Source: Ignavibacteriaceae bacterium (GTDB taxonomy: Bacteria > Bacteroidota > Ignavibacteria > Ignavibacteriales > Ignavibacteriaceae). Taken from it: a stretch of DNA of 64,000 nt. The position numbers and the translations under genes were made by a program. The stretch covers positions 1-64,000 of the forward strand of contig JACAFC010000094.1 of NCBI GenBank assembly GCA_013388515.1, given 5' to 3'. The notes beneath the pieces were generated by a model. It was not told the origin of the DNA and searched no databases. It worked only from the letters and a program-made list of their open reading frames with translations. Positions 1 through 64,000 of this stretch are shown here, in pieces (position 1 is the first letter of the stretch; each line of letters begins with the position of its first letter).

Positions 1-3000
1 ATATCTTCCAGTTGTTTTTTCTTCATTTACTAACGTCATTATCTCTTCACCAATCACATCATACAATTTCAATGTTACTAAACCATCCTCCTTTATTTGG
101 TAGTTTATTGTGGTTGTGGGGTTGAAAGGATTCGGATAGTTCTGCTCAAGCGAATATTCTTTTGGGATAGAGTTCTCTGCCAACACAATTTCTGTTATCT
201 GTTTCTTAGGTAATTGTTTGTTCTCTTCATAAATGCAATCGCTTAAGCAAAATTCGTAGTTCTCTTTAACAATCAATTTAACTCTTAGGTAATATTCTCC
301 ATTAGATATCGAAGCACAGTCTAACTTGTAATAGGTTCTTGCATCAATCGTGTCCTTTGTTTCAAATGCTATGTCTTTCACTTTAATTGCTTCTCCAGTG
401 CTTGAGTTTACCAATTCTATAACTGGTTTAATATTTTCAGTTGAGACTTGAGCTTTATCTCTCTTAATCACATAAGCACAATCAGAAAACTCAAGTTTGC
501 TGGTTGATGATAAGGGAAAGCTTTCTGTTGCCATTGCTGTGGTTAACCGTGCCGCATCTGTTATTTTTATCATATCACTTTCTGGTATAAAACGAATATT
601 CTTTCCATCCATCTTAACATCTCCAAGTCCGTAAACAATTTCTGAGTTGTTTTTGTTTATCACAGCCAAGCGTGCATAATTAAACTCATCTCCGTTGGTT
701 GTCTTCTGCATTGTGTTAAAGTTATAGGGAATTGGTTTTACTGGATATGGTGCTGGAACATTTCTATCAAAGCTTACAGCTTTAATGTGGTTAAATTCTA
801 ATCCATTACCAAGCTGTACATCTTGCCCCCAATAAGAAGAAGGTAAATTATAAATAGAAGTATAATTTCCGCCTACGAATTTAATGCATCGCGATTGGTT
901 ATACATATTTGTCCAAGCAATTATAGAACCATCGCTGCCCGAACTTCTTGAGTTATTGTTTGAAGGATAAGCTGCTGCACCATTGTCACACTGCCTGAAG
1001 GTTGACCATGTTGTGCCGGTTTTTCTTTTAATTACCACCGTTGGCACACCGGAGTTATAACCGCTCCAACTTACTACTGGATCTCCAGCATGAGTAGAAA
1101 GTGAAGGAGAAACATTATTAGTAAACCCAGAACCCGAGGACACAACTGCATAATCTACAATTGTTCCGTTAACATAAAATTTGAAATATCTTATTTCAGT
1201 GTTTCCGTTTTGGTAAGCTAAGTAGAAATTTTGAACCGCTGCAGTCAACGATGGATTTACACTGCTTGAAGTGGTATTACTTAACGAAAAACTCGAGTTA
1301 ACAGTCCCATCCCCCATTACCTTGGCAGCCAGCAATACTGAGGTTGAGGTTGGTTTGAACACAACATAAGCTACGTTATTCTGTGCAGCAACAACCGGCT
1401 TTGTATCATATGAATATGATGATAGCTCATAAACTGTCCTCACCCACTGCTGTACACCGTATTGGTACTTGGCCAATATTATGCCTTGTTCTATATACGG
1501 AAAAACTTCTCTATCTATTTGGTAAACAATGTAAACATAATTTAGTCCATCGTCAGACTCAGCAATTGAAGCGTCCTTAGCATTTGTGCCGTAAGGATTT
1601 ACTCTTTGTTCTTGTCCCCAAGTGCTGCCCCCATCGGTGCTTATTGTATACCAAACACTTCCCATACTTTCGTAAACCATGTGGAGTTTTCCATCCCCGT
1701 TTGTACGCACTATTTTACGCTGGCTGTTGGTGGAAAAACCGGAGGTTACACCGGAAAGCAAATGCCCTTTTAAGTTTGCTTGCACCGTTGCGTTTGCACT
1801 TTTGAATACAACCGGTGTTTCTAATGCAGTTGGGTATTGAAACTCCGCACTGCCTGTGGGATTAGCACTCCAATCCAGGAAATAAAAATCCCTTGTGCCG
1901 AGCGAACCGCCTAAATTTATTGATTGCGTTTGATTGGCTTTGACGGAGTAGTAGGGGGGTTGCCAATCAACTCCTTGATTCAAGAAGACGCCTTTGTCGG
2001 TGACTCCTTCTTTACCTGTTGGTTCATACATCCCGCTAGCCGGAACCCAGTAATTTGTTGGTTGCGAGTTATCACTTAGTGCATACCAGGGGTCTTGAAA
2101 TTGAAAATTACCCTTCCCGCTTATAAATGCTCCATCAAGTCTTGCTTCAATTTTACCATAGTTCATATCTACAAAGCGTGCATATTGGGTACCTGCAGAT
2201 GCAACCTGGAAACTATTTATAAGCTTATTTTTAACGAAATCAGTATTCCAGTGGTGATGTTTATAATCTGTACTTCCGCTCCAGTTTACAAACCTTTCAT
2301 TATTTGTTTCAGCATTATGAATCCTTTGTTCAACTAAATTTCTGGATTGACCGGATGGGATAATGTCATGGACATTTCCATCAACTTTAAAGCTGCCCCC
2401 GGCATTTGTTGTGCCAATTTGGTTTGTAAATGATGTATTATACACAACTGCAGGATTTATGGAGTATGAATAGTCATAATCGCTGCCAGTTTTTTCAGTG
2501 ATAATTGGAAGCAAAGCTCCAAAGGTTTTTGTTTCAATGTACAATTCACCATCATTTGAAAATTCTCCTAGATCCATTTTTTCCCACCTCACGTATGACC
2601 CGTTTGACCAAGTTACTACCGCTTCCATGGGTGCACTTCCATAACCATCAAAATTAATCCTTAATCCACCCTGACCGCCAGGGTACAGTAGAATATGGTT
2701 TGAAGAGAGATGACCAAGGTTACTGCCCGAACCGCTTACCGGATAACTGTTATGTGTAGCTTTTAAGAGCACTTGAGGAAATCCTGTAATTCCTGCTTCA
2801 TCATAACCAAATCCTTGAACAGCACAGCTGCCGGTATAGAAATTCCAAACAATAAATTCTGTAAAAGCTTCTTGTAACGAAGAACCAAAGTTTTGTAAAA
2901 CATAATCATAAGAATCTAAAACACTTTCACTCGGATAATTTTGTCTTCTTTGCATAAAAGCTAAAAGCAGAGGAGCAGTGCTATAGCTGTTATTGTCAAA

Positions 3001-3912
3001 CTTTTGATGCAAGAAATCTTCCCAATAATAGTCTTCGTAACTACCACCACCACCATCATCAAGAGAAATAATAGGGGCGCTGAAAGGGCTGTAATAACCA
3101 TTTGCAATAGTATAATATAACATTGACTGATTTACATAATCAAAAACTAATTCCTCTGCCCATACTGCATCTAACTCAGCCCAGCGGTACTGGTTGAATA
3201 AAAATTGTGCATACTCAAATTGGCTTGCATGTTTAAACTCATGTGCACAAGTAACTTTCATTGTACCTATTTGATCTCCTTCCGGGTCTTGCGTTTGTGT
3301 GTAATTAGAAAAATTATTGTGCAATACTATCTTCGTACCTTCAAAATCATCATTTGATGTATAACCCCACGCTGTCATATATTGAAAATATACATTGTAA
3401 TGCCCATCCCCATCCCAATCATAAGGAGCTTCAAATCCACAGTTGTTTATCTGAACAATCCAGGATTGATCTAAATAATTCGCAATGTTTTCTATGAAGT
3501 CGGGGACTCCATCATAATCAGCATCTACAGAGGGTACGGCATCTGGTCCGCTTGTTGTATACGAGAGCTTAAAATATTCCTCAGGGCTTATGTAATCTAT
3601 TAACTCTGCATCTGTAGCAAGGTAGTTTTCAATAATATCCACTGAGCTTTTATTCAAATTATTTTTAATGTTGTAATACTCCGTTATGATCTCTGTGCCG
3701 CATTTTATTGCGGACGTAACTTCTGAAACATAATTTTTGTTTACTTTCGAAGGCTCGAACAGCCGATAAATTTTATTCAGCATCATTTCATCAACGGTTA
3801 TTTGTCCTTTAGCGTATGCTTGATCTAGCTGCTTAAATAACTGTGCATAGCTTGATGCAGCAAGAACTAAGAAAAAGCAGACAATAAAACCTATAGTTAT
3901 TTTGGTTTTCAT
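1..3912 (-). CDS. Secreted HExxH metalloprotease-like protein with type IX secretion tail (C-terminus off window)
   Basis: The frame is open from an ATG at 3910-3912 to the window edge, 1304 codons, so the last residues are missing. A signal peptide opens the protein (MKTKITIGFIVCFFLVLAASSYA). Residues 224-228 read HEFKH, an HExxH zinc-protease motif, within the context TCAHEFKHASQ, which resembles the MXAN_6640-type putative metalloproteases. The middle is long and rich in Ser, Thr, Gly and aromatic residues and looks like beta-sandwich or propeller material. A type IX secretion C-terminal domain begins near residue 1252 with YPNPFNP at about 1259. I infer an exported, surface-attached or released protein. 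Its protease activity and substrate are not shown. It is followed by the lipoprotein gene at 3989-5311, which is transcribed towards it. Confidence 0.82.
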   Translation of the reverse strand, partial: MKTKITIGFIVCFFLVLAASSYAQLFKQLDQAYAKGQITVDEMMLNKIYRLFEPSKVNKNYVSEVTSAIKCGTEIITEYYNIKNNLNKSSVDIIENYLATDAELIDYISPEEYFKLSYTTSGPDAVPSVDADYDGVPDFIENIANYLDQSWIVQINNCGFEAPYDWDGDGHYNVYFQYMTAWGYTSNDDFEGTKIVLHNNFSNYTQTQDPEGDQIGTMKVTCAHEFKHASQFEYAQFLFNQYRWAELDAVWAEELVFDYVNQSMLYYTIANGYYSPFSAPIISLDDGGGGSYEDYYWEDFLHQKFDNNSYSTAPLLLAFMQRRQNYPSESVLDSYDYVLQNFGSSLQEAFTEFIVWNFYTGSCAVQGFGYDEAGITGFPQVLLKATHNSYPVSGSGSNLGHLSSNHILLYPGGQGGLRINFDGYGSAPMEAVVTWSNGSYVRWEKMDLGEFSNDGELYIETKTFGALLPIITEKTGSDYDYSYSINPAVVYNTSFTNQIGTTNAGGSFKVDGNVHDIIPSGQSRNLVEQRIHNAETNNERFVNWSGSTDYKHHHWNTDFVKNKLINSFQVASAGTQYARFVDMNYGKIEARLDGAFISGKGNFQFQDPWYALSDNSQPTNYWVPASGMYEPTGKEGVTDKGVFLNQGVDWQPPYYSVKANQTQSINLGGSLGTRDFYFLDWSANPTGSAEFQYPTALETPVVFKSANATVQANLKGHLLSGVTSGFSTNSQRKIVRTNGDGKLHMVYESMGSVWYTISTDGGSTWGQEQRVNPYGTNAKDASIAESDDGLNYVYIVYQIDREVFPYIEQGIILAKYQYGVQQWVRTVYELSSYSYDTKPVVAAQNNVAYVVFKPTSTSVLLAAKVMGDGTVNSSFSLSNTTSSSVNPSLTAAVQNFYLAYQNGNTEIRYFKFYVNGTIVDYAVVSSGSGFTNNVSPSLSTHAGDPVVSWSGYNSGVPTVVIKRKTGTTWSTFRQCDNGAAAYPSNNNSRSSGSDGSIIAWTNMYNQSRCIKFVGGNYTSIYNLPSSYWGQDVQLGNGLEFNHIKAVSFDRNVPAPYPVKPIPYNFNTMQKTTNGDEFNYARLAVINKNNSEIVYGLGDVKMDGKNIRFIPESDMIKITDAARLTTAMATESFPLSSTSKLEFSDCAYVIKRDKAQVSTENIKPVIELVNSSTGEAIKVKDIAFETKDTIDARTYYKLDCASISNGEYYLRVKLIVKENYEFCLSDCIYEENKQLPKKQITEIVLAENSIPKEYSLEQNYPNPFNPTTTINYQIKEDGLVTLKLYDVIGEEIMTLVNEEKTTGRY

Positions 3913-3988
3913 AGTACAAACTCCCACGTTAAATTTGTTTAAAAAGTTAATTATAAAGTTCCCCTAAATTTCATATAATTGAATAGTA

Positions 3989-5311
3989 TCATCTCTTACC
4001 AATAGTTATTAACCCATAATTTTCTATTCCATTTAAGTATTTGAATCCTACTATGACAATTAATTTTTCAGTAACGCATAGACGTATATAGTGATTATTA
4101 GGATTTAATAATTCATCATACCTTTTCCAGCTAACACCGTTATAATGCCACAATATGCCGTTGTAACCAGTAATAAATATATCATTAACATCATTACCTC
4201 TAACGGCATTTGATCCCCAAGTGTTTATGTCCCCCTTCCACATTGCCGTACCCTCTCCTTTTGTATCTACACTGCTTCGGTAAAGGTCATAAAATGTTAA
4301 TGAAAATAATTTGCTCCCTTTTAACCAAATGCTTTTTATCCATCCGGTTATAGTATCCCTTTTATAGCCAAATAGATCATCCTCAATAATTTTGGTTAAC
4401 ACACCATACTTATATCTTAACAATACGGTGGGCATAAAATCCTTGTAACCAGAAATAAATACATTCTCTCCATCCCCATAAATATCTGCTAAGTCTGTTG
4501 TTGTCCCGCTCTCCATCTTTTTCCATACTCCATTTTGGAAGTGAGCAATGTTACCGCCATTGCCTACCGCATATAAATCATTGCTTGAACTACCCCAGAG
4601 TTTGTTAATTGAGCCTGTGAGCAGTGGTCTTATGCTACAATCTGGTTTGTTTGTTTTACCATTGAACCATCCGATACTGCCCCCACTAGTTACAACTATA
4701 TCCGTGTCTGAAAAAGCCCAGATTGCTCTCAAAGGCGCATAATCAACTGCGTTACAAGAACTATAAGTGTAAATCCTTTTCAACTTCCAACTTTGCCCGT
4801 CCCAATGCACAGCATTGTATGCATGCGGGTCGGGGTTGCCAAGCGAGTCATTCATATAAATTTCACCCACAGCCCAAATGTTGTTTTGGTTTATTATAGC
4901 TACATCGTAAAGCGTGCTGGTGCGTTCACCAAATGTAAATGTTTGCCAGGTAAAGTTGTGGGAAGTGGTGTCCATCGTTTGGGCAAGTACCTCGTTTGTT
5001 GTTAGTTGTAGGTTGTTTGTAGTTGCTGTCGCTGTAAACTTATAGCTTTGGTTTGGCAGCAGTGAGTCAACATACAGTAAAGTATCCGTAGTGGTTAAGG
5101 ATACTACCAATCTTGCTTGCCCATTCTGCGTTAGAGTTATGGAATTTGGGATTTGCAAATTGGTGCTTCGTAACAGTAGCCATCCTTCGGTGCAAGAGAT
5201 GTCCTCAAGCGTAAGAGACAAGCTACCGTTTGAGGGCGGCTCGGTTGTTTCGCACTGGGCGAAGAGTAAGAGTATGAGAAAGAGTAAGAGCATAGTTTGT
5301 TTTAATTTCAT
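3989..5311 (-). CDS. Outer-membrane lipoprotein with propeller-like repeats
   Basis: This 440-residue protein starts with a lipoprotein signal ending LLLFAQC, with Cys20 as the predicted lipidated residue. Residues about 28-110 resemble a fibronectin III-like beta domain. From about residue 120 onward there are repeated blades with motifs such as IWAVGE, DLYAVGNGGNIAH and DIFITGYNGILWHYNG. That spacing is typical of the seven-bladed-propeller lipoproteins common in Ignavibacteria. No catalytic residues are recognisable. Probably a cell-surface binding or structural protein. The gene lies 76 bp upstream of the metalloprotease gene on the same strand, but co-transcription is not proven. Confidence 0.7.
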   Translation of the reverse strand: MKLKQTMLLLFLILLLFAQCETTEPPSNGSLSLTLEDISCTEGWLLLRSTNLQIPNSITLTQNGQARLVVSLTTTDTLLYVDSLLPNQSYKFTATATTNNLQLTTNEVLAQTMDTTSHNFTWQTFTFGERTSTLYDVAIINQNNIWAVGEIYMNDSLGNPDPHAYNAVHWDGQSWKLKRIYTYSSCNAVDYAPLRAIWAFSDTDIVVTSGGSIGWFNGKTNKPDCSIRPLLTGSINKLWGSSSNDLYAVGNGGNIAHFQNGVWKKMESGTTTDLADIYGDGENVFISGYKDFMPTVLLRYKYGVLTKIIEDDLFGYKRDTITGWIKSIWLKGSKLFSLTFYDLYRSSVDTKGEGTAMWKGDINTWGSNAVRGNDVNDIFITGYNGILWHYNGVSWKRYDELLNPNNHYIRLCVTEKLIVIVGFKYLNGIENYGLITIGKR

Positions 5312-5692
5312 GTTGTTGGTTTCCTTTTGTCAATTAAGTCGTTGGAAGTATAGTAAAGCTATTTATAACCGGAGAAATATTCTTGAGTGGTGAAAAGTGA
5401 AATGTCGAACGTGAAAGGTGAGTGATAAGAAAGATATTTTTTATTAAAATCTTCACATCTTAATTTAAACAGGAAAAAAGTAAAGGATGGGTTTAAAAAT
5501 AACATATCCCGCCCCCCCCCCCGAAGCAGAGAAGAGTAATTTGAATTCGGACTTTGCCTCTTATGAAATCACTTGTTTTAATTGCTCACCCTGTAGAAGA
5601 TTTATTCCCTGATTTAAAATATACATGAAATCCGCTACTGTCAAGAAGAATTTTAGTATGCGATTATTCTAAAGTTATGTTCTTAACCTAAC
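5312..5692. other. Intergenic stretch with an 11-C homopolymer
   Basis: No open frame with coding character is visible here. The notable feature is an uninterrupted run of eleven C at 5512-5522, preceded by CCCG, in otherwise AT-rich sequence. It lies between the beta-CASP nuclease gene, which ends at 5693, and the start of the lipoprotein gene at 5311. The rest is featureless upstream DNA. Confidence 0.6.
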
Positions 5693-7057
5693 TCAAATCT
5701 TAATTTGTATCCCTGTTTCAGCTTGAAAAACTTTTGGGGTTTTAAATATCTTTAAAATTTGATTACCAACCCAGCTAATTGCTTGCTCATCCCCATGAAC
5801 TAGAATTACATTGGATGGCTTTAGTCTTCTTACAATCTCAATCAGCCCTTCTCTATTTGAGTGTGCAGAAAATTTAAATTGTTTTATTGAACATTTAACA
5901 TCAATGGGTTCGCTAAAATCAGATAGTTTTATTTTATCGTTTTTCTTTGCATTAGAGATTTTGAATCCGGGAGTGTTCTCGTCCATATAACCAACCACAA
6001 AAATTGCAGAATTTCTTTGTTTCAACCAGTGCTTTGCCAATTTAAAAGAAGCAGTTCCTTCTATCATCATTCCGCTTGATGCAACCACAATACAAGGATT
6101 TTTAAAGAATTCTTCTGGGTTTTCAACATCATTTAGGTTTTTATATGGAATTGACTTTAGCTGAAATTCAGTATCATTTACATTAACCAAATAGCGGTTA
6201 ACATCATAAAGCCGATTAATTTTGGTTCCAATTCCTCCGGTATAAATATCAACAACCGGTAATTTTCTTTTTTCCATCAGCTTCCAAATTGTTGACAGCA
6301 TCTCCTGCATTTTACCCAATGCGAACACAGGAATTAAAATCGATCCGCCGTTGTTCAGAATCTTGTTTGCTTCAGCTGCAAACCTTTCAGCTTCCTTTGA
6401 CCAGGTTAAAATTTGAGAAGAATCGGATGCACCGTAAGTGCATTCTAAAATTAAAGTATCAACTTTTTCTCTTGGGAGTTCGCATCCTTTCAGCAAAGTT
6501 TGATTAGTTAAGTTTATATCACCAGTGTAGAAAATCTTCTTGCTATTATGCTCAAGCATGATGCTTACTGAACCGAGTATATGCCCAGCATCATGAAATG
6601 AGATTTTAATGGATTCACTGCTGTTGTGTTTGTAACCCTCAATCTCAAACACATCTTTGATTGGTTTAAAATCAATGGTTTGAGATAAAAGATCAATCTC
6701 TTCATGCGTATAAGCTTGAAAGTTATCATCCTTCCCCAATTGCTTTTGCATAATCGCAACTGAGTTGTGAAGGGTTAATTCTGCAAGATCTCTTGTTTGC
6801 CTTGAAGTAATAACTTTAATGTAAGGATGCTGCTTAACTAAAAAAGGCAAAGAAGTTAGATGATCTTGATGAGCATGTGAAATGAGAACATAATCAACAG
6901 GTAAATTTTCAATCAGGCTGAAATCGGGTAAAGAATCTAACCCAGTTTTTTGTGGATGCATTCCGCAATCTAGAACTATTCCCGTTCCGGCAATATTTAG
7001 ATAATAGCAGTTTGCACCAATTTCACCAGCACCGCCGAGAGGAAGAAATTTAATCAT
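5693..7057 (-). CDS. Metallo-beta-lactamase fold beta-CASP nuclease (RNA-processing type)
   Basis: The 454 residues carry the beta-CASP family motifs in order. HAHQDH is at 61-66 (motif 2, two-metal site). The later ligands are in the segments HDAGHILGS and YTGDIN. The LECTYG segment precedes the beta-CASP cap. ASSGMM follows, then FSAHSN and VHGDEQA in the C-terminal RMMBL region. This arrangement matches bacterial relatives of CPSF-73/YSH1, which cleave RNA endo- or exonucleolytically with zinc. The substrate here is unknown. Length is normal for the family. The start is chosen at MIKFLPLGGAGEIG, which begins the first beta strand of the fold. It lies just beyond the terminator of the gene at 7134, so it may be transcribed separately. 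Confidence 0.88.
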   Translation of the reverse strand: MIKFLPLGGAGEIGANCYYLNIAGTGIVLDCGMHPQKTGLDSLPDFSLIENLPVDYVLISHAHQDHLTSLPFLVKQHPYIKVITSRQTRDLAELTLHNSVAIMQKQLGKDDNFQAYTHEEIDLLSQTIDFKPIKDVFEIEGYKHNSSESIKISFHDAGHILGSVSIMLEHNSKKIFYTGDINLTNQTLLKGCELPREKVDTLILECTYGASDSSQILTWSKEAERFAAEANKILNNGGSILIPVFALGKMQEMLSTIWKLMEKRKLPVVDIYTGGIGTKINRLYDVNRYLVNVNDTEFQLKSIPYKNLNDVENPEEFFKNPCIVVASSGMMIEGTASFKLAKHWLKQRNSAIFVVGYMDENTPGFKISNAKKNDKIKLSDFSEPIDVKCSIKQFKFSAHSNREGLIEIVRRLKPSNVILVHGDEQAISWVGNQILKIFKTPKVFQAETGIQIKI

Positions 7058-7086
7058 ATTGTAAATCTACGCTTTAAACACAAAAA

Positions 7087-7114
7087 AAGCCGGAGTAACA
7101 AGTACCTCCGGCTT
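7087..7114 (-). terminator. Rho-independent terminator
   Basis: A GC-rich hairpin pairs AAGCCGGAG (7087-7095) with CTCCGGCTT (7106-7114). On the minus strand it is followed by a run of T (the A tract at 7082-7088). It lies 20 bp past the stop of the beta-helix gene and fits as its terminator. Confidence 0.85.
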
Positions 7115-7133
7115 AATTTGGAGAATAAAATTT

Positions 7134-9461
7134 TTACTTCGTGAGAATCATCTTCTTCGTTTGAGTAAATCCGCCAGCTTTTATTTGATATAAATATATT
7201 CCACTCGGAAGGTTTGAAGCATCAAAACTTATTGAATATGTTCCAGCTGCTTTTACTTCATTCACGAGTTTAAGTATTTCTCCTCCAAGAATATCATATA
7301 CTTTAAGAGTAACGAATTCATCCTTGGGTATGCTGAACTTTATTCGAGTTGCTGGGTTGAATGGATTTGGATAAGCATCGCTTAAAGAATATCTCTCCGG
7401 TATATTCTCAGTAAAGGTTTCTTTTTTCAGATTGCCGGCATTAAGAATTCCTAAATTAATTCCCGCAAATACTGTGAGATCCTCATCCGGGAATGCTTCT
7501 TTCATTCTTGAATAATACTCGTTGGCTTTTACCAAGTCTTGCTCACATTCAAAGTAATAGTTTGCCAAATCATAAAGTGCAGTTAACTCATTTACTGTGT
7601 TAGGGTAGTTGTTAATGAGTTCTGTATTATAAGCTACCATGTCTTTGTAATTATTAGCAAGGGCGGATTCTCTTGCAAGAAGTCTAACCGCAAATGGTCT
7701 TAATGCATCTTCTTTGGTTCTTGAATATATTTTCGTTAATGAACTACTCAATGCTGTTTTATTGTTCAAGTTAAATTTGTATAATGCTAAAAGTGCGAGC
7801 GGTGAATATTTCTGATCATATTTTCCTTCAATAATTAGCTGCAATAGTTCTTTAGCTTTTTGCAAGTCACCCTTTCTTCCAGTAGCAATAGCTTCCCAGT
7901 ACAATACAGCTGCATCGCCTTCGTTAATGAGTGAATTACTATTCTTACCTAAAGATGCTGCCAAAGAACCGCTGCATTCAGAACCTGGATTTGGATCTGA
8001 ACCTAAAGGAGTTCTTGATAAAATCCATGAAGTGCCATCTGCATAGACTTGTGGATTGGGCGAACCCCAATAATTGTTATCTGCATAAATTCCAGAATGA
8101 TTTACGGCTTCCATATCTGGCAGATCACTTCCGAATATGCTGTTATAACCGCCATCAAAGTCATAACCCATATAAACTGTTGAATAATTTTGAGCTTTTA
8201 AAAGCGGAGTTGCAGCGCAAGTAATTGCATTGTAACCACGCCATTGACCTGATGGCTGAACAAAATTTGGTACGCTTGAAGTTATGACTACTCCATGCGC
8301 ATTATCCGAAATGAAGTTATTATAGATGTAAGGGGAAGCGTTATTTAACAGCATTGCATAACCATTACCTTGCAGTGTATTGTCATGCCAGTAAAAGCTT
8401 GTTGAAATATTATTGGCATTTATACCATAGTTGGTATTGTTGCTAATATTGTTTCCGTCAAGCCAAGGACTTGATGATGAAAGGTTAAGGCCGGTACCAT
8501 TGTTAGAAATAGTATTGTCTGATAGTGTAAGTGTTGAACTGCTTAGACTATTTATTCCATAAAGTGAATTATTCGTTATTGTGCAGTTTGAGAGTGTTAC
8601 GGTTGCGCCGGAACTATAAATACCATACTGGGCTTCTCTAATTGTTGAATTACTAAATGAGCCATTACCACCAGAATTAAAAGTTAGGCTGTGCCAGTAA
8701 CCAGGGCTGCCGTTACCTTTTAAAGTGGCACCATTGGCATTAAACCATCCACCGCTTTGAACTGTGAGTTTTTTGCCAGGACTAAAAGTGATTATTGCTC
8801 CATTGTTTAGAGCTAAAGTTTTACCTGACAGAACTGATAAATCTGAAGTCACTGTTTGGGAGCCCGTAACGTTTACTGTCTGCCCTGAAAAACAAGCATT
8901 TAATGCTGATGCGATGTTAGATTGGTCTTGAGGTACATCAACAGATCTTCTGTAATATTTATTTGGAAGCCCATAGCCACTTGGGACATAATTCTCGGCA
9001 TGAAGAGCGAGTGGTAATGCTCCCCACTTTGAGATATAAACATTCGGTGTTGCAGTCGTAATAGCAGAATGATTTCCAGAATAACTCACTTTTGTAGAAA
9101 TGCTTTCCGTTAGTTCATCATAGCTCCCATCTGTCCAATAAATATCTTCTGCCGTAGAAGTATTTAATCCAACCCATACGCGAGAACCTCCTTGGCTTAC
9201 ATGCCAAGCATAAGCATGGCAATTGTAAGTTCTTGACGCATCATCTAATCGAGTTGCTTGTGGATAATCTTCGTCAAAATCGGTATTTATTTGAGTTATT
9301 GTAGCTTAATCAAATTCTGTACGGGTATATACATCAGGTACAACACTGCCTCGCGGAGTGTAAATTGTAGTCTGAGAATCACAATAAGATATACTGTATA
9401 AATTTGCAAAAGAACAGAACAATAAAAATATAAGAGATCGTTTGATTTGTTCAGTTTTCAT
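7134..9461 (-). pseudogene. Secreted beta-helix protein with cysteine-peptidase-like N-domain and type IX tail, interrupted by one in-frame TAA
   Basis: The frame runs from ATG 9459-9461 to the stop at 7134, 776 codons, but codon 52 (9306-9308) is TAA. Past it the frame stays open with good coding character. A GTG at 9087-9089 gives an apparent 651-residue protein without a signal peptide. The full product has a signal peptide (MKTEQIKRSLIFLLF). A region about 53-155 contains YNCHAYAWH (Cys81), HSAI (His131) and KWG..PL..H (Trp146, His154), which looks like a papain/NlpC-like cysteine-histidine site. Parallel beta-helix repeats follow (N-x-I-x-N-N patterns, about 190-420), then a TPR-like helical region (about 440-650), then a YPNPFNP secretion tail ending QTKKMILTK. 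The peptidase assignment is inference. Inactivation or a sequence error explains the stop best. Confidence 0.75.
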
Positions 9462-9474
9462 TTTTAAACCCATA

Positions 9475-10206
9475 TTATTGATTATTAAATAATTCTTTAG
9501 ATAATGAAACAATTTCCTTAATAATATCTTTATCAACGAACATGCTCGTATTAATAAAATAATTTACTTTCTTATTTTTACTTATACTCAATTTCGAAGT
9601 AAAGTTTGATCCTCTCAAGATATTTCCCATAAGAAAAATATTTGATTCAATGCTTCTCATATCATATTCATCGTGGTCTAACATTTTATCATGTTTAATG
9701 AGTATTTCTTTAAGTAATGACCTTCTTAATTGAGAAGAAGAATTTTTATATAATTCTGGTTGTGTTAAAATTATTTCCAGTTTACATAACTCTGCAGTAT
9801 ATCTGCCTTTATCAAGTAAGGTACTTCTTTCATCTATTGCATCCGGGTCCATTTTTTCATAGAATTTTAAAAGCTCTGCTAATGCATCTTTTCTGTTTAC
9901 CAATTCATTAAAATCTTTTCTCAATTGCTCAAAACCTTCTTTGATATTATTATAAGCCCACATATCAGAAAATAACGGGTAGTTTAAGCAAGTCATAACT
10001 AGAGAACTTGTTGAAATTGACTTCATTACACGAGATGGAAGCTGAAGCACTTTTAGCATTTCATCATGTGTTTTTAATTCTTTCCATTCAAGCATGCCAG
10101 GTTTTATTGGAAAGTTGTAGACATCATTCTTTTGCTGTGCTATTATTGAAATTGTAAAAAACATAAGCAAAAGAATTAGGGCTATAAAATTTTTTCTGGT
10201 AATCAC
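9475..10206 (-). CDS. Exported protein of unknown function
   Basis: A 243-residue protein with an N-terminal signal peptide (MITRKNFIALILLLMFFTISIIAQQ), otherwise mostly alpha-helical and charged. I do not recognise a family. The start is a GTG at 10204-10206, supported by an AAGGAG ribosome-binding site a few bases upstream; no better ATG lies in frame. Its stop is 13 bp before the ATG of the interrupted beta-helix gene on the same strand, so the two were probably one operon. It may therefore act with that protein outside the cytoplasm. Confidence 0.6.
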   Translation of the reverse strand: MITRKNFIALILLLMFFTISIIAQQKNDVYNFPIKPGMLEWKELKTHDEMLKVLQLPSRVMKSISTSSLVMTCLNYPLFSDMWAYNNIKEGFEQLRKDFNELVNRKDALAELLKFYEKMDPDAIDERSTLLDKGRYTAELCKLEIILTQPELYKNSSSQLRRSLLKEILIKHDKMLDHDEYDMRSIESNIFLMGNILRGSNFTSKLSISKNKKVNYFINTSMFVDKDIIKEIVSLSKELFNNQ

Positions 10207-10324
10207 ATTTATTTTCTCCTTAATAATTTTTATTTATTTTTGGTATCGATTACAATAAAGAACCGTTAAATACTTAAGATTTAGTCCGCCAAGACACTTA
10301 AGAATAATTTAATGTGCTTTGCCG

Positions 10325-10350
10325 AAGGGAAAGGCTTTGACCTTTCCCTT
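10325..10350. terminator. Hairpin, possible terminator
   Basis: AAGGGAAAGG (10325-10334) pairs perfectly with CCTTTCCCTT (10341-10350) around a six-base loop. It lies about 107 bp past the stop of the lipoprotein-like gene at 10457-11566. The U-tract is weak on both strands, so termination is likely but not certain. Confidence 0.5.
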
Positions 10351-10456
10351 TTGGTTTAAGGTGATCTGATTGTCAGCATATTTCCTTCGTTAATCATTTT
10401 GATCTGTCTAGAGAAGAAATTTTATAAATCAAAACCATCTTCATCTTGGAGTTGTA

Positions 10457-11566
10457 TTAATAAAATCTATTGACCGAATTTAAAAGCTTGATTGAAGGAG
10501 GGCCCTTTTTTGAATTGACAAAATAAAATTCAATCATCTCTGATCTTGTTGGCCCGATCCAATATCTACCGTCTGTTGCTATTCTATCCTTTTTATTAAT
10601 ATTATAAGGATTGTTTAAACTAATACTACAATAATAATCGCCATCAGGTAGATATTGATAACCCTTCAATAATATCATCCTTGTTAAGGACTTACCTGCT
10701 TCTATTTTTGTAAACCAATTATTGTCATAATAATCTGTTGGCTCAGGTTTATTTATTTCTTTATAAATTGATTCATATGTTTTTTTATTTGCGGTATGAT
10801 AAAACGCAGGTCCGTTAGTAAAATAATGGAAAAGTTCCGTACCCATTTTATCTGGGTCAAGAACATATAAATCATCTGTATCTTTATTCTTAATCGTTAT
10901 TACATATTTTACAGTTGCAGTATCTGCATTATCGATCCAAAGACTATCTGTGGTTATAGATAAGCCCTCATGAAGTTGATCACATTCTATTAATCCATTT
11001 CTAACGTTCTCATTATTCCTTTTATCGTTTGCAAAAGGGTAAGACCATTCAGTATGAATTATATCCGAAGGATAATATCTGATATCAAAATCAAATATGT
11101 CTGGGTAAGGCCATATATCGCTGGATAACGTTGCTAAAAAATAACCTATGTAACATTTTTTATTGTTAGCTGTTACTATAAATGGTTTATTGTTCCAGAA
11201 CTTATAAAAGGATTCAGAGATGGACGAATCAAGATTGATTCCGGGAAAAAGATAATTTTTATCTTTCTTCAAATAAATGCAATGACTCGACCAATCATAA
11301 AATTCAATATCATTCTGTGAAAGCCAGGGTTTATCAGCCAGTTCCAAATCTTCTAAATTTGTGTTAAGTATATTTTTAATAGTTAAAGTAGTATCCTTAA
11401 GAAAATAGATTGCAAATGCATTCTCAGTTACGGGCGCAACTGGATTGTCGTTACATCGGATGGCAAATAAAACTAAGGATGTAAATAAACTAAGAACTAA
11501 AATAAACCGGTTATTCAGTTTATTATAAAGTTGATGTAGTTGTTGTGAACTTATTTTCCTCGACAT
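10457..11566 (-). CDS. Putative lipoprotein, unknown function
   Basis: The 369-residue protein has a single hydrophobic segment (residues 20-37) followed by Cys38 and the sequence NDNPVAPVTENAFAIYFL. A CNDNP-type start after a signal is common in Ignavibacteria lipoproteins. The residue before the cysteine is Arg, which is not a canonical lipobox, so lipidation is uncertain. The remainder contains Trp/Tyr-rich beta-type sequence and no recognisable catalytic motif. The long N-terminal extension before the hydrophobic stretch suggests a possibly later true start, but no closer ATG gives a good signal. Confidence 0.55.
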   Translation of the reverse strand: MSRKISSQQLHQLYNKLNNRFILVLSLFTSLVLFAIRCNDNPVAPVTENAFAIYFLKDTTLTIKNILNTNLEDLELADKPWLSQNDIEFYDWSSHCIYLKKDKNYLFPGINLDSSISESFYKFWNNKPFIVTANNKKCYIGYFLATLSSDIWPYPDIFDFDIRYYPSDIIHTEWSYPFANDKRNNENVRNGLIECDQLHEGLSITTDSLWIDNADTATVKYVITIKNKDTDDLYVLDPDKMGTELFHYFTNGPAFYHTANKKTYESIYKEINKPEPTDYYDNNWFTKIEAGKSLTRMILLKGYQYLPDGDYYCSISLNNPYNINKKDRIATDGRYWIGPTRSEMIEFYFVNSKKGPPSIKLLNSVNRFY

Positions 11567-11943
11567 ATCATTATCCCCTGAGATAAATTATATCAGGTTG
11601 TTTGGTTGGATACTACACAAATTCTTTATCTCCCATTTTGAATTCGCATTTTTTTCTTGGCTTAATATTTGACAAAAAAAACGCCAATGTCAAGATGTTG
11701 ATAGAAAACTTTTAATTGCTGTTAGTAAAGAATTATAACTGATTAGAAAGGAAAATTACCGCAGCGTAATTTTGATTCCACCAATTTTCACTTAGTAAAA
11801 AGGAAGTCAAGGAGAGGTTTTGTTGTTAAATTTTATTTCACTTGTATGACCAAGAGGTAGAAATTTAATCATAATGCAAAATTAAACCGTAAAAATAAAA
11901 ATGGCGATCTTAAGATCGCCATCAGTTCAAACTCTAAACAAAA
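11567..11943. other. Non-coding gap between lipoprotein and CBS genes
   Basis: I see no gene here. The stretch is AT-rich. Its only clear element is the hairpin terminator at 11901-11922 next to the CBS gene. Some of the remainder presumably serves as promoter for the lipoprotein gene starting at 11566. Confidence 0.5.
11901..11922 (-). terminator. Rho-independent terminator of the CBS gene
   Basis: A perfect 22-base palindrome, ATGGCGATCTT joined to AAGATCGCCAT. On the minus strand it is followed by TTTTATTTTT. It sits 21 bp after the stop codon of the CBS-domain gene. Confidence 0.85.
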
Positions 11944-12381
11944 TCATCTTCTGCTATCTGTAATATATCTCACCAGTTGGTCTATCTCAAATTCTTTTTC
12001 ATCAATAATTGCATTTACAACATCGCCAATTGATATTACGCCGGCTAATTTTCCTTTATCGTAAACAGGTAAGTGGCGAACTTTTTTATTTATCATCAGT
12101 GCCATGCACTCTTCGGTAGTGGTATTAACCTCAACATAAATTACATTGGGAGACATAATTTCGCTTACAAGACTTTCTCTAGAAGATTTGCCTTCAAGGG
12201 CAACCTTGCGGGCATAATCTCTTTCCGAAATTATCCCAACTAAGCTTTCACCATCCAAAACAAGTAAAGCGCCCACTTCTTTTTCTGCCATTTGCTGCAA
12301 TGCTTCAAACACTTTTTGGTTAGGAGAGATAGAAAATATTCTATTCCCTTTTTTCAATAGCATTTCCCGAACTGTTTTCAT
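11944..12381 (-). CDS. CBS-domain pair protein
   Basis: A 145-residue soluble protein made almost entirely of two CBS domains (about residues 7-62 and 72-130). Typical CBS signatures are visible: ALLVLDGESLVGIISERDYARK in the first and HLPVYDKGKLAGVISIGDVV in the second. Stand-alone CBS pairs bind adenosine nucleotides or NAD and act as sensors or modulators of partner proteins. The partner cannot be told from sequence. It has its own terminator. The nearest upstream gene is the transaldolase-isomerase fusion, 166 bp away, so a functional link is only a guess. Confidence 0.88.
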   Translation of the reverse strand: MKTVREMLLKKGNRIFSISPNQKVFEALQQMAEKEVGALLVLDGESLVGIISERDYARKVALEGKSSRESLVSEIMSPNVIYVEVNTTTEECMALMINKKVRHLPVYDKGKLAGVISIGDVVNAIIDEKEFEIDQLVRYITDSRR

Positions 12382-12547
12382 CTTTTATCCTTTCCAGTGT
12401 TTGTTTGAAATTATATTCCAATTTTCCGATTGAATATAAAATCTTAGATGTTGGTAATCAAATACTATCTTTTGCTGGCTCACGAACTATTAAAAAATCG
12501 TTTTTCTGCTAAAAACAAAGATAGAAAGACAATTAAACTAAAGTCCG

Positions 12548-15376
12548 TTACCTAAGTAACGCTGCAATTGATTTTAAACCCTTATCTAAATCGCCAGCAA
12601 TATGTATTCTTATAACCCTTCGATCCTTATTTAAAAGAGATCTAAAATCTCCTAATGCTTGCGCATGCTGAAGTGTAGCAAAATCATATCCCGAACCCGG
12701 AATTGGAATTTGAAGATCGGTATCCGCTGTTAACAAAATATACAGCCCTTTATTTGGACCGCCTTTATGTAGCTGCCCGGTTGAATGCAAATACCTTGGC
12801 CCATAACCAATAGTGGTCGCCGTTTTATATTTTTTACTTAGCTGGTTTCTAACAAGTTGCAGCTGTTTTTCTCTCTCTGGGGTGTGATGAAAATACGCAA
12901 GAAAAGAAATATAATCCGATGAATTGGTCAGTTTAAAAAATTTATTAAGAAAATCCTTCGCTGATTTCCCGGTCAAATTCAAAGAAAGATCAGCATGGAC
13001 AGAAATCGAATCCGACTTTACAAGAGGACTAGATTCTGCAAAGCTTCCGTTCTGTTTCCATTCAGCTAAAAGATCGTTGGTATTCTTCTTACTCTCTGAA
13101 ACATTCGGTTCATCAAAAGGATTAACGCCAACAACTGCACACGATGTTGCTGTTGCAATTTCCCATCGCAAAAACTCTCCGCCAAGTGCATAAACATCCG
13201 GCAGCATAATTCGAACAACTGGATAACCTGCTAATTCTAGAGCAGTGAGTTTCTTTTCTATTGTTGGATCTTTCTCTTTCTTTATGAACATGTAAACAAA
13301 AACTCTGTCGTTTCCATATTGTTCTTTTGATCCCAAAGTTTCTCCTTCAACAGGAAGAATTCCCACGCCTTCTTTTCCGGTGCTTTCTGCAATTAACTGT
13401 TCAACCCACAAACCAAATGATTTAATTGAATTGGAAAGAACAAACGTTACTTTATCTTTTCCTAACTTTTGATTGATTCCAAGAAATACTCCAAGGCTTA
13501 CAGCGGGATTAACATCAGATGGTATGAATGGACTGCAGGTTTGCTTCATTCTAAAGGCACTATTCAAAATCTCCTTAATGTTAATTCCGATAAGCGCCAT
13601 TGGCACTAATCCGAAAAATGATAAAGCCGAATATCTTCCGCCGTAATCTTCAGGATTCGTGAAAACGTATCTAAAATTCTTGCTTCTCGCTTCTTGCTCC
13701 AATGATGTTTTGCTGTCAGTAATTGCAATAAAGTGCTTGCCTGCATTTTCAATCTTCTTCTCTTCATAAAGATTATAAAAATACTTGTAGAAACTGTTCG
13801 ACTCGATAGTTGATCCAGATTTGCTTGCAACTATGAACAAAGCTTTATTAAGATCAATTTGTGATTCAACATGTTTAACGGATTCGGGGCTTGTATTATC
13901 CAAAACAAAAAGTTTTAAGAACCCCCTCTTCACTCCGAATGTTTGAAGTGCAACTTCAGGACACAAACTGCTTCCGCCCATTCCAAGAAGAACAACTGAT
14001 GTGTATTTATCTGAACGAACATTGTTAACAAACTCATTTATTTCATCAACACGGTTCATAAAATCTTCAACTTCTAACCAGCCAAGACGATTTTTAATTG
14101 CTGCTGATACTTTCGGATCATCTTTCCATAAATATGAATCTTTCGCGAACAATCTTCGGGTAAATTGTTTGTCATTTAGAGATGATAACGCCGCTTTAAC
14201 TGAAGATTCCGATTTACCATAGAAGAATTTTTGTGTGCCCGCCTTATCTTCAATGTATTTCAATCTTTCTTGAGCTAACTTTTTCATCAGCTTGTCAAAC
14301 GGCTCAATAAATTTTTGAACACCGTCATTTGTAAGCTGTGTTGTAACTAAATCAATGTCTATTCCCAGTTTCTTTAAATTAACATGAACTTGAGAAGCTT
14401 CATCAACATTTTTAAGAATCGTATTCTCCTCCAATTTTCCATGATGAGCAAACGCTGCAATCGTAACTTCTGGAAGAGTATTAACTGTGTTGTAACCAAT
14501 CAGCGGCTCAACATACTTTGTATCTATATATAATGGATCTTTGGTACTTGTACTTGCCCAAAGCGGACGCTGAACTTTCGCTCCGGCAGCAGCTAATTTT
14601 TCCCAACGTTCTCCGCTGAAAATTTTAAGGTAACTTTGATAAGCAAGCTTTGCACTTGCAATTGCCGTCTTTCCGAGGAGATGTTCGGGCCGGGGTAAAT
14701 CACCAAAATCTTTTATTGGATTAATTAAATGTCCAAGCAGTTGGTCGGTAAGCACATCAATTCTGCTAAGGAAGAATGAAGCTACGGAAGCAATTTTATC
14801 AACTGATTTACCTTCAGATAATCTTCGCTCAAGTGCGTTGATGTATGCCTGGGCAACATCTTCATAAGCTTTAATTGAAAAGAGAAGTGTTATGTTAACA
14901 TTAATTCCTTCGTACAATGCTTGTTCAATAGCAGCAAGCCCCGCTGGAGTTCCCGGAATTTTAATATGGCAGTTTGGTCTGTTTACTGCAGTAAATAATC
15001 TTCTAGCTTCGCTTAAAGTAGTTTCAGTGTTGTGTGCAAGGTATGGCGAGACTTCCAAACTTACATAGCCATCAACACCGTTTGAACTTTCATAAACTGA
15101 GTTAAATAAGTCGCATGCATCTTGGACATCTTTAATGGTGATAGCATCATAAATTTCGAGAACAGATTTTCCTTCCTTTGCCAGTTTTTCTATTTGTTTG
15201 CTGTAGTCTGCTCCTTCAGAAATTGCTTTATGAAAAATTGCGGGATTTGAAGTTTGTCCGCGCAAACCTTCTTTAGTAATCCGTTTTTTAAGCTCGCCGG
15301 ATTTTATCATGCTGCGGGTTAAGTTATCAAGCCAATAGCTTTGTCCATAATCAATCAGTTTGGTTAAGTTACTCAT
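12548..15376 (-). CDS. Bifunctional transaldolase / glucose-6-phosphate isomerase
   Basis: A 942-residue fusion. The N-terminal half (about 1-370) is a transaldolase with the Schiff-base lysine in HIKIPGTPAG (Lys139 counting from this start) and the QTSNPAIF segment. The C-terminal half (about 400-930) is a phosphoglucose isomerase with LLGMGGSSL, ASKSGSTIESN, a KEGVGILPVEGE segment and HSTGQLHKGG. It would link the non-oxidative pentose phosphate pathway to glycolysis in the cytoplasm, moving a three-carbon dihydroxyacetone unit and interconverting glucose-6-P and fructose-6-P. Similar fusions are known in other bacteria. I chose the ATG at 15374-15376 because a GGAG lies six bases upstream. 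A TTG twelve bases earlier overlaps that site and is an unlikely start. Confidence 0.92.
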   Translation of the reverse strand: MSNLTKLIDYGQSYWLDNLTRSMIKSGELKKRITKEGLRGQTSNPAIFHKAISEGADYSKQIEKLAKEGKSVLEIYDAITIKDVQDACDLFNSVYESSNGVDGYVSLEVSPYLAHNTETTLSEARRLFTAVNRPNCHIKIPGTPAGLAAIEQALYEGINVNITLLFSIKAYEDVAQAYINALERRLSEGKSVDKIASVASFFLSRIDVLTDQLLGHLINPIKDFGDLPRPEHLLGKTAIASAKLAYQSYLKIFSGERWEKLAAAGAKVQRPLWASTSTKDPLYIDTKYVEPLIGYNTVNTLPEVTIAAFAHHGKLEENTILKNVDEASQVHVNLKKLGIDIDLVTTQLTNDGVQKFIEPFDKLMKKLAQERLKYIEDKAGTQKFFYGKSESSVKAALSSLNDKQFTRRLFAKDSYLWKDDPKVSAAIKNRLGWLEVEDFMNRVDEINEFVNNVRSDKYTSVVLLGMGGSSLCPEVALQTFGVKRGFLKLFVLDNTSPESVKHVESQIDLNKALFIVASKSGSTIESNSFYKYFYNLYEEKKIENAGKHFIAITDSKTSLEQEARSKNFRYVFTNPEDYGGRYSALSFFGLVPMALIGINIKEILNSAFRMKQTCSPFIPSDVNPAVSLGVFLGINQKLGKDKVTFVLSNSIKSFGLWVEQLIAESTGKEGVGILPVEGETLGSKEQYGNDRVFVYMFIKKEKDPTIEKKLTALELAGYPVVRIMLPDVYALGGEFLRWEIATATSCAVVGVNPFDEPNVSESKKNTNDLLAEWKQNGSFAESSPLVKSDSISVHADLSLNLTGKSAKDFLNKFFKLTNSSDYISFLAYFHHTPEREKQLQLVRNQLSKKYKTATTIGYGPRYLHSTGQLHKGGPNKGLYILLTADTDLQIPIPGSGYDFATLQHAQALGDFRSLLNKDRRVIRIHIAGDLDKGLKSIAALLR

Positions 15377-15461
15377 CAGTTTCTCCAAGAAAAGTTTTAT
15401 ACGAAATGAATTAGCAGCTCAAAATTAAGTTATGATGCGGGAATATTCAAACGATTATTCC

Positions 15462-15512
15462 AAACCTCCGATGTTTTGGTATCAGTGTTGGTTCGCTAAA
15501 CATCGGAGGTTT
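15462..15512 (-). terminator. 15-bp inverted repeat, probable original lhgO terminator
   Basis: AAACCTCCGATGTTT (15462-15476) pairs perfectly with AAACATCGGAGGTTT (15498-15512) around a 21-base loop. It lies directly beyond the duplicated lhgO 3' fragment (15519-15629) in the lhgO direction. It therefore looks like the terminator that once followed lhgO and is now separated from it by the ATPase gene. It is also 73 bp upstream of the fusion gene start. Confidence 0.6.
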
Positions 15513-15518
15513 CTTGGA

Positions 15519-15629
15519 CTAAAAATTCTCTTTCACTTTCTCGGCTATTGTTCTCCCAATATTTATCGAAGCAGTTGCTGCTGGAGATGGTGCATTAAGA
15601 ACATGAACCATTTTTCTGCTTCAACAATT
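15519..15629 (-). pseudogene. Duplicated 3' end of lhgO
   Basis: This stretch matches 16944-17055, the last 37 codons of lhgO including its TAG stop, with three substitutions and one missing base over about 112 positions. The missing base lies in a T run and shifts the frame, so the copy is not coding. Together with the intact copy it brackets the DUF4143 ATPase gene as a direct repeat. This is what one expects if a segment carrying the ATPase entered at the end of lhgO while the reading frame was preserved or restored. Confidence 0.85.
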
Positions 15630-15667
15630 TAAGATTCTCGATAATATTTAAGCATCTAAATTTCAAT

Positions 15668-16801
15668 CTAAATCGTCAAATCAAAAAATTTCCAGTAGTT
15701 ACTTCTATCAACTTTATGAATCTCGGCATTGTATGTTTCTGAAAAGACTTTAGGAATTTTAATTTTTTGTTTATCAGAATATTTTAACTCATACCCAGTG
15801 ATTTTTCCACCAGACTCCTCAACATAGTCAATTTCTTTTTGGTCATATGTTCTCCAAAAATAACAGTTAACATTTCTTTGAGCGTAACTGTTTGATTTTA
15901 TTCTTTCAGATATACAATAGTTCTCCCATAGTGCGCCAATATCATTTCGTAATGAAATTGGATTAAAATTATTTATCAAAGCATTTCTAATTCCATTATC
16001 ATAAAAATAAATTTTGAATGATTTTGATAACTCCTTTCGAATATTGCGGGAAAAAGAGTTAAGCTTAAACAGTACAAAACTTTGCTCAAGTAAGTCGACA
16101 TATTTTTGGATTGTTAAACTATTAACGCCCAGCTTCACGGCTAATTCGTTGTAAGTTACTTCGTTTCCAAGCTGTAAAGCGAGTGAAAGAACAAGATTTT
16201 TGAACAAGCCAGATTTTTTTATCCCTTCATATTTGAAAAGATCTTTGAACAAGTAGCTTGAAGAAAGTTCATGTAACCTTTTTATTGCATCTTCTTCATT
16301 AGATAAAAAAATTTCCGGGTAAGCTCCAAAACGCAAAAGTCTTTCCAACGAAGCATCTACAAAAAGCCAATCTTTGTCTGCTTTTATTTCTAATGCTGAA
16401 AGTGGGTATAGTGTGTGGTGAATTACTCTGCCAGTCATTGGTTCGGTAGTTTTATTTGCTAATTCAAAACTTGATGAGCCAGTTGCAATTATTTGAATGT
16501 CCTTGATGTTGTCTGTAATTACTTTTAATAATTTTCCAATGTTTGGAATATTCTGTGCTTCATCTAAAACTACTAATTTGTAATTACCCAAAAAGGCTCT
16601 AAGTTTTTCTGGCTCCGCATCTTTTAAAATCTGCTCAACTGATAGGATTTCACAGTTGAGGTATCGACCGTTATTATCCATGGTTTTTAATATTTGCTCT
16701 GCAAGAGTAGTTTTGCCTACTTGTCGAGCCCCATAAATAACAATCACCTTGCCCTTAAAAAGATCCTTTTTTAAGCTGTTTTCTAGTAATCTTAATATCA
16801 T
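15668..16801 (-). CDS. AAA ATPase with DUF4143 domain
   Basis: A 377-residue protein with Walker A GARQVGKTT near residues 24-32, Walker B KLVVLDEAQ near 76-84, and a sensor-like IIATGSSSFELANK. A C-terminal DUF4143 domain follows (about 200-330), with the nuclease-like KEIDYVEESGGKITGYELKY segment near its end. These proteins are widespread, mobile and patchily distributed. Their biochemical role is not established, and a link to toxin or defence functions has been suggested only loosely. The gene stands alone between two direct copies of the lhgO 3' end, so it is probably an acquired single-gene cargo. Confidence 0.88.
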   Translation of the reverse strand: MILRLLENSLKKDLFKGKVIVIYGARQVGKTTLAEQILKTMDNNGRYLNCEILSVEQILKDAEPEKLRAFLGNYKLVVLDEAQNIPNIGKLLKVITDNIKDIQIIATGSSSFELANKTTEPMTGRVIHHTLYPLSALEIKADKDWLFVDASLERLLRFGAYPEIFLSNEEDAIKRLHELSSSYLFKDLFKYEGIKKSGLFKNLVLSLALQLGNEVTYNELAVKLGVNSLTIQKYVDLLEQSFVLFKLNSFSRNIRKELSKSFKIYFYDNGIRNALINNFNPISLRNDIGALWENYCISERIKSNSYAQRNVNCYFWRTYDQKEIDYVEESGGKITGYELKYSDKQKIKIPKVFSETYNAEIHKVDRSNYWKFFDLTI

Positions 16802-16943
16802 AATAATGAATTTAAGTGAAAATTTTTGATTACAATATGAAAATTAACGAATATTGACAAAATTCCAAGGTAAGAATTTAGGTTTTGAAGTTATTCCTCC
16901 CTTATGCAAAATCATTCAAACGTTAGAGGAAAATGATATGCGG

Positions 16944-17055
16944 CTAAAAATTCTCCTTCACTTTCTCGGCTATTGTTCTCCCAATACTTATCGAAGCAGT
17001 TGCTGCTGGAGATGGTGCATTAAGAACATGAATCATTTTTTCTGCTTCAACAATT
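16944..17055. repeat. Direct repeat, copy A (intact lhgO end)
   Basis: This is the functional partner of the 15519-15629 copy, in the same orientation and about 1.4 kb away. It is the C-terminal coding end of lhgO. The match stops abruptly after CAACAATT at the inner lhgO side and at the stop codon on the other side. Confidence 0.85.
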
Positions 17056-18149
17056 CTAAAATCATCAACAAGATTGCCGTTTGGATCAACTGCTTGTGCA
17101 CGCACTCCAGCGCCGCCTTTAGTTAAATCATCAAGTTGTATTTCTGGAATCAGCTTTTGCAATGCTTTAACAAAAGCACTTTTGTTTAATGAGCGATGAA
17201 ATTCTCCAATTCCCATTTTGTAATACTTCGCCGCCATTTTCCAAAAGCCAGGGTACACCGCCATTTCAATAATATCGGTTGGCGAAAATTCTTTGTGTGA
17301 ATATCCTTCGCGCTTAAAAGCAAGTACGGCATTTGGTCCTGCTTCAACTCCGCCTTTTATCATTCTTGTGAAATGAACACCGAGAAAAGGAAAGCGGATA
17401 TCCGGCACAGGATAAATCAAATTCTTAACAAGATGTTCTTTCTCCTTCTTTAGTTTGTAATACTCACCGCGGAAGGGAATAATTTGCAAACCGGGATTTA
17501 CTCCGCAAATCTTCGCAACTTGATCCGAATGAAGCCCTGCACAATTAACTAAAAATCTTGTTTTGTACTCGGCGGAATTTGTCTCTAAAATCAGCAGATT
17601 GTTTTCTTTACTTAACCCTAAAAACTTACTGTTGATTTTTACTTCACCGCCGTTTGCCAGAATTATTTTTGCATAAGCTTCAGTTACTTGGTTATAATCA
17701 ACAATTCCGGTTTGAGGAATAAATAGACCTTCCAAACCATTTACGTGCGGTTCATATTCTTTTAATTCTTCTTTGCTAAGTTTTTTAATACCAACAAGCC
17801 CATTTGCTTTTCCTCTTTCTTCTAATTTTTGCAGCTGCGCAATTTCTTCTTGATTTAGCGCAACCACAAGTTTTCCGCATAGTTCATGCTTTATGCCATG
17901 CAGTTCGCAAAACTTGTACATCTGTTCTCGTCCTTCTACACAATTTTTTGCTTTGAGTGAGCCAGGTTTATAGTAAAGTCCCGAATGAATAACCCCGCTG
18001 TTATTTCCCGTTTGATGTGCGGCTAACTTACTTTCAGCTTCAAGCACGATAACATTTCGAATTCCGTTTTCTTGCAGAGCCATGGCTGTTGCGGTTCCAA
18101 CAATTCCCCCGCCGATAATCACAGCATCATAAATTTTTATTTGCATCAT
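16944..18149 (-). CDS. lhgO: L-2-hydroxyglutarate oxidase family FAD enzyme
   Basis: A 401-residue flavoprotein of the DAO family. It has an N-terminal dinucleotide-binding motif (VIIGGGIVGTATA), the HQTGNNSGVIHSGLYY segment that covers the flavin in this family, and a C-terminal GGAGVRAQAVDPNGNLVDDF followed by [10 protein letters not shown]. It would oxidise L-2-hydroxyglutarate to 2-oxoglutarate, a metabolite-repair reaction, passing electrons to the quinone pool at the membrane. The start is placed at the ATGATG at 18144-18149, with GGGA just upstream. A further in-frame start 27 bp earlier adds residues outside the fold. The last 37 codons exist twice in the window. Confidence 0.88.
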   Translation of the reverse strand: MMQIKIYDAVIIGGGIVGTATAMALQENGIRNVIVLEAESKLAAHQTGNNSGVIHSGLYYKPGSLKAKNCVEGREQMYKFCELHGIKHELCGKLVVALNQEEIAQLQKLEERGKANGLVGIKKLSKEELKEYEPHVNGLEGLFIPQTGIVDYNQVTEAYAKIILANGGEVKINSKFLGLSKENNLLILETNSAEYKTRFLVNCAGLHSDQVAKICGVNPGLQIIPFRGEYYKLKKEKEHLVKNLIYPVPDIRFPFLGVHFTRMIKGGVEAGPNAVLAFKREGYSHKEFSPTDIIEMAVYPGFWKMAAKYYKMGIGEFHRSLNKSAFVKALQKLIPEIQLDDLTKGGAGVRAQAVDPNGNLVDDFRIVEAEKMIHVLNAPSPAATASISIGRTIAEKVKENF

Positions 18150-18187
18150 GTTAATCCCAAAATATCTGCTAAGCAAAATTAACTAAA

Positions 18188-18269
18188 ATAGAACGCGGAT
18201 TTTTATGATTGTTTATGATTAATTATGATCTTAAAAAATCATAATTAATCTGCGGTATCAGCGTTCTAT
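18188..18269. repeat. Long imperfect palindrome (ATAGAACGCGGAT family)
   Basis: An imperfect inverted repeat of about 82 bp between the divergent lhgO and LOG genes. It opens with ATAGAACGCGGAT, ends with a near-complement GCGTTCTAT, and has an inner AT-rich stem (TGATTAATTATGAT against ATCATAATTAATC). The ends match those of the palindrome at 57751-57839, so these are two members of one family. It could fold as a cruciform or RNA hairpin. Confidence 0.7.
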
Positions 18270-18320
18270 TGTGTTCATTGTTCATAAATAGCTTTATCTT
18301 TGCAAAAACAAATTACCATT

Positions 18321-18857
18321 ATGCAAAAAACTATTACAATTTTTGGCAGCTCAATTCCTCAGCACGGGGATGAACAATATGCCGCTGCGGAAAAATTAGG
18401 CGAACTGCTTGCTTTAAAAGGATTTAATGTATGTTCAGGCGGCAACCTTGGAATTATGGAAGCAGTATCAAAAGGTGCTGTTCGCAACAATGCAAATGCG
18501 ATTGGCATTACTCTCAACTCGGTGGGATTCACTTCTAATAAATATTTAACCGAAGAAATTATTTGCTCGTCTTTGTTTGACAGAATTACTAAGCTAATTC
18601 AATACGGCGATGGCTATGTTATTCTTCAAGGTGGAACCGGCACATTGCTGGAACTTGCCGCAGTTTGGGAGTTGATGAACAAGGACTTACTTAGTGTTAA
18701 ACCAATCGCATGTCATTCGAGTATGTGGAAAGAAATTGTAAGCGTAATGAATGATCAGCTTAGAAAAGAAAACCGTTTGACAGACCTTGTTAAATGCTTT
18801 AATTCGGTTGAAGATATTGCTGATTATTTATCAACGACTATTCTTAAATCGAAATAA
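18321..18857 (+). CDS. LOG-family protein (nucleotide phosphoribohydrolase-like)
   Basis: A 178-residue Rossmann-type protein with the family signatures SGGNLGIMEAVSKGA and LQGGTGTLLEL. The latter is the PGGxGTxxE motif with Gln in place of Pro. LOG-family enzymes cleave the ribose-base bond of nucleoside monophosphates, and many bacterial members are misnamed lysine decarboxylases. The substrate here is unknown. A TTG at 18300 is possible, but the ATG at 18321 begins the first strand (MQKTITIFGSS). The thioesterase gene follows after only 9 bp, so the two are probably co-transcribed. Confidence 0.82.
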   Translation: MQKTITIFGSSIPQHGDEQYAAAEKLGELLALKGFNVCSGGNLGIMEAVSKGAVRNNANAIGITLNSVGFTSNKYLTEEIICSSLFDRITKLIQYGDGYVILQGGTGTLLELAAVWELMNKDLLSVKPIACHSSMWKEIVSVMNDQLRKENRLTDLVKCFNSVEDIADYLSTTILKSK

Positions 18858-18866
18858 GCTGTTCAC

Positions 18867-19334
18867 ATGAAATCGAAAGCGGTACAAGATTTTTATCCTA
18901 ACGAATTAAGCTACTGTTATGGCTGCGGCAAATCTAACGAACATGGTCATCAGCTAAAAACTTACTGGGATGGCGAGGAAACAGTTTCGCATTTCACTCC
19001 AAAAGAATATCACATTGCTATTCCCGGTTATGTTTACGGAGGATTAATTGCATCAATTATAGATTGCCACGGTACAGGTTCTGCGGCTTTGGCTTTTTAC
19101 AAAGCTGAGAATAGAGATATTGATACTTTGCCTCCATTCCGATTTGTTACTGCTTCACTTCAAGTTGATTATCTAAAACCTACGCCGCTTGGTGTTGAGC
19201 TTGAATTGAGAGGCAAGATAGTAGAAGTTAAAGGAAGGAAAGTGATTACGGAAATTACTTTATCGGCAAATGGACAGATTACTGCGCGCGGGAAAGTTAT
19301 TGCAGTTCAAATGCCGGAAGGTATGTTAAAATAA
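18867..19334 (+). CDS. Hotdog-fold thioesterase (PaaI-like)
   Basis: A 155-residue protein with hotdog-fold features. An N-terminal CYGCGKSNEHGHQL segment resembles small thioesterases with a cysteine pair. The central helix begins VYGGLIASIIDCHG, with the HG..A-type catalytic surrounding replaced by YGG. A C-terminal strand follows (FVTASLQVDYLKPTPLG). It would hydrolyse an acyl-CoA thioester; the substrate is not predictable. It follows the LOG gene closely and converges on cydC, whose stop is 6 bp away. Confidence 0.8.
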   Translation: MKSKAVQDFYPNELSYCYGCGKSNEHGHQLKTYWDGEETVSHFTPKEYHIAIPGYVYGGLIASIIDCHGTGSAALAFYKAENRDIDTLPPFRFVTASLQVDYLKPTPLGVELELRGKIVEVKGRKVITEITLSANGQITARGKVIAVQMPEGMLK

Positions 19335-19340
19335 TTCAAT

Positions 19341-21077
19341 TCAGATTGCCTCAAGAGTCTGCGTCTGTGCACGAATAAGTTTGGGATAATACTTGCCGTT
19401 TTCTGTTAGATAAAAACTACTACCTCTTTCTACAATGCGGCCATTCTGAAAAACTAAAATCTGATCGAACATATCCATCCGAGTCAGTCTATGTGTTATA
19501 AAAATTATTCTCTTGCCATGAGAATTCCTTTTTATTGTGCTTAAGATTAAGCCTTCGGTTAAATTATCTAAATGGGATGTTGCTTCATCAAAAATTAGTA
19601 TCGGTGTGTTTCTTAAAAGTGATCGGGCAATAGCAAGTCTTTTAATTTCACCGCCGCTTAACTTTTTTCCAAATTCACCAATGTGTGTGTTTAATTTTTC
19701 CGGCAAGTTTAAAATCATGTTCTTAAGATCAACTTGTTCAAGTACATTATACATTTCTTCATCGCTTGCATTTTCATTTGCTATCAGCAGATTTTCCTTT
19801 ATGGTTCCTGCAAACAAATGGGTTTTTTGCGGAACAACCGAAATTATTTCTCTTATTTTTTCTGACGACAGCTGCGAATAACTTATTCCGCCAATTGAAA
19901 TCTCTCCCTTATTATAACTCCACAATCGAGTTAGAATATTAACTAAAGTAGATTTTCCGGCTCCGCTTGCACCAACAATTGCAAGTATTTGATTTTCCTT
20001 AACTTCAAACGAAATATTTTCTAAAGTTTCCGCTTTACCATCATACGAAAATGAAACGTTGTGAACCTTTAAATCGTATCCATCAAAATTTACATCACCA
20101 TGCACTAAATTGTTTGTTATTTCTGCTTTTTGTTCGGTAATCTCTAACAATCTGCTTCCGGCTTCAATGCTTTTGCTTAAATATTGAAAAGCAAGCGGGA
20201 TTTGAAAAACAATTTCGTACGATGCCATAATTCCAATGGTTATTACTGCTAAATAAACTCCATCAAGTAATCCGCGGGTAACATCCGGAATAGATACAAA
20301 AAGCAGAGCAGCAACGGTTAAATTCATTGCTAAGCCGGTTAAGCTTTCATGCAATCCTTTAATCAAGTTCATTTTATACTCAGCCTTGAGGAGCTCATTT
20401 TGTTTGTCAATAAATTTTTGTTTCCAATTTTTTATTTCTTGATAAATTATTAATTCAGATAATCCGTACATGCCGTCAATTGCAATATTCTTAAGCTCCG
20501 TTCGTAAAACAATAATTTTTTTGCCAAGCTTACTGCTTAGTAAATAAGTTAAAATTGGTATTCCTATCGCTGAGCTGAGGAAGATTGCAAGAAAAATTAA
20601 AGCATACGTTATACTGAATTGATTCAGCAGAACAAACATAAAACCACAGGTTAAAACCAAAATGAACGGCGGCGAAATTACTCTAACAAAAATGTGCTCA
20701 AGACTTTCAATATCCTCAATTGATCTTGTAAGCAGATCGCCGCTTGAGTAATCGATAGTTTTAGATGGAACTAAAGGAATCAGCGATTTATAAAACCATA
20801 CTCTAAACTTTGCAAGCAGCTTAAAAGTAATTTTGTGTGAAATATATCTTTCCAAATATCTAAAAACGCCGCGGGCAATGCCGAAAAATCTTACACCAAC
20901 AATTGCAACTTGAAGCTGGTAAATTGGGGTTTGAATTGCTGCTTTAGCAATTAGGTAAGAGGAAGTCATCATTAAACCAATACCGCTGCCGACTGTAATA
21001 AATCCCAGCAAAACAGCAAAGAGCATCCAAAGTTTATAATCTTTTCCAAGCGATACTATCTTTAAAAATGTTTTCAT
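19341..21077 (-). CDS. cydC: ABC exporter subunit CydC
   Basis: The 578-residue half-transporter has six N-terminal membrane segments (about 15-300) and an ATPase domain with Walker A GASGAGKST, the ABC signature LSGGEIKRLAIARS, Walker B ILIFDEATSHLD and a switch histidine in FITHRL. CydDC exports cysteine and glutathione to the periplasm and is needed for heme insertion into cytochrome bd. Assignment to CydC rather than another exporter rests on the partner gene and the nearby cydAB. Its ATG overlaps the end of cydD by 4 bp (ATGA), indicating translational coupling. Confidence 0.85.
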   Translation of the reverse strand: MKTFLKIVSLGKDYKLWMLFAVLLGFITVGSGIGLMMTSSYLIAKAAIQTPIYQLQVAIVGVRFFGIARGVFRYLERYISHKITFKLLAKFRVWFYKSLIPLVPSKTIDYSSGDLLTRSIEDIESLEHIFVRVISPPFILVLTCGFMFVLLNQFSITYALIFLAIFLSSAIGIPILTYLLSSKLGKKIIVLRTELKNIAIDGMYGLSELIIYQEIKNWKQKFIDKQNELLKAEYKMNLIKGLHESLTGLAMNLTVAALLFVSIPDVTRGLLDGVYLAVITIGIMASYEIVFQIPLAFQYLSKSIEAGSRLLEITEQKAEITNNLVHGDVNFDGYDLKVHNVSFSYDGKAETLENISFEVKENQILAIVGASGAGKSTLVNILTRLWSYNKGEISIGGISYSQLSSEKIREIISVVPQKTHLFAGTIKENLLIANENASDEEMYNVLEQVDLKNMILNLPEKLNTHIGEFGKKLSGGEIKRLAIARSLLRNTPILIFDEATSHLDNLTEGLILSTIKRNSHGKRIIFITHRLTRMDMFDQILVFQNGRIVERGSSFYLTENGKYYPKLIRAQTQTLEAI

Positions 21078-22810
21078 GCACTTTTCCTTTGTGCTGTCAG
21101 CAATTCATTATAGTAACCGCTTCTTTTAATTAATTTTTCATGAGTTCCAGTTTCGACAATTCGCCCTTCTTTCATTACAATAATTTCATCTGCCCGCATA
21201 ATTGTATTTAACCTGTGAGCAATAATCAAAACTGTTTTTCCTTTAAATAGATTATACATGCAGCTCAAAATTTCTTCTTCGATGATTGGATCTAGATTGG
21301 CAGTTGGTTCGTCAATAAATAAAAATGGAGAATTTCGAAGGTATGCACGTGCCAAAGCAATTCTCTGAATTTCTCCGCCGCTTAGTTTATTCCCGTATTC
21401 CCCAATTGTTGAATCGTACTTTTGCGGAAGCGATGAAATAAAATCATGAACTTGAGCTTTGCCGGCTGCATTAATAACTTCTTTAATTGTGGCTTTGTAG
21501 TTGGAAATTCTAATATTTTCTAAAATACTGGTGTTAAATATGTGCGGATTCTGGGGCAGCCATGAAATTTTACTTCTCCATGCTTCTTCAGTTTGTTCAT
21601 AAAAATTTTCTGAACCAATTAAAATGTTTCCTTCATCTGCATTGATAAATCTAAGCAGCATATTCATTAATGAACTTTTGCCTGCACCGGTAGCCCCAAC
21701 CAAAGCAGTAACTTTTTGCGGCAGAATAGTAAGCGAAATATTATCGAGAGCTTTTATTTCTCTGCCTGGATATGTAAACGAAACATTGTTGAAAATTATT
21801 GGTTGTGAATTTTCGAGATGAAATATTTTCTGTTCATGTACATCAGCTCTCAACGGCATTTCAAATTTTAATATTTGATTTATCCTTTCAAAAGCTGAAA
21901 CTCCTTCCATCCCAGCGTGATAACTTGCGCCCAACTGACGAAGCGGCAAGTAAAAATCTGGAGCAATAATTAAAATGAATAAAGCATTTGAAAAGTCAAA
22001 GTTACCAGCCAGTAAACGTAATCCAACTGATACTGCGATAACGGCAACGCTTATGGTTGCGGCAATTTCTAAAACCAAGGCGGAGAGAAATGCGACTCTC
22101 AGAACTCTCATGGTTTTTATTCTAAAATGATTTGTAACATCAAATATTTTTTCAACTGTTTCGTTTGTTTTATTGAAAAGTTTTAAAGTAGATAAGCCAA
22201 GCAAGACATCGAAAAAGTAAGCACTCATTCGGCTGAGTGATTCCCATTGTTTCTTATTCATTCTCTCTGCAATTGAACCAATCAAATACATGAACAATGG
22301 AATGATCGGGGCAGTAACCACAAATATTGCTGCGGTCAGCAAATCGACCGGAAAGATAAATATCAAAATTATAATTGGAATAAAAAGCGATAAAAACACA
22401 TGCGGTAAAAATTTGGAAAAGTAATCTTCCAGCTTATCTACTCCTGTGAAAAGAGTATTGGTTAGTTCACCGGTTCTTTCGGATTTTAAAGTCAGCGGTC
22501 CAATCTTTTCAATTTGAATTATGATTTGTTCACGGAAATATTTCTTTAGATGACGCACTAACCCCGAAGCAAAGTACTGGCTGAGCCAAAGAAGAATTGC
22601 TCGTGAAGCAGAGACAATCAAAAATAAGATAAGTAAGCTTTGTACATTGTTTAGGGCTGCATGAAAAAGAAAAACCGAATTTATTATTTTACTTAGAATG
22701 TGAGCTTGACCAATTACAGCTCCCGATGCGAGAATTGAGGCAGCAATTATTAAAGCAAATTTAGCCGGTGCTGTTTTTACAAAAGCAAAAAGTTCTTTGT
22801 TGAAATTCAT
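21074..22810 (-). CDS. cydD: ABC exporter subunit CydD
   Basis: A 578-residue half-transporter with six membrane segments in the first about 310 residues, then Walker A GATGAGKSS, signature LSGGEIQRIALARA, Walker B FLFIDEPTANLD and switch His in IAHRL. It should form a heterodimer with CydC. The membrane part contains the ERTGELTNTLFTGVDKLEDYF coupling region typical of CydD. It sits 49 bp downstream of the PsiE-like gene and overlaps cydC by 4 bp. The whole unit lies downstream of cydAB, so it probably serves cytochrome bd assembly. Confidence 0.86.
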   Translation of the reverse strand: MNFNKELFAFVKTAPAKFALIIAASILASGAVIGQAHILSKIINSVFLFHAALNNVQSLLILFLIVSASRAILLWLSQYFASGLVRHLKKYFREQIIIQIEKIGPLTLKSERTGELTNTLFTGVDKLEDYFSKFLPHVFLSLFIPIIILIFIFPVDLLTAAIFVVTAPIIPLFMYLIGSIAERMNKKQWESLSRMSAYFFDVLLGLSTLKLFNKTNETVEKIFDVTNHFRIKTMRVLRVAFLSALVLEIAATISVAVIAVSVGLRLLAGNFDFSNALFILIIAPDFYLPLRQLGASYHAGMEGVSAFERINQILKFEMPLRADVHEQKIFHLENSQPIIFNNVSFTYPGREIKALDNISLTILPQKVTALVGATGAGKSSLMNMLLRFINADEGNILIGSENFYEQTEEAWRSKISWLPQNPHIFNTSILENIRISNYKATIKEVINAAGKAQVHDFISSLPQKYDSTIGEYGNKLSGGEIQRIALARAYLRNSPFLFIDEPTANLDPIIEEEILSCMYNLFKGKTVLIIAHRLNTIMRADEIIVMKEGRIVETGTHEKLIKRSGYYNELLTAQRKSA

Positions 22811-22859
22811 TCATCTTTTAGCAGAGTTGGGTGACATAAGATATTGAGCTGTGTATATT

Positions 22860-23285
22860 TTACTCCTTGTATTTTTTAAGCAGCACAATCGAAATTACAA
22901 ACAGCAAGATCATAACAGACAAAACTCCTATTTCCAGCATATACATATTAATCTTTTCGTGGTAGTAAGCAGTTTCAACACTTATAATTAATATTCTTCG
23001 AATTGCGGCAATCAAACCAACAATTAAAAATGGTTCGGCACAAAGCACATGATCTCTCATTGTAATGCGCACTGTGTATAGAATTTCCAAAACCATAACC
23101 AACAACAATGTTTTTGAAATTATTTCTATGAGAACTTGAACCTGATCGGCTGATCTGAAAATTGCCGGGAAAGATAGTATTTCATTGTAAACCAATAACA
23201 GTGCACTTGCAATTAGAAACAACGCAACTATTGTATAAATAATATCTTCAACCGAACTTAATGAGGACAATATTATTTTCTTCAT
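22860..23285 (-). CDS. PsiE-like four-helix membrane protein
   Basis: A 141-residue protein with four hydrophobic segments. Its central region (VRITMRDHVLCAEPFLIVGLIAAIRRILI) is the hallmark of the phosphate-starvation-inducible PsiE family. The family's biochemical function is unknown. Here it lies between cydB and cydD on the same strand, which suggests a role connected with respiration or membrane stress rather than phosphate. The 212-bp gap from cydB carries palindromic repeats, so it may have its own promoter. Confidence 0.8.
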   Translation of the reverse strand: MKKIILSSLSSVEDIIYTIVALFLIASALLLVYNEILSFPAIFRSADQVQVLIEIISKTLLLVMVLEILYTVRITMRDHVLCAEPFLIVGLIAAIRRILIISVETAYYHEKINMYMLEIGVLSVMILLFVISIVLLKKYKE

Positions 23286-23354
23286 TTAATTTTCTCCGGC
23301 AGTATTGATAAATATCATTTTCAAATAAAAAAGAGGTGGACTTAAAAGTCGCAA

Positions 23355-23407
23355 ATTGTCAGTCAGAGCCTGCCTGTCAGCAGACAGGCTTGTCGAAGAC
23401 TGACAAT
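23355..23407. repeat. REP-like nested palindrome
   Basis: Outer arms ATTGTCAGTC (23355-23364) and GACTGACAAT (23398-23407) enclose an inner stem CCTGTC/GACAGG. The layout resembles repetitive extragenic palindromes, which are often found many times per genome. It lies in the cydB-psiE gap. Confidence 0.7.
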
Positions 23408-23418
23408 TCTTTATAAAA

Positions 23419-23443
23419 TCACACTTCGACAAGCTCAGTGTGA
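23419..23443. repeat. Second short palindrome
   Basis: TCACAC (23419-23424) and GTGTGA (23438-23443) bracket TTCGACAAGCTCA. The sequence shares the TTCGACAAGC core, in opposite orientation, with the neighbouring REP-like palindrome (GCTTGTCGAAG). The two probably derive from one element. Confidence 0.6.
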
Positions 23444-23497
23444 CAGTAGAAATTACTTCTAAGACAACCTCTTCAAAATAATGATTGTTTTAAATAA

Positions 23498-24511
23498 TTA
23501 GTACTCTAACTTGGACTTTGTAGATAACCGTTTTCTGAAAACCCAATATGTCCAAATCTGATAGCCCAAAACAATCGGAACAAAAATTAATGCTACAATA
23601 CTCATAACTTGCAGAGTGTATGGGCTTGATGATGCATTATAAATTGTTAAACTCCAATCGGGGTTTAGACTTGAAACCATTACTCTTGGGAACAAACCAA
23701 TAAACACAGTAATGGTTGAAAAAGTAATAGTTAAAGCAGTCATTATAAATGCCCAGCCCTCTTTCTGAATCTTTAATAAATAACCAACTGATAAAAGAGC
23801 AGCTCCGGCAATAATTGGTGTAACACCGGGATTTACTCCCAGTTTACTGAACATATCAGTCTCGAAGTAACCATATATTACATAAGCAAAAAGCAGAACC
23901 GTTGCCGGCAGCCATAATTTTTTAGCGGTCTTTCTTGCATTATCTAAAAGTTCATCAGTGAGTTTTAAGGATAAGAAAAGTGCACCATGCAAAGTAAAGA
24001 GCGCCAGTGAAGCTAATCCTCCAACTAAAGAATATGGATTTAGGAGAGTAAAGAAGTTTCCTGTAAAATTCATATTCTCATCGATGGGAACGCCGCGAAT
24101 TAAATTTGATATTGCAACACCCCACAGTAAAGCTGGAATAAAACTGCTAATAAAGATTACCCAATCCCATCTTGTTCGCCAGACCTTATCTTCTTTTTTG
24201 CTTCGGTATTCGAAAGCAACACCGCGGGCAATTAATGCCAGCAGCATAACTACAAGTGCAAGGTAAAATCCGCTGAACATTGTTGCATACCAATTTGGAA
24301 AAGCAGCAAAAGAAGCTCCGCCTGCAGTAAGCAGCCAAACCTCGTTGCCGTCCCAGTGGGGTCCAATGGTGTTAATGACTGCTCGGCGACTTCTATCATC
24401 TTTACCTAAAAACGGTAGAAGAATTCCAACGCCATAATCAAATCCTTCAAGGAAAAAGAACCCTATGAAAAGAATTGTAATAAGAATAAACCAAATAATA
24501 TTTAAATCCAT
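23498..24511 (-). CDS. cydB: Cytochrome bd oxidase subunit II
   Basis: A 337-residue integral membrane protein with about nine transmembrane segments. The opening sequence FFLEGFDYGVGILLPFLG is the conserved CydB start, followed by IGPHWDGNEVWLLTAGGASFAAFPNWYATMFSGFYL, the family's signature. Together with CydA it forms the quinol:oxygen oxidoreductase, which reduces O2 to water with high affinity and without proton pumping. It begins 9 bp after cydA on the same strand, consistent with one transcript. Confidence 0.95.
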   Translation of the reverse strand: MDLNIIWFILITILFIGFFFLEGFDYGVGILLPFLGKDDRSRRAVINTIGPHWDGNEVWLLTAGGASFAAFPNWYATMFSGFYLALVVMLLALIARGVAFEYRSKKEDKVWRTRWDWVIFISSFIPALLWGVAISNLIRGVPIDENMNFTGNFFTLLNPYSLVGGLASLALFTLHGALFLSLKLTDELLDNARKTAKKLWLPATVLLFAYVIYGYFETDMFSKLGVNPGVTPIIAGAALLSVGYLLKIQKEGWAFIMTALTITFSTITVFIGLFPRVMVSSLNPDWSLTIYNASSSPYTLQVMSIVALIFVPIVLGYQIWTYWVFRKRLSTKSKLEY

Positions 24512-24520
24512 TTTATCCTC

Positions 24521-25897
24521 CTATGCATTGCTTAAAACTGTGTGTTCGGCTTCTTCTGCTTCAATGTCATCTACATTGCGAGAAGCATATTTGATCATTA
24601 ATTTTATCATGATAACCATCAGCACAGCATAAATCAGCGTGTAAGCAATTAATGAAAACAAAACTTCGCCTGCCGAGACTGTGTTGGAAACTGATTGCGC
24701 TGTTTGGAATAATCCGAAAACTGTCCATGGCTGTCTTGCAATTTCGGTAAACAGCCATCCTGTAGTATTTGCAACAACCGGAAGAAGCATTGACCAAAAA
24801 ACAATTTTGTACATCATTGGTTTTAATTCGTATCTATTTTTCATTGCTTTGTAAAGCGACAGTGCAGCAATTAATAACATCAAAAAGCCTGCTCCAACCA
24901 TTATTCTAAAAGTCCAGTATGATATTGCCACAGGAGGAACATAATCGCCTGGACCAAATTTTTGCTCAGCTTCAGCCTGTAATTGATTTATTCCCCTTAC
25001 CTCGCCTTCAAATTTATTGTATGCAAGAAAACTTAATGCGCCTGGAATTTTTATAGCAAAAACATCTTTTCTGTTTTTTTCATCACCAAATGTGAACAGA
25101 GACATTGCCGCAGGGTTTTCGGTATTCCATAGTGCTTCTGCGGCTGCCATTTTCATTGGCTGAATTTTAATCATATACTGAGCTTGATTGTGCCCAACCA
25201 AAATTACCAGCACAGATCCTACTAAAGCATAAAAAGCACCAAACTTGAATGACTTTAGAAAGACCTCATGTTTCTGCTTTTTAACTAATTGAAAAGCGCT
25301 GATTGAAAGAATTAAAAATCCGGCAGTAGCAACTGCACCAAAAAATACATGCGGAAATTGAACCCACAAGTGACCATTTGTAATTAAGGCGAAGAAGTCC
25401 GTCATCTCTGCCCTGCCATTTCGGATAGCGTACCCAACCGGCTGCTGCATGAATGAGTTTGCTGCCAATATCCATATAGCAGAAAGATTAGAACCAACTG
25501 CAACCAGCCAAATAGAAGCAAGGTGAGCTTTCTTTGGAAGTTTGTCCCAGCCAAAAACCCAAACGCCTAAAAATGTTGATTCCATAAAGAAAGCCAGCAG
25601 TGCTTCAATCGCAAGCGGTGCACCGAAAATATCTCCCATAAATCTTGAGTATTGAGACCAGTTCATCCCGAACTGAAACTCCTGCACGATACCGGTAACC
25701 ACACCAATGGCAAAATTTATAAGGAAGAGCTTTCCCCAAAACTTTGTCATTTTTTTATAGGATTCATTTCCGGTTCGGTAGTAAGCGGTTTGCATAATTG
25801 CAACAGCAATTGAAAGTCCCAATGTTACAGGAACAAAAAAGAAGTGATAAACTGTTGTAATTGCAAACTGCCATCTCGCTAAAAAAAGTGCATCCAT
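24521..25897 (-). CDS. cydA: Cytochrome bd oxidase subunit I
   Basis: A 458-residue membrane protein that starts MDALFLARWQFAITTVYHFFFVPVTLGLS, containing the conserved heme-ligand histidine near residue 18. The GWLFTEIARQPW segment is the quinol-site motif, with Ala in place of the common Gly before RQPW. It binds the hemes and the quinol. The length suggests the short-Q-loop type. It lies 26 bp downstream of an Rrf2 regulator gene, which probably controls the cluster in response to oxygen or nitric oxide, and precedes cydB. Confidence 0.95.
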   Translation of the reverse strand: MDALFLARWQFAITTVYHFFFVPVTLGLSIAVAIMQTAYYRTGNESYKKMTKFWGKLFLINFAIGVVTGIVQEFQFGMNWSQYSRFMGDIFGAPLAIEALLAFFMESTFLGVWVFGWDKLPKKAHLASIWLVAVGSNLSAIWILAANSFMQQPVGYAIRNGRAEMTDFFALITNGHLWVQFPHVFFGAVATAGFLILSISAFQLVKKQKHEVFLKSFKFGAFYALVGSVLVILVGHNQAQYMIKIQPMKMAAAEALWNTENPAAMSLFTFGDEKNRKDVFAIKIPGALSFLAYNKFEGEVRGINQLQAEAEQKFGPGDYVPPVAISYWTFRIMVGAGFLMLLIAALSLYKAMKNRYELKPMMYKIVFWSMLLPVVANTTGWLFTEIARQPWTVFGLFQTAQSVSNTVSAGEVLFSLIAYTLIYAVLMVIMIKLMIKYASRNVDDIEAEEAEHTVLSNA

Positions 25898-25923
25898 AAG
25901 TTTACCTCGATAATAGTTAATTA

Positions 25924-26355
25924 TTAAGAAGTTTTAATTAAGTGATGAAGAATGTAATCCGAAATTTTTTGCTTTTTTAAAGTGTCCATAAAAATTTGCT
26001 CTTGCTGCACAAAGAAAGAATGAAATTTGCAGCCGAGTTCAAATTCACAAAAAACGTTTTCGCACATGCAATCGTTAAATTTTATTTTGAAACCAATGAT
26101 GTTAAGTACATCCCACATAGAAATTTTTTGAGGATTAGCTTTAAGAAAAACCCCGCCATATTTCCCTTGAATTGAATCTGTTATATCAGCTTTTTTAAGT
26201 TTGTGAGCAATTCGTGAAGCAAATTTTTGTGATATGCGTAAAGTAGCTGCCATATTCCTTACACTAACAAACTCACCCTTCTTCAGTCCGGCAAGGTAAG
26301 CTGTAATTCTAAGTGCGTAATCTTGTTCGCGGGATATGAAACTTTGAATTCTCAT
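25924..26355 (-). CDS. Rrf2-family transcriptional regulator
   Basis: A 143-residue protein with an N-terminal winged helix (QDYALRITAYLAGLKKGEFVSVRNMAATLRISQKFASRIAHKLKKADI). A cysteine cluster, CMCENVFCEFELGC, is where related regulators bind a [2Fe-2S] or [4Fe-4S] cluster. Such proteins (NsrR, IscR, RsrR) sense nitric oxide, iron-sulfur status or redox. Placement immediately ahead of cydA suggests control of the cytochrome bd operon. The target sites cannot be read with confidence. Confidence 0.85.
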   Translation of the reverse strand: MRIQSFISREQDYALRITAYLAGLKKGEFVSVRNMAATLRISQKFASRIAHKLKKADITDSIQGKYGGVFLKANPQKISMWDVLNIIGFKIKFNDCMCENVFCEFELGCKFHSFFVQQEQIFMDTLKKQKISDYILHHLIKTS

Positions 26356-26691
26356 TTTTTAAATATTACCCAACAAGTAATGTTTAAAATTAAAACATCG
26401 AAACTTTAATTCAAAGTAATTTTTTAGACCGTTACTTCGAAATTTTTAGAAATTAATTTTAATAGTTATTGGGAGGAATTGAATGACAGCTTGCCCCGAT
26501 TATATTGGGAAAGCAATCTTCCATTAGTAAAATAAATCATTTATATATAGTTTGCTTCTCCCGACAAGCCAGTCTGCCGAAAGGTAAAATCGGTATTGCA
26601 AAGAGTGATTTGTGGATTCTTCAAAAGCGTCTTTTTAATAAATAGCACTTCGAAGTTTGGAGATTGGATATTATTAGGAATTTGTTTTTTG
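26356..26691. other. Non-coding gap upstream of the Rrf2-cyd cluster
   Basis: No gene is visible. Next to the Rrf2 start, the 26356-26460 part is very AT-rich and would contain the promoter of the cyd cluster. The side next to the glycosyltransferase stop holds no convincing hairpin. Confidence 0.5.
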
Positions 26692-27756
26692 TTAATTAGA
26701 ATTTACTAACTCCATTGCTGCGGAATAAACTCTCTCAACATCCAGTTCTTTAATACATTTGAATTTCACATCAGTTCTATTACAAATTAGGGGGCGGGGT
26801 GAATAAATAAAACAAGGTGAACAATCAAGATTAAGACTAACAATTTTGTGTTTGGTTTTCCAAGGATGAATATAATTTGGGTTAGTGGGACCAATAATTG
26901 CAACAACATTAAGCTGAAGTGCTGATGCAACATGCATTAAGCTGGAATCGTTAGTTACGAAAACATTGCATTGTTTCATAACTGCGGCACTCTCAGTTAA
27001 ATTATGCGAAACAACAGAAAATGCATTTGGATTATTAATTTGGCCGACTATATTTTGCTTTAGTTCTTCCTCCGTTGGTCCGCCAAATATTAAAATCTTC
27101 GCATTATGTGCTTCGATTAACTTTTTCCCAAGCAATGCAAACTTTTCTGGTTCCCATCTTCTGTTTGCTTGGTTTTTTAATGTTGCTGATCCCGGATGAA
27201 ACCCAACTACTAAATCATCGGTATTTATTTTCTTTTCTTTTAAAAATGCGTTGGCAAAATCCAAATCCGATTGAATTAGTGGAAGATCGAGACGGGGTTC
27301 TTCAACTAACTTTTGTGCCGTAAGTTTTTCACATAGCTTAAGATTCGTTTGTACGTTGTGCAGCGAATCATTTTCTATTATTCTTACATTATTCAGCCAG
27401 CCAAAATTTTGAAAATCTTTTCTTAGATATTTTACCGCTGCCTTCAGCTTACTACCTTGAAGAAAGTTAATGACATTATATTCTTTTCTGTTGGATGGAT
27501 AGACACTTATGGAGATATCGTAACTATTGCGGAGTGAAAAAATATACTTTAAGGATTTCAGAAACCCTTCTGACATAAAATCAAAATAAAAAACCTTGCT
27601 GATGTTTTCGTTTCGTTCATAAAAATCCTTTACCGCTTTAAACATGACAAGCGCATGAATTTCTGAATCCGGGTAAGATTTTTTTAAAAGATGAAGTGAG
27701 GGGGTAAACATTAGTGCATCCCCAATTCCGGAAAGAGCGTTTACTAAGATTTTCAT
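26692..27756 (-). CDS. Glycosyltransferase family 9 (heptosyltransferase-like)
   Basis: A 354-residue GT-B enzyme. The N-terminus MKILVNALSGIGDALMFTPSLHLLKKSYP is the family start. The C-terminal nucleotide-sugar half contains VVGFHPGSA, RRWEPEKFA, ILIFGGPTEEE and the FVTNDSSLMHVASALQLNVVAIIGPTNP donor-binding stretch. Members transfer heptose from ADP-heptose to lipopolysaccharide core. The rfaD gene near the end of the window would make that donor. The exact acceptor is unknown. It is separated from the DUF2723 gene by a hairpin. Confidence 0.9.
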   Translation of the reverse strand: MKILVNALSGIGDALMFTPSLHLLKKSYPDSEIHALVMFKAVKDFYERNENISKVFYFDFMSEGFLKSLKYIFSLRNSYDISISVYPSNRKEYNVINFLQGSKLKAAVKYLRKDFQNFGWLNNVRIIENDSLHNVQTNLKLCEKLTAQKLVEEPRLDLPLIQSDLDFANAFLKEKKINTDDLVVGFHPGSATLKNQANRRWEPEKFALLGKKLIEAHNAKILIFGGPTEEELKQNIVGQINNPNAFSVVSHNLTESAAVMKQCNVFVTNDSSLMHVASALQLNVVAIIGPTNPNYIHPWKTKHKIVSLNLDCSPCFIYSPRPLICNRTDVKFKCIKELDVERVYSAAMELVNSN

Positions 27757-27769
27757 TTTAGTTTATCAA

Positions 27770-27813
27770 AGATGACATCTTTAACGGTTTCAACAACCAA
27801 AAAGATGTCATCT
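27770..27813 (-). terminator. Hairpin between DUF2723 and glycosyltransferase genes
   Basis: AGATGACATCTTT (27770-27782) and AAAGATGTCATCT (27801-27813) form a perfect 13-bp stem with an 18-base loop. It begins 16 bp past the stop of the DUF2723 gene. On the minus strand TTTGAT follows, a short U-tract. Confidence 0.65.
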
Positions 27814-27828
27814 AATAATGTGGAAACT

Positions 27829-30819
27829 TTACTTGATTGAATCGGTTCTTAATGTGCCCGAGGCGCTCTGCTTTGCCAAATTTCTATATTTTTCAACATT
27901 ACTTTTAACACTGGCATCGGTTGGATAAATAGTTTGCAGCCGCTGCCAAATGTCTGCAAGCTTTGCATACTCCTTTTGATTTTCATAGATGTCAATTAAA
28001 ATTCTGTAAGGATTGTAATATGATTGAACATCGGAAGGATTTTCTTCCAGCAATTTAAGGGCTTGTTTCTCAACTTCGGATGAATATTCTCTAAATTGCT
28101 TTTCTCCTCCAGAATTATAGTACAAATTTCCAATTTCGTATAATAAACCCATTTCCATTCCAACAATCTTTCTTGGAATTTTTTCTTCCATTTTATCTAG
28201 CGTTTGAACAGCCATGGCTTTATTGTTCGTGTTAACATAATATAAGGCAAGCCTGATGAATGAATTTCTGTAATTTTGTGTCATCCTTTTATGATTTTCA
28301 TCCAAGAAGATGCTGGGATCGTTAAGCCCTCTGTAATTAAATCCAGGCAAATAAGTTTTACTAAAACCTGTTTTATCAGAGAACAGTTGCTTTTTCATAA
28401 TGTTTTCATTTACAAACTCAATTCCAGTTTTTCTTTTTTCCGGGACGACCCTGTAGGACATTCCCTCCATCATCAGATATTCGTCCAGTCCTATCTTGCT
28501 GTCTTCAGAACAGGTAACTGCAAAGTAAATTGGTCTTTCCCAAAGGTTTGATTCAACTATTTCCTTTACCATAATATCTTGAACTCTAATAGCTTTTACT
28601 GTTCCGAAGTTTAGGGTTGGATTCATTTGAAAAGTAATAGAACCTTGCTTAAGTACCGATGAATCAGAAACATTATAAGTGTTAAATAAATCCTGCGGTA
28701 TACCATCTCTAATATTACCTGGAATTGGAATTGAAATAGATCGGCTTTCCCAAGCAATTGGCCGAATTTCACTTATTTGAGCATCGGAATACCTAATTTT
28801 TAATGTTCCAACATTATATGGATCATTTTCCTTAAGCTGCTTAATATACCAGGGAGTATTTAACAAACTAAGATTAACAACCTTTACGTCTCTTCTAATA
28901 CCTTCAACATCCTGCATATACCAAACAGGAAATGTATCGTTATCGCCATTTGTAAATAAAACTCCATTGGGTGCACAGCTTTGAAGTAAATTATATGAAT
29001 AATCCCATGGCAGCCAGCTTTTAGATCTATCATGTGTATAATAATTGGCAGCGAACATTCTGATTGGAACTAAAAGAACTCCAAGCGTTAGAACTCCGAT
29101 TACAAAAGCATTTTTCAGCTTTTCGTTCTTAGCTTTAACGGAAATAATATCTACTAAAGCTCTAATTGCAATTGCAATCCAAATTGAAAAAACAAAAAAC
29201 CCTCCTACATAAAAGTAATCTCGTTCCCGGGGTTGTGGCTGTTGTTGATTCTGATAAAACGCAGTAAGATAACCCAAAAGTATAAACATCACCATAAAAA
29301 TCGAAGCCATTTTCCAATCCTTCCTGAAGTGGAAGTAAATACCCAACAAACCCAAAAGGAAAGGAACAGCAAACAAAGAATCTTTAATATCGCCGTCAAA
29401 ATGGATATTAAATATCTTACCAAAAATATTTCCGATTTGATTAAATGGTGCAATGTTTACACCATCGTCCTGAGTCCAGCCCTCTCTGCCGGCATAATTC
29501 CATAGCCAATAACGAGTCATCATGTGGTTCATCTGATAGCGCCAGAAGAAATCCAGATCGCTGCTGTAGCCTGTATACACAATTTGTTGATGTGGTTCTG
29601 TTGCAAATCTTCTTTTGAATGTTGGAAAATCGCCGTACTGTTCGCGGTTAAGGTAGGAAACCAGTTCGGTAAAAGTATCGGGCTCGTTTTCGTTCATTGG
29701 GGGATTTTGATTTGCTCTAATAATTACTAATGCAAATGTTGTAAACCCAATGATTGCAAAAATTAGCGACATTGAGACTAAATGAAGCGTGGGTTTTTTC
29801 TCTCTAACTGAGAAGTAAACAGCATAACCAAGCAAGCCAAAAAGCAACACCAAGATTAATATCTCTATAGTAATGCTATCCCCAGCTATTTCTGCCATAA
29901 ATGCAGGAAGAAATTTTACAATGCCTGGATAAGTTATAAAAAGTGCCGCCCCGCCAATAAACAGAGGCATGTAAAAAGAGTTTCTTGTAAAAATCTTCTT
30001 CCAGAAAATTCCCATAAAAATAACACTAATACCTGCAGCCATCATTTTAAATTTTGTATCGTAAGCTTGATATTCCTCGGGGCTTGGAGGAGTGGTTCCT
30101 TTTTGAGCACTCCACATTGCCAAGGAAACCAAAACAATTATACCAGCATGAATTAAAAATAGAATTCCTGTTTTTTTACATGCCTCGTCATCCAGTAAGT
30201 ATTTCCTAAATAGTACAACCATAGCAACTGGAACAACTGCAAGAACACTCATTAAATGCACGCCGGTTGAAAGTCCAATTAAGTACGCAATCATTAGTAA
30301 ATATTTTTCATTATCCTTTTCATCGGCTCTTTCATGCCAGCGGATCATTAACCATGTAACAAAAGCAGCAAGCAATGTACTGAATGCATAAACCTCTGCT
30401 TCTACACCGTTGAACCAAAATGTATCGCTGAATGCAAATGACAGCGCACCAATAGCTGCGGCTATGTATGTTCCCAGGGCATCGAAAAGATTTTCCGGTT
30501 TCTTGCCCCTGTAATTCTCAATCAACTTAACAGCAATAAAATAAAGCAGAATTATAGATGCAGCACTGGAGAGTACTGAAATATAGTTGACTCTTAATCC
30601 CACATTTTCCACAAAAGGAATCATCGCAAAAATTCTGCCTAATAAAAGAAAGAATGGAGTTACTGGTGGATGTGGTACCTGAAGATAATAGCTGGCTGCA
30701 ATGAATTCACCGCAATCCCAAAAAGAAACCGTTGGCTGGACAGTTAAGATTAACACAATTAAAGAAATTAAAAAAACTGCTGCACCAATAATATTTCGCA
30801 AGAGCTTATAATTCATCAT
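27829..30819 (-). CDS. DUF2723 polytopic membrane protein with C-terminal helical repeats
   Basis: The 996-residue protein begins with a signal-like helix, then PTVSFWDCGEFIAASYYLQV and HPPVTPFFLLLGR, the DUF2723 signature. The acidic pair in WDCGE occupies the place of the catalytic acid in GT-C glycosyltransferases. Around a dozen transmembrane helices follow up to about residue 620. The C-terminal about 370 residues are soluble, with a tetratricopeptide-like end (about 850-980). The relative TMEM260 in animals is a protein O-mannosyltransferase, so glycosylation of exported proteins is a reasonable inference. The bacterial substrate is unknown. A small charged-protein gene precedes it by 45 bp. 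Confidence 0.85.
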   Translation of the reverse strand: MMNYKLLRNIIGAAVFLISLIVLILTVQPTVSFWDCGEFIAASYYLQVPHPPVTPFFLLLGRIFAMIPFVENVGLRVNYISVLSSAASIILLYFIAVKLIENYRGKKPENLFDALGTYIAAAIGALSFAFSDTFWFNGVEAEVYAFSTLLAAFVTWLMIRWHERADEKDNEKYLLMIAYLIGLSTGVHLMSVLAVVPVAMVVLFRKYLLDDEACKKTGILFLIHAGIIVLVSLAMWSAQKGTTPPSPEEYQAYDTKFKMMAAGISVIFMGIFWKKIFTRNSFYMPLFIGGAALFITYPGIVKFLPAFMAEIAGDSITIEILILVLLFGLLGYAVYFSVREKKPTLHLVSMSLIFAIIGFTTFALVIIRANQNPPMNENEPDTFTELVSYLNREQYGDFPTFKRRFATEPHQQIVYTGYSSDLDFFWRYQMNHMMTRYWLWNYAGREGWTQDDGVNIAPFNQIGNIFGKIFNIHFDGDIKDSLFAVPFLLGLLGIYFHFRKDWKMASIFMVMFILLGYLTAFYQNQQQPQPRERDYFYVGGFFVFSIWIAIAIRALVDIISVKAKNEKLKNAFVIGVLTLGVLLVPIRMFAANYYTHDRSKSWLPWDYSYNLLQSCAPNGVLFTNGDNDTFPVWYMQDVEGIRRDVKVVNLSLLNTPWYIKQLKENDPYNVGTLKIRYSDAQISEIRPIAWESRSISIPIPGNIRDGIPQDLFNTYNVSDSSVLKQGSITFQMNPTLNFGTVKAIRVQDIMVKEIVESNLWERPIYFAVTCSEDSKIGLDEYLMMEGMSYRVVPEKRKTGIEFVNENIMKKQLFSDKTGFSKTYLPGFNYRGLNDPSIFLDENHKRMTQNYRNSFIRLALYYVNTNNKAMAVQTLDKMEEKIPRKIVGMEMGLLYEIGNLYYNSGGEKQFREYSSEVEKQALKLLEENPSDVQSYYNPYRILIDIYENQKEYAKLADIWQRLQTIYPTDASVKSNVEKYRNLAKQSASGTLRTDSIK

Positions 30820-30864
30820 TACCTCTAAGAGTAGTCAATAATAATTTTATGAGTTGAGAATTTT

Positions 30865-31089
30865 TTAAGTTTCCTTCTTTTTGAAAAAAGCATCATATTT
30901 TGAGCGATCTACGGGTATGTTATATTTGTCATAAAGTGCTTTTAATTTACTCATCGAAATTGAGTCAAATTCTTCTTCATCTTTTTGCATTTTCATAAGC
31001 ATTTTAAAATCTTCGGCTTCTTTTCTTTCAAATTTTCTTTCAAATTTTCTTAAAAAATCCAAGTATTTAGATTGATCACGGTACGACAT
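30865..31089 (-). CDS. Small charged protein, unknown
   Basis: A 74-residue, Lys/Glu-rich, predicted helical protein (LRKFERKFERKEAEDFKML, then a SKLKALYDKYNIPV helix). No family recognised. A strong GGAGG ribosome-binding site lies six bases upstream of the ATG, so it is likely real. It lies 45 bp upstream of the DUF2723 gene and may share its transcript. A FERK sequence is repeated in tandem near residue 16. Confidence 0.6.
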   Translation of the reverse strand: MSYRDQSKYLDFLRKFERKFERKEAEDFKMLMKMQKDEEEFDSISMSKLKALYDKYNIPVDRSKYDAFFKKKET

Positions 31090-31270
31090 AACGCCTCCGT
31101 TTTACTTTTCGTTCACTTTTAAATCAAATTTTGGCTTCGCAAAATAGCTAAACTAATCTTTATAAAAAACCATTTGGTACGTATGACGTTTGTTGATGAA
31201 TTGTGTTCCTTCCTAGTTTGTTAAATATTTTCATCTAAATATGATTGTTGTTATTTACTATTTTTACAAC

Positions 31271-31849
31271 ATGAAGGTAAACGAAATAAATTATTTTATT
31301 CTTAATAAGCCCTATGGCTATCTTTCGCAATTTACTGATAAGCTTGGCAGAAAGACGCTGTCTGATTTTAAAGAACTGCCTAAGTGCGTATATCCTGTTG
31401 TAAGATTAGATATGGATAGCGAAGGATTGCTTTTGTTATCAAATGACAAACTTTTAGTGGATTTTTTGCTAAATCCAAAAAATTTTCATGAAAAAGAGTA
31501 TATGGTTCAAGTTGAGGGTATTCCAAGCGAAAAAAAAATGGATGCCTTTAGATCCGGCTTATTCATTGAGAATCAACTTACTCTGCCTGCCAAAATTGAA
31601 ATTATTGAAAATTTTGTTATTCCAGAAAGAATTCCTCCAATTCGAAAACGAATGAATATTCCGGTTTGCTGGTTAAAAATAATTATTACCGAGGGGCGTA
31701 ACAGGCAGGTAAGAAAAATGACTGCTGCAATTGGCCACCCAACTTTAAGATTAATCCGAACAAGAATAAAAAACATATCGCTTGGTGAATTAAAACCAGG
31801 TGAAACAAGAAGTCTTACGGAAATTGAACTTCAAGATCTAAAAAAATAA
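31271..31849 (+). CDS. rRNA pseudouridine synthase (RluE/RsuA type)
   Basis: A 192-residue enzyme when started at ATG 31271. An upstream in-frame start at 31241 lacks a ribosome-binding site and adds residues outside the domain. The catalytic aspartate lies in VVRLDMDSEGLLLLSND, with the C-terminal motif EGRNRQVRKMTAAIGHPTLRLIRTRI. It lacks the S4 domain, as RluE does, and would isomerise a uridine in 23S rRNA. It is preceded by divergent transcription of the small charged gene. Confidence 0.88.
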   Translation: MKVNEINYFILNKPYGYLSQFTDKLGRKTLSDFKELPKCVYPVVRLDMDSEGLLLLSNDKLLVDFLLNPKNFHEKEYMVQVEGIPSEKKMDAFRSGLFIENQLTLPAKIEIIENFVIPERIPPIRKRMNIPVCWLKIIITEGRNRQVRKMTAAIGHPTLRLIRTRIKNISLGELKPGETRSLTEIELQDLKK

Positions 31850-32080
31850 TTTCCTTCCAATCAAGTCCAAGTTTAAAAAAATACAGCTGCAGACGCCTGT
31901 TTATTTAGAATTCAGGCAGATTGCTTTAATATCCAGGCGATTAGCATTGTACTAATTCTTCGTTTTTGTTCAATTTTTAATCGTTTCACTTTGGCATGAT
32001 TGTTTAATAATGCACTGTGAAAATGAATTAAAGAAAAAACACAAATAACTCAATTATTCACAAAACAAATGGAGTACAAA

Positions 32081-33028
32081 ATGAAATCGCAACTTTCCCT
32101 TTTGGCACGTTTCTTTTCAATAGTAATGCTCGCTGTATTTGCATTATTTATTGGATGTAAAGAATCTTCGATTGAACCGGAAAGCACTGAGCCAACAACC
32201 GATACAGAAGCAATGCTAAAGCTAGCTGAAGAAGATTCTGCAGTAGCATCGTTCGAGCCAAGTTATAATGAAGAAGATGCTATGAGTTTCTTAGGTAAAA
32301 CTGAAGCTGAAATTTATCCATTTAAAGTCGGTCATAGAGTCCGCCTAGTAAACAGAAATTTAAGCGTTGATTTTGTGGGCGATACTGCATATGGAACACT
32401 TACCAAAACATTTGAAGGCACGCTAATTATTGCAGCTTCTTATAATTCAGGCGCTACACAGCCCGATACTGTAGTTAAAAAGCCCTTTACCTCAGTTATT
32501 ACTAAGAAGATTATTTTTGTTAGAAGAGATAGTACTCGGTTCCCTTATAGAAATTGGAAAATTGCCGCCATATCATTACCTGAAGGCGGAGTGCTTAGCC
32601 AAAACATAGATATTAAAAAACTAACAGCTTTCCTTCCAAATGGCGACACTCTTGTTATCAATTCTCCCAACAGTTATTTCTTATCAAGAGGATGGGGATG
32701 GTGGAGACAGCTTCCTATAATATCTAAAAATCAACCAACTACTATTAAGTTAGAAGTATACAGCGCTTACGCAGATACAGATTTTGTTACCTTAACTTAT
32801 GGTGCAGATATTAAAGGATTTCATAGAGCAAAGAAAAGATTTGTAATGACATCATCCGTTCCATCGGGCAATGGATATGATAAAACTTACGAACAAACCT
32901 ATACTTCGCATCAGTTTGTTGGTCATTATCATGCAATAATAAACGCACTGCCAAAGCAAGTTATATATGATGACGCTACGCTTGTTGAATCCGAAACATG
33001 GGGAATGCCCTACTTTATAAAGCCATAA
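32081..33028 (+). CDS. Lipoprotein of unknown function
   Basis: A 315-residue protein with a canonical lipobox, LFIGC, at Cys26 when started at ATG 32081. The GGAG seven bases upstream is part of an earlier ATG (32069) and supports the later start. After the signal there is a Glu/Thr-rich linker and then a beta-rich domain of unrecognised type. The gene has its own terminator, so it is separate from the three-gene operon downstream, though function may be linked. Confidence 0.6.
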   Translation: MKSQLSLLARFFSIVMLAVFALFIGCKESSIEPESTEPTTDTEAMLKLAEEDSAVASFEPSYNEEDAMSFLGKTEAEIYPFKVGHRVRLVNRNLSVDFVGDTAYGTLTKTFEGTLIIAASYNSGATQPDTVVKKPFTSVITKKIIFVRRDSTRFPYRNWKIAAISLPEGGVLSQNIDIKKLTAFLPNGDTLVINSPNSYFLSRGWGWWRQLPIISKNQPTTIKLEVYSAYADTDFVTLTYGADIKGFHRAKKRFVMTSSVPSGNGYDKTYEQTYTSHQFVGHYHAIINALPKQVIYDDATLVESETWGMPYFIKP

Positions 33029-33048
33029 CTGATTGGGGGGGTATAAAT

Positions 33049-33071
33049 GGGATGCTGCTGCGCGGCATCCC
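33049..33071 (+). terminator. Rho-independent terminator
   Basis: GGGATGC (33049-33055) pairs with GCATCCC (33065-33071) and is followed by TATTTATTTAAC. It lies 20 bp past the stop of the lipoprotein gene. Confidence 0.8.
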
Positions 33072-33137
33072 CTATTTATTTAACAACTATTATAAATAAA
33101 TTGAATTATTAAAACTTGAATCGTAATTTTAACAGCA

Positions 33138-34004
33138 ATGAAATCATCAATTAAATATCTTTTTTTGTTTTTGCTTGTCCAATTTTACGTTGCTTGTAAC
33201 AGTCCGCAGCCAACCGCTCTTGTTGAGGATACTGATCCAATTGAAATTGAAGTAATAAATAAAAATCTTGCTGAACCAACAAGTTTTGGACTTGATTCAA
33301 CCGGAATAAGTGATAATCCAGCTCGGTTTACAAATGTTATAACTGTGGCAGGTATAAAATATGAATCAAATAAAGATTTGTTTAAAACCTCATTTGCTCA
33401 AGCTGTTTTTTTTGATAGATCAAAACCGGTATATGTCCTGAACCATCGTTTAATAGGTTATGGTACAAATACACCTGGCTCTGTTTATTTTAATAATAGA
33501 AGGGCAGATATTCGCCAACTAGTTGTAAAGTATAGTGCGAATAAAGATACCTCGCTGGGATTTCGTTACGTTCTGTATCGCAGAGCTGGTTTGGGTGATC
33601 CTTTCGATTTTGAATTTAACTCAACAGTAAATTTTAGATTCGACCCCATCTTATCTGCACCCATAAGTTTTGACATCACAACGCCGCCTGAAATTTTCTT
33701 AAACTATAAACTATCTGGTCAACGAGCAAATAAGAATTTGGCTCTACTGCTTGAGTGGAATGCGGGAAACGTGAAAAATTTCGAAATTCTTCTAAGTATT
33801 GGCGACATTCCATTATACAGAATTAAAACAGCAGATGATGGTAAATTTCTTATTCCTGTAAAATTACTTCAAGAGCTTGCTCAAAAATTCGATAGCATAA
33901 ATTTCACCCTCACCAGAAAATACGAGAAACGTGAAAGCAGCACCTTCAGCGAATTGATTGTTGTCTCTCAAAGTATATTCAATATTTCCATTGAGCTGCC
34001 TTGA
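33138..34004 (+). CDS. Lipoprotein, first gene of an exported three-gene operon
   Basis: A 288-residue protein with signal MKSSIKYLFLFLLVQFYVAC, where Cys20 is the predicted lipid site. The rest is beta-rich and contains no family I recognise. Its stop TGA (34002-34004) overlaps the TTG start of the next gene (34001-34003), so translation of the two is coupled. The product is probably anchored to the outer membrane and may partner the barrel protein encoded next. Confidence 0.65.
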   Translation: MKSSIKYLFLFLLVQFYVACNSPQPTALVEDTDPIEIEVINKNLAEPTSFGLDSTGISDNPARFTNVITVAGIKYESNKDLFKTSFAQAVFFDRSKPVYVLNHRLIGYGTNTPGSVYFNNRRADIRQLVVKYSANKDTSLGFRYVLYRRAGLGDPFDFEFNSTVNFRFDPILSAPISFDITTPPEIFLNYKLSGQRANKNLALLLEWNAGNVKNFEILLSIGDIPLYRIKTADDGKFLIPVKLLQELAQKFDSINFTLTRKYEKRESSTFSELIVVSQSIFNISIELP

Positions 34005-35995
34005 GAATAATTAATAAAACAATATTTATAATGACAATGTTTTGCTCTATCAATTCATGGGCACAAAATTCCTTTAGCTTGAATGGGCTTTGGAACTTAT
34101 CTCAAAAGGGAACTACTTTGCAGAACACCATGGACGGCAATGTATCTAATCACCTTTTATTTAAGGATTGGGGTTTTGCTTTTTCATTCGGAGGGGAATT
34201 TTCAAAACCGCTCACTTCAAACATTTACTCCTTGTCTCTATCAAAAAGGTTTGGCAAAAGTACATTAACAGCCCGATATACTCCTGGTTTTAAAAAAGAA
34301 TTTATATTCAGCAATAGCAATGGTATAGTGCTGGAAGATTCTTCATTCCAGCAGCTCAATTCGAAGTTTACTTATAAAGAATTACTCGGACTTGGATATG
34401 CTTTTTCTTTTTCGAATGACTTTAGCCTGGGATTTTCTTTTAGATACTTTTCACAAGAGTTTAACAACCAAACTTTTAAACCCGTTTCCTTTGGCGACAC
34501 ACTTTTTATTTTAGAACCAGAAAGTTTTATTGAATCCTCAAATTTTTGGAAAGGCGATATAGGATTTAACTATTCAATTGATGATTTTTTAACGCTTTCT
34601 GTTGCTTCTTTAAATTTATTTAGTATTAACGAACAGAATATTAGTGATGAAAATTTACAGTATAAAATAAGAGCTGATAAGGGTGCTCTGTTTAGAGCAT
34701 CCTATAAACCATTTGGACAAACAAGCATTAATCTTCTTTATGAAACCACAAATGCTTTTCAATTTGGTTTTAGTAGTCTAGCTTCATTCGATAATGCCCA
34801 CATTGGTTTATGCATCGCCGCTCAACACGATAAGCTTCAGACTCCGTATATAAATGGACTTACTGGCAGTATACTATTTTCCAATGATCTTTGGGGTATT
34901 TCGTTGAGCGGAATAAAATATTTTAATAATCGCGACAAGGTCTATCCATTTTCTGAGTTTAAAGCACAGGGAATACAGAATCTGATTAATAATAAATACA
35001 GCTTGGATAAAGCATTTTTAACAATCACTTTAACCTTGAATACTATTCAAGAAAAATTAGTAAGGTTTCTGTCGGTTGACATAAACAAAGACATTTATCC
35101 GGCTTTCTACGAAGCTTATGTTGACACTCCCTTTGCGCTTGGAAAAATTATAAGCCTAAGCGACAAAACCATACAAGTAAGGCCATCGAGTAAAATCGAA
35201 GGAATAAATTCTGATTTTACACAATCGCCAATAGTAACTATTCAACCAAAAGATACCGTGCTCGTGCCCTTTTACACAATCATATCAGATTCATATGACA
35301 AACAAAAAGCTGAGATTGCTCAGGTATCTTTTGCTTTAACAATCTCGGGCGAAGAACCGGATGATTTCAATCAGGCTCCAATATTAATTAATGGCGTAAA
35401 CAGCTGGGATGGCAAGGTAAGTAATTTAAAGTACTTCATAAAAAAGGATCTTGGTTATTCGATGGGTTTTTCGAAAAATGTGTTAAGCAAAAAGAAGATT
35501 TTGCTTGATACTATTTTATATTCGTTATCACCCTTTTATAAAGCCAAATACATTTTTGAAGATTTCGCCAAGGAGATCACATACACTTCGGATCCAAGAG
35601 CAACCACTGAGTATGTTCAGTTTCCAAATGAAACAATTAAACTCCGCGGTGGTGATTGCGATGATTTAAGTGTCTGTTACAGTTCACTTTTAGAAAGTGT
35701 TGGAATTGAAACGGCATTGGTAGACTACAAAGGCGGCAATAATATTCGGCATGTTAACATCCTGTTTAATACAAACCTAACACCCGATGATGCTAAGCTT
35801 ATTACAGAAAACGATTCAAAATATTTTGTTAGAAAAGATGAAAATGGGACCGATGAAATCTGGATTCCAATTGAAACAACGGAACTAACTAATTTTGACG
35901 CTGCCTGGGAAACTGGTGCAGAAAAATTTTATACTGAAGCTATTGAACATCTTGGTCTTGCAAAAGGTGTTGTTGAAATAATTGACGTTTACTAA
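34001..35995 (+). CDS. Beta-barrel protein with C-terminal transglutaminase-like domain
   Basis: A 664-residue exported protein. Signal peptide at residues 1-21 ending in SWAQ. About 30-350 is an amphipathic beta-strand-rich region with many aromatic strand ends, as in outer-membrane barrels. A linker follows, and from about 480 a transglutaminase/papain-like domain contains GGDCDDLS (Cys553), RHVNI (His584) and a following WIPIETT. The Cys-His-acid order fits bacterial transglutaminase-like proteases. The start is TTG at 34001; using the ATG at 34031 instead would lose the basic residues of the signal. The next gene begins 24 bp downstream. The function is not known; I infer a periplasmic or surface protease or cross-linking enzyme tethered to the outer membrane. 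Confidence 0.65.
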   Translation: MRIINKTIFIMTMFCSINSWAQNSFSLNGLWNLSQKGTTLQNTMDGNVSNHLLFKDWGFAFSFGGEFSKPLTSNIYSLSLSKRFGKSTLTARYTPGFKKEFIFSNSNGIVLEDSSFQQLNSKFTYKELLGLGYAFSFSNDFSLGFSFRYFSQEFNNQTFKPVSFGDTLFILEPESFIESSNFWKGDIGFNYSIDDFLTLSVASLNLFSINEQNISDENLQYKIRADKGALFRASYKPFGQTSINLLYETTNAFQFGFSSLASFDNAHIGLCIAAQHDKLQTPYINGLTGSILFSNDLWGISLSGIKYFNNRDKVYPFSEFKAQGIQNLINNKYSLDKAFLTITLTLNTIQEKLVRFLSVDINKDIYPAFYEAYVDTPFALGKIISLSDKTIQVRPSSKIEGINSDFTQSPIVTIQPKDTVLVPFYTIISDSYDKQKAEIAQVSFALTISGEEPDDFNQAPILINGVNSWDGKVSNLKYFIKKDLGYSMGFSKNVLSKKKILLDTILYSLSPFYKAKYIFEDFAKEITYTSDPRATTEYVQFPNETIKLRGGDCDDLSVCYSSLLESVGIETALVDYKGGNNIRHVNILFNTNLTPDDAKLITENDSKYFVRKDENGTDEIWIPIETTELTNFDAAWETGAEKFYTEAIEHLGLAKGVVEIIDVY

Positions 35996-36019
35996 TAAAA
36001 GAATATTTGAGAGTAAAAA

Positions 36020-36703
36020 ATGAAACATTTATTATTTTTTTTAGTGCTTGCTTCTGAACTGGTTTTTACACAAAAATGTTATGTGGAAAGCATAACTGGA
36101 AGCGTAAGGGCGCAAATTGGAACAAATGAACGGTGGACTGAAATTCAAGAAGGTATTGAATTACCACCTTACAGCACAGTATCAACTGAAAAAAATTCAT
36201 CGGCTGTGTTAGTAAAAGGAAACACAAAATTTACTTTAAAGGAATCGGCAGCTGTTACCGTTAATAACATAAAAAAAATGTCCGTCGATGATCTTTTGTT
36301 GGCTCTTGCAATGGAAGATATGCTAAACGCTCCTCGAAAAAAGGATGACGCAAAATCCAAAAGCACTCAAATCTATGGTGAACTAAACAAAGAAGAAAAG
36401 ACCAACAGTGTTTCAAATACAGAGTTTGGATTAATGAGGCTGAACGGGGCAAAACAATTGGGTGAAAGCGGATTCAGAGAATCTGCGATTGTAGCCGCAA
36501 AAGAAACATATCGCAAGTATCCTGAAACCAAAAAAATTATTTCCTACAGAATTTATTTTGCAAATTTGCTTTATGAAAAGGGATTGTATGAAGAAGCTTA
36601 TTCAGAATTTGACTCATTTAAAAATTTAGCAATGAGTGAAAAGGAAAAAACTGAAATAAGCTCTAAAATGGATATGTTAAACAAGAAGCTAATAAATAAA
36701 TAG
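36020..36703 (+). CDS. FecR-domain protein with TPR-like helices
   Basis: A 227-residue exported protein (signal MKHLLFFLVLASELVFTQ). Residues about 20-75 resemble a FecR fold (ITGSVRAQIGTNERW, then EGIELPPYSTVSTEKNSSAVL). An acidic and lysine-rich linker and a TPR-like helical end follow (about 135-225). FecR domains are periplasmic and often modulate or scaffold other envelope proteins. It starts 24 bp after the barrel/transglutaminase gene and belongs to the same operon. Confidence 0.65.
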   Translation: MKHLLFFLVLASELVFTQKCYVESITGSVRAQIGTNERWTEIQEGIELPPYSTVSTEKNSSAVLVKGNTKFTLKESAAVTVNNIKKMSVDDLLLALAMEDMLNAPRKKDDAKSKSTQIYGELNKEEKTNSVSNTEFGLMRLNGAKQLGESGFRESAIVAAKETYRKYPETKKIISYRIYFANLLYEKGLYEEAYSEFDSFKNLAMSEKEKTEISSKMDMLNKKLINK

Positions 36704-36713
36704 CATCTATTAT

Positions 36714-38405
36714 TTAACTTTTTATCACTTTACCTGGCATTGCTCCAGTGTGTTCACTATTATTTATTACAAGCTTTCCATTAACAATTACGTATGGAAT
36801 TCCGTCGGGGTACTGATGCGGTTCGGTAAAAGTTGCTTTATCTTTTATTGTGTTAAAATTAAAGACCACAACATCCGCAAGCTTGCCTTCCATCAATCTT
36901 CCACGATCTGAAAGCCCCAATTTATCCGCTGGCATCGACGTCATCTTCTTAATCATCTCCTCAAGAGAACAGATTTTCCTTTCTTTAACATACTTTGCAA
37001 TTGCACGCGGAAATGTTCCATATGCTCTTGGGTGTGCGATGCTGTTGTTCATAGGCGGATAGGGTGCATGTGAACCCGCATCGGAAGCAATCATTACTTT
37101 AGGGTGAGCTAAAATTTTCTCGGTTGATTTTTCTTCCATACCAAAACCCACCATCATCGTTCGGTTATCAGAGTCGAGAATAATCTTTACTGCTGTTTCA
37201 AAGCAATCACGACCGATTTCTTCAGCAATTTTTTTAATTGTTTTGCCTTGATAGATCTCCGAATTTTCGTTTCCTACGCTTGAAATTAATACTCCATCCC
37301 AATCACCATCAAGGTTTGTAACTTTTTTTTCAGAATGTTCTTTCATTTTTTTAAGCAGCTCACTGTCGTGTAATCTTTCAAAAAATTTTGAATTGCCGCC
37401 GTCACGCGCCCACAATGGAAACAAAGCATCTAAACCAGTATGATAAGCAACATACGTGTATCTGTCAGCATGAACATTTAAACCCGCAGCTGCAGCATTA
37501 TCAATTTTTTCAAGTACGGCATCTGCTTTATGCCAATTAGATTTGCCCGAAACTTTTAAATGCGAGATTAATAAATTCGAAGAAGATTCTTTTGCAATTT
37601 TAATTGCTTCATCTAAAGCTTCCAATACAGTATTATCTTCATTCCTCATATGTGTTGAATAAAGTCTGGCTTTTATTGGGGCTGCATTGCAAAGTTCAAT
37701 CAATTCTTCAGTTGATGCAAAACTGCCCGGAGTGTATTCAAGACCTGTTGATACACCAACAGCGCCTTCGTCGACTGCTTTTAACACTTCGTTTTTCATT
37801 TTCTGCATTTCAATTTCAGATGCGGGTCTATTGTCATAACCAATAATTAATTCCCTTATGGTTCCAAGACCAACCATGGAAGCTAAATTAAGCGAGAATT
37901 TTCGTGATGAAAAATCATTTAGGAAATCACCTAAAGTGCGCCAAGTTATTTCTTCACCATATTCTTCTTTAAAGTTTTTTAAAGTTCGCTGTAAACCAGG
38001 ACCTCCAAGCGGACCCCAAGAAAAACCATCTTGTCCGGTAACTTCAGTTGTTACGCCTTGCCTAATTTTACTTTCAGCCTTGGGATTCAAAATTAAGTCT
38101 GAATCCGTATGAGAATGAATGTCAATAAATCCAGGTGTAACTTTTAATCCCGAAGCATCAATGGTAATGTCTGCATCATCAGAATTTATCTTTCCAATTA
38201 AAAGAATTTTGCCATCTTTAATTCCAACATCCGCAATAAATTCCTTTTTACCAGTTCCATCTATTACGTGTCCATTTTTTATAAGTATTTCAAACTTGCG
38301 TGAATTTGGAAAAATATTCTTTACCAATAGATTGTTTGGTAAAAACAAACCTGCGCTAAGAATTGATGAGTTCCTTACAAATTTTCTTCTTGAAATATTT
38401 TTCAT
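36714..38405 (-). CDS. D-aminoacylase-type amidohydrolase with Tat signal
   Basis: A 563-residue metal-dependent hydrolase. An N-terminal twin-arginine signal (SRRKFVRNSS) implies export in folded form. The amidohydrolase core has ILIKNGHVIDGTG, FIDIHSHTDSDLI with the two metal-binding histidines, and SHLKVSGKSNWHKA. Family members remove N-acyl groups from D-amino acids or related compounds. The likely role is periplasmic hydrolysis of N-acyl-D-amino acids or peptides. It follows the rhomboid and PAP2 genes on the same strand, with a 26-bp gap from rhomboid. Confidence 0.85.
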   Translation of the reverse strand: MKNISRRKFVRNSSILSAGLFLPNNLLVKNIFPNSRKFEILIKNGHVIDGTGKKEFIADVGIKDGKILLIGKINSDDADITIDASGLKVTPGFIDIHSHTDSDLILNPKAESKIRQGVTTEVTGQDGFSWGPLGGPGLQRTLKNFKEEYGEEITWRTLGDFLNDFSSRKFSLNLASMVGLGTIRELIIGYDNRPASEIEMQKMKNEVLKAVDEGAVGVSTGLEYTPGSFASTEELIELCNAAPIKARLYSTHMRNEDNTVLEALDEAIKIAKESSSNLLISHLKVSGKSNWHKADAVLEKIDNAAAAGLNVHADRYTYVAYHTGLDALFPLWARDGGNSKFFERLHDSELLKKMKEHSEKKVTNLDGDWDGVLISSVGNENSEIYQGKTIKKIAEEIGRDCFETAVKIILDSDNRTMMVGFGMEEKSTEKILAHPKVMIASDAGSHAPYPPMNNSIAHPRAYGTFPRAIAKYVKERKICSLEEMIKKMTSMPADKLGLSDRGRLMEGKLADVVVFNFNTIKDKATFTEPHQYPDGIPYVIVNGKLVINNSEHTGAMPGKVIKS

Positions 38406-38431
38406 TTCAATTTTCTTAAAGTTGTTTTTAT

Positions 38432-39043
38432 TTATTGTGATTCTTGATTTAACTCTTCATCCTCCCAATCATATTTTGGTGCAGGATCTTTCTTCTTAAA
38501 AATAAAAGCGGCAATTATACCGACTATAGAACCGAATAAGTGTGCCTCCCATGAAACATCTCCTCTAATGGGTAATATGCCCCATGATAATCCTCCATAT
38601 AAAAACGTTACAATTAAAGCCAGGGCAATTGATCGATTATCGCGTCTAATCACTCCGCTGAAGAAGAAAAACGACACAAATCCATAAATTAGCCCGCTTG
38701 CACCAATATGAAATGCTTGTCTTGCGAAAATCCAAATTAGTATTCCATGAAACAAATAGACCCACACAAAAAGTTTTTTCGATATTGTTGGGTAGAAATA
38801 GGAAATACCTAATCCCAATAATAGCAAGGGTACAGAGTTAGAAATCAAGTGATTTAAATCCGCGTGAACAAGGGGAGCTGTGATAATTCCAACAAGCCCC
38901 GAAATACTTCTCGGATAAATTCCATGTTTTGAAAGGTTCAAGTGAAAACCTATCTCGGCAATTTTTATGCACCATAATATTAAAACAAATATTAAGGGAT
39001 AAGCAAGACTATTTAAAAATTTTTGCTTTTCGGTATTCGGCAT
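38432..39043 (-). CDS. Rhomboid-family intramembrane serine protease
   Basis: A 203-residue protein with six predicted membrane helices and the catalytic pair Ser116 in GASG and His168 in AHLFGS. It also has the H-x4-H-x3-N segment (His60, His65, Asn69) of the oxyanion region. It cleaves membrane proteins within the bilayer; the substrate is unknown. Spacing of 17 bp to the PAP2 gene and 26 bp to the amidohydrolase gene suggests one transcript. Confidence 0.9.
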   Translation of the reverse strand: MPNTEKQKFLNSLAYPLIFVLILWCIKIAEIGFHLNLSKHGIYPRSISGLVGIITAPLVHADLNHLISNSVPLLLLGLGISYFYPTISKKLFVWVYLFHGILIWIFARQAFHIGASGLIYGFVSFFFFSGVIRRDNRSIALALIVTFLYGGLSWGILPIRGDVSWEAHLFGSIVGIIAAFIFKKKDPAPKYDWEDEELNQESQ

Positions 39044-39060
39044 ACCATCAATTTCTTGGT

Positions 39061-39783
39061 TTAATTAGCTTTTGATTCTTTTTTCCGCTGCAGATATTTT
39101 GCCATTAGCCAACATAGCGATGCCCAAGCAAGACCAATAGACCAACCAGCTAAAACATCGGTGGGATAATGAACTCCCAAATAAACTCTGCTTATGCCGA
39201 TTAAGAAAACCAAAATTATCGCAACAAGTAAAATATATATTCTTAAATTTTTATTTGATTGAACTTTTGCAAGAAGCGCACCCTGTGTTAGATACACAAT
39301 TGATGATATCATTGCGTGGCCGCTTGGAAAGCTCATTGATTTAACAGTTAATAGGTGGAAAACCAATGGTGGCCGTTCACGAGCAAACAATTCCTTTAAA
39401 CCGAACGATAAAAGCGCTCCTCCTATTGTAGCAGTAAAAATTAGCCACATAAATTCATATTTTTTTTGAATGAGAAGATAAAAAAATACAGTTGCTGTGA
39501 TTAAGAAAATTATTGTTGCACCACCCAAGGCAGTAATGTCTGTCATCAGGCCAGTCAACCATGCCGGACCTATGGGTACTTTAATTGAGTCCTTGTTTCT
39601 AAGAGAATTTAAGATCAACTCATCTAATTTTTGGGTATCGCCTTGTACAACTTCTTTTGCCAAAAGTGTGAATACTAAAATTGCTGTAACAAAAACAAAG
39701 AGATTGATTAGAATCTTTATTTCGCGAGATGAATAATCTGAAATAACGCTTTTAATTTTAAAAAGTCTCTCTTTAAAGCTCAT
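39061..39783 (-). CDS. PAP2-family membrane phosphatase
   Basis: A 240-residue protein with six membrane helices and all three PAP2 motifs: KELFARERPP, PSGHAM and SRVYLGVHYPTDVLAG. These enzymes dephosphorylate lipid phosphates such as phosphatidic acid or undecaprenyl pyrophosphate on the outer face of the inner membrane. The exact substrate is not determined. First gene of a likely three-gene transcript with the rhomboid and amidohydrolase genes. Confidence 0.92.
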   Translation of the reverse strand: MSFKERLFKIKSVISDYSSREIKILINLFVFVTAILVFTLLAKEVVQGDTQKLDELILNSLRNKDSIKVPIGPAWLTGLMTDITALGGATIIFLITATVFFYLLIQKKYEFMWLIFTATIGGALLSFGLKELFARERPPLVFHLLTVKSMSFPSGHAMISSIVYLTQGALLAKVQSNKNLRIYILLVAIILVFLIGISRVYLGVHYPTDVLAGWSIGLAWASLCWLMAKYLQRKKESKAN

Positions 39784-39960
39784 TTGTGTAATCTATATAA
39801 TATTATATATTAATTTATAAATTTGATCTATAATTTTTTCTGTAAGTAAATCCAATATTATTTCTATCGCAATTAATTCAGATATATCGCTTAAGCCACA
39901 ATTATAGGGGGGGTGGTTTATGTGGAATTTAAAGAATAATAATTTTTAGAACATTTGAAT

Positions 39961-40647
39961 ATGATTTCAAAAAAAGAATTACATCCAAATAACCAAAAAG
40001 CCATCACAAAACCTACTGCTCTTCAAGCGGATAAAAAGAAAATGTTCCAAAGTTTTTCCTTCTGGTCGCTTCTCATCTCAAATTTCTTAATAATTATTTT
40101 CTCAATAATTGAACGTCAAAATGTGTTTAATATTTTGTGGGCTTATTGGTTTCAGAGCGTAATAATTGGGTTATTTAATTTTTTGAAAATAATTTCCTTG
40201 AAGGATTACACCATCGATGGCTTGAAGATGAACAACAAGGTAATTACCAAAAGTAAAGCAGCAAAAGTTGGTGTTGCCGTATTCTTTTTATTCCACTATG
40301 GCTTTTTTCATTTCATATATGCCATTTTTCTTATCTTTTTCACTGCCGCTAACAAAATTTCACAAGGGGGTGTTGACTTTTCTTTTATTCTTATTACCTC
40401 ATTAATATTTCTATTCAATTATTTAGCAGAATTTATTTTTTCTTTAAAGAACGATTCATCGACAGTTCACAGCTTACCAAAATTAATGATGGCCCCTTAT
40501 AAAAGGATAATTCCGATGCACCTTACAATAATTCTTGCGGGTTTTGTTTTGGCAGGCGGGGCAGGTATTGTTATAAATCCAAACACAACTATATTATTGA
40601 TTTTTACAGGGCTAAAAACAATAGTCGATTTGTTTACACATCAATAA
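39961..40647 (+). CDS. DUF6498-type membrane protein
   Basis: A 228-residue integral membrane protein with about five hydrophobic segments. The ILWAYWFQSVIIGLFNFLKI segment and the later FHYGFFHFIYAIF are the recognisable family pattern; function unknown. The start is set at the ATG at 39961, since the upstream TTG at 39955 has no ribosome-binding site. It is isolated between divergent PAP2 and convergent cytochrome c genes. Confidence 0.65.
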   Translation: MISKKELHPNNQKAITKPTALQADKKKMFQSFSFWSLLISNFLIIIFSIIERQNVFNILWAYWFQSVIIGLFNFLKIISLKDYTIDGLKMNNKVITKSKAAKVGVAVFFLFHYGFFHFIYAIFLIFFTAANKISQGGVDFSFILITSLIFLFNYLAEFIFSLKNDSSTVHSLPKLMMAPYKRIIPMHLTIILAGFVLAGGAGIVINPNTTILLIFTGLKTIVDLFTHQ

Positions 40648-40712
40648 TTTACACTTAACCTTTATAATAAGGGAAATGTTCTCAGATTCAAGATCTTGTT
40701 AGCAACAGGGGT

Positions 40713-41312
40713 TTATTTTCGAAATTGTTCAGTGATATCATTCGGCAAAATTGAATTTGGAACTTGATTAGAAATTGGTTTGAGACTTTTTATATAAGCA
40801 AAAATCGCTTTCATGTCTTCATCGTTTAGGCTTGCAAGCCCCATAAATGGCATGGGCGGAAGCAATGGTCTTGCTAAACCCAAATGTAAACCGTTACGCA
40901 TAGCATTAATAAACATATCCTCTGTCCACGAACCCAAACCAGTGTTTACATCTGGTGTTAAATTAGCAGCAAATGAAACCCCCCAGGGGCCAACCCATAC
41001 TGTTAAATCATTGTTTGTTAAATACCATTTTCCTGGGCCAATTAATGATGTGTCAATTAGTGGCAAGACACTATCTTGCCTATGGCCAGATAATAACCTT
41101 GTTGTGTCTGGCACGGGTCCCATATCCGTAAATATTTTCGGTGTATGACAATCATTACAACCCCCAAAATTTACTAAGTAAGCTCCTTTATTAATCATTT
41201 CCTCTTTGCTCATAGCATGTTTTTCCTTGGTCGTACATCTATTAAATAAAAAGATAGCTGTAATCGAAATGCATAAAACGATTGGAAGAGGAAGCTTTTT
41301 TAACATTGGCAA
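40713..41312 (-). CDS. Monoheme cytochrome c lipoprotein
   Basis: A 199-residue protein with a hydrophobic signal and a probable lipobox cysteine at 26 (FLFNRC, not a perfect lipobox), followed by one heme-binding motif CNDCH (Cys52, Cys55, His56). A PPMPFMGLASL segment near residue 160 may supply the axial methionine. It would be a membrane-attached periplasmic electron carrier. Partners are not apparent from the neighbourhood. Confidence 0.85.
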   Translation of the reverse strand: MPMLKKLPLPIVLCISITAIFLFNRCTTKEKHAMSKEEMINKGAYLVNFGGCNDCHTPKIFTDMGPVPDTTRLLSGHRQDSVLPLIDTSLIGPGKWYLTNNDLTVWVGPWGVSFAANLTPDVNTGLGSWTEDMFINAMRNGLHLGLARPLLPPMPFMGLASLNDEDMKAIFAYIKSLKPISNQVPNSILPNDITEQFRK

Positions 41313-41537
41313 GTCTTTCTTTCTATCTGGTTATTTAAACGTAAATACATAATTGTGTAAAATCAATTTAGAAGTGTGATATAGCCAACGCTAGTAGGGG
41401 CTGGGTTGTTTACAGGTTTAAAATCAATTTTGCTACAAAGTAAGGCAGGAAACCTACCAGCCATAAATACGAATTCACTTTGATTTGATTGTAATGAAAT
41501 CTAATTAAGAATCTATTAACAAATATTAAAGTAAGAG

Positions 41538-41786
41538 CTATGCTTTCTTTTTTAGTAGTCGGTAGAGGACTAATAATATAATTGCACCGGCGGTTGCTCC
41601 AATAAAACCAGAGGTTTCACCAGGTTCCTAAAATTTAAGAAACTGACCGAGGTATGTAAATACAATAGAGCCGGCTATACCAATTAGTATAGTTATTACA
41701 ATTCCTCCGGGGTCTTTGCCCGGCACTAAAAACTTGGCTAGCGCACCGGCAACAAGTCCAATAAAAATTGTATAAAGAAATGACAT
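41538..41786 (-). pseudogene. GlsB/YeaQ/YmgE-type membrane protein, interrupted by an in-frame TAG
   Basis: From ATG 41784-41786, with GGAGG upstream, an 83-codon frame reads MSFLYTIFIGLVAGALAKFL, then AGSIVFTYLGQFLKF, then TAG at 41628-41630 (codon 53), then EPGETSGFIGATAGAIILLVLYRLL to a stop at 41538. This is a complete small three-helix GlsB/YeaQ/YmgE protein. At the stop position relatives often have Trp, so TGG to TAG is a plausible change. The downstream frame is intact, so the loss is recent or a sequence error. Confidence 0.8.
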
Positions 41787-41821
41787 AGTCTGCCTCCTTC
41801 ATTTTTGATAGTAAATATAGT

Positions 41822-42394
41822 CTATGTTGTATTCTTTGAAAAAAATTTCCTTAAAATAATTTTTACTGCAAAAATGATTAATATGGTAACAATTATTCCA
41901 GCAAAGATGGGAATAAAAATAGCCATTGCTGCCAGAGTCAAAGATCCCCCCGATTCCACCGTTGAGACGACAGGGTTTCCAAACCCCCCTGTTGTTAATG
42001 AGGATGCTGCTCTTGTTGCCCCAGTTAGTGCTTGAATTGTTCCGGCAACTCCGCCCCCGGCAATTATTGCCAGAGTCCATTTAAAAAGAGGAGAAATATC
42101 TGTAACAACCGAAGCCATCAGAACCGCACCGGCAATAACCGCCAATGGCGAAGTAATTGCATCTAATATATTATCAACCCAGGGAATGTAATAACCTGCT
42201 ATTTCAAAAACCGTTGCAACACTAAAAGTAATTACTGCTGGAAGAGTGCCAATCCAGTTGAATGAATCTTCAAGAGTTAGGTTGCCGGTGAGTGATGCAA
42301 TGCTAATAACAAGAAATGGAATAAATACTCTAAAGCCGCTTGCCGCGCTTAAACCAATCCCCATTAAAATAGTTAGTATTATTTCAAAATCCAT
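41822..42394 (-). CDS. DUF4126 membrane protein
   Basis: A 190-residue membrane protein with about four hydrophobic segments. The pattern GLSAASGFRVFIPFLVISIA and GGGVAGTIQALTGATRAASSLTTGGFGNPVVSTVESGG is the DUF4126 signature. Function unknown. The gene is 35 bp upstream of the broken GlsB/YeaQ gene on the same strand. Confidence 0.8.
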   Translation of the reverse strand: MDFEIILTILMGIGLSAASGFRVFIPFLVISIASLTGNLTLEDSFNWIGTLPAVITFSVATVFEIAGYYIPWVDNILDAITSPLAVIAGAVLMASVVTDISPLFKWTLAIIAGGGVAGTIQALTGATRAASSLTTGGFGNPVVSTVESGGSLTLAAMAIFIPIFAGIIVTILIIFAVKIILRKFFSKNTT

Positions 42395-42490
42395 CTGTCA
42401 AGTAAGAATAGCTTTTTAAGCTTTTATATTTTGAGCTAATTGAAATATGCTTTAACAACTCGCAACAACATAATTAAAACCTTGTAATTC

Positions 42491-42985
42491 TCAAAAAAAA
42501 TTAAGATGACGGAGGAGAAAAAAATAGCTAATAAAAATTCCTGTGGATGATTGAATTATTACTTCGTTTAAAGTTAGTTGGGGTTTAATTAAACCAATGG
42601 GTGTCCACCTTAACCAAGTCCAAATTTTAGGATAAGGTTTTTTAAGAAAGAAATAATAAAGCAAATCCTGAACACCAAAAATTTTTAATACCCCGCCGCA
42701 TAAAGCCGGAAACCAGCCAAATGTTACTCCCAAAAGAAGAACAAGGGTGATATCAAACATAAGCTGAATTATGCGATAGGATTTTACATACTCTTTTTCA
42801 GGCAGTTGATTCTGGCGCCGAATAAGAGTAAAATGGTAACCAAGAATATCAAACAAGTTGCTCACCAGGACAAACAAGGCGGGCACAGTCAACACTGAAT
42901 AATAAGAGAATAATAAAGACAGCAGCACTAAAATAACGTTTAGTGTAATCCATCTATATTTTAAAATGTTTAGAAGATCCTTCAT
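42491..42985 (-). CDS. Small integral membrane protein, unknown
   Basis: A 164-residue, very hydrophobic protein with about four or five predicted membrane helices. No family recognised. The C-terminal part (WTPIGLIKPQLTLNEVIIQS) is more polar and may be a conserved loop. It is 96 bp upstream of the DUF4126 gene on the same strand. Confidence 0.5.
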   Translation of the reverse strand: MKDLLNILKYRWITLNVILVLLSLLFSYYSVLTVPALFVLVSNLFDILGYHFTLIRRQNQLPEKEYVKSYRIIQLMFDITLVLLLGVTFGWFPALCGGVLKIFGVQDLLYYFFLKKPYPKIWTWLRWTPIGLIKPQLTLNEVIIQSSTGIFISYFFLLRHLNFF

Positions 42986-43076
42986 GTAATATTTAAATCT
43001 TTAATGTCTAAAATATGATAATGTAATCTAATTGTGTTAGTAATCGATATAATTATTTAATCTGTAAATTTACGTC

Positions 43077-44357
43077 ATGCTTTTTCGTTTATTTAAGACA
43101 GACAGTTTGCCCGGGTTTAACCCTAAAATTCTAAAACATAATATTTTGATGCATATTGGTGATGGATCGCTTTATATGTTTGGAATGAATTTTATATATG
43201 CCTACACCGTAATTCCAGTTTTTATACAACAGGCTGGCGGTAATACCATAGCTATAGGTGCGGTACCTGTTTTGTGGACAATCGGATTAAATCTACCGCA
43301 GCTTTTTTTTATTAAACCACATTTTACTGAGAAGAGAATAAAAAAATTCGTTCTTAAATATGCTTTTTTAAATAGAGCAATGTACTTGCTCATTGGGTTG
43401 TTCACATTTTTTGTTCTGAGCCATCTAAATCAAACTATCGGAGTTATTTGCATACTATCTTTATACTTTTTGGCGGCAATTATTGGAAGCGTTCCTATTC
43501 CTGGCTGGTTTCATCTGTTTTCAAAAACAACTCCTGTTAAATTAAGAGGAAGATTGCTTGCCGTGAGGCAGCTTCTGGGCTCCTCCTTAGCCTTAGCCGC
43601 AGGTTCTTTAACGGTTCTCATCTTATCTGCTTTCAATTTTCCACAAAATTTTGCCATACTCTTTTTCACAGCATCAGTTATAATTATGATTTCCTTTTAC
43701 TTTTTAAGCAAAGTAGTTGAGGATGAGGAACAGTATGTGAACACAAAAAAAGCTGAGGCAGTTAATAAATTTATTCTTGTTAAAAATATTTTACGCACAA
43801 ACGCACCTTTCCGAAATTTTATTTTAGCTGATTCATTAAATACAATGTGTTTAACTGCTACTGCTTTTTATCCAGTTTATGCGCTTAATAAATTTAATAT
43901 TGATGTTTCATATACAGGAACATTCACAATTATTACCACAATAGGCATGGCAATAGGAAATTTCTTTTTGGGTTACCTCGCAGATATTTCAGGACACAAA
44001 GTAAATATGGTTATTTTGGCAGCAGCATCACTTCTTGCAAGTCTAACGGCAGTTTTAGCAAATAATATATTAGCATACGGTTTAGTATTTTTCTTTGTGG
44101 GTATTGCACTTAGTGTTTTGGGCATTTCGAGAGGCCCATTTGTAATTGAGCTATGTTCTCCTCAAGAGCGGCAGTTTTATATTGCTATGCTTAATACTAT
44201 TACAGCTCCCTTTTCAATGTTTGGTGTTGCCGCTGGGCTTGTACTTGGTTTCCTCAACTACCAGGTAGTGTTTCTCATTTACATTTTGCTTGCTGCATTA
44301 TCAATTTACTGGCTCATAAAAAAAATTAAGGAACCAAGAATGGCGGCTTTTAATTAA
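43077..44357 (+). CDS. MFS transporter
   Basis: A 426-residue protein with twelve predicted membrane helices in two halves. The short charged loop NFFLGYLADISGHK between helices of the second half resembles the MFS GxLaDrxGRK motif, and a VKLRGRLLAVRQLLG segment lies in the first half. The substrate is not deducible. It stands alone between divergent and co-directional neighbours. Confidence 0.8.
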   Translation: MLFRLFKTDSLPGFNPKILKHNILMHIGDGSLYMFGMNFIYAYTVIPVFIQQAGGNTIAIGAVPVLWTIGLNLPQLFFIKPHFTEKRIKKFVLKYAFLNRAMYLLIGLFTFFVLSHLNQTIGVICILSLYFLAAIIGSVPIPGWFHLFSKTTPVKLRGRLLAVRQLLGSSLALAAGSLTVLILSAFNFPQNFAILFFTASVIIMISFYFLSKVVEDEEQYVNTKKAEAVNKFILVKNILRTNAPFRNFILADSLNTMCLTATAFYPVYALNKFNIDVSYTGTFTIITTIGMAIGNFFLGYLADISGHKVNMVILAAASLLASLTAVLANNILAYGLVFFFVGIALSVLGISRGPFVIELCSPQERQFYIAMLNTITAPFSMFGVAAGLVLGFLNYQVVFLIYILLAALSIYWLIKKIKEPRMAAFN

Positions 44358-44443
44358 TTTTCTAAATTTCTAAAACAACGGGAACATTTTTGGCTTAATG
44401 TAGTATCATAACTCAAATAAAATAATTAAGGAGTTGAAAAATT

Positions 44444-45829
44444 ATGGCACGAATAAAGTCAATCATTTTATTGAGCTTTTTTGCTTTTAACATTAGCTTG
44501 CCCGGTCAAAATCTAGATCAAAAATCCATTGCGGTTACTGTTTATAATGCAAACCTTGGAGTTGTTAAGGATTTAAGAGAAATGGATATAAAATCCGGCA
44601 CATCAAAAATATTTCTAACCGATGTGGCACAATTCATTGATCCCACCAGTGTTCATATTAAGCTGAATGGTGAAGTGATTGAGCAAAACTATCAATACGA
44701 TCTTGTGAGTCTCGAAAAGATTCTTCAAAAATATATTGATAAAGAAATTCAGCTTATCGGGGAAAATAATGAATTCATCGAAGGTAAGCTTCTCTCAAGT
44801 TTTGGAGGACAAATTGTTATCGAGAAAAAAGGAGGCGGACTGGTAATGATTCCAAATACTGCAAAGTATCGCTTTTCGGTTGGCTCCTTGCCAGATGGAT
44901 TGATTACAAAACCCACTTTGGTTTGGACAGTAAACTCCAAATCAACTGGAAAACAGGATGTTGAAATCTCTTATCAAACATCCGGTATGAATTGGCATGC
45001 GGAGTATGTTGCGGTGCTAAATCAAAACGATACCAAACTGGATCTTAATTCATGGGTTAGTGTTGAAAACAATTCCGGTGCAACTTACAAGAATGCGGTG
45101 CTAAAGCTAGTTGCCGGTGATGTAAATCTAATAACGCCTGGCAGGAGACAAATTTACGGTGTGGATTATAATATGATGACGGAAAAGAGTGTTGCCCCTC
45201 AGCAATTTCAAGAGAAAGAATTCTTCGAGTATCACATTTACAATTTGCAACAGCCAACAACTCTTGCACAAAACGAAACAAAACAAATTTCATTGTTTGA
45301 AGCAGGCAATGTAAGGGCAACCAAAAAGTTTTTTTATCAGAGCGGCGGCTATCGTTCTTACAACTATGGAAATGCATCAAGCACAGGAAAGGTGGCTGTG
45401 ATTGTTGAATTTGAGAATAAAGAAGAATACAATCTTGGTGTTCCTATGCCTAAAGGCAAAGTGCGTGTATATAAATCTGACGGTGAAACCATTGAATTTA
45501 TCGGTGAAGATATGGTTGATCACACTCCAAACAAAGAAAAAGTAAAGCTTAGAATTGGCGATGCGTTCGACATTGTTGCAGAAGAAGTTCAAACTGAAAA
45601 TAAAAAGATAACCGACAGAGTTTATGAACAGGCATATGAAATTAGATTTAAGAATAGAAAGAAAGAAGATATTATTGTTGAGGTTGAAAGAACCCTTGGT
45701 TTTTACTGGGAAGTTTTAAGCTCATCCATCGGTTATGAAAAGAAAGATTCGCAAAACATCATCTTCAAAGTGCCCGTTAAAGCCGATGATGAAACGGTGC
45801 TGAAGTTTAAGGTTAGGTATACTTATTAA
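44444..45829 (+). CDS. DUF4139 exported protein
   Basis: A 461-residue protein with a signal peptide (ending LPGQ). It opens with the SIAVTVYNANLGVVKDLREM segment of the DUF4139 N-domain and continues with beta-sandwich strands (YQTSGMNWHAEYVAVLN). DUF4139 proteins are found on cell envelopes; their biochemical role is unknown. It is 86 bp after the MFS transporter gene. Confidence 0.8.
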   Translation: MARIKSIILLSFFAFNISLPGQNLDQKSIAVTVYNANLGVVKDLREMDIKSGTSKIFLTDVAQFIDPTSVHIKLNGEVIEQNYQYDLVSLEKILQKYIDKEIQLIGENNEFIEGKLLSSFGGQIVIEKKGGGLVMIPNTAKYRFSVGSLPDGLITKPTLVWTVNSKSTGKQDVEISYQTSGMNWHAEYVAVLNQNDTKLDLNSWVSVENNSGATYKNAVLKLVAGDVNLITPGRRQIYGVDYNMMTEKSVAPQQFQEKEFFEYHIYNLQQPTTLAQNETKQISLFEAGNVRATKKFFYQSGGYRSYNYGNASSTGKVAVIVEFENKEEYNLGVPMPKGKVRVYKSDGETIEFIGEDMVDHTPNKEKVKLRIGDAFDIVAEEVQTENKKITDRVYEQAYEIRFKNRKKEDIIVEVERTLGFYWEVLSSSIGYEKKDSQNIIFKVPVKADDETVLKFKVRYTY

Positions 45830-45925
45830 GTTTCTGACGATTCATTGGACTTTAGAAAAAGAATAAACCAACAATATTTTTATTTTGACAAATTTGGGGT
45901 CGAAAATAATTCGACCCTTAATTCT

Positions 45926-46306
45926 TTAAACACTATAAGGTATGCTTTGTTCGAAATACGGCAGAATTGTAACTATCAAAACAATTATTGCAATAACATA
46001 AAGCACCATCAGTACGAGGGTAATTATTATGAAAATCTTCTGTATGAAAAAGAATCTGCTTTGTCGTTCGAGAGCACGTTCCAGCATATTGTTGTCTCCC
46101 GAAACCATGTAAGACGTGAACGAGTCGGAAGACTCTCGTAAGCGCAGCCCGGAAATTATTAGAGGAATGCCCATAATTGCCCCAATAATTGTGAGAGAGT
46201 ACAAAACTCCTATAATTATAAAGAACAGCCCAACAAATCTCATATCCGAAGATAGTTTTGTTATGGTTGTTCTGAGCATTGGAATGGTGTTTAGTAAGTC
46301 TGACAT
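45926..46306 (-). CDS. DUF5362-like small membrane protein
   Basis: A 126-residue protein with two or three hydrophobic segments. The arrangement LSSDMRFVGLFFIIIGVLYSLTIIGAIMGIPLIISGLRL recalls DUF5362 proteins of Bacteroidota. Function unknown. The downstream neighbour on the other strand is the DUF4139 gene (convergent). Confidence 0.6.
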   Translation of the reverse strand: MSDLLNTIPMLRTTITKLSSDMRFVGLFFIIIGVLYSLTIIGAIMGIPLIISGLRLRESSDSFTSYMVSGDNNMLERALERQSRFFFIQKIFIIITLVLMVLYVIAIIVLIVTILPYFEQSIPYSV

Positions 46307-46348
46307 AAAAATTCTCCTGTTGATTTATTCTTACAAAAATACCACTAT

Positions 46349-46549
46349 TTAATCGTGATGTTCAGCTGGTGGGATATTCTCTGCACCTTCAAATTTACCT
46401 ATCAAGGTTTCGGGATGATGAATAAGCATTGGGAGACAATGTGAGCAAATAAACATGGGTTTTTCTGAGTATCGGAGTGTAACGAGCGGTATTTCATTTT
46501 CTGATCGTTTGCAGTTCAAACAATTTTGCGTAGCGGTTTTCTCTGTCAT
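46349..46549 (-). CDS. Small zinc-ribbon-like protein
   Basis: A 66-residue protein with two CxxC pairs, CLNC (near residues 10-13) and CSHC (near residues 35-38), spaced as in zinc ribbons. It ends in HHD. Probably metal-binding; partner unknown. It is 42 bp upstream of the DUF5362-like gene on the same strand. Confidence 0.65.
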   Translation of the reverse strand: MTEKTATQNCLNCKRSENEIPLVTLRYSEKPMFICSHCLPMLIHHPETLIGKFEGAENIPPAEHHD

Positions 46550-46881
46550 TATTAATCCTTAATTTTTTCTGAAATTTTTTATACAAATATAATGTATTGC
46601 GAAATTACAGTTTATAATGCTTTGCTTAACTAGCACAATAGATAGAAATTTAATGCCTGGAAATATTTATAAAGCTTCTATTGACTATTTTCGAGCTATA
46701 ATATATTTTGAAATTGAATTTATAATGTATCTTTTTTGAAAAACGTAAACACATATTACCGTTATTCAACACTGCTTGTCCTATCCTGGCCTTGGCGCCG
46801 CTAACCTTTACTGCTTCGCAAAATTTCTTAATCTTTTTTAATTAAATATTCAACTATCATTTTCTAATCAAGGAGTGCTTT
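46550..46881. other. Upstream region of trpB2
   Basis: AT-rich non-coding DNA without an open frame. Close to the gene, AAGGAG (46870-46875) is the ribosome-binding site for trpB2. I see no tRNA, no T-box element and no attenuator hairpin here. Confidence 0.5.
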
Positions 46882-48249
46882 ATGAGTGCATCAAAAAAAA
46901 TTTTACTGAGTGAATCGGAAATCCCGCGAAACTATTACAACATTCAGGCAGATATGCCAAACCCAATGCTTCCACCTTTGCATCCTGGAACTAAGCAGCC
47001 AATTGGGCCGCAGGATCTTGCAGCTATATTTCCAATGGAATTAATAAAACAGGAAGTATCGCAGGAAAGGTGGATTGAAATTCCGGATGAAGTGAGAGAA
47101 ATTTATAAAATGTACCGTCCAACACCACTTTACCGTGCTGCTAATTTAGAAAAGCTGCTTGATACTCCAGCAAAAATATATTACAAATACGAAGGCGTTA
47201 GCCCTGCCGGTTCACACAAGCCAAATACTGCAATTGCTCAGGCTTATTACAACAAGATGGAAGGTGCAAAGAGGTTAACAACTGAAACGGGTGCAGGACA
47301 ATGGGGAAGTGCCTTAAGTTTTGCATGCAGTAAATTCGGATTGGGCTGTGAAATTTATATGGTTAAAATAAGCTATGATCAAAAACCATATCGAAAGATT
47401 ATGATGAATACCTGGGGTGCTGAAGTTATCGCCTCACCCAGTACAAGGACAAATTCAGGAAGAAAAATTCTTGAACAGGATCCAAATTCGCCCGGAAGTC
47501 TTGGCATTGCAATTTCAGAAGCTGTTGAAAAGGCTGCAACAACCGAAGGCACTAATTACTCTCTTGGCAGTGTGTTGAATCATGTGCTGCTTCATCAAAC
47601 AATAATTGGATTGGAAGCTGAGAAACAACTGGCGCTGGCTGGTGATTTTCCGGACATAGTAATCGCGCCATTCGGCGGTGGTTCTAACTTTGCTGGAATT
47701 TCTTTTGCTTTTCTACGACACAATTTTCAAGAAGGAAAAAATGTTCGATGCATTGCTGTTGAACCAGCTTCTTGTCCAAAACTTACAAAAGGAGAATTCA
47801 GATATGATTTTGGTGATACGGCAGGATTAACTCCTTTAATTCCAATGTACACACTTGGTCATACTTTCGTTCCAGAACCAATTCACGCTGGAGGACTACG
47901 TTATCATGGTGCGGGTGCAATAATTAGTCAATTGCTGAAAGATAAACTTATCGAAGCATCAGCGGTTCCACAGCTGGAATGTTTTGAAGCGGGAGTTAAG
48001 TTCGCAAAAACGGAAGGAATAATTACTGCGCCGGAGGCTACTCATGGAATCGCACAAGTAATTAGAGAAGCACAAAAAGCAAAAGTTGAAGGAAAACAAA
48101 AAACTATTTTATTTAACCTTTGCGGACACGGTTATTTTGACATGAGCGCTTATCAAGCATATTTTAATGGCGAGCTTGTAGATCATGAATTAACACACGA
48201 GGAGCTTTATTCGGCCCTTGAGGCATTAGATACTCCTAAAATAAATTAA
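46882..48249 (+). CDS. Tryptophan synthase beta-like protein, TrpB2 type
   Basis: A 455-residue PLP enzyme of the TrpB2 subfamily. The N-terminal extension and [15 protein letters not shown] are TrpB2 features. Lys113 in GSHKPNTA carries the PLP, and the later GGGSNFAG loop holds its phosphate. TrpB2 converts indole and serine to tryptophan, and may work without a TrpA partner by salvaging indole. There is no trpA in the window. Strong AAGGAG upstream and a terminator downstream. Confidence 0.92.
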
Positions 48250-48258
48250 TTAAAAAAA

Positions 48259-48281
48259 CAGGGCGAGTTAATCTCGCCCTG
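48259..48281 (-). terminator. Bidirectional terminator between convergent genes
   Basis: CAGGGCGAG (48259-48267) pairs with CTCGCCCTG (48273-48281). A seven-A tract on its left gives a T tract in the minus direction, serving the SnoaL-like gene. It also lies just past the trpB2 stop. Confidence 0.85.
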
Positions 48282-48298
48282 AAACTTTCAGCGATTTG

Positions 48299-48763
48299 TT
48301 AGTCGTTTTTAATTTCTCCGCCATGATCACCAACCAACATCCACTTGCCTGCTTTTTTCATTAAAATATCCGTCCAGCGACCTCGTTCAGTATTGGGTTT
48401 ACCGTCAGTACCTTCGGTTACTTGTGTGTAGTAGTAATGTACATACGCAAAATCACCATTTACCCAAATTCTAGCTGGAGTAATAGTATAGTACATAACT
48501 TTTCCTTTGTTCATCCAATATCCTAATGATTTTTTAGCATCGGCTTTTGTTCCGGGCGCTTCTTGCTGGTAAGACCAACCAAAGTAGGAATCATCAAAAG
48601 TTAGGAAAAAGTCCATCGGTTTGTCCGATGCAGTAACAGCCCAATAAGCATCAACAGCTGCCCAAACTTCTTTTTGTGCGTCGGTCCATTGCTGCGCCGG
48701 GGTGTTAGATGATGAAATAAATAAGAAAAGAATGAAAAATAAACTACCAAGTAGTTTTATCAT
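48299..48763 (-). CDS. Secreted SnoaL/NTF2-like protein
   Basis: A 154-residue exported protein (signal ending NTPAQQ). The body fits an NTF2-like cone fold: a helix with VWAAVDAYWA, FFLTFDDSYFGW, and the C-terminal strands FAYVHYYYTQV and TDILMKKAGKWMLVGDHGG. Family members include polyketide cyclases and unassigned binding proteins; function here unknown. It is convergent with trpB2 and shares its terminator. Confidence 0.75.
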   Translation of the reverse strand: MIKLLGSLFFILFLFISSSNTPAQQWTDAQKEVWAAVDAYWAVTASDKPMDFFLTFDDSYFGWSYQQEAPGTKADAKKSLGYWMNKGKVMYYTITPARIWVNGDFAYVHYYYTQVTEGTDGKPNTERGRWTDILMKKAGKWMLVGDHGGEIKND

Positions 48764-48920
48764 GGTAAGCTCCTGATAAAAGATAAATGAAATAATTAAT
48801 TACTACTGAAAATCAGGAGGTAATTATTGGGAACCAAACAATACAAAATGTTTTGTGTTGGTGCACACAAAAATGCTGTGACAACGCGGGCCTTGTACAG
48901 ATATTACTTCTGAAAAACTT

Positions 48921-50768
48921 CTACTGCTTTTTTAATATCAATCCCCATTTCGCATTTACTGATACTTTAAAATTAGTTTTTGTTACGCTGTGTTCAGTAT
49001 TTTCATTCAGTAAATCAACCCATTTCGTATCTGTTGGAATATTAATCTCGGCACTTTGCCGTGTATTACTGTTGTTTATTACAACAAGCAATTTTTCATT
49101 ATTGTAACCTCGCGTAAAGGCATAAAGTTCTTTTTCATTATCTACAAGAACAGTTTCAAAATCTCCAAGCTGAAGTGCAAGATTTTCATTTCTTATACTT
49201 ATCAGTTTTTTGTAATGCTCAAGCAGATCATTATTAGCTTCAACTTTATCGGGTTGATTTTTGATTGACTGGTTCGGCAGATATACTTCGTCTTCATATT
49301 TCAAATCATCCCACACCATTGGCTTTCGGCAGTCGGGATCATTAGCTCCCCACATTCCAATTTCATCTCCGTAATAAACCATTGGCGCACCAACATAAGT
49401 CATTTGAAAAATGATCATCAGCTTTGCAATACTTATTTCATAGTCATTTGGTTTTCTTGTGTTGTATTTTGGATTGCCTGCCCGCGATACATCGTAATAT
49501 TTTCCCCAGTCTCTAAATTTACCTAAGTCACGATTTACAATGTGAGAAAGCAATCTGTTTGTGTCGTGGCTGTCAAACAAATTTTGCTGAACATATTCAA
49601 CACCGCCGGGGAAAGCATTTCTTAATTCTCTTAATAGATTATCAAACTTACTTGTATTAATTCTCGTTTTGTCGGCGATAAAATAATCGGCGCATGCAAA
49701 TGCAAAATTGTAATTCATTACGGCATCAAACTCATCGCCTTCCAGGTAAGGTTTAATAACTTCGATTGGATCAATAACCTCGGCCGTTAAATATGCTTTG
49801 GGATTTATTGAGTTAATGTGCTTTCGCCAATCTTTCCAAAATTGATGCTTAACACAAAAAGCAACATCAAGCCGCCAGCCGTCAATTCCATCTTCAGGAT
49901 TTCCGTCTCCATTGGGATCCATCCATCGCTTCGTAATATCAAAAATGTATTTCTTTGGCGCATCGACTATTCCGTTTTCATCTTCATTTATTTCGGGAAG
50001 TTCTTTAACACCAAACCATCCTTCATAAGCAAACTTGGTCCCGGTTTCAGGATCGTCCCATGATTTTATTTCAAACCAATCTTTATATTTTGAATTTTGC
50101 TGATTTTCCACAACATCTTTGAACGCCCAGCTGTTTAATCCCATATGATTAAATACGCCATCAATAATAATGTACATTCTTCTTTGATGAACTTGTTTAA
50201 TAAGTTCAAGAAAAAGTTTGTCGGCGGATGTCCAAACCCAAGTTGAGGGATCGTCAGGGGTTTCTTTGGCAATTAATTTTCTATCTCCCTCGGGATCGAG
50301 TCCGAAATTTGGATCAACATGATGATATGTGGCACCATCATATTTATGAAGCGAGGGCGCTTCAAAAATTGGGTTTAGATAAATGGCTGTTATGCCTAAA
50401 TTTTGGATATAGTCAAGTTTATCTATTATACCTTTTAAATCACCCCCATATCTTCTTCTCTGCAGATTAAACCATATGTCTTTTACGTTTTCCTTTTCAT
50501 ACGGCTGAAGTTTGTACCAGTCAGAAGTCCACGGATGAACTTGCCATGGAGAAGTAACATCGTGCGGATATGAACCCTCAATATCTTTAACAGTTGGGTC
50601 GTTACTGGTATCGCCATTTCGAAACCGTTCGGGAAAGATTTGATACCAAACAACTTTCTTAGCCCATTCGGGCACAAAATCATCTTTAATTTTACTCATT
50701 GAATTATTTTCTTTCTGTGAGAACAAAAATGTGGACATTCCAAAGATTATTAAAATTATTTTTTTCAC
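48921..50768 (-). CDS. GH13 alpha-amylase family enzyme, exported
   Basis: A 615-residue alpha-glucan hydrolase. Signal peptide (MKKIILIIFGMSTFLFS), a short N-terminal region, and the GH13 barrel with DGVFNHMG, GWRLDVAF (nucleophile Asp), LTAEVID (acid Glu) and FDSHDTNRL (transition-state Asp). A C-terminal beta-sandwich ends WGLILKK. It is closest in layout to neopullulanase and cyclomaltodextrinase types. Probably an extracytoplasmic starch- or maltodextrin-degrading enzyme. GTG start immediately after the AlkD stop (TAAGTG), so the two genes are coupled. Confidence 0.9.
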   Translation of the reverse strand: MKKIILIIFGMSTFLFSQKENNSMSKIKDDFVPEWAKKVVWYQIFPERFRNGDTSNDPTVKDIEGSYPHDVTSPWQVHPWTSDWYKLQPYEKENVKDIWFNLQRRRYGGDLKGIIDKLDYIQNLGITAIYLNPIFEAPSLHKYDGATYHHVDPNFGLDPEGDRKLIAKETPDDPSTWVWTSADKLFLELIKQVHQRRMYIIIDGVFNHMGLNSWAFKDVVENQQNSKYKDWFEIKSWDDPETGTKFAYEGWFGVKELPEINEDENGIVDAPKKYIFDITKRWMDPNGDGNPEDGIDGWRLDVAFCVKHQFWKDWRKHINSINPKAYLTAEVIDPIEVIKPYLEGDEFDAVMNYNFAFACADYFIADKTRINTSKFDNLLRELRNAFPGGVEYVQQNLFDSHDTNRLLSHIVNRDLGKFRDWGKYYDVSRAGNPKYNTRKPNDYEISIAKLMIIFQMTYVGAPMVYYGDEIGMWGANDPDCRKPMVWDDLKYEDEVYLPNQSIKNQPDKVEANNDLLEHYKKLISIRNENLALQLGDFETVLVDNEKELYAFTRGYNNEKLLVVINNSNTRQSAEINIPTDTKWVDLLNENTEHSVTKTNFKVSVNAKWGLILKKQ

Positions 50769-51473
50769 TTAGATTTTTCCTTTCAAATATACCTGTCTTT
50801 TTTGCTCGGGAAATTTTTCAATAGCGTAACGCAGCATTGTTCGAGGCATATTTTTATAATGTTTGGTTAAGAATTTTTCTTCCTCTGATAAATTTCTTTT
50901 TCCTATTTCCCTAAGCATCCAGCCAACTGCTTTGTGAATTAAATCGTGCTCATCGTTTAAAAGTTCTTTGGCAATTTCAAATGTCGTATCATAAAAACCA
51001 TTTTTTATAAAATGGAATGTTGACATGATTGCGATGCGCCGTTCCCACAAATTATTTGATTTAGCAAGCTTAAATAAAATCTTTTTGTTCTTATCGAAAA
51101 GATAAGCACCGACAACTCTTTCTGCGGAAAGATCAACCAAATCCCAGTTATTTACTTTTTTAGCATTCTTGAGATAAAAATTATAAAACAATTTTTGCTT
51201 TGCTTCATCCGCTTTTCTGTATTGCTCGGTGAGAATAAACAGCGCAATCAATCTTTCTTCGTGAATTTCAGAGTGGAGCAGTTCATTTATTTCGGGTAAA
51301 GTTAAATCCCTAAACTGTTTTGCAATTTGCCGGGACACAGGAACTTTAATACCAAGGAATTTATCTCCTTCTCCATACTCGCCTTTGCCGGTCTTGAAAA
51401 AGCGGAGATATACTTTTGCCTGACCAGGATTTTCAAGTTTTTTAAGCTGTGTGCGCAGAGCCGCCAAAGACAT
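50769..51473 (-). CDS. DNA alkylation repair protein, AlkD-like
   Basis: A 234-residue all-helical protein with HEAT-like repeats. The core sequence VNNWDLVDLSAERVVGAYLF, followed by LFKLAKSNNLWERRIAIMSTFHFIK, contains the Trp and Asp residues typical of AlkD. AlkD-type glycosylases excise alkylated purines without flipping the base. The gene is directly adjacent to the amylase gene, with which it has no obvious functional tie. Confidence 0.88.
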   Translation of the reverse strand: MSLAALRTQLKKLENPGQAKVYLRFFKTGKGEYGEGDKFLGIKVPVSRQIAKQFRDLTLPEINELLHSEIHEERLIALFILTEQYRKADEAKQKLFYNFYLKNAKKVNNWDLVDLSAERVVGAYLFDKNKKILFKLAKSNNLWERRIAIMSTFHFIKNGFYDTTFEIAKELLNDEHDLIHKAVGWMLREIGKRNLSEEEKFLTKHYKNMPRTMLRYAIEKFPEQKRQVYLKGKI

Positions 51474-51583
51474 GCGGGTTTCCTTAAATTAGTTAATAAA
51501 AAATAACTATTTTTATCATCGATTTTATACTCGAAATATTATATTAAAGAAAATTTTAATTCACCAAACAGAAAGGATTTCTT

Positions 51584-51793
51584 ATGAGCGATCATGTATA
51601 TAAAATAATCGAAATTGTCGGCACTTCAACAAAATCAATTGAGGATGCCGTTAACAACGCTTTAAAAAAAGCATCTAAAACCGTGCGAGGAATGAGCTGG
51701 CTTCAAATTGTTGAAACCCGCGGGCATATAGAAAAACAAAAACTTACACACTGGCAAGTTGTGGTTAAGGTTGGTTTTACTTTAGAGGACTAA
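51584..51793 (+). CDS. Dodecin
   Basis: A 69-residue protein of the dodecin family ([21 protein letters not shown] at the start; the family's strand-helix-strands layout; Trp in GMSWLQIVE). Dodecins form hollow dodecamers that store riboflavin and FMN. A good AAAGGA ribosome-binding site precedes the ATG. Not linked to neighbours. Confidence 0.92.
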
Positions 51794-51892
51794 TATTTTA
51801 TAAGAAAAAAACGACTTATAATTAGGTTTTAAAATTGTCCTTGAAGTTGGTTTTATAAACGGCAGCATAATTTCAAAATTACTATTCAAATT

Positions 51893-52819
51893 ATGAAAAA
51901 CATAAAGCTTTTATTCTTGGTCGCCTCATTTTTAACAAGTCACATTTTTGCACAAGAATTTATCTTGCCGTTGTGGGAAAAGTCAATTCCAAATCATAAC
52001 GGTAATAAGATTGAAGAAACTTATGAATCAACCGATATTATACGAATTCAACAAGTTGATAAACCCTCCATAGAAGTATTTCTTCCAGCCAAGAAAAATC
52101 GAACCGGTGAAGCTGTGGTTATTTGTCCTGGCGGCGGATATAGAATTATTGCTTATGATTGGGAAGGAAAAGATGTAGCCAAATGGCTAAACTCAAACGG
52201 AATTGCTGCAATTGTTTTGAAATATAGATTACCGCACACACAAAACAATATTGAGGGAAGGCTTTCTCCATTTTTAGATTTGCAGCGTGCGGTTAGGTTA
52301 ACACGTTTTTATGCAGAGAGATGGAACATAAATCCAAACAAAGTTGGAATAATGGGATTCTCAGCCGGCGGGCATTTGGCTTCGACGTTAGGAACTCACT
52401 TCCAAGATAATTTTTTTGCATCAGATAATATTGATTCGATTAGCTGCAGACCTGATTTTATGATCTTAATGTATCCTGTTATAACTTTTAACGAACCGCA
52501 TCTTCATGTTGGATCGAGGAAATTTTTAATGGGGGAAAATCCTGATAAGCGTTTGATTTATTATTATTCCAATGAGCTGCATGTAAACGAAAAAACTCCT
52601 CCAACATTTTTAACTCATGCCGAGGATGATGGTGCCGTTCCTGTAGAAAACAGCTTAATGTTTTTTGAACAGCTTAAAAAACATAACGTTCCAGCCGAGA
52701 TGCACATTTTTCCGAAAGGAGGACATGGCTTTTCTTTAGCAACTGGAAATGAAAGTTTAAGCGCTTGGACAGATTTGTGTATTAAATGGATTAGAAATAC
52801 AACAACGAAAGTGAAGTAA
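51893..52819 (+). CDS. Exported alpha/beta hydrolase, BD-FAE type esterase
   Basis: A 308-residue protein, signal peptide ending HIFAQ. The CPGGGYRIIAYDWEG segment is the oxyanion-hole strand, GFSAGGHLAS holds the nucleophilic serine, and the late EDDGAVPVENS and GGHGFSLA segments contribute the acid and histidine. Similar enzymes are acetyl-xylan or feruloyl esterases, so it may release acyl groups from plant-type polysaccharides. No carbohydrate-binding module is visible. Confidence 0.82.
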   Translation: MKNIKLLFLVASFLTSHIFAQEFILPLWEKSIPNHNGNKIEETYESTDIIRIQQVDKPSIEVFLPAKKNRTGEAVVICPGGGYRIIAYDWEGKDVAKWLNSNGIAAIVLKYRLPHTQNNIEGRLSPFLDLQRAVRLTRFYAERWNINPNKVGIMGFSAGGHLASTLGTHFQDNFFASDNIDSISCRPDFMILMYPVITFNEPHLHVGSRKFLMGENPDKRLIYYYSNELHVNEKTPPTFLTHAEDDGAVPVENSLMFFEQLKKHNVPAEMHIFPKGGHGFSLATGNESLSAWTDLCIKWIRNTTTKVK

Positions 52820-52905
52820 GCTTCCTTATAATAGAATTATTTTAAAATTTAGTAATCAAAATTACTCACTCCTCCTTTCGTTAGTCTAATTCATAAACCA
52901 GAATT

Positions 52906-54060
52906 ATGAAGCACCTTCACAAACAAGTAATTCTTCTCAGCTTAGTCAGTCTTTTTACAGACATGGCAAGCGAGATGCTTTATCCAATCACACCTATTTT
53001 CCTCTCATCGGTGCTTGGGGCTTCAATGGCTGTTGTAGGTATGATAGAGGGTCTCGCCGAAGTAACCGCAGGAATGCTGAAAGGATACTTTGGGTTTTTG
53101 TCCGACAAGCTTGGCAAAAGATCTATCTTCGTTGTATTTGGTTATGGCCTTTCAGCTGCTGCTAAACCACTACCGGGAATACTGCCCAACACACTAACGG
53201 TTTTATTCTCTCGTGTTACTGACAGAATAGGAAAAGGAATTCGAACAGCTCCCCGTGATGCTTTGCTTGCAAATTATGCTGACAATAATACGGGCGCTGT
53301 GTTTGGTTTTCATCGCGCGATGGATACTGTTGGTGCTGTTGCGGGTCCTTTGCTTGCATTATTAATGCTGAATTTCTTCAAGTTAAATTATCAGACAATC
53401 TTTGTGATTGCTTTCGTTCCTTCATTAATTGCCGTCATTTTTACTTTTTATGTTAAAGACCAAAAATCAGTTTTGATTTCTCATACAAAAACTAACTTGA
53501 ACGACTTTTGGAAATCCTCGCCTTCGCAGTACAAAATTTTATTCTTCTTGATAATTCTTTTTTCACTTGTTAACAGCAGCGATGTTTTTTTGATTTTGAA
53601 ATCGAAGAATATTTCCGGCTCAGATACAATGGCAATTGCCGGCTATATATTTTACAATATTATTTATGCTGCAACATCGTATCCGATTGGAAAACTTTCC
53701 GATAAGCTTGGAAAGAAAAGTGTATTCGTGATTGGGCTGCTAATATTTTCCGTTGTTTACTTCGGATTTGCTTCTTTTAATAGCTACGCATTTATCTGGA
53801 TACTTTTTGCTCTCTATGGAATTTATGCTTCATCAACCGAGGGCGTTTTGAAAGCATGGATCAGCGATATAATTCCTGATCAAAATCGGGGAACGGCAAT
53901 TGGATTAATCACAATGTCCTCAAGCATTGCAATGATGATAGGTTCAATCCTCGCCGGATTCTTGTGGGATGAGTTTGGTCCACAAGTTCCGTTTTATTTC
54001 TCCTCTGCTGTCAGCTTTCTTGTGGCTATTTCTCTCTTCAAACTTACGCGTTATTATTGA
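52906..54060 (+). CDS. MFS transporter
   Basis: A 384-residue protein with about eleven to twelve membrane helices. The MFS loop motifs are GFLSDKLGKRSIF in the first half and GKLSDKLGKKSVF in the second. It starts with LFTDMASEMLYPITPIFLSS, a pattern seen in putative efflux-type MFS members. Substrate unknown. It is 86 bp after the esterase gene. Confidence 0.85.
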   Translation: MKHLHKQVILLSLVSLFTDMASEMLYPITPIFLSSVLGASMAVVGMIEGLAEVTAGMLKGYFGFLSDKLGKRSIFVVFGYGLSAAAKPLPGILPNTLTVLFSRVTDRIGKGIRTAPRDALLANYADNNTGAVFGFHRAMDTVGAVAGPLLALLMLNFFKLNYQTIFVIAFVPSLIAVIFTFYVKDQKSVLISHTKTNLNDFWKSSPSQYKILFFLIILFSLVNSSDVFLILKSKNISGSDTMAIAGYIFYNIIYAATSYPIGKLSDKLGKKSVFVIGLLIFSVVYFGFASFNSYAFIWILFALYGIYASSTEGVLKAWISDIIPDQNRGTAIGLITMSSSIAMMIGSILAGFLWDEFGPQVPFYFSSAVSFLVAISLFKLTRYY

Positions 54061-54065
54061 AGTAG

Positions 54066-54138
54066 CTTATCTTTCTTAGCGTCTTTGCGCCTCTGCGGTG
54101 AAGGAATTTAGCCACAAAGTCGCGAAGACACAAAGTTA
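54066..54138. repeat. Imperfect inverted repeat (CTTTGCG family)
   Basis: The left part TTAGCGTCTTTGCG and the complement of the right part, TTTGTGTCTTCGCG, align as imperfect arms about 70 bp end to end. The motif TTAGCGTCTTTGCG is typical of dispersed inverted repeats in this group of bacteria. It sits between the convergent MFS and decarboxylase genes. Confidence 0.55.
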
Positions 54139-54156
54139 ACACATGCCTTACTATTT

Positions 54157-55620
54157 TTACATCAGTTCACTGAGCGTTGATTGGATTAACTGCCAGGCAT
54201 CAACGACGTGCTTCTCTTTTGTTCTCAATCCTGAAATTGAAATTCGCAAAGTCAATTTTCCATTCAATTTTGTGTGGGAGATGAAAAGTTTGCCCGTTTC
54301 ATTCACTCTCTGCATGAGTTGTTCATTCAACAACTCAATCTTACTTTCATTATTCATTCCGGCTGGGTGAGCGCGAAAACAAACTGTGCTGAAAGGAGCA
54401 GGTGCCATTCGTTCAAAGTCTGAATGATCGTCAATCCATTTTGCAAACATTTGTCCGAGCCGAATATGTTCGCGTAATCTTTCGATTATTCCATTCACAC
54501 CAAAATATCTGATGATAAACCAAAGCTTCAGCGCACGAAATCTTCTGCCAAGCTGAATTCCATAATCCATTAAGTTTTCTGCCGTATCGCCTTCGTTAGT
54601 TTTAAGATATTCTGGAACTAAACTAAACGCTCTTTTTAGAACGTCAGGTTTACGAGTGTAGAATAAGCTAAGATCAACCGGAGTAAACATCCACTTGTGA
54701 GGATTTACAACAAGCGAATCTGCTTTTTCAACCCCATTAAAAGTATACTTCATTTCGGGAATCATCGCTGCAATACCGGCATGTGCAGCATCAACATGAA
54801 GCCAAAGATTTTCCTTCTGGCAAATGTTTGCAATCTCATTAACTGGATCAATGCTTGTAGCTGATGTTGTTCCGACAGTTGCAACAACACAAAATGGCCG
54901 CCAGCTATTGTTTCTATCTTCTTTTATTGCTTCGGATAATTTTTCAGGAATCATTTTAAATTCATTATCGGCTGGAATTTTTCTCACACCCTCTATTCCA
55001 ATACCCAGCAATATTGCACCTTTCTCAATTGATGAATGAGCGTGTTCGGAAGCATACAGTCTTAGTTTCGGAATTTTGTTACCGCCGGAAAGACCATCTT
55101 TCCTAAAGTTATATTCTTTAACTTCCTATCTCGCACAAGCAATTGCGTGCATTGAACTAACGGAAGCAGTATCATAAATAATTCCCCAGAATGATTCCGG
55201 TAATCCGAGCATCTGTCTCATCCAATCAACTACAACTCTTTCAAGCTCTGTATTCGAGGGCGAGGTTTTCCAAATCATTCCATTTGTGTTCAATGCGGCG
55301 CTAAGCAGTTCTGCTAAAATTCCGGGTCCGCTTGATGTTGAATTAAAGTATGCCATGAAGCTTGGGTGATTCCAGTGAGTAATGCCGGGAAGAACTTTTT
55401 CATTAATATCAGCTAAAACATTTTCAAAGCTTTCGGCTGCTGCTGGAGGAGCTTTCGGAAGTTTATTTTTTATGTCTCCCGGTTTTACTTTTGGCAAAAC
55501 AGGATATTTTTCAATTTCATCGAGATATTGCGCTGTCCAATCAATTAATTCATATCCGTATTTTCTTAATTCTTTGGATGTCATATCACCTAAAAATTTT
55601 TTCATTTTTATTGTCTCCAT
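54157..55620 (-). pseudogene. PLP-dependent group II decarboxylase, interrupted by one in-frame TAG
   Basis: The frame is continuous from ATG 55618-55620 to the stop at 54157, 488 codons, except for TAG at 55126-55128 (codon 165). Domains on both sides match an aromatic/tyrosine-type amino-acid decarboxylase: ELIDWTAQYL and the P-G-ITHWNHPSFMAYF segment before the stop, and ASEHAHSSIEK, LHVDAAHAG and NPHKWMF (PLP lysine) after. The stop falls in the conserved ACAR-(E) segment, where a Glu codon GAG to TAG would explain it. The enzyme would have released CO2 from an L-amino acid; as written it is truncated and probably inactive. Confidence 0.85.
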
Positions 55621-55691
55621 TTTCTAAACTCTAAAATAATTAGTTTTACAACATAAAATTTTATTCTCCATTTTCTAACAAACCAATTTAT

Positions 55692-57749
55692 ATGGAACAA
55701 ACAATCAAAAAATTCTTCTATCCAAAATCAATTTGTATAGCCGGCGCTTCTACAAAAGAGAAAAGCATCGGTTATGAACTTCTAAAGTCAATTAGGAACT
55801 ACGGCTATACCGGTAAACTTTTTCCTGTTAATCCAAAAGCAGATTCGGTGCTTGGATACCAATGCTTTCATTCTATTTCTGAAATTACCGAACAGATTGA
55901 CCTTGCAATTGTTATGGTTCCAAAAGCTTTTGCAGAACAAACTATTGATGAACTTCTTTCCAAGTCAGTTAAGTCAATAATTCTTATCACAGCAGGATTC
56001 AAAGAGGTTGGCAAAGATGGCGAGGCAATGGAAAAACGAATCTTTCAAAAAGTGAAAAACACAGGCGCAAGATTGGTTGGTCCCAATTGCATGGGAGTAA
56101 TATGCACTTTTCAAGACATAAGTTTGAATGCAACATTTGTCGCCGAGAAGCCGGAAATAGGCGAAACCGGTTTTTGCTCGCAAAGCGGCGCCATTGCTGC
56201 AGCAGTTTTAAATTCTTTGAGAGAAACAGATATTCGCTTCGGTCATATGATAAGCGTTGGAAACAAAGCTGACATTTCCGAGAATGATATACTAAAATTT
56301 TGGAATGAAGATGATAGAATTAAAACCATCACATTTTATCTGGAAAGTTTTTCTGACGGTGAATCATTCATCCAATCTTTTATGCAAAACAGCGGCATAA
56401 GAAAACCCGTAATAATTTTAAAGGGAGGAAGAACACAGGCTGGAATTAAAGCAGCGTCTTCTCACACTGGTGCAATGGCTGCAAATGATAAAGTAGTTGA
56501 CTCTATTCTCAATCAGTTTGGAATAATACGTGTTGATGATTTGTCTGAACTCTTCAACACGGCAAAAGGATTTGAAAATTTTCCTTCACCAAAAAGAAAT
56601 CGCATTGCAGTAATCACAAATGCAGGAGGTCCGGCTATTCTTGCCGTTGATTCGCTGGAAAAAGAAGGGCTTGTGCTTGCGGAGTTATCTCAAGAAACAA
56701 AAAGTAAACTAAGAGAGATTGTTCATCCCGAAGGTAGTGTGAACAATCCGATAGATCTTCTTCCCGGCGGTACTGCCGAACAATTTAGAAAGGTGAATGA
56801 GATTGCTGCGTTAGATAAAAATGTTGATGCTGTGGTGACAATTTTTGTGGAACCGGTTATGGTTCCAGCTTTTGAAGTAATTGAAGGAATTAACAGTATC
56901 GCTTCGGAAAAGCCAATCTTCCAAGTTGTAATGCCGCTGCCCGAGTTTTGGGAAAAGTACAGAAAAAATTCTGTTACAAAGAAACCCTTGTTCCGAAATC
57001 CAGAAGACCCGGCAAAAATTATTTCTAATATTCTGTTTTATTCCCGGCAGAAAGACCACCGCACTAGACTTTCCGGTAAAACCTCTAAAGTAAATATCTC
57101 CAATATTTCCGGTTTTATCGATCAATCAAAAATTGAAATGCTTTGTTCGGCTTATGATATTCCTCTAATAAAATCTGTTGTTGTAAAAAAAGATTCATTG
57201 CATCATTCTCAGTTACCAGCTTTTCCCTTGGTTTTAAAAGGGCTGTCCAAAAAAGTTGTTCATAAGTCCGAATTGAATGCAGTTAAACTCAACATTAAAA
57301 ATGAAGATGAATTGATGGAAGCAGCGAAGGAAATTACAAGCAGTTTTGAGCAAAATAATTTTGAAGTAGAAGAATTCCTCATTCAACCATTCATCCAAAC
57401 AAAACACGAGCTTTTGATTGGCGGATTTAGAGATCCTTCCTTCGGGCCAATGATAATGTTTGGCTCCGGCGGAAAATATGTTGAGATTTTTCAGGATACA
57501 TGCATGAAATCTGCTTTTATGTCTGAGGAAGATGCTGACGATATGATCAACTCAACTAAAATTGGAAAAATACTTAAGGGTGTTCGGGGTGAAAAACCAG
57601 CTGATCTTTCGGTACTGAAAAAAATTATTTTGTCATCAGCTCAGATGATGCTTGATAATCCCTTGGTTACTGAGTTTGATTTTAATCCCTTGGTTGTTGA
57701 CAAGGATAATTGCTTTCACATAGTTGATGCCAGGATCAAGGCTGAGTAA
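55692..57749 (+). CDS. ADP-forming acyl-CoA (acetate-CoA) ligase
   Basis: A 685-residue fusion of the ADP-forming synthetase family. An N-terminal CoA-binding domain (FYPKSICIAGASTKEKSIGYELL) leads to two succinyl-CoA-ligase-like domains with the phospho-histidine region ASSHTGAMAAN, and a C-terminal ATP-grasp domain (about 470-685, with LKGLSKKVVHKSELNAV). It would convert an acyl-CoA plus ADP and Pi to an acid plus ATP (and back), as acetyl-CoA synthetase (ADP-forming) does. It starts 71 bp from the divergent decarboxylase gene. Confidence 0.86.
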   Translation: MEQTIKKFFYPKSICIAGASTKEKSIGYELLKSIRNYGYTGKLFPVNPKADSVLGYQCFHSISEITEQIDLAIVMVPKAFAEQTIDELLSKSVKSIILITAGFKEVGKDGEAMEKRIFQKVKNTGARLVGPNCMGVICTFQDISLNATFVAEKPEIGETGFCSQSGAIAAAVLNSLRETDIRFGHMISVGNKADISENDILKFWNEDDRIKTITFYLESFSDGESFIQSFMQNSGIRKPVIILKGGRTQAGIKAASSHTGAMAANDKVVDSILNQFGIIRVDDLSELFNTAKGFENFPSPKRNRIAVITNAGGPAILAVDSLEKEGLVLAELSQETKSKLREIVHPEGSVNNPIDLLPGGTAEQFRKVNEIAALDKNVDAVVTIFVEPVMVPAFEVIEGINSIASEKPIFQVVMPLPEFWEKYRKNSVTKKPLFRNPEDPAKIISNILFYSRQKDHRTRLSGKTSKVNISNISGFIDQSKIEMLCSAYDIPLIKSVVVKKDSLHHSQLPAFPLVLKGLSKKVVHKSELNAVKLNIKNEDELMEAAKEITSSFEQNNFEVEEFLIQPFIQTKHELLIGGFRDPSFGPMIMFGSGGKYVEIFQDTCMKSAFMSEEDADDMINSTKIGKILKGVRGEKPADLSVLKKIILSSAQMMLDNPLVTEFDFNPLVVDKDNCFHIVDARIKAE

Positions 57750-57750
57750 G

Positions 57751-57839
57751 GCAATAGAACACGGATTGAACAGATCAAACAGATAAGAACGGATTTAATC
57801 TGTTTTGATCCGTTGAATCAGTTAAATCCGTGTGCTATT
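57751..57839. repeat. Long imperfect palindrome (ATAGAACACGGAT family)
   Basis: An imperfect palindrome of about 89 bp. It opens with ATAGAACACGGATTGAACAG and closes with CCGTGTGCTAT, the near complement, with an inner pair CAAACAGAT and ATCTGTTTTG. Its outer ends match the palindrome at 18188-18269. It lies between two plus-strand genes, after the acyl-CoA ligase stop. Confidence 0.75.
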
Positions 57840-57909
57840 CATAAAAATTTATTGTTGCTTATTACATTTATTAACACTAAAATATGGCGCCAATCATCAA
57901 GAGGGTTTT

Positions 57910-59124
57910 ATGAAAGATAATTCTTCGTTAACAATTCTCTGTATGTCAAGTTACGAAAAGGGGCAGGAGTTTATGCGCCAATGCAAACGCGAGGGCTGCA
58001 GAGTAATTCTTCTTACTTCTAAAAGTTTAGAAAATGCTGATTGGCCAAGAGAAAGCATCGATGAAATCTTTTACATTCCCGATGTTAACAAAGAATGGAA
58101 TATGCGTGATGTAATTTACGGCGTTAGTTTTTTGTGCCGTACAGAAACTATCGATCGGATTGTTGCTCTTGATGATTACGATGTTGAAAAAGCCGCTTCA
58201 CTAAGAGAACATTTGCGATGCCCCGGAATGGGTGATACAACTGCACGATACTTTCGCGACAAGCTCGCCATGAGAACACGCGCTTATGAAGTCGGGATTC
58301 CAGTACCGGATTTTATTCACGTTTTAAATTATCAGCGAATTAAAGATTACATAAAACGAGTTCCTTTTCCTTATGTTGTAAAACCTCGGCTTCAGGCTGG
58401 AGCGCATGGAATAAAAAAAGTTCAAAATGAACAAGAGCTATGGAACAGACTTGATGAACTTGGTGATGAGCAGTCTTTCTTTTTGATTGAAAGATTTGTG
58501 CCCGGAACAATCTATCATGTTGATTCTATCATTTCAGAAAATGAAGTTGTCTTCGCTATTGCAAGTCAATATGGTAAACCCCCAATGGAAGTTGCTCACG
58601 AAGGAAGGGTTTTTACAAGTTCAACTGTGCTTCGTGGTTCAAATGATGAAAAAGCTCTGCATGAAATAAATAAGAAAGTTCTGCATGCACTTGGGCTTTT
58701 ACGTGGTGTTTCCCACAGTGAGTTTATTAAAGCTGATTCTGATGGAAAGTTTTATTTTCTCGAAACGTCTGCTAGAGTTGGCGGTGCAAACTTAGCCGAA
58801 TTGGTTGAAGCTGCTTCCGGAATAAATCTTTGGGCTGAGTGGGCTAAAATTGAAATTGGACAAGGTAAAAGAAACTACGAACTACCAACCATAAGAAAAG
58901 ATTATGCTGGTATAATAACATCACTCGCGAAACAAGAATGGCCAGACCTTTCTGCTTATAATGATCCTGAGGTTGTTTGGAAAATGAAGAAGAAATATCA
59001 TGCTGGATTAATTGTCTCGTCACCAAGTTATGAGCGAGTTCAGTCTTTGGTTGAGAATTACACTCAACGATACTATCGGGACTTTTTTACTTCACAGCCA
59101 TTACCGGATAAGCCAACAGCGTGA
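57910..59124 (+). CDS. ATP-grasp family ligase
   Basis: A 404-residue protein. Start at ATG 57910, with GAGGG just upstream; an earlier start at 57832 lies in the palindrome. The ATP-grasp fold is seen in PYVVKPRLQAGAHGIKKV, FLIERFVPGTIYHVDSII and FLETSARVGGANLAELV, which contains the metal-binding Glu and Asn region. Such enzymes join a carboxyl group to an amine or thiol using ATP. The substrate cannot be told. Confidence 0.82.
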   Translation: MKDNSSLTILCMSSYEKGQEFMRQCKREGCRVILLTSKSLENADWPRESIDEIFYIPDVNKEWNMRDVIYGVSFLCRTETIDRIVALDDYDVEKAASLREHLRCPGMGDTTARYFRDKLAMRTRAYEVGIPVPDFIHVLNYQRIKDYIKRVPFPYVVKPRLQAGAHGIKKVQNEQELWNRLDELGDEQSFFLIERFVPGTIYHVDSIISENEVVFAIASQYGKPPMEVAHEGRVFTSSTVLRGSNDEKALHEINKKVLHALGLLRGVSHSEFIKADSDGKFYFLETSARVGGANLAELVEAASGINLWAEWAKIEIGQGKRNYELPTIRKDYAGIITSLAKQEWPDLSAYNDPEVVWKMKKKYHAGLIVSSPSYERVQSLVENYTQRYYRDFFTSQPLPDKPTA

Positions 59125-59132
59125 GACGGCTT

Positions 59133-59399
59133 CTAATTAAGTCTTTCAATAAGCTCTTCAATTTGAGGAATCAGCTCTGGGATAGATGTCTTAGCTGCGT
59201 TCCATACTGCGGCAAATTCCGTCCCAAAGTATGAATGAATCAATATATCCCTCATTCCCGCCATTTCTTTCCAAGGAATTTTTGAATTTAGCTTAGATAT
59301 TTCCGGAGGTATTTTCTTTGCTGCTTCTCCAATTATTTCAAGCTTTTTTATCACAGCGCTTACGGTTTTGTCATCATCACAAAATTTTTCGAAATTCAT
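59133..59399 (-). CDS. HepT-like HEPN toxin, N-terminally truncated by a start-codon lesion
   Basis: The visible 88-residue frame has the HEPN motif RDILIHSY, i.e. R-x4-H-x-Y (Arg50, His55, Tyr57), the RNase and AMPylation site of HepT toxins. HepT proteins normally begin about 22 residues earlier. The upstream codons in the same frame do encode that segment (DYKLYLKDILNASNAI, to 59465) but have no start codon. The ATG that overlaps the antitoxin stop (TTATGAGAC, 59463-59470) is two bases out of frame, as if one GA were lost. The gene is probably disrupted, unless translation starts atypically. The start at 59399 lacks a suitably spaced ribosome-binding site. Confidence 0.7.
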   Translation of the reverse strand: MNFEKFCDDDKTVSAVIKKLEIIGEAAKKIPPEISKLNSKIPWKEMAGMRDILIHSYFGTEFAAVWNAAKTSIPELIPQIEELIERLN

Positions 59400-59465
59400 T
59401 CCCTCAACAAATTTTAGAATTGCATTCGAAGCGTTTAAAATATCTTTAAGATATAACTTATAGTC

Positions 59466-59756
59466 TCATAAGTAGATCAATTCGTTCATTATTTGTGACT
59501 CTATTTCCTTTCGTAATGCAGAAGTTGTAACAATATCCACTCTTTTATTTAATTTCTCCTCCAGAAATACCTTTAAGCCGCCAAGAACAAAAATTGAAAT
59601 ATTTTCTTCTTTTTCAATTAGTAAATCAACATCACTCGTTTCATTTTGGTCGCCGCGTGCATAAGACCCAAATAGGCCCACAATTCTTCCTCTAAACTTT
59701 TGTCGAGTTTCCTCGTTCAAGGTCTTAAGGATTTTAATTAGTTCTGATCTGCTCAT
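59466..59756 (-). CDS. MntA-type nucleotidyltransferase antitoxin
   Basis: A 96-residue minimal nucleotidyltransferase. The GSx10DxD motif is complete: GSYARGDQNETSDVD, with Gly30-Ser31 and Asp42, Asp44. In MntA-HepT modules this enzyme AMPylates the HepT toxin on the tyrosine of its RX4HXY motif. It precedes the HepT remnant, as in functional modules. The reading frame itself looks intact. Confidence 0.88.
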   Translation of the reverse strand: MSRSELIKILKTLNEETRQKFRGRIVGLFGSYARGDQNETSDVDLLIEKEENISIFVLGGLKVFLEEKLNKRVDIVTTSALRKEIESQIMNELIYL

Positions 59757-59914
59757 TTTTATTATCCAATATTTTTGCTGTAATAAAAATACTGATTTTG
59801 TTTGCTTCTCTTCAATGTATGAAAACAGATGTTTAATGTTTTAATAAAGCAGCTTTAAATTGATTTGTTTATGCTTAACAAATGATGATAAATCACCATT
59901 TTGCCCTTCTGCGT

Positions 59915-60706
59915 CTAATCAAAATACGGACGTTTGTAGTTTTGTCCATTTGGAAATTCTTCAATGAACATTTTTCTTACCATTTTTACTGTGGACAAGA
60001 ACAGTTTTGTTTCTTCTGTAAATTCATTTCCGAGTGTAAGTATCTCTTTCAATGCGGTAATACTTTTCTCAATTCCTAAGTATACAATACGTGAACTCAC
60101 GTTAAGCATTTCTTCATTAATTTCACGTAGATTTTTCTCTTTGGCTTTTTCAAGTTGTAGTTTCTCCCAAAAGCACATTCTAATCTTAACAGCAGCTTGA
60201 GGTAAGTACCATTCAAGGATTTGCAATTTTTTAATAATTGGATTAGCGACGTCATTTATTTCAATCTCTTGAGGAAACCTCTTTTTTGCTAGTTCACAGT
60301 AGGCTTCAAGTTCTTTGAGCATTTCTTCGGCAAGATGAATTAGTGGATTAAGTTCTCTCCTCTTGTCGTTTTGATTAGTGCCGTTACCATCGAATAAATT
60401 ATCAAACTCATCATCATCTTCTCCTCCGAATTCAAGTTCATCGTCATCTTCTGAATAATCGTAGGAGTTTTCCATATCAGAGTTTTGATTAAATATTTTT
60501 TCCGCATCTTGCAGTTCATCAGCTAATACTTTCGAAAAATGTTCATCGTCGGTGATATTTTCATCCTTAAGAAGATATTTTATTTCCCTTTCGGCTTCTT
60601 GCTTGAACAGCAAACAACGGTTTGTATATTGACACTCTTCGCACCACCTGTCGCAATAATTATAAATTCCAAAAATGTTTTCGTGCATAAAATTTAATTC
60701 ACTCAT
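59915..60706 (-). CDS. Uncharacterised protein with N-terminal Cys cluster
   Basis: A 263-residue soluble protein. Near residue 18 the sequence CDRWCEECQYTNRC places four cysteines in about 14 residues, which fits a zinc or iron-sulfur site. An acidic, Asp/Glu-rich region follows (about 80-115), then helical, Lys/Glu-rich sequence with a C-terminal NGQNYKRPYFD. No family recognised. Its ATG overlaps the stop of the upstream 76-residue cysteine-containing gene, so the two are likely translated together. Confidence 0.55.
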   Translation of the reverse strand: MSELNFMHENIFGIYNYCDRWCEECQYTNRCLLFKQEAEREIKYLLKDENITDDEHFSKVLADELQDAEKIFNQNSDMENSYDYSEDDDELEFGGEDDDEFDNLFDGNGTNQNDKRRELNPLIHLAEEMLKELEAYCELAKKRFPQEIEINDVANPIIKKLQILEWYLPQAAVKIRMCFWEKLQLEKAKEKNLREINEEMLNVSSRIVYLGIEKSITALKEILTLGNEFTEETKLFLSTVKMVRKMFIEEFPNGQNYKRPYFD

Positions 60707-60933
60707 TGTTTCCTTTCTTTCGGTTCAAATGCATAGCATTCAAAATGCTTCTCGTTTCGCTGATCATATCTGGTCATATTGCACAAAATATTTTCTTCGG
60801 GATCAACTTCGTCGTCTAACTTACATAGCAAACATAACCCCGGCTTGGGAATTGAGTGTGGATTGACAGGGGTACCGTCATCATCAAATATTCCACCATT
60901 AGCAAAAATGTCTTCGTTCATGGTTGTTTTCAA
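60703..60933 (-). CDS. Small Cys-motif protein, unknown
   Basis: A 76-residue protein with cysteines at CLLC, NILC and HFEC, four in all, a possible metal site. It also has an acidic linker with DDDGTPVNP. Its stop overlaps the start of the larger cysteine-motif gene by 4 bp. It starts 12 bp after the end of the Nudix gene on the same strand. The order Nudix, small Cys protein, larger Cys protein looks like one operon. I do not recognise it from known families. Confidence 0.55.
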   Translation of the reverse strand: MKTTMNEDIFANGGIFDDDGTPVNPHSIPKPGLCLLCKLDDEVDPEENILCNMTRYDQRNEKHFECYAFEPKERKQ

Positions 60934-60945
60934 TTCTAAATAATT

Positions 60946-61410
60946 TTAATAAAAATGGACATCATAATTTTTCATTTTGCCGCCTTCATACACAAACTTT
61001 GCACTGAAAAACTTATCCTGAAAAAGCCACTCAAGAAATATTTTATCTCCATCCCATAAATTAAGTTCGGTGAGTTTATCGTTAGGAATCCATTCAAGAT
61101 TCCCTTCAAGAGAATCAATCAGATTGCCCGAAAATTCCTCGGCTGTAAAAATAAAAACATGCCAATCTTCTTTTCCATCAAAATTTGGAAACGAAATAAA
61201 ACCATGCATTCTTGGGTTAGTTATAGTTAATCCAGCTTCTTCTTTTACCTCACGAATCACGCAATCTTCCGGGCTCTCGCCCTCATCAAATTTTCCGCCC
61301 AAACCATTCCACTTTCCCTCGTGGTAATCATTTTCCTTTTTAACTCGGTGTATCATTAATGTTTTTTTTGATTTATTATCCATTACATAACAAAGCGTTG
61401 CTAATTTCAT
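60946..61410 (-). CDS. Nudix hydrolase (MutT-like)
   Basis: A 154-residue Nudix protein. The Nudix box is complete in GGKFDEGESPEDCVIREVKEEAGL (G-x5-E-x7-REVKEEAGL), preceded by KWNGLGG. Typical of enzymes that hydrolyse oxidised nucleoside triphosphates such as 8-oxo-dGTP, although Nudix substrate ranges vary. First gene of the probable operon with the two cysteine-motif genes. Confidence 0.9.
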   Translation of the reverse strand: MKLATLCYVMDNKSKKTLMIHRVKKENDYHEGKWNGLGGKFDEGESPEDCVIREVKEEAGLTITNPRMHGFISFPNFDGKEDWHVFIFTAEEFSGNLIDSLEGNLEWIPNDKLTELNLWDGDKIFLEWLFQDKFFSAKFVYEGGKMKNYDVHFY

Positions 61411-61617
61411 ATGGTTTGACTTTAAAATTTGGAGTTGTTTCTGTTGATTTACTAATTTATGTTTTGGCTGAAACTTGATTAGTTATATGTAAATATAGCC
61501 AATAAATTATTTTATCATTCAATTAATTTTTTGTATTTGGCTTATTGTTACTTACTTTTATATTTGAGTAGTTGATATATTTTCTTAGGATAAAAATCAA
61601 AAGGAGACTAAAACAAA

Positions 61618-61905
61618 ATGTCCGAACTTAGTAATGAATTGCAAGAGACTGTTAGGGTTAATGATGAACAGTTTAAGGAATTGATTACCCAAAACTCTTT
61701 ATGGCCAGAAGATTATCAATCAAAAACTAAGTTGGCTTCAGATTACGAGGACGAGGATGACATTGATGATGATTTTGATGAAGAGGAAGATGAGGATTTG
61801 TTTGACGAGGATGATTTAGAGGAAGAAGGCTACGAAGAAGATTTTGATTTTGATGATGAGGAGGAGGAGGAAGACGATGAAGAAGATTTTGGAAAATATA
61901 ACTAG
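61618..61905 (+). CDS. Highly acidic small protein
   Basis: A 95-residue protein with an ordinary helical N-terminus (MSELSNELQETVRV) followed from about residue 42 to the end by an almost pure Asp/Glu tail. AAGGAG precedes the ATG by ten bases, which supports expression. The gene ends (TAG 61903-61905) exactly where the convergent rfaD gene ends. I cannot name it. The acidic tail resembles those of chaperone-like or RNA-polymerase-associated proteins by charge only. Confidence 0.6.
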   Translation: MSELSNELQETVRVNDEQFKELITQNSLWPEDYQSKTKLASDYEDEDDIDDDFDEEEDEDLFDEDDLEEEGYEEDFDFDDEEEEEDDEEDFGKYN

Positions 61906-62880
61906 TTAATTCACACCAAAATACTTTTCCTTCAACAGATAATTCTTAACATAGTCGGTTACACCTTCCTCTAAGGTTTGCAAGGCTTTGGTGCAGCCGG
62001 CTTTCTTTATTTTATCCATTCTTGCTTCTGTAAAATATTGGTATTTGTGTTCAAGGTGTTTGGGCATTTCGATGTAATTTATATTTACCGGTTTATCCAA
62101 AGCATTAAACAAGGCTGTCACCAAATCATTCCATGTTCTTGCCTTTCCTGAGCCTATGTTGAACAGCCCGTTCTTATCTTTATTTTTTAAAAACCAAAGC
62201 GTCATATCAACAGCATCTTTAACATAGATGAAGTCGCGCTTTTGTTCGCCATCTTTATAATTTGGATTTTTAGACTTAAACAGCCGAACAAATCCTTCCT
62301 GCTGAATTTGCTCAAACGCTTTGTGCACAACACTTCGCATATCGCCCTTGTGATATTCATTTGGTCCATAAACGTTGAAGTACTTAAGCCCGACTATACA
62401 GTGCATGATGTTTTGTTTAATTGCCCACAAGTCAAACATATGCTTTGAGTAGCCGTACATATTAAGCGGCTGCAATTTTGATAAGCCGCTTTCGTCATCA
62501 TCAAAACCTCTGCTGCCATCGCCATATGTTGCACCCGATGAGGCATAAATAAATCTTACTTTATTTGCGATTGAAAACTGAGCAAGCTTTTTTGTGTATT
62601 CGTAATTGTTCTTTATGAGATGATCTGCATCTTTTTCGGTAGTTGATGAGTTTGCTCCCATGTGAATGATTGCATCGAAACTGTATTTAAGTCCCTTATC
62701 AAGACTTGCTATGAAGTCGTTCTTGTTTATAAAATCAACATACTTCAAACCAACAAGGTTCTTCCACTTATCGTCCTGACCAAGTTCATCAACAACAACA
62801 ATATTGTTTTCTCCCAAGGTATTTAGCCGCCAAATTATAGCGCTTCCAATAAAACCTGCACCGCCAGTTACTGCAATCAT
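61906..62880 (-). CDS. rfaD: ADP-glycero-manno-heptose 6-epimerase
   Basis: A 324-residue short-chain dehydrogenase/epimerase. The NAD(P)-binding GGAGFIGS is at the start, the catalytic YxxxK in YGYSKHMFD, and the sequence KYFNVYGPNEYHKGDMRSVVHKAF matches the RfaD/HldD signature. It makes the ADP-L-glycero-D-manno-heptose used by heptosyltransferases for lipopolysaccharide. The glycosyltransferase 9 gene at 26692-27756 would be a consumer. Convergent with the acidic protein gene, with adjacent stop codons. Confidence 0.92.
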   Translation of the reverse strand: MIAVTGGAGFIGSAIIWRLNTLGENNIVVVDELGQDDKWKNLVGLKYVDFINKNDFIASLDKGLKYSFDAIIHMGANSSTTEKDADHLIKNNYEYTKKLAQFSIANKVRFIYASSGATYGDGSRGFDDDESGLSKLQPLNMYGYSKHMFDLWAIKQNIMHCIVGLKYFNVYGPNEYHKGDMRSVVHKAFEQIQQEGFVRLFKSKNPNYKDGEQKRDFIYVKDAVDMTLWFLKNKDKNGLFNIGSGKARTWNDLVTALFNALDKPVNINYIEMPKHLEHKYQYFTEARMDKIKKAGCTKALQTLEEGVTDYVKNYLLKEKYFGVN

Positions 62881-62975
62881 ATATCACTCGAATAATTTTT
62901 TACTGAAACTAAATTAATTATATTTGATTGTGATTCAAATACTGTAAACATTATTATAAACCAAACTAAGGCGAA

Positions 62976-64000
62976 ATGAACTATAAACTTGCTGAGTTGA
63001 CTGATATCCTAAGAAGAAGAATTCTTGTGCTTGATGGCGCGATGGGCTCCATGATTCAGCGTTATAAACTATCCGAGATTGACTTTCGAGGAGAGAGATT
63101 TAAAAATCATTCTCAGGATTTAAGGGGGAATAACGATCTTTTAAACATTACCAAACCCGAAGTTATAAAAGAAATACACTGCGCCTACTTAGAGGCTGGC
63201 GCAGATATAATTGAAACTAACACGTTTAGTGCTAATGCAATATCACAGGCAGATTACAAACTTGAACACCTTGCTTACGAAATGAACCTTGAAGCAGCTA
63301 AGATTGCAAAAGAAGCTGCTGTTGAGTTCACAAAACAGAATCCTGATAAGCCGCGTTTTGTTGCTGGCGCTCTTGGCCCAACTAACAGATCCGCATCTTT
63401 ATCACCCGATGTTAATGATCCTGGCTACCGAGCGGTTAATTTTGATAAACTTGTTGAAGCGTATAGCGAGCAGGCAAAAGGATTGATTGATGGTGGTGCA
63501 GATATTCTTTTGGTTGAAACTATTTTTGATACCCTCAATGCTAAAGCAGCTATTTATGCTATTCAAGAATACTGCGACAAAAATAATTTAAACATTCCCG
63601 TAATGATTTCTGGAACAATAGTTGACCAGAGCGGCAGAACTTTGTCCGGACAAACAACCGAAGCATTTTGGATTTCAGTTTCTCACACAAAAAATCTTTT
63701 AAGTGTTGGATTAAATTGCGCTCTTGGTGCAAAGCAAATGCGGCCATTTATTGAAGAGCTCTCCAGTATCGCTCCCGTTTTTGTAAGCATTTATCCAAAC
63801 GCCGGGCTTCCGAATGAAATGGGTGAATACGATGAAACTGCCGATTCGATGTCCAATATTCTAAATGAATTTGGTGAGAGCGGTTTTTTCAATATTGTAG
63901 GAGGCTGCTGCGGAACTGCTCCAGATCATATAAAAGCAATTTCTAAAATTGCTGAGAAAATACAACCGCGCAAAGTACCATCTGTTGAACCATTTTTACG
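62976..64000 (+). CDS. metH: Cobalamin-dependent methionine synthase, N-terminal part (3' end off window)
   Basis: The frame is open from ATG 62976-62978 to the window end, about 341 codons. It shows the homocysteine-binding domain: LVLDGAMGSMIQRY near residue 17, ADIIETNTFSAN, VGLNCALGA and GGCCGTAPDH with the zinc-binding cysteines. MetH transfers a methyl group from methyltetrahydrofolate to homocysteine through cobalamin. The downstream folate and cobalamin domains lie outside the window. I see no riboswitch in the 95 bp before it. Confidence 0.95.
   Translation, partial: MNYKLAELTDILRRRILVLDGAMGSMIQRYKLSEIDFRGERFKNHSQDLRGNNDLLNITKPEVIKEIHCAYLEAGADIIETNTFSANAISQADYKLEHLAYEMNLEAAKIAKEAAVEFTKQNPDKPRFVAGALGPTNRSASLSPDVNDPGYRAVNFDKLVEAYSEQAKGLIDGGADILLVETIFDTLNAKAAIYAIQEYCDKNNLNIPVMISGTIVDQSGRTLSGQTTEAFWISVSHTKNLLSVGLNCALGAKQMRPFIEELSSIAPVFVSIYPNAGLPNEMGEYDETADSMSNILNEFGESGFFNIVGGCCGTAPDHIKAISKIAEKIQPRKVPSVEPFL

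Follow-up and report, generated by a model that had tools for sequence, protein, structure and literature searches.

The 64,000-nucleotide stretch of Ignavibacteriaceae contig JACAFC010000094.1 analysed here (the window) carries a conserved four-gene unit, U-A-B-C, whose third gene is predicted to encode an outer-membrane barrel joined to a papain/transglutaminase (TG)-like domain. We interpret this unit as a dedicated inducible envelope module, in which a PorV-like barrel with a protease-like domain would act on particular clients of the type IX secretion system (T9SS); the probability of this reading, which we partly infer, is roughly 0.6. A more specific version, a client-specific T9SS maturation module in which a single chain at the outer membrane would be both cargo shuttle and cysteine protease (or cross-linker) and would be co-induced with its client by a CHASE2–sigma-54 envelope sensor through paired 21-bp-spaced sites, is put forward more tentatively. 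Sequence comparison and statistics support the gene order, the co-occurrence of regulator and module, the sites and promoter, the predicted folds, the triad and, in relatives, the linkage and shared regulation with T9SS genes; a matching client in the window organism is hypothetical.

The original prediction had placed three tightly coupled exported genes, A, B and C, in one operon. Their coordinates, the 4-bp overlap between the TTG start of B and the TGA of A, and the 24-bp gap between B and C were all confirmed, and these couplings are kept in relatives, with median gaps in about 75 of them of −4 bp for A-B and +15 bp for B-C; a 4-bp A/B overlap is the norm for the family. A-B-C is real as a coupled gene set, but its predicted extent was too narrow, as U heads the unit (Table 1). 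The gene order is conserved across the class, in essentially all relatives. Neither observation that would have spoken against the original prediction, a gene order that varies or the absence of the barrel and TG-like fold, was made. Among 80 named loci, retrieved by searching genome contigs with an alignment (profile) of B, 33 have U-A-B-C and about 30 have S-U-A-B-C on one strand, S being the regulator described below; most of the remaining loci are interrupted by contig ends. The genome-contig search gave no match when a single sequence was the query. B has homologues in numerous families of this class: of 294 genomes, 101 contain a match, about 70 of these being near full length. A plasmid search returned no match. 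That U-A-B-C is a gene unit with the predicted folds is close to certain.

Table 1. Features of the U-A-B-C region in window coordinates
Feature	Position	Strand	Description
Putative upstream activator site 1 for S, TTCAGGCA	31911..31918	+	Forms a direct repeat with site 2 at a spacing of 21 bp
Putative upstream activator site 2 for S, TCCAGGCG	31932..31939	+	Direct repeat with site 1
Sigma-54-type promoter, −24 TGGCATG and lineage-typical −12, TGGCATGATTGTTT	31992..32005	+	Position-conserved in relatives
Gene U	32069..33028	+	Predicted lipoprotein, 319 aa, first gene of the conserved unit
Stem-loop GGGATGC...GCATCCC, then T-rich sequence	33049..33071	+	Candidate attenuator, partial terminator or processing site
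Gene A	33138..34004	+	Predicted lipoprotein, 288 aa
Gene B	34001..35995	+	Predicted barrel and papain/transglutaminase-like domain, 664 aa, TTG start
B residues 21-361	34061..35083	+	Predicted outer-membrane barrel of FadL/TodX/PorV fold; VIA Z 19-21.6
B residues 470-662	35408..35986	+	Predicted papain/transglutaminase-like domain; Cys553 (codon 35657-35659), His584, Glu625
Gene C	36020..36703	+	Predicted periplasmic FecR-like domain and TPR-like helices, 227 aa

The AlphaFold model of B, made with 56 sequences (pLDDT 85, pTM 0.56), has a barrel at residues 57-361, a small beta domain at 379-463 and a mixed papain/TG domain at 473-662. A barrel-like N-terminal half had been proposed earlier, and a FadL/PorV-type barrel is indeed predicted that matches solved folds with Z of about 20. 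PorV structures match it with Z 20.2 (8gl6_F) and Z 19.4 (6h3i_F), and TodX and FadL match it as well as PorV does (all VIA). The NCBIfam model NF033709 (PorV/PorQ) was found in 21 of 29 B homologues at E ≤ 0.1, with a best E of 1.9e-18; the B protein of the window itself gave no match to this model at E 0.1. The apparent PorV/PorQ-like character of the barrel points to type IX secretion, and the barrel is likely to sit in the outer membrane. A literature search returned nothing meaningful joining PorV with transglutaminase.

The lipobox cysteines of A (Cys20, 20/20) and U (Cys30, 19/19) are invariant. Searches of A, C and U against Pfam and NCBIfam yielded no usable match, and thus U and A are left unnamed. 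In its structure model, C has a beta domain at residues 20-80 and TPR-like helices at 133-226. Pfam FecR (PF04773) matched 0 of 27 C members, and Foldseek with C returned TPR-type and similar matches only, none with E < 0.001. Profile-profile comparison of C residues 1-86 with small FecR proteins (hhalign) gave a probability of 95.5 and E 1.6e-8; on this evidence the N-terminal domain of C is a distant FecR relative. The FecR/TPR reading first given to the third protein agrees with this match and with the helices of the model.

Expression of the unit appears to be governed by a switch before U. TGGCAY-N6-TG occurs in 35 of 65 regions 5′ of U; it is absent from all 245 regions before A, B, C or S, and among other ORFs it precedes 5 of 653. 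The −12 region of the U promoter is degenerate in the window lineage, where it reads TT instead of TTGC, without the G, and reads TG in other families; when the f1 form [TC]GGCAY-N5-TT is included, the promoter is found in 50 of 66 U regions against 4 of 272 (A, B, C, S and M) and 14 of 674 other ORFs. The f1-type promoter has three forward matches in the window genome, against 1 + 1 in the control, and one of them is the U promoter; the others fall inside a trp gene or ahead of a TonB-like gene. Repeats of the form T[TC]CNNGC[AG] before U are 21 bp apart in 31 regions and 22 bp apart in 9, and never 20 or 23 bp. Pairs spaced by 20-22 bp are present in 39 of 66 U regions, against 10 of 832 others and 0.04 for shuffles. 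In the 3.9-Mb window genome this activator pair occurs a single time, at the U-A-B-C operon, and a sigma-54 regulon beyond U was looked for there and not found. The pair was also detected in 40 of 52 other module-bearing genomes. It has 49 sites there, whereas the reversed pattern, used as a control, has 3. Of the 49 sites, 32 are at the U-A-B-C locus, 13 lie elsewhere in intergenic regions, and four are within coding sequences (L192, L218, L234 and L239), which were set aside as chance.

The regulator S, of about 800-900 aa, combines CHASE2 with Sigma54_activat and lies directly 5′ of U in most families outside that of the window. In the window genome S has 818 aa, with CHASE2 at 24-287, AAA+ at 441-607 and a GSFTGA loop of the GAFTGA type, and is located on another contig (C74), unlinked to U-A-B-C. 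The sigma-54 AAA+ domain of S matches PF00158 with E 4.8e-70, and its C-terminal 130 residues gave no significant HTH. Across 59 genomes of families f1-f3, S and B are both present in 30, S only in 1, B only in 0 and neither in 28, counting S at E < 1e-50 and B at full length, with one genome (G254) taken as both on partial hits. Since S is unlinked in f1, this co-occurrence reflects more than a shared neighbourhood. The rpoN gene is present. Control of U-A-B-C by S through sigma-54, with S presumably binding the DNA, is very probable, and the circuit of S, activator sites, promoter and U-A-B-C is strongly supported. A search of the accessible literature found no paper joining CHASE2 with sigma-54.

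Within the unit, about 50 of 57 loci carry a strong hairpin between U and A (median z −3.9), although the hairpin sequences are unrelated, and a sigma-54 promoter before A was found in 0 of 67 regions. Thus, transcription probably reaches A-B-C by read-through, at a level below that of U.

Nine of the 13 further intergenic activator sites stand before genes with type A sorting tails of the T9SS (recognised by TIGR04183 or PF18962), three stand before lipoprotein genes, and the one remaining site has no clear assignment. The background frequency of sorting tails is 3.6% for ORFs near the loci and, over 0.94 Mb of the window genome, 5.7%; at 5.7% the binomial probability of 9/13 is about 5e-9, the cases being not fully independent, and four of the nine sorting-tail genes belong to one homologous family. 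The −24 element lies at the expected distance in 10 of the 13 intergenic sites, six of these 10 being sorting-tail genes, and three of the nine cargo sites have no recognisable −24 element. As the switch precedes genes of T9SS-secreted proteins in some relatives, it suggests what the enzyme handles. One homologous cargo family, of about 620-670 aa with CarboxypepD_reg domains and a sorting tail, is found inside or beside U-A-B-C in six loci, where it lies in the U-A gap (L109), precedes U (L114 and L119) or follows C (L150, L155 and L156), and in four other genomes it is unlinked, yet behind the same switch (L241-L244). Because it is tied to the module by both position and regulation, this family is the best clue to the substrate. 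The 24% of the window genome that was sampled contained no full-length member of this ortholog family, and none of its 44 sorting-tail ORFs had an activator pair. With no full-length cargo-family ortholog in this 24% and no further activator site in the whole genome, the client link is seen in relatives only. We consider T9SS clients as the substrate at slightly below even odds.

In the mechanism we propose, S would be an enhancer-binding protein for sigma-54 that sits in the membrane, carries a CHASE2 sensor domain and has U-A-B-C as its dedicated target operon. S would sense a putative envelope cue, bind the two 21-bp-spaced repeats, and then activate the −24/−12 promoter before U. U may be made in excess over A-B-C, because the stem-loop separates it from them. 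B would form a PorV-like barrel within the outer membrane and its papain/TG-like domain would extend into the periplasm, A and U would be lipoproteins, and C would be a periplasmic FecR/TPR scaffold. The module would handle specific T9SS clients, probably by LapG-like proteolytic processing, and in some relatives these clients would be switched on together with it.

The unit could instead serve in sensing, with B, C, A and U forming an outer-membrane and periplasmic input that activates S, like the NsrA barrel with CHASE2 cyclases in Sinorhizobium; autoregulation would then amplify the sensor, and the TG-like domain would cleave a periplasmic inhibitor or ligand of CHASE2. CHASE2 proteins elsewhere pair with outer-membrane barrel or FecR/TPR proteins (PMC13001267, PMC7529298, PMC9239204, PMC5192318). 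Moreover, beside CHASE2-cyclases the TG-like domain seen in B is found again within other architectures (L051, L052, L053, L055), and U-A-B-C is the sole S site in most genomes. However, a sensing role would explain neither the PorV-type barrel nor the presence of T9SS cargo within the operon or under the switch, and in S. meliloti the co-regulated FecR and TPR proteins are dispensable for signal perception (PMC5498481). We therefore judge it rather unlikely; it could nevertheless be compatible with action on T9SS clients.

The nature of the enzyme bears on the remaining alternatives. Transglut_core (PF01841) matches B residues 510-577 with 27.2 bits against a cut-off of 23, and is matched by 29 of 29 B family members at E 0.1 or better. 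In the model of B, a helix begins at Cys553, His584 belongs to a later strand and Glu625 directly follows strand 618-624; C553, D554, D555, H584 and E625 are invariant in 56/56 homologues. The Cys553/His584 site in a TG-like C-terminal domain, as originally predicted, thus finds agreement in predicted fold, profile and conservation. The wider idea of an exported envelope system with a papain/TG-like enzyme also stands, although it had overlooked U, the CHASE2–sigma-54 control and the PorV/PorQ-like nature of the barrel. The GDCDD motif is near-invariant among the 56 divergent B proteins and resembles that of the LapG protease. The C-terminal domain compares with the putative protease 3kd4 at Z 11.0 across 137 residues (VIA), and matches to LapG were obtained for the model NF045674 (2 of 29 B members, best E 0.0026) and for PDB entries (E 0.035-0.07). 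The topology of FadL and PorV is known, and by analogy with it the domain should be periplasmic. B is probably an active cysteine enzyme. It might be a true transglutaminase or amide ligase joining client repeat domains to each other or to the lipoproteins U and A, consistent with PF01841 above cut-off and with clients carrying CarboxypepD_reg/SdrD_B/SpaA-type domains, whose folds are known for isopeptide cross-links. However, the best sequence neighbours of known activity are LapG proteases, and TG-fold domains in prokaryotes are mostly hydrolases; cross-linking is quite improbable, and we prefer proteolysis by about 4 to 1. B could also be a scaffold without activity, or an ordinary transporter of FadL type whose binding domain is not catalytic. 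This would suit the fold match to TodX and FadL, which are channels for hydrophobic compounds, but is hardly credible for a protein with invariant Cys-His-Glu, near-invariant GDCDD and regulation dedicated to its operon.

What is new in the proposed T9SS-client module is the combination of three features: an output through sigma-54 for which the enhancer pairs are mapped, the fusion of a protease-like domain to a PorV-type barrel, and T9SS clients sharing the switch. Little is known in general about the ligands and wiring of CHASE2 sensors; S is a CHASE2 protein with a precisely mapped and usually single target, which opens its regulon and signal to direct tests. Should B process T9SS clients, a second type of cysteine enzyme would be known on a PorV-like barrel, and the module would let surface proteins mature in an induced and client-specific manner in a widespread class of mostly uncultured bacteria.

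Several known systems share parts of this arrangement. In Burkholderia BiofilmReg, a CHASE2 membrane sensor is encoded with a FecR-type protein (PMC5192318), and CHASE2 adenylate cyclase clusters of Campylobacterota contain a FecR-type protein and a TPR protein (PMC9239204). The common element is a CHASE2 sensor encoded together with a FecR-type protein of the periplasm or outer membrane, joined in Campylobacterota by a TPR protein, whereas a sigma-54 activator output, a predicted PorV-like barrel-protease, two lipoproteins, a −24/−12 promoter and paired sites distinguish the present module. In S. meliloti, the outer-membrane beta-barrel NsrA works with the inner-membrane CHASE2 proteins CyaK, CyaD1 and CyaD2 (PMC7529298, PMC13001267), so that a barrel is likewise partnered with a CHASE2 protein; the output there is a cyclase, and the available text of these reports describes no protease domain or T9SS link. 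LapG (PMC4359373) appears to be the nearest functional analogue of the B enzyme. The LapG/LapD/LapA system would resemble the module in having a cysteine protease of TG fold with a GDC(E/D)D motif that works in the periplasm, is regulated from the inner membrane and acts on surface proteins after their secretion, whereas in B the domain is fused to an outer-membrane barrel, under sigma-54 transcriptional control and with T9SS cargo as candidate substrates. The third triad residue of B is Glu625 (56/56), not Asp as in LapG, and because of this acid and the fusion B is not a strict LapG-type member. With PorV/PorQ and the PorU-PorV attachment complex, the module would share a PorV/PorQ-family barrel, a PorV-associated cysteine-protease function and type A sorting-tail clients. 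PorU has a gingipain-like fold, whereas in B the protease-like domain is of TG/papain fold and fused to the barrel, in one separately switched module per genome.

Among the S genes compared, which encode the CHASE2 and sigma-54 activator protein taken as the putative regulator of U-A-B-C, both the S loop and the promoter vary by clade (the S gene of the window genome, L075, and those in L099-L156). Within f1, the window's own family, S carries the loop GSFTGA or GAFTGA, paired with a -12 element TT(C/T) before U, and in f2 the loop GAFT[ND]A is paired with NTG; outside these two families the -12 element is TTG. From these sequences, the GAFTGA loop and the -12 element could be co-varying, with phylogeny as a confounder.

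In some families the genes upstream of S encode two lipoproteins, one TPR and one DUF4292, together with a murein peptidase of the M23 family, which suggests a link to the cell wall. The stem-loop between U and A is kept across the class although its sequence is unrelated between loci.

Features discussed in this part
Feature	Location	Strand	Remarks
Stem-loop between U and A	window 33049-33071		
NF058533 match region in B	window:34001-35992		residues 525-631
T9SS sorting-tail protein, beta-helix type	window 7134-9089	(-)	sorting-tail model match
S gene, window genome	L075:4599-7052 (G000 contig C74)		compared with S genes in L099-L156
Genes before S	L062:675-4311		likewise L136, L137, L145, L150, L151, L152, L155, L156
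Second CHASE2 locus, window genome	L076 (G000 contig C38) 4621-10117		

The sorting-tail gene of the window encodes 651 aa as called, with an open frame that seems to be interrupted or truncated at the 5′ end; the activator pair was sought upstream of this gene and not found. In the second CHASE2 locus the CHASE2 protein has 392 aa and lacks an output domain. Encoded alongside it are a 315-aa paralog resembling C (E 1e-9), a member of the papain family and a peptidase of family S9.

A TG-like domain as in B is joined to TPR repeats in proteins of 830-850 aa (L051, L052, L054, L055 and L056), which adjoin a CHASE2-type protein in L051, L052 and L055; in L052 Pfam assigns this neighbour to the guanylate/adenylate cyclases, and a CsgG-like gene is also present in L051 and L055. 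Versions of 1513 aa lie close to CHASE2-cyclases in L053 and L067. The antiphage ProA model NF058533 weakly matches 16 of the 29 B homologues (best E 6.6e-5), presumably because the TG-like fold is common to both.

What the first reader, a model, noticed from the sequence alone, without database searches (positions are those of the whole stretch)
59399..59470. Two-base loss at the HepT start codon
The antitoxin's TTATGA stop and the expected HepT start overlap, but the ATG reads into a stop after three codons (ATG AGA CTA TAA). Adding one GA would give ATG AGA GAC and restore a normal HepT N-terminus. The downstream HepT codons are otherwise conserved, including R-x4-H-x-Y. It looks like slippage in a short GA run, which would disarm the toxin while MntA remains intact.
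Basis: seen in the sequence. Interest (0 to 1): 0.65.

Follow-up and report, generated by a model that had tools for sequence, protein, structure and literature searches.

The report
Toxin gene disarmed, antitoxin kept
A small bacterial toxin-antitoxin locus has lost two DNA letters at the very start of its toxin gene, which most likely switches the toxin off while leaving the antitoxin intact; a survey of about 250 related loci suggests that toxin-only damage is common in this family and antitoxin-only damage is rare, so the case is real but ordinary decay.

Summary
On the minus strand an intact mntA (59756-59466) is followed by a hepT frame (59465-59133). The overlapping ATG (59469-59467) reads ATG AGA CTA TAA. 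Close relatives read ATG-AGA/AGG-GAY or AAY there, so the window is two bases short. HepT's frame has no ATG, GTG, TTG or CTG before the ATG at 59399. A start there would drop all of predicted helix 1 (residues 2-19). The rest of HepT is pristine: near-invariant residues are kept, including R-x4-H-x-Y.

Assembly error is unlikely: no other window gene with a counterpart in a sister species is frameshifted. Read support could not be checked.

In a survey of about 250 homologous loci, 27 others have a broken hepT beside an intact mntA (single stops, frameshifts, start loss, one insertion), against 2 with the reverse (p about 5e-6). The window is therefore one snapshot of recurrent, toxin-first decay of HEPN/MNT modules. 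The (GA)n junction is not a hotspot: 33 loci carry ATGAGAGA and only the window is short. Ordinary as a single case, with moderate interest through the asymmetry.

The parts
59466..59756 (-). mntA: minimal nucleotidyltransferase antitoxin, 96 aa, intact, GSX10DXD present
   Evidence: Pfam PF01909 E=2.5e-14; NCBIfam MntA 9.1e-11, below cut-off; 65% identical over full length to L033 MntA
59467..59469 (-). ATG overlapping the mntA stop (ATGA), the ancestral hepT start; here it reads ATG AGA CTA TAA
   Evidence: same position is the hepT start in relatives
59458..59460 (-). TAA stop met three codons after that ATG
59462..59466 (-). site of the two-base shortfall (relatives have two more bases here)
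   Evidence: junctions of L033, L004, L034-L110
59133..59465 (-). hepT coding frame without a start codon, open from 59465 to the TAG at 59135-59133; HEPN/DUF86 RNase-toxin family
   Evidence: Pfam PF01934 E=2.9e-25; conserved columns kept; open stop to stop
59397..59399 (-). first in-frame ATG of the hepT frame; would give an 88-aa product lacking helix 1

Best explanation
This is a chromosomal HEPN/MNT (HepT-MntA, class I, PF01934/PF01909) toxin-antitoxin pair in which a recent two-base deletion at the hepT start has abolished synthesis of full-length toxin. Ribosomes that finish mntA at TGA and would normally restart on the overlapping ATG now make only a tripeptide. The mntA antitoxin, upstream and untouched, can still be made. 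Shown: the two-base difference, the missing start, and the intact mntA and remainder of hepT. Inferred: loss of toxin production, its recency, and that once the toxin is dead the module is free to decay.
For: Relatives share ATG-AGA/AGG-GAY or AAY at this point. There is no other in-frame start before the ATG at 59399. The AF2 model (mean pLDDT 90.6) puts helix 1 at residues 2-19, all of it lost from the 59399 start; nearest solved folds are HEPN toxins. HepT is otherwise unblemished: near-invariant residues kept, equal numbers of lineage-specific residue changes in the window and in L033 (5 and 5), and pN 0.16 against pS 0.73 versus L033. No other window gene with a counterpart on the syntenic contig of a same-genus genome is frameshifted. 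Survey: 27 other loci with broken hepT and intact mntA against 2 reversed.
Against: No reads, strain variants or expression data are available. The genome has 293 contigs and a single copy of this locus, so a local consensus error is possible. The very good preservation of the remainder of hepT is also what an error or a population polymorphism would look like.
Confidence: 0.8

Rival explanations
1. Assembly or consensus error: the living organism has an intact hepT and the two bases were lost in a repeat-like GAGAGA in the assembly.
For: The genome is in 293 contigs with only one copy of the locus. hepT is otherwise unblemished.
Against: None of the window ORFs with a counterpart in the sister species is split by a frameshift, apart from the hepT region. 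The error would be a two-base loss outside a homopolymer. The toxin-biased asymmetry in relatives (27:2) is not what random errors would give.
Confidence: 0.13
2. HepT is still made at or near full length: by initiation at a non-standard codon (ATT, the ninth codon after the TGA), by a +1 slip on ATG AGA CTA TAA G (which would re-enter the HepT frame at AAG), or as an MntA-HepT fusion by reading through mntA's TGA, since both genes are now in one frame.
For: The frame is clean and conserved. mntA and hepT are in the same frame with one TGA between them. A single +1 slip at the TAA lands in the HepT frame.
Against: The CUA codon re-pairs poorly one base on (UAU). A random indel at the junction would give the same-frame arrangement about one time in three, so it needs no explanation. 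No MntA-HepT fused ORF was found among the loci of sets A and B. No relative shows the same arrangement.
Confidence: 0.05
3. A truncated but active HepT of 88 aa is made from the ATG at 59399.
For: An in-frame ATG with GAGGGA just upstream; the catalytic R-x4-H-x-Y lies downstream of it.
Against: It would lack helix 1 and the conserved Y4, D7, I8 and F18. The GAGG is only 2 bases from the ATG and encodes part of the V/T-E-G-M stretch common in relatives, so it is not a new site.
Confidence: 0.04

Closest known systems
HepT-MntA (type VII toxin-antitoxin; Shewanella oneidensis SO_3166/SO_3165; PMC7641770)
   Same: Antitoxin first, toxin second; MNT with GSX10DXD; HEPN with RX4HXY; PF01909/PF01934, the class I architecture of that paper; predicted HepT fold nearest to 7ae8, 6m6u and 7bxo
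   Different: Toxin start abolished; HepT and MntA are short and score below the NCBIfam cut-offs, so this is another branch of the class; AMPylation not tested
Decaying chromosomal toxin-antitoxin systems (ccdO157 and other E. coli TA loci; reviewed in PMC7167474 and PMC2654758)
   Same: A chromosomal TA locus losing its toxin by simple mutation; the reviews describe decay by deletion or nonsense mutations and inactive toxin mutants arising by drift
   Different: A different TA family; here one start-site deletion in one genome, plus a cross-species count for HEPN/MNT
Orphan antitoxins of Klebsiella and E. coli (PMC7192599, PMC10790755)
   Same: Antitoxin persisting without a functional toxin; degrading TA pairs are a proposed source
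   Different: Here the toxin remnant is nearly perfect and still adjacent, so the event looks recent

Membership tests
HepT-MntA (class I HEPN/MNT) toxin-antitoxin | MNT domain (PF01909) with GSX10DXD | tested here: met
   PF01909 2.5e-14; sequence GSYARGDQNETSDVD; motif pattern found
HepT-MntA (class I HEPN/MNT) toxin-antitoxin | HEPN domain (PF01934/DUF86) with RX4HXY | tested here: met
   PF01934 2.9e-25 for the open frame; RDILIHSY
HepT-MntA (class I HEPN/MNT) toxin-antitoxin | Adjacent genes on one strand, MNT upstream | tested here: met
   the same order in almost all surveyed loci
HepT-MntA (class I HEPN/MNT) toxin-antitoxin | Translatable toxin gene with its own start | tested here: not met
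   No ATG/GTG/TTG/CTG before the ATG at 59399; overlapping ATG stops after three codons
HepT-MntA (class I HEPN/MNT) toxin-antitoxin | NCBIfam equivalog models HepT_toxin and MntA_antitoxin above cut-off | tested here: not met
   29.5 and 41.6 bits against a cut-off of 60: a relative of the class, not the curated equivalog
HepT-MntA (class I HEPN/MNT) toxin-antitoxin | MntA transfers AMP to the HepT tyrosine; HepT is toxic as an RNase | not testable with these tools
   needs biochemistry; shown for S. oneidensis in PMC7641770

The most novel reading that the evidence does not exclude
HEPN/MNT modules pass routinely through a toxin-dead, antitoxin-intact state, and the retained MntA has a selected role of its own (for example an anti-addiction AMP-transferase against incoming HepT toxins), so that toxin loss is adaptive rather than plain decay.
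Probability: 0.12. Interest if true: 0.55.

Novelty: new member of a known kind. Interest (0 to 1): 0.27.

Why it matters
One disarmed toxin is ordinary. The useful part is that sequence alone shows a strong asymmetry: in this survey hepT was broken next to an intact mntA in 27 loci besides the window, and the reverse was seen in 2. That is natural genetic evidence that HepT is harmful without MntA in many lineages, and it gives a ready set of natural loss-of-function alleles. It also means that an annotated MntA does not imply a working toxin in roughly one locus in ten.

Tried and rejected
Near-identical strains carrying the locus: none found. The same-genus genome G079 has a decayed transposase-like remnant at this site instead. 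Viral contigs gave no relative. phmmer against PDB gave nothing below 0.01, but the fold search placed the model with HEPN toxins. A UGA-recoding or natural-fusion reading was rejected: no fused ORFs in sets A and B, and relatives use ordinary starts. A junction slippage hotspot was rejected as a general rule: 33 loci with ATGAGAGA, only the window short. L239 first looked like a broken antitoxin with intact toxin, but inspection shows both genes frameshifted. L109 was left out of the tally because its C-terminal truncation was not inspected.

Full report
What is there. The locus lies on the minus strand. mntA runs 59756-59466 (96 aa) and the hepT frame 59465-59133. Pfam gives PF01909 for MntA (2.5e-14) and PF01934 for the HepT frame (2.9e-25). 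The ATG overlapping mntA's TGA reads ATG AGA CTA TAA. The HepT frame has no ATG, GTG, TTG or CTG until the ATG at 59399. The loss puts hepT in the same frame as mntA, with only mntA's TGA between them.

Comparison with relatives. A scan of 84,980 species genomes gave 80 loci. In the near relatives hepT starts at ATG AGA/AGG GAY or AAY, with the ATG overlapping the mntA stop in many of them, for example L033 (76% identical HepT, 65% MntA) and L004. The window is two bases short at exactly this point. The HepT frame keeps the columns that are nearly invariant in the family; its few departures from a strong majority residue are shared with L033. Against L033, HepT shows pN 0.16 and pS 0.73; with L004 as outgroup the window and L033 lineages each have 5 private residue changes. 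The gene therefore looks freshly broken rather than long dead. dS is near saturation, so this is a weak clock.

Could a protein still be made? AlphaFold2 on 61 sequences (pLDDT 90.6) shows helix 1 at residues 2-19; the nearest solved structures are HEPN toxins 7ae8, 6m6u and 7bxo (Foldseek probability 0.98-1.00, E-values about 0.1). A start at 59399 removes all of helix 1 and the conserved Y4, D7, I8 and F18. Its GAGG lies only two bases from the ATG and is part of the V/T-E-G-M coding stretch common in relatives. A +1 slip at the TAA, a non-standard start, or TGA readthrough would be needed for anything longer; no evidence for any of these was found.

Error or mutation? The window was aligned to the syntenic contig G079:C33 of the one same-genus genome. 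None of the window ORFs with a counterpart there is split by a frameshift, apart from the hepT region; the other partial matches are contig ends, partial paralogues or spurious short frames. The assembly's indel rate is thus low, though a local error cannot be excluded without reads. At the same site G079 carries no mntA-hepT but a broken frame resembling a small IS200-like (Y1-type) transposase (the name is by eye, not tested). The pair is therefore not shared at this site by the two species.

Is it one of a kind? HepT hits were collected from the window's family (80 genomes), and from other families of the phylum. mntA and hepT were classified with profile HMMs, and the broken cases were read by eye in all frames or by their printed junctions. 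Result: both intact 212; hepT broken with mntA intact 28 including the window (11 including the window in the family, 6, 11 elsewhere in the phylum); mntA broken with hepT intact 2 (L115, L156, both N-terminal frameshifts beside A/T runs). A handful of further loci have both genes damaged (among them L158, L162, L227, L239, L248). Excluding the window the ratio is 27:2; with targets of 109 and 96 codons the two-sided binomial p is 5e-6. Loci were found through HepT, which works against finding broken hepT, so the asymmetry is conservative. Causes differ: single in-frame stops (L060, L064, L099, L103, L108, L127, L218 and others), frameshifts (L150, L160, L163, L237 and others), loss of the start (window, L169, L170), and an insertion of about 118 nt with inverted-repeat ends (L111). 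Several lie in single-contig genomes (L169, L172, L268, L269, L271). Start rules were looser for MntA in the first passes; setting both to the same rule did not change the counts materially.

Mechanism. The pair belongs by sequence motifs to the class I HEPN/MNT modules, in which MntA adenylylates a tyrosine next to the HepT active site and blocks its RNase activity (PMC7641770). It scores below the NCBIfam equivalog cut-offs, so it is another branch. Losing mntA first should be costly and losing hepT first harmless; the survey fits that. Decay of chromosomal TA loci by nonsense mutation or deletion, with inactive toxins arising by drift, is an established idea (PMC7167474, PMC2654758), and orphan antitoxins are known to be common (PMC7192599, PMC10790755). 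I found no paper in the held library that reports this asymmetry for HEPN/MNT, but the library is partial and I read only parts of these papers.

Verdict. GA slippage is a fair guess: relatives have (GA)3, but of 33 loci with ATGAGAGA only the window is short, so the junction is not a general hotspot. The finding is a real but ordinary instance of toxin-first decay.

Noticed in passing
L111 2991-3451 (+): hepT of a Planctomycetota locus is split near codon 26 by an insertion of about 118 nt with inverted-repeat ends, like a small non-autonomous element; mntA is intact.
   Followed up: partly
L169 (closed genome G043:C1, around 1453754): The hepT start position reads ATA where relatives have ATG; no other standard start in frame.
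   Followed up: partly
L170 (G042:C294) 1550-1580 (+): A second junction-type loss: the ATG near the mntA end reads ATG TTT AAA ATT TAG, and the hepT frame has no standard start.
   Followed up: partly
G079:C33 69164-69914 (L182), syntenic to window 59124-59917: In the same-genus genome the mntA-hepT site instead holds a broken frame resembling a small IS200-like (Y1-type) transposase; a variable site.
   Followed up: partly
L162 (G079:C33 about 83 kb): Another mntA-hepT pair with both genes degraded, a few kilobases beyond the syntenic end of the window.
   Followed up: partly
G000:C17:3447-3764 (L001): The window's own genome holds a second, divergent mntA-hepT pair (HepT 40% identical) that looks intact.
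   Followed up: partly
59466-59756: The MntA matches PADLOC's PDC-S09 candidate-defence models (5.5e-25), so defence annotation may flag this locus although its toxin gene is broken.
   Followed up: no
61618-61905 (+): A 95-aa ORF extremely rich in aspartate and glutamate, between a NUDIX-like ORF and a sugar-epimerase-like gene (names by eye).
   Followed up: no
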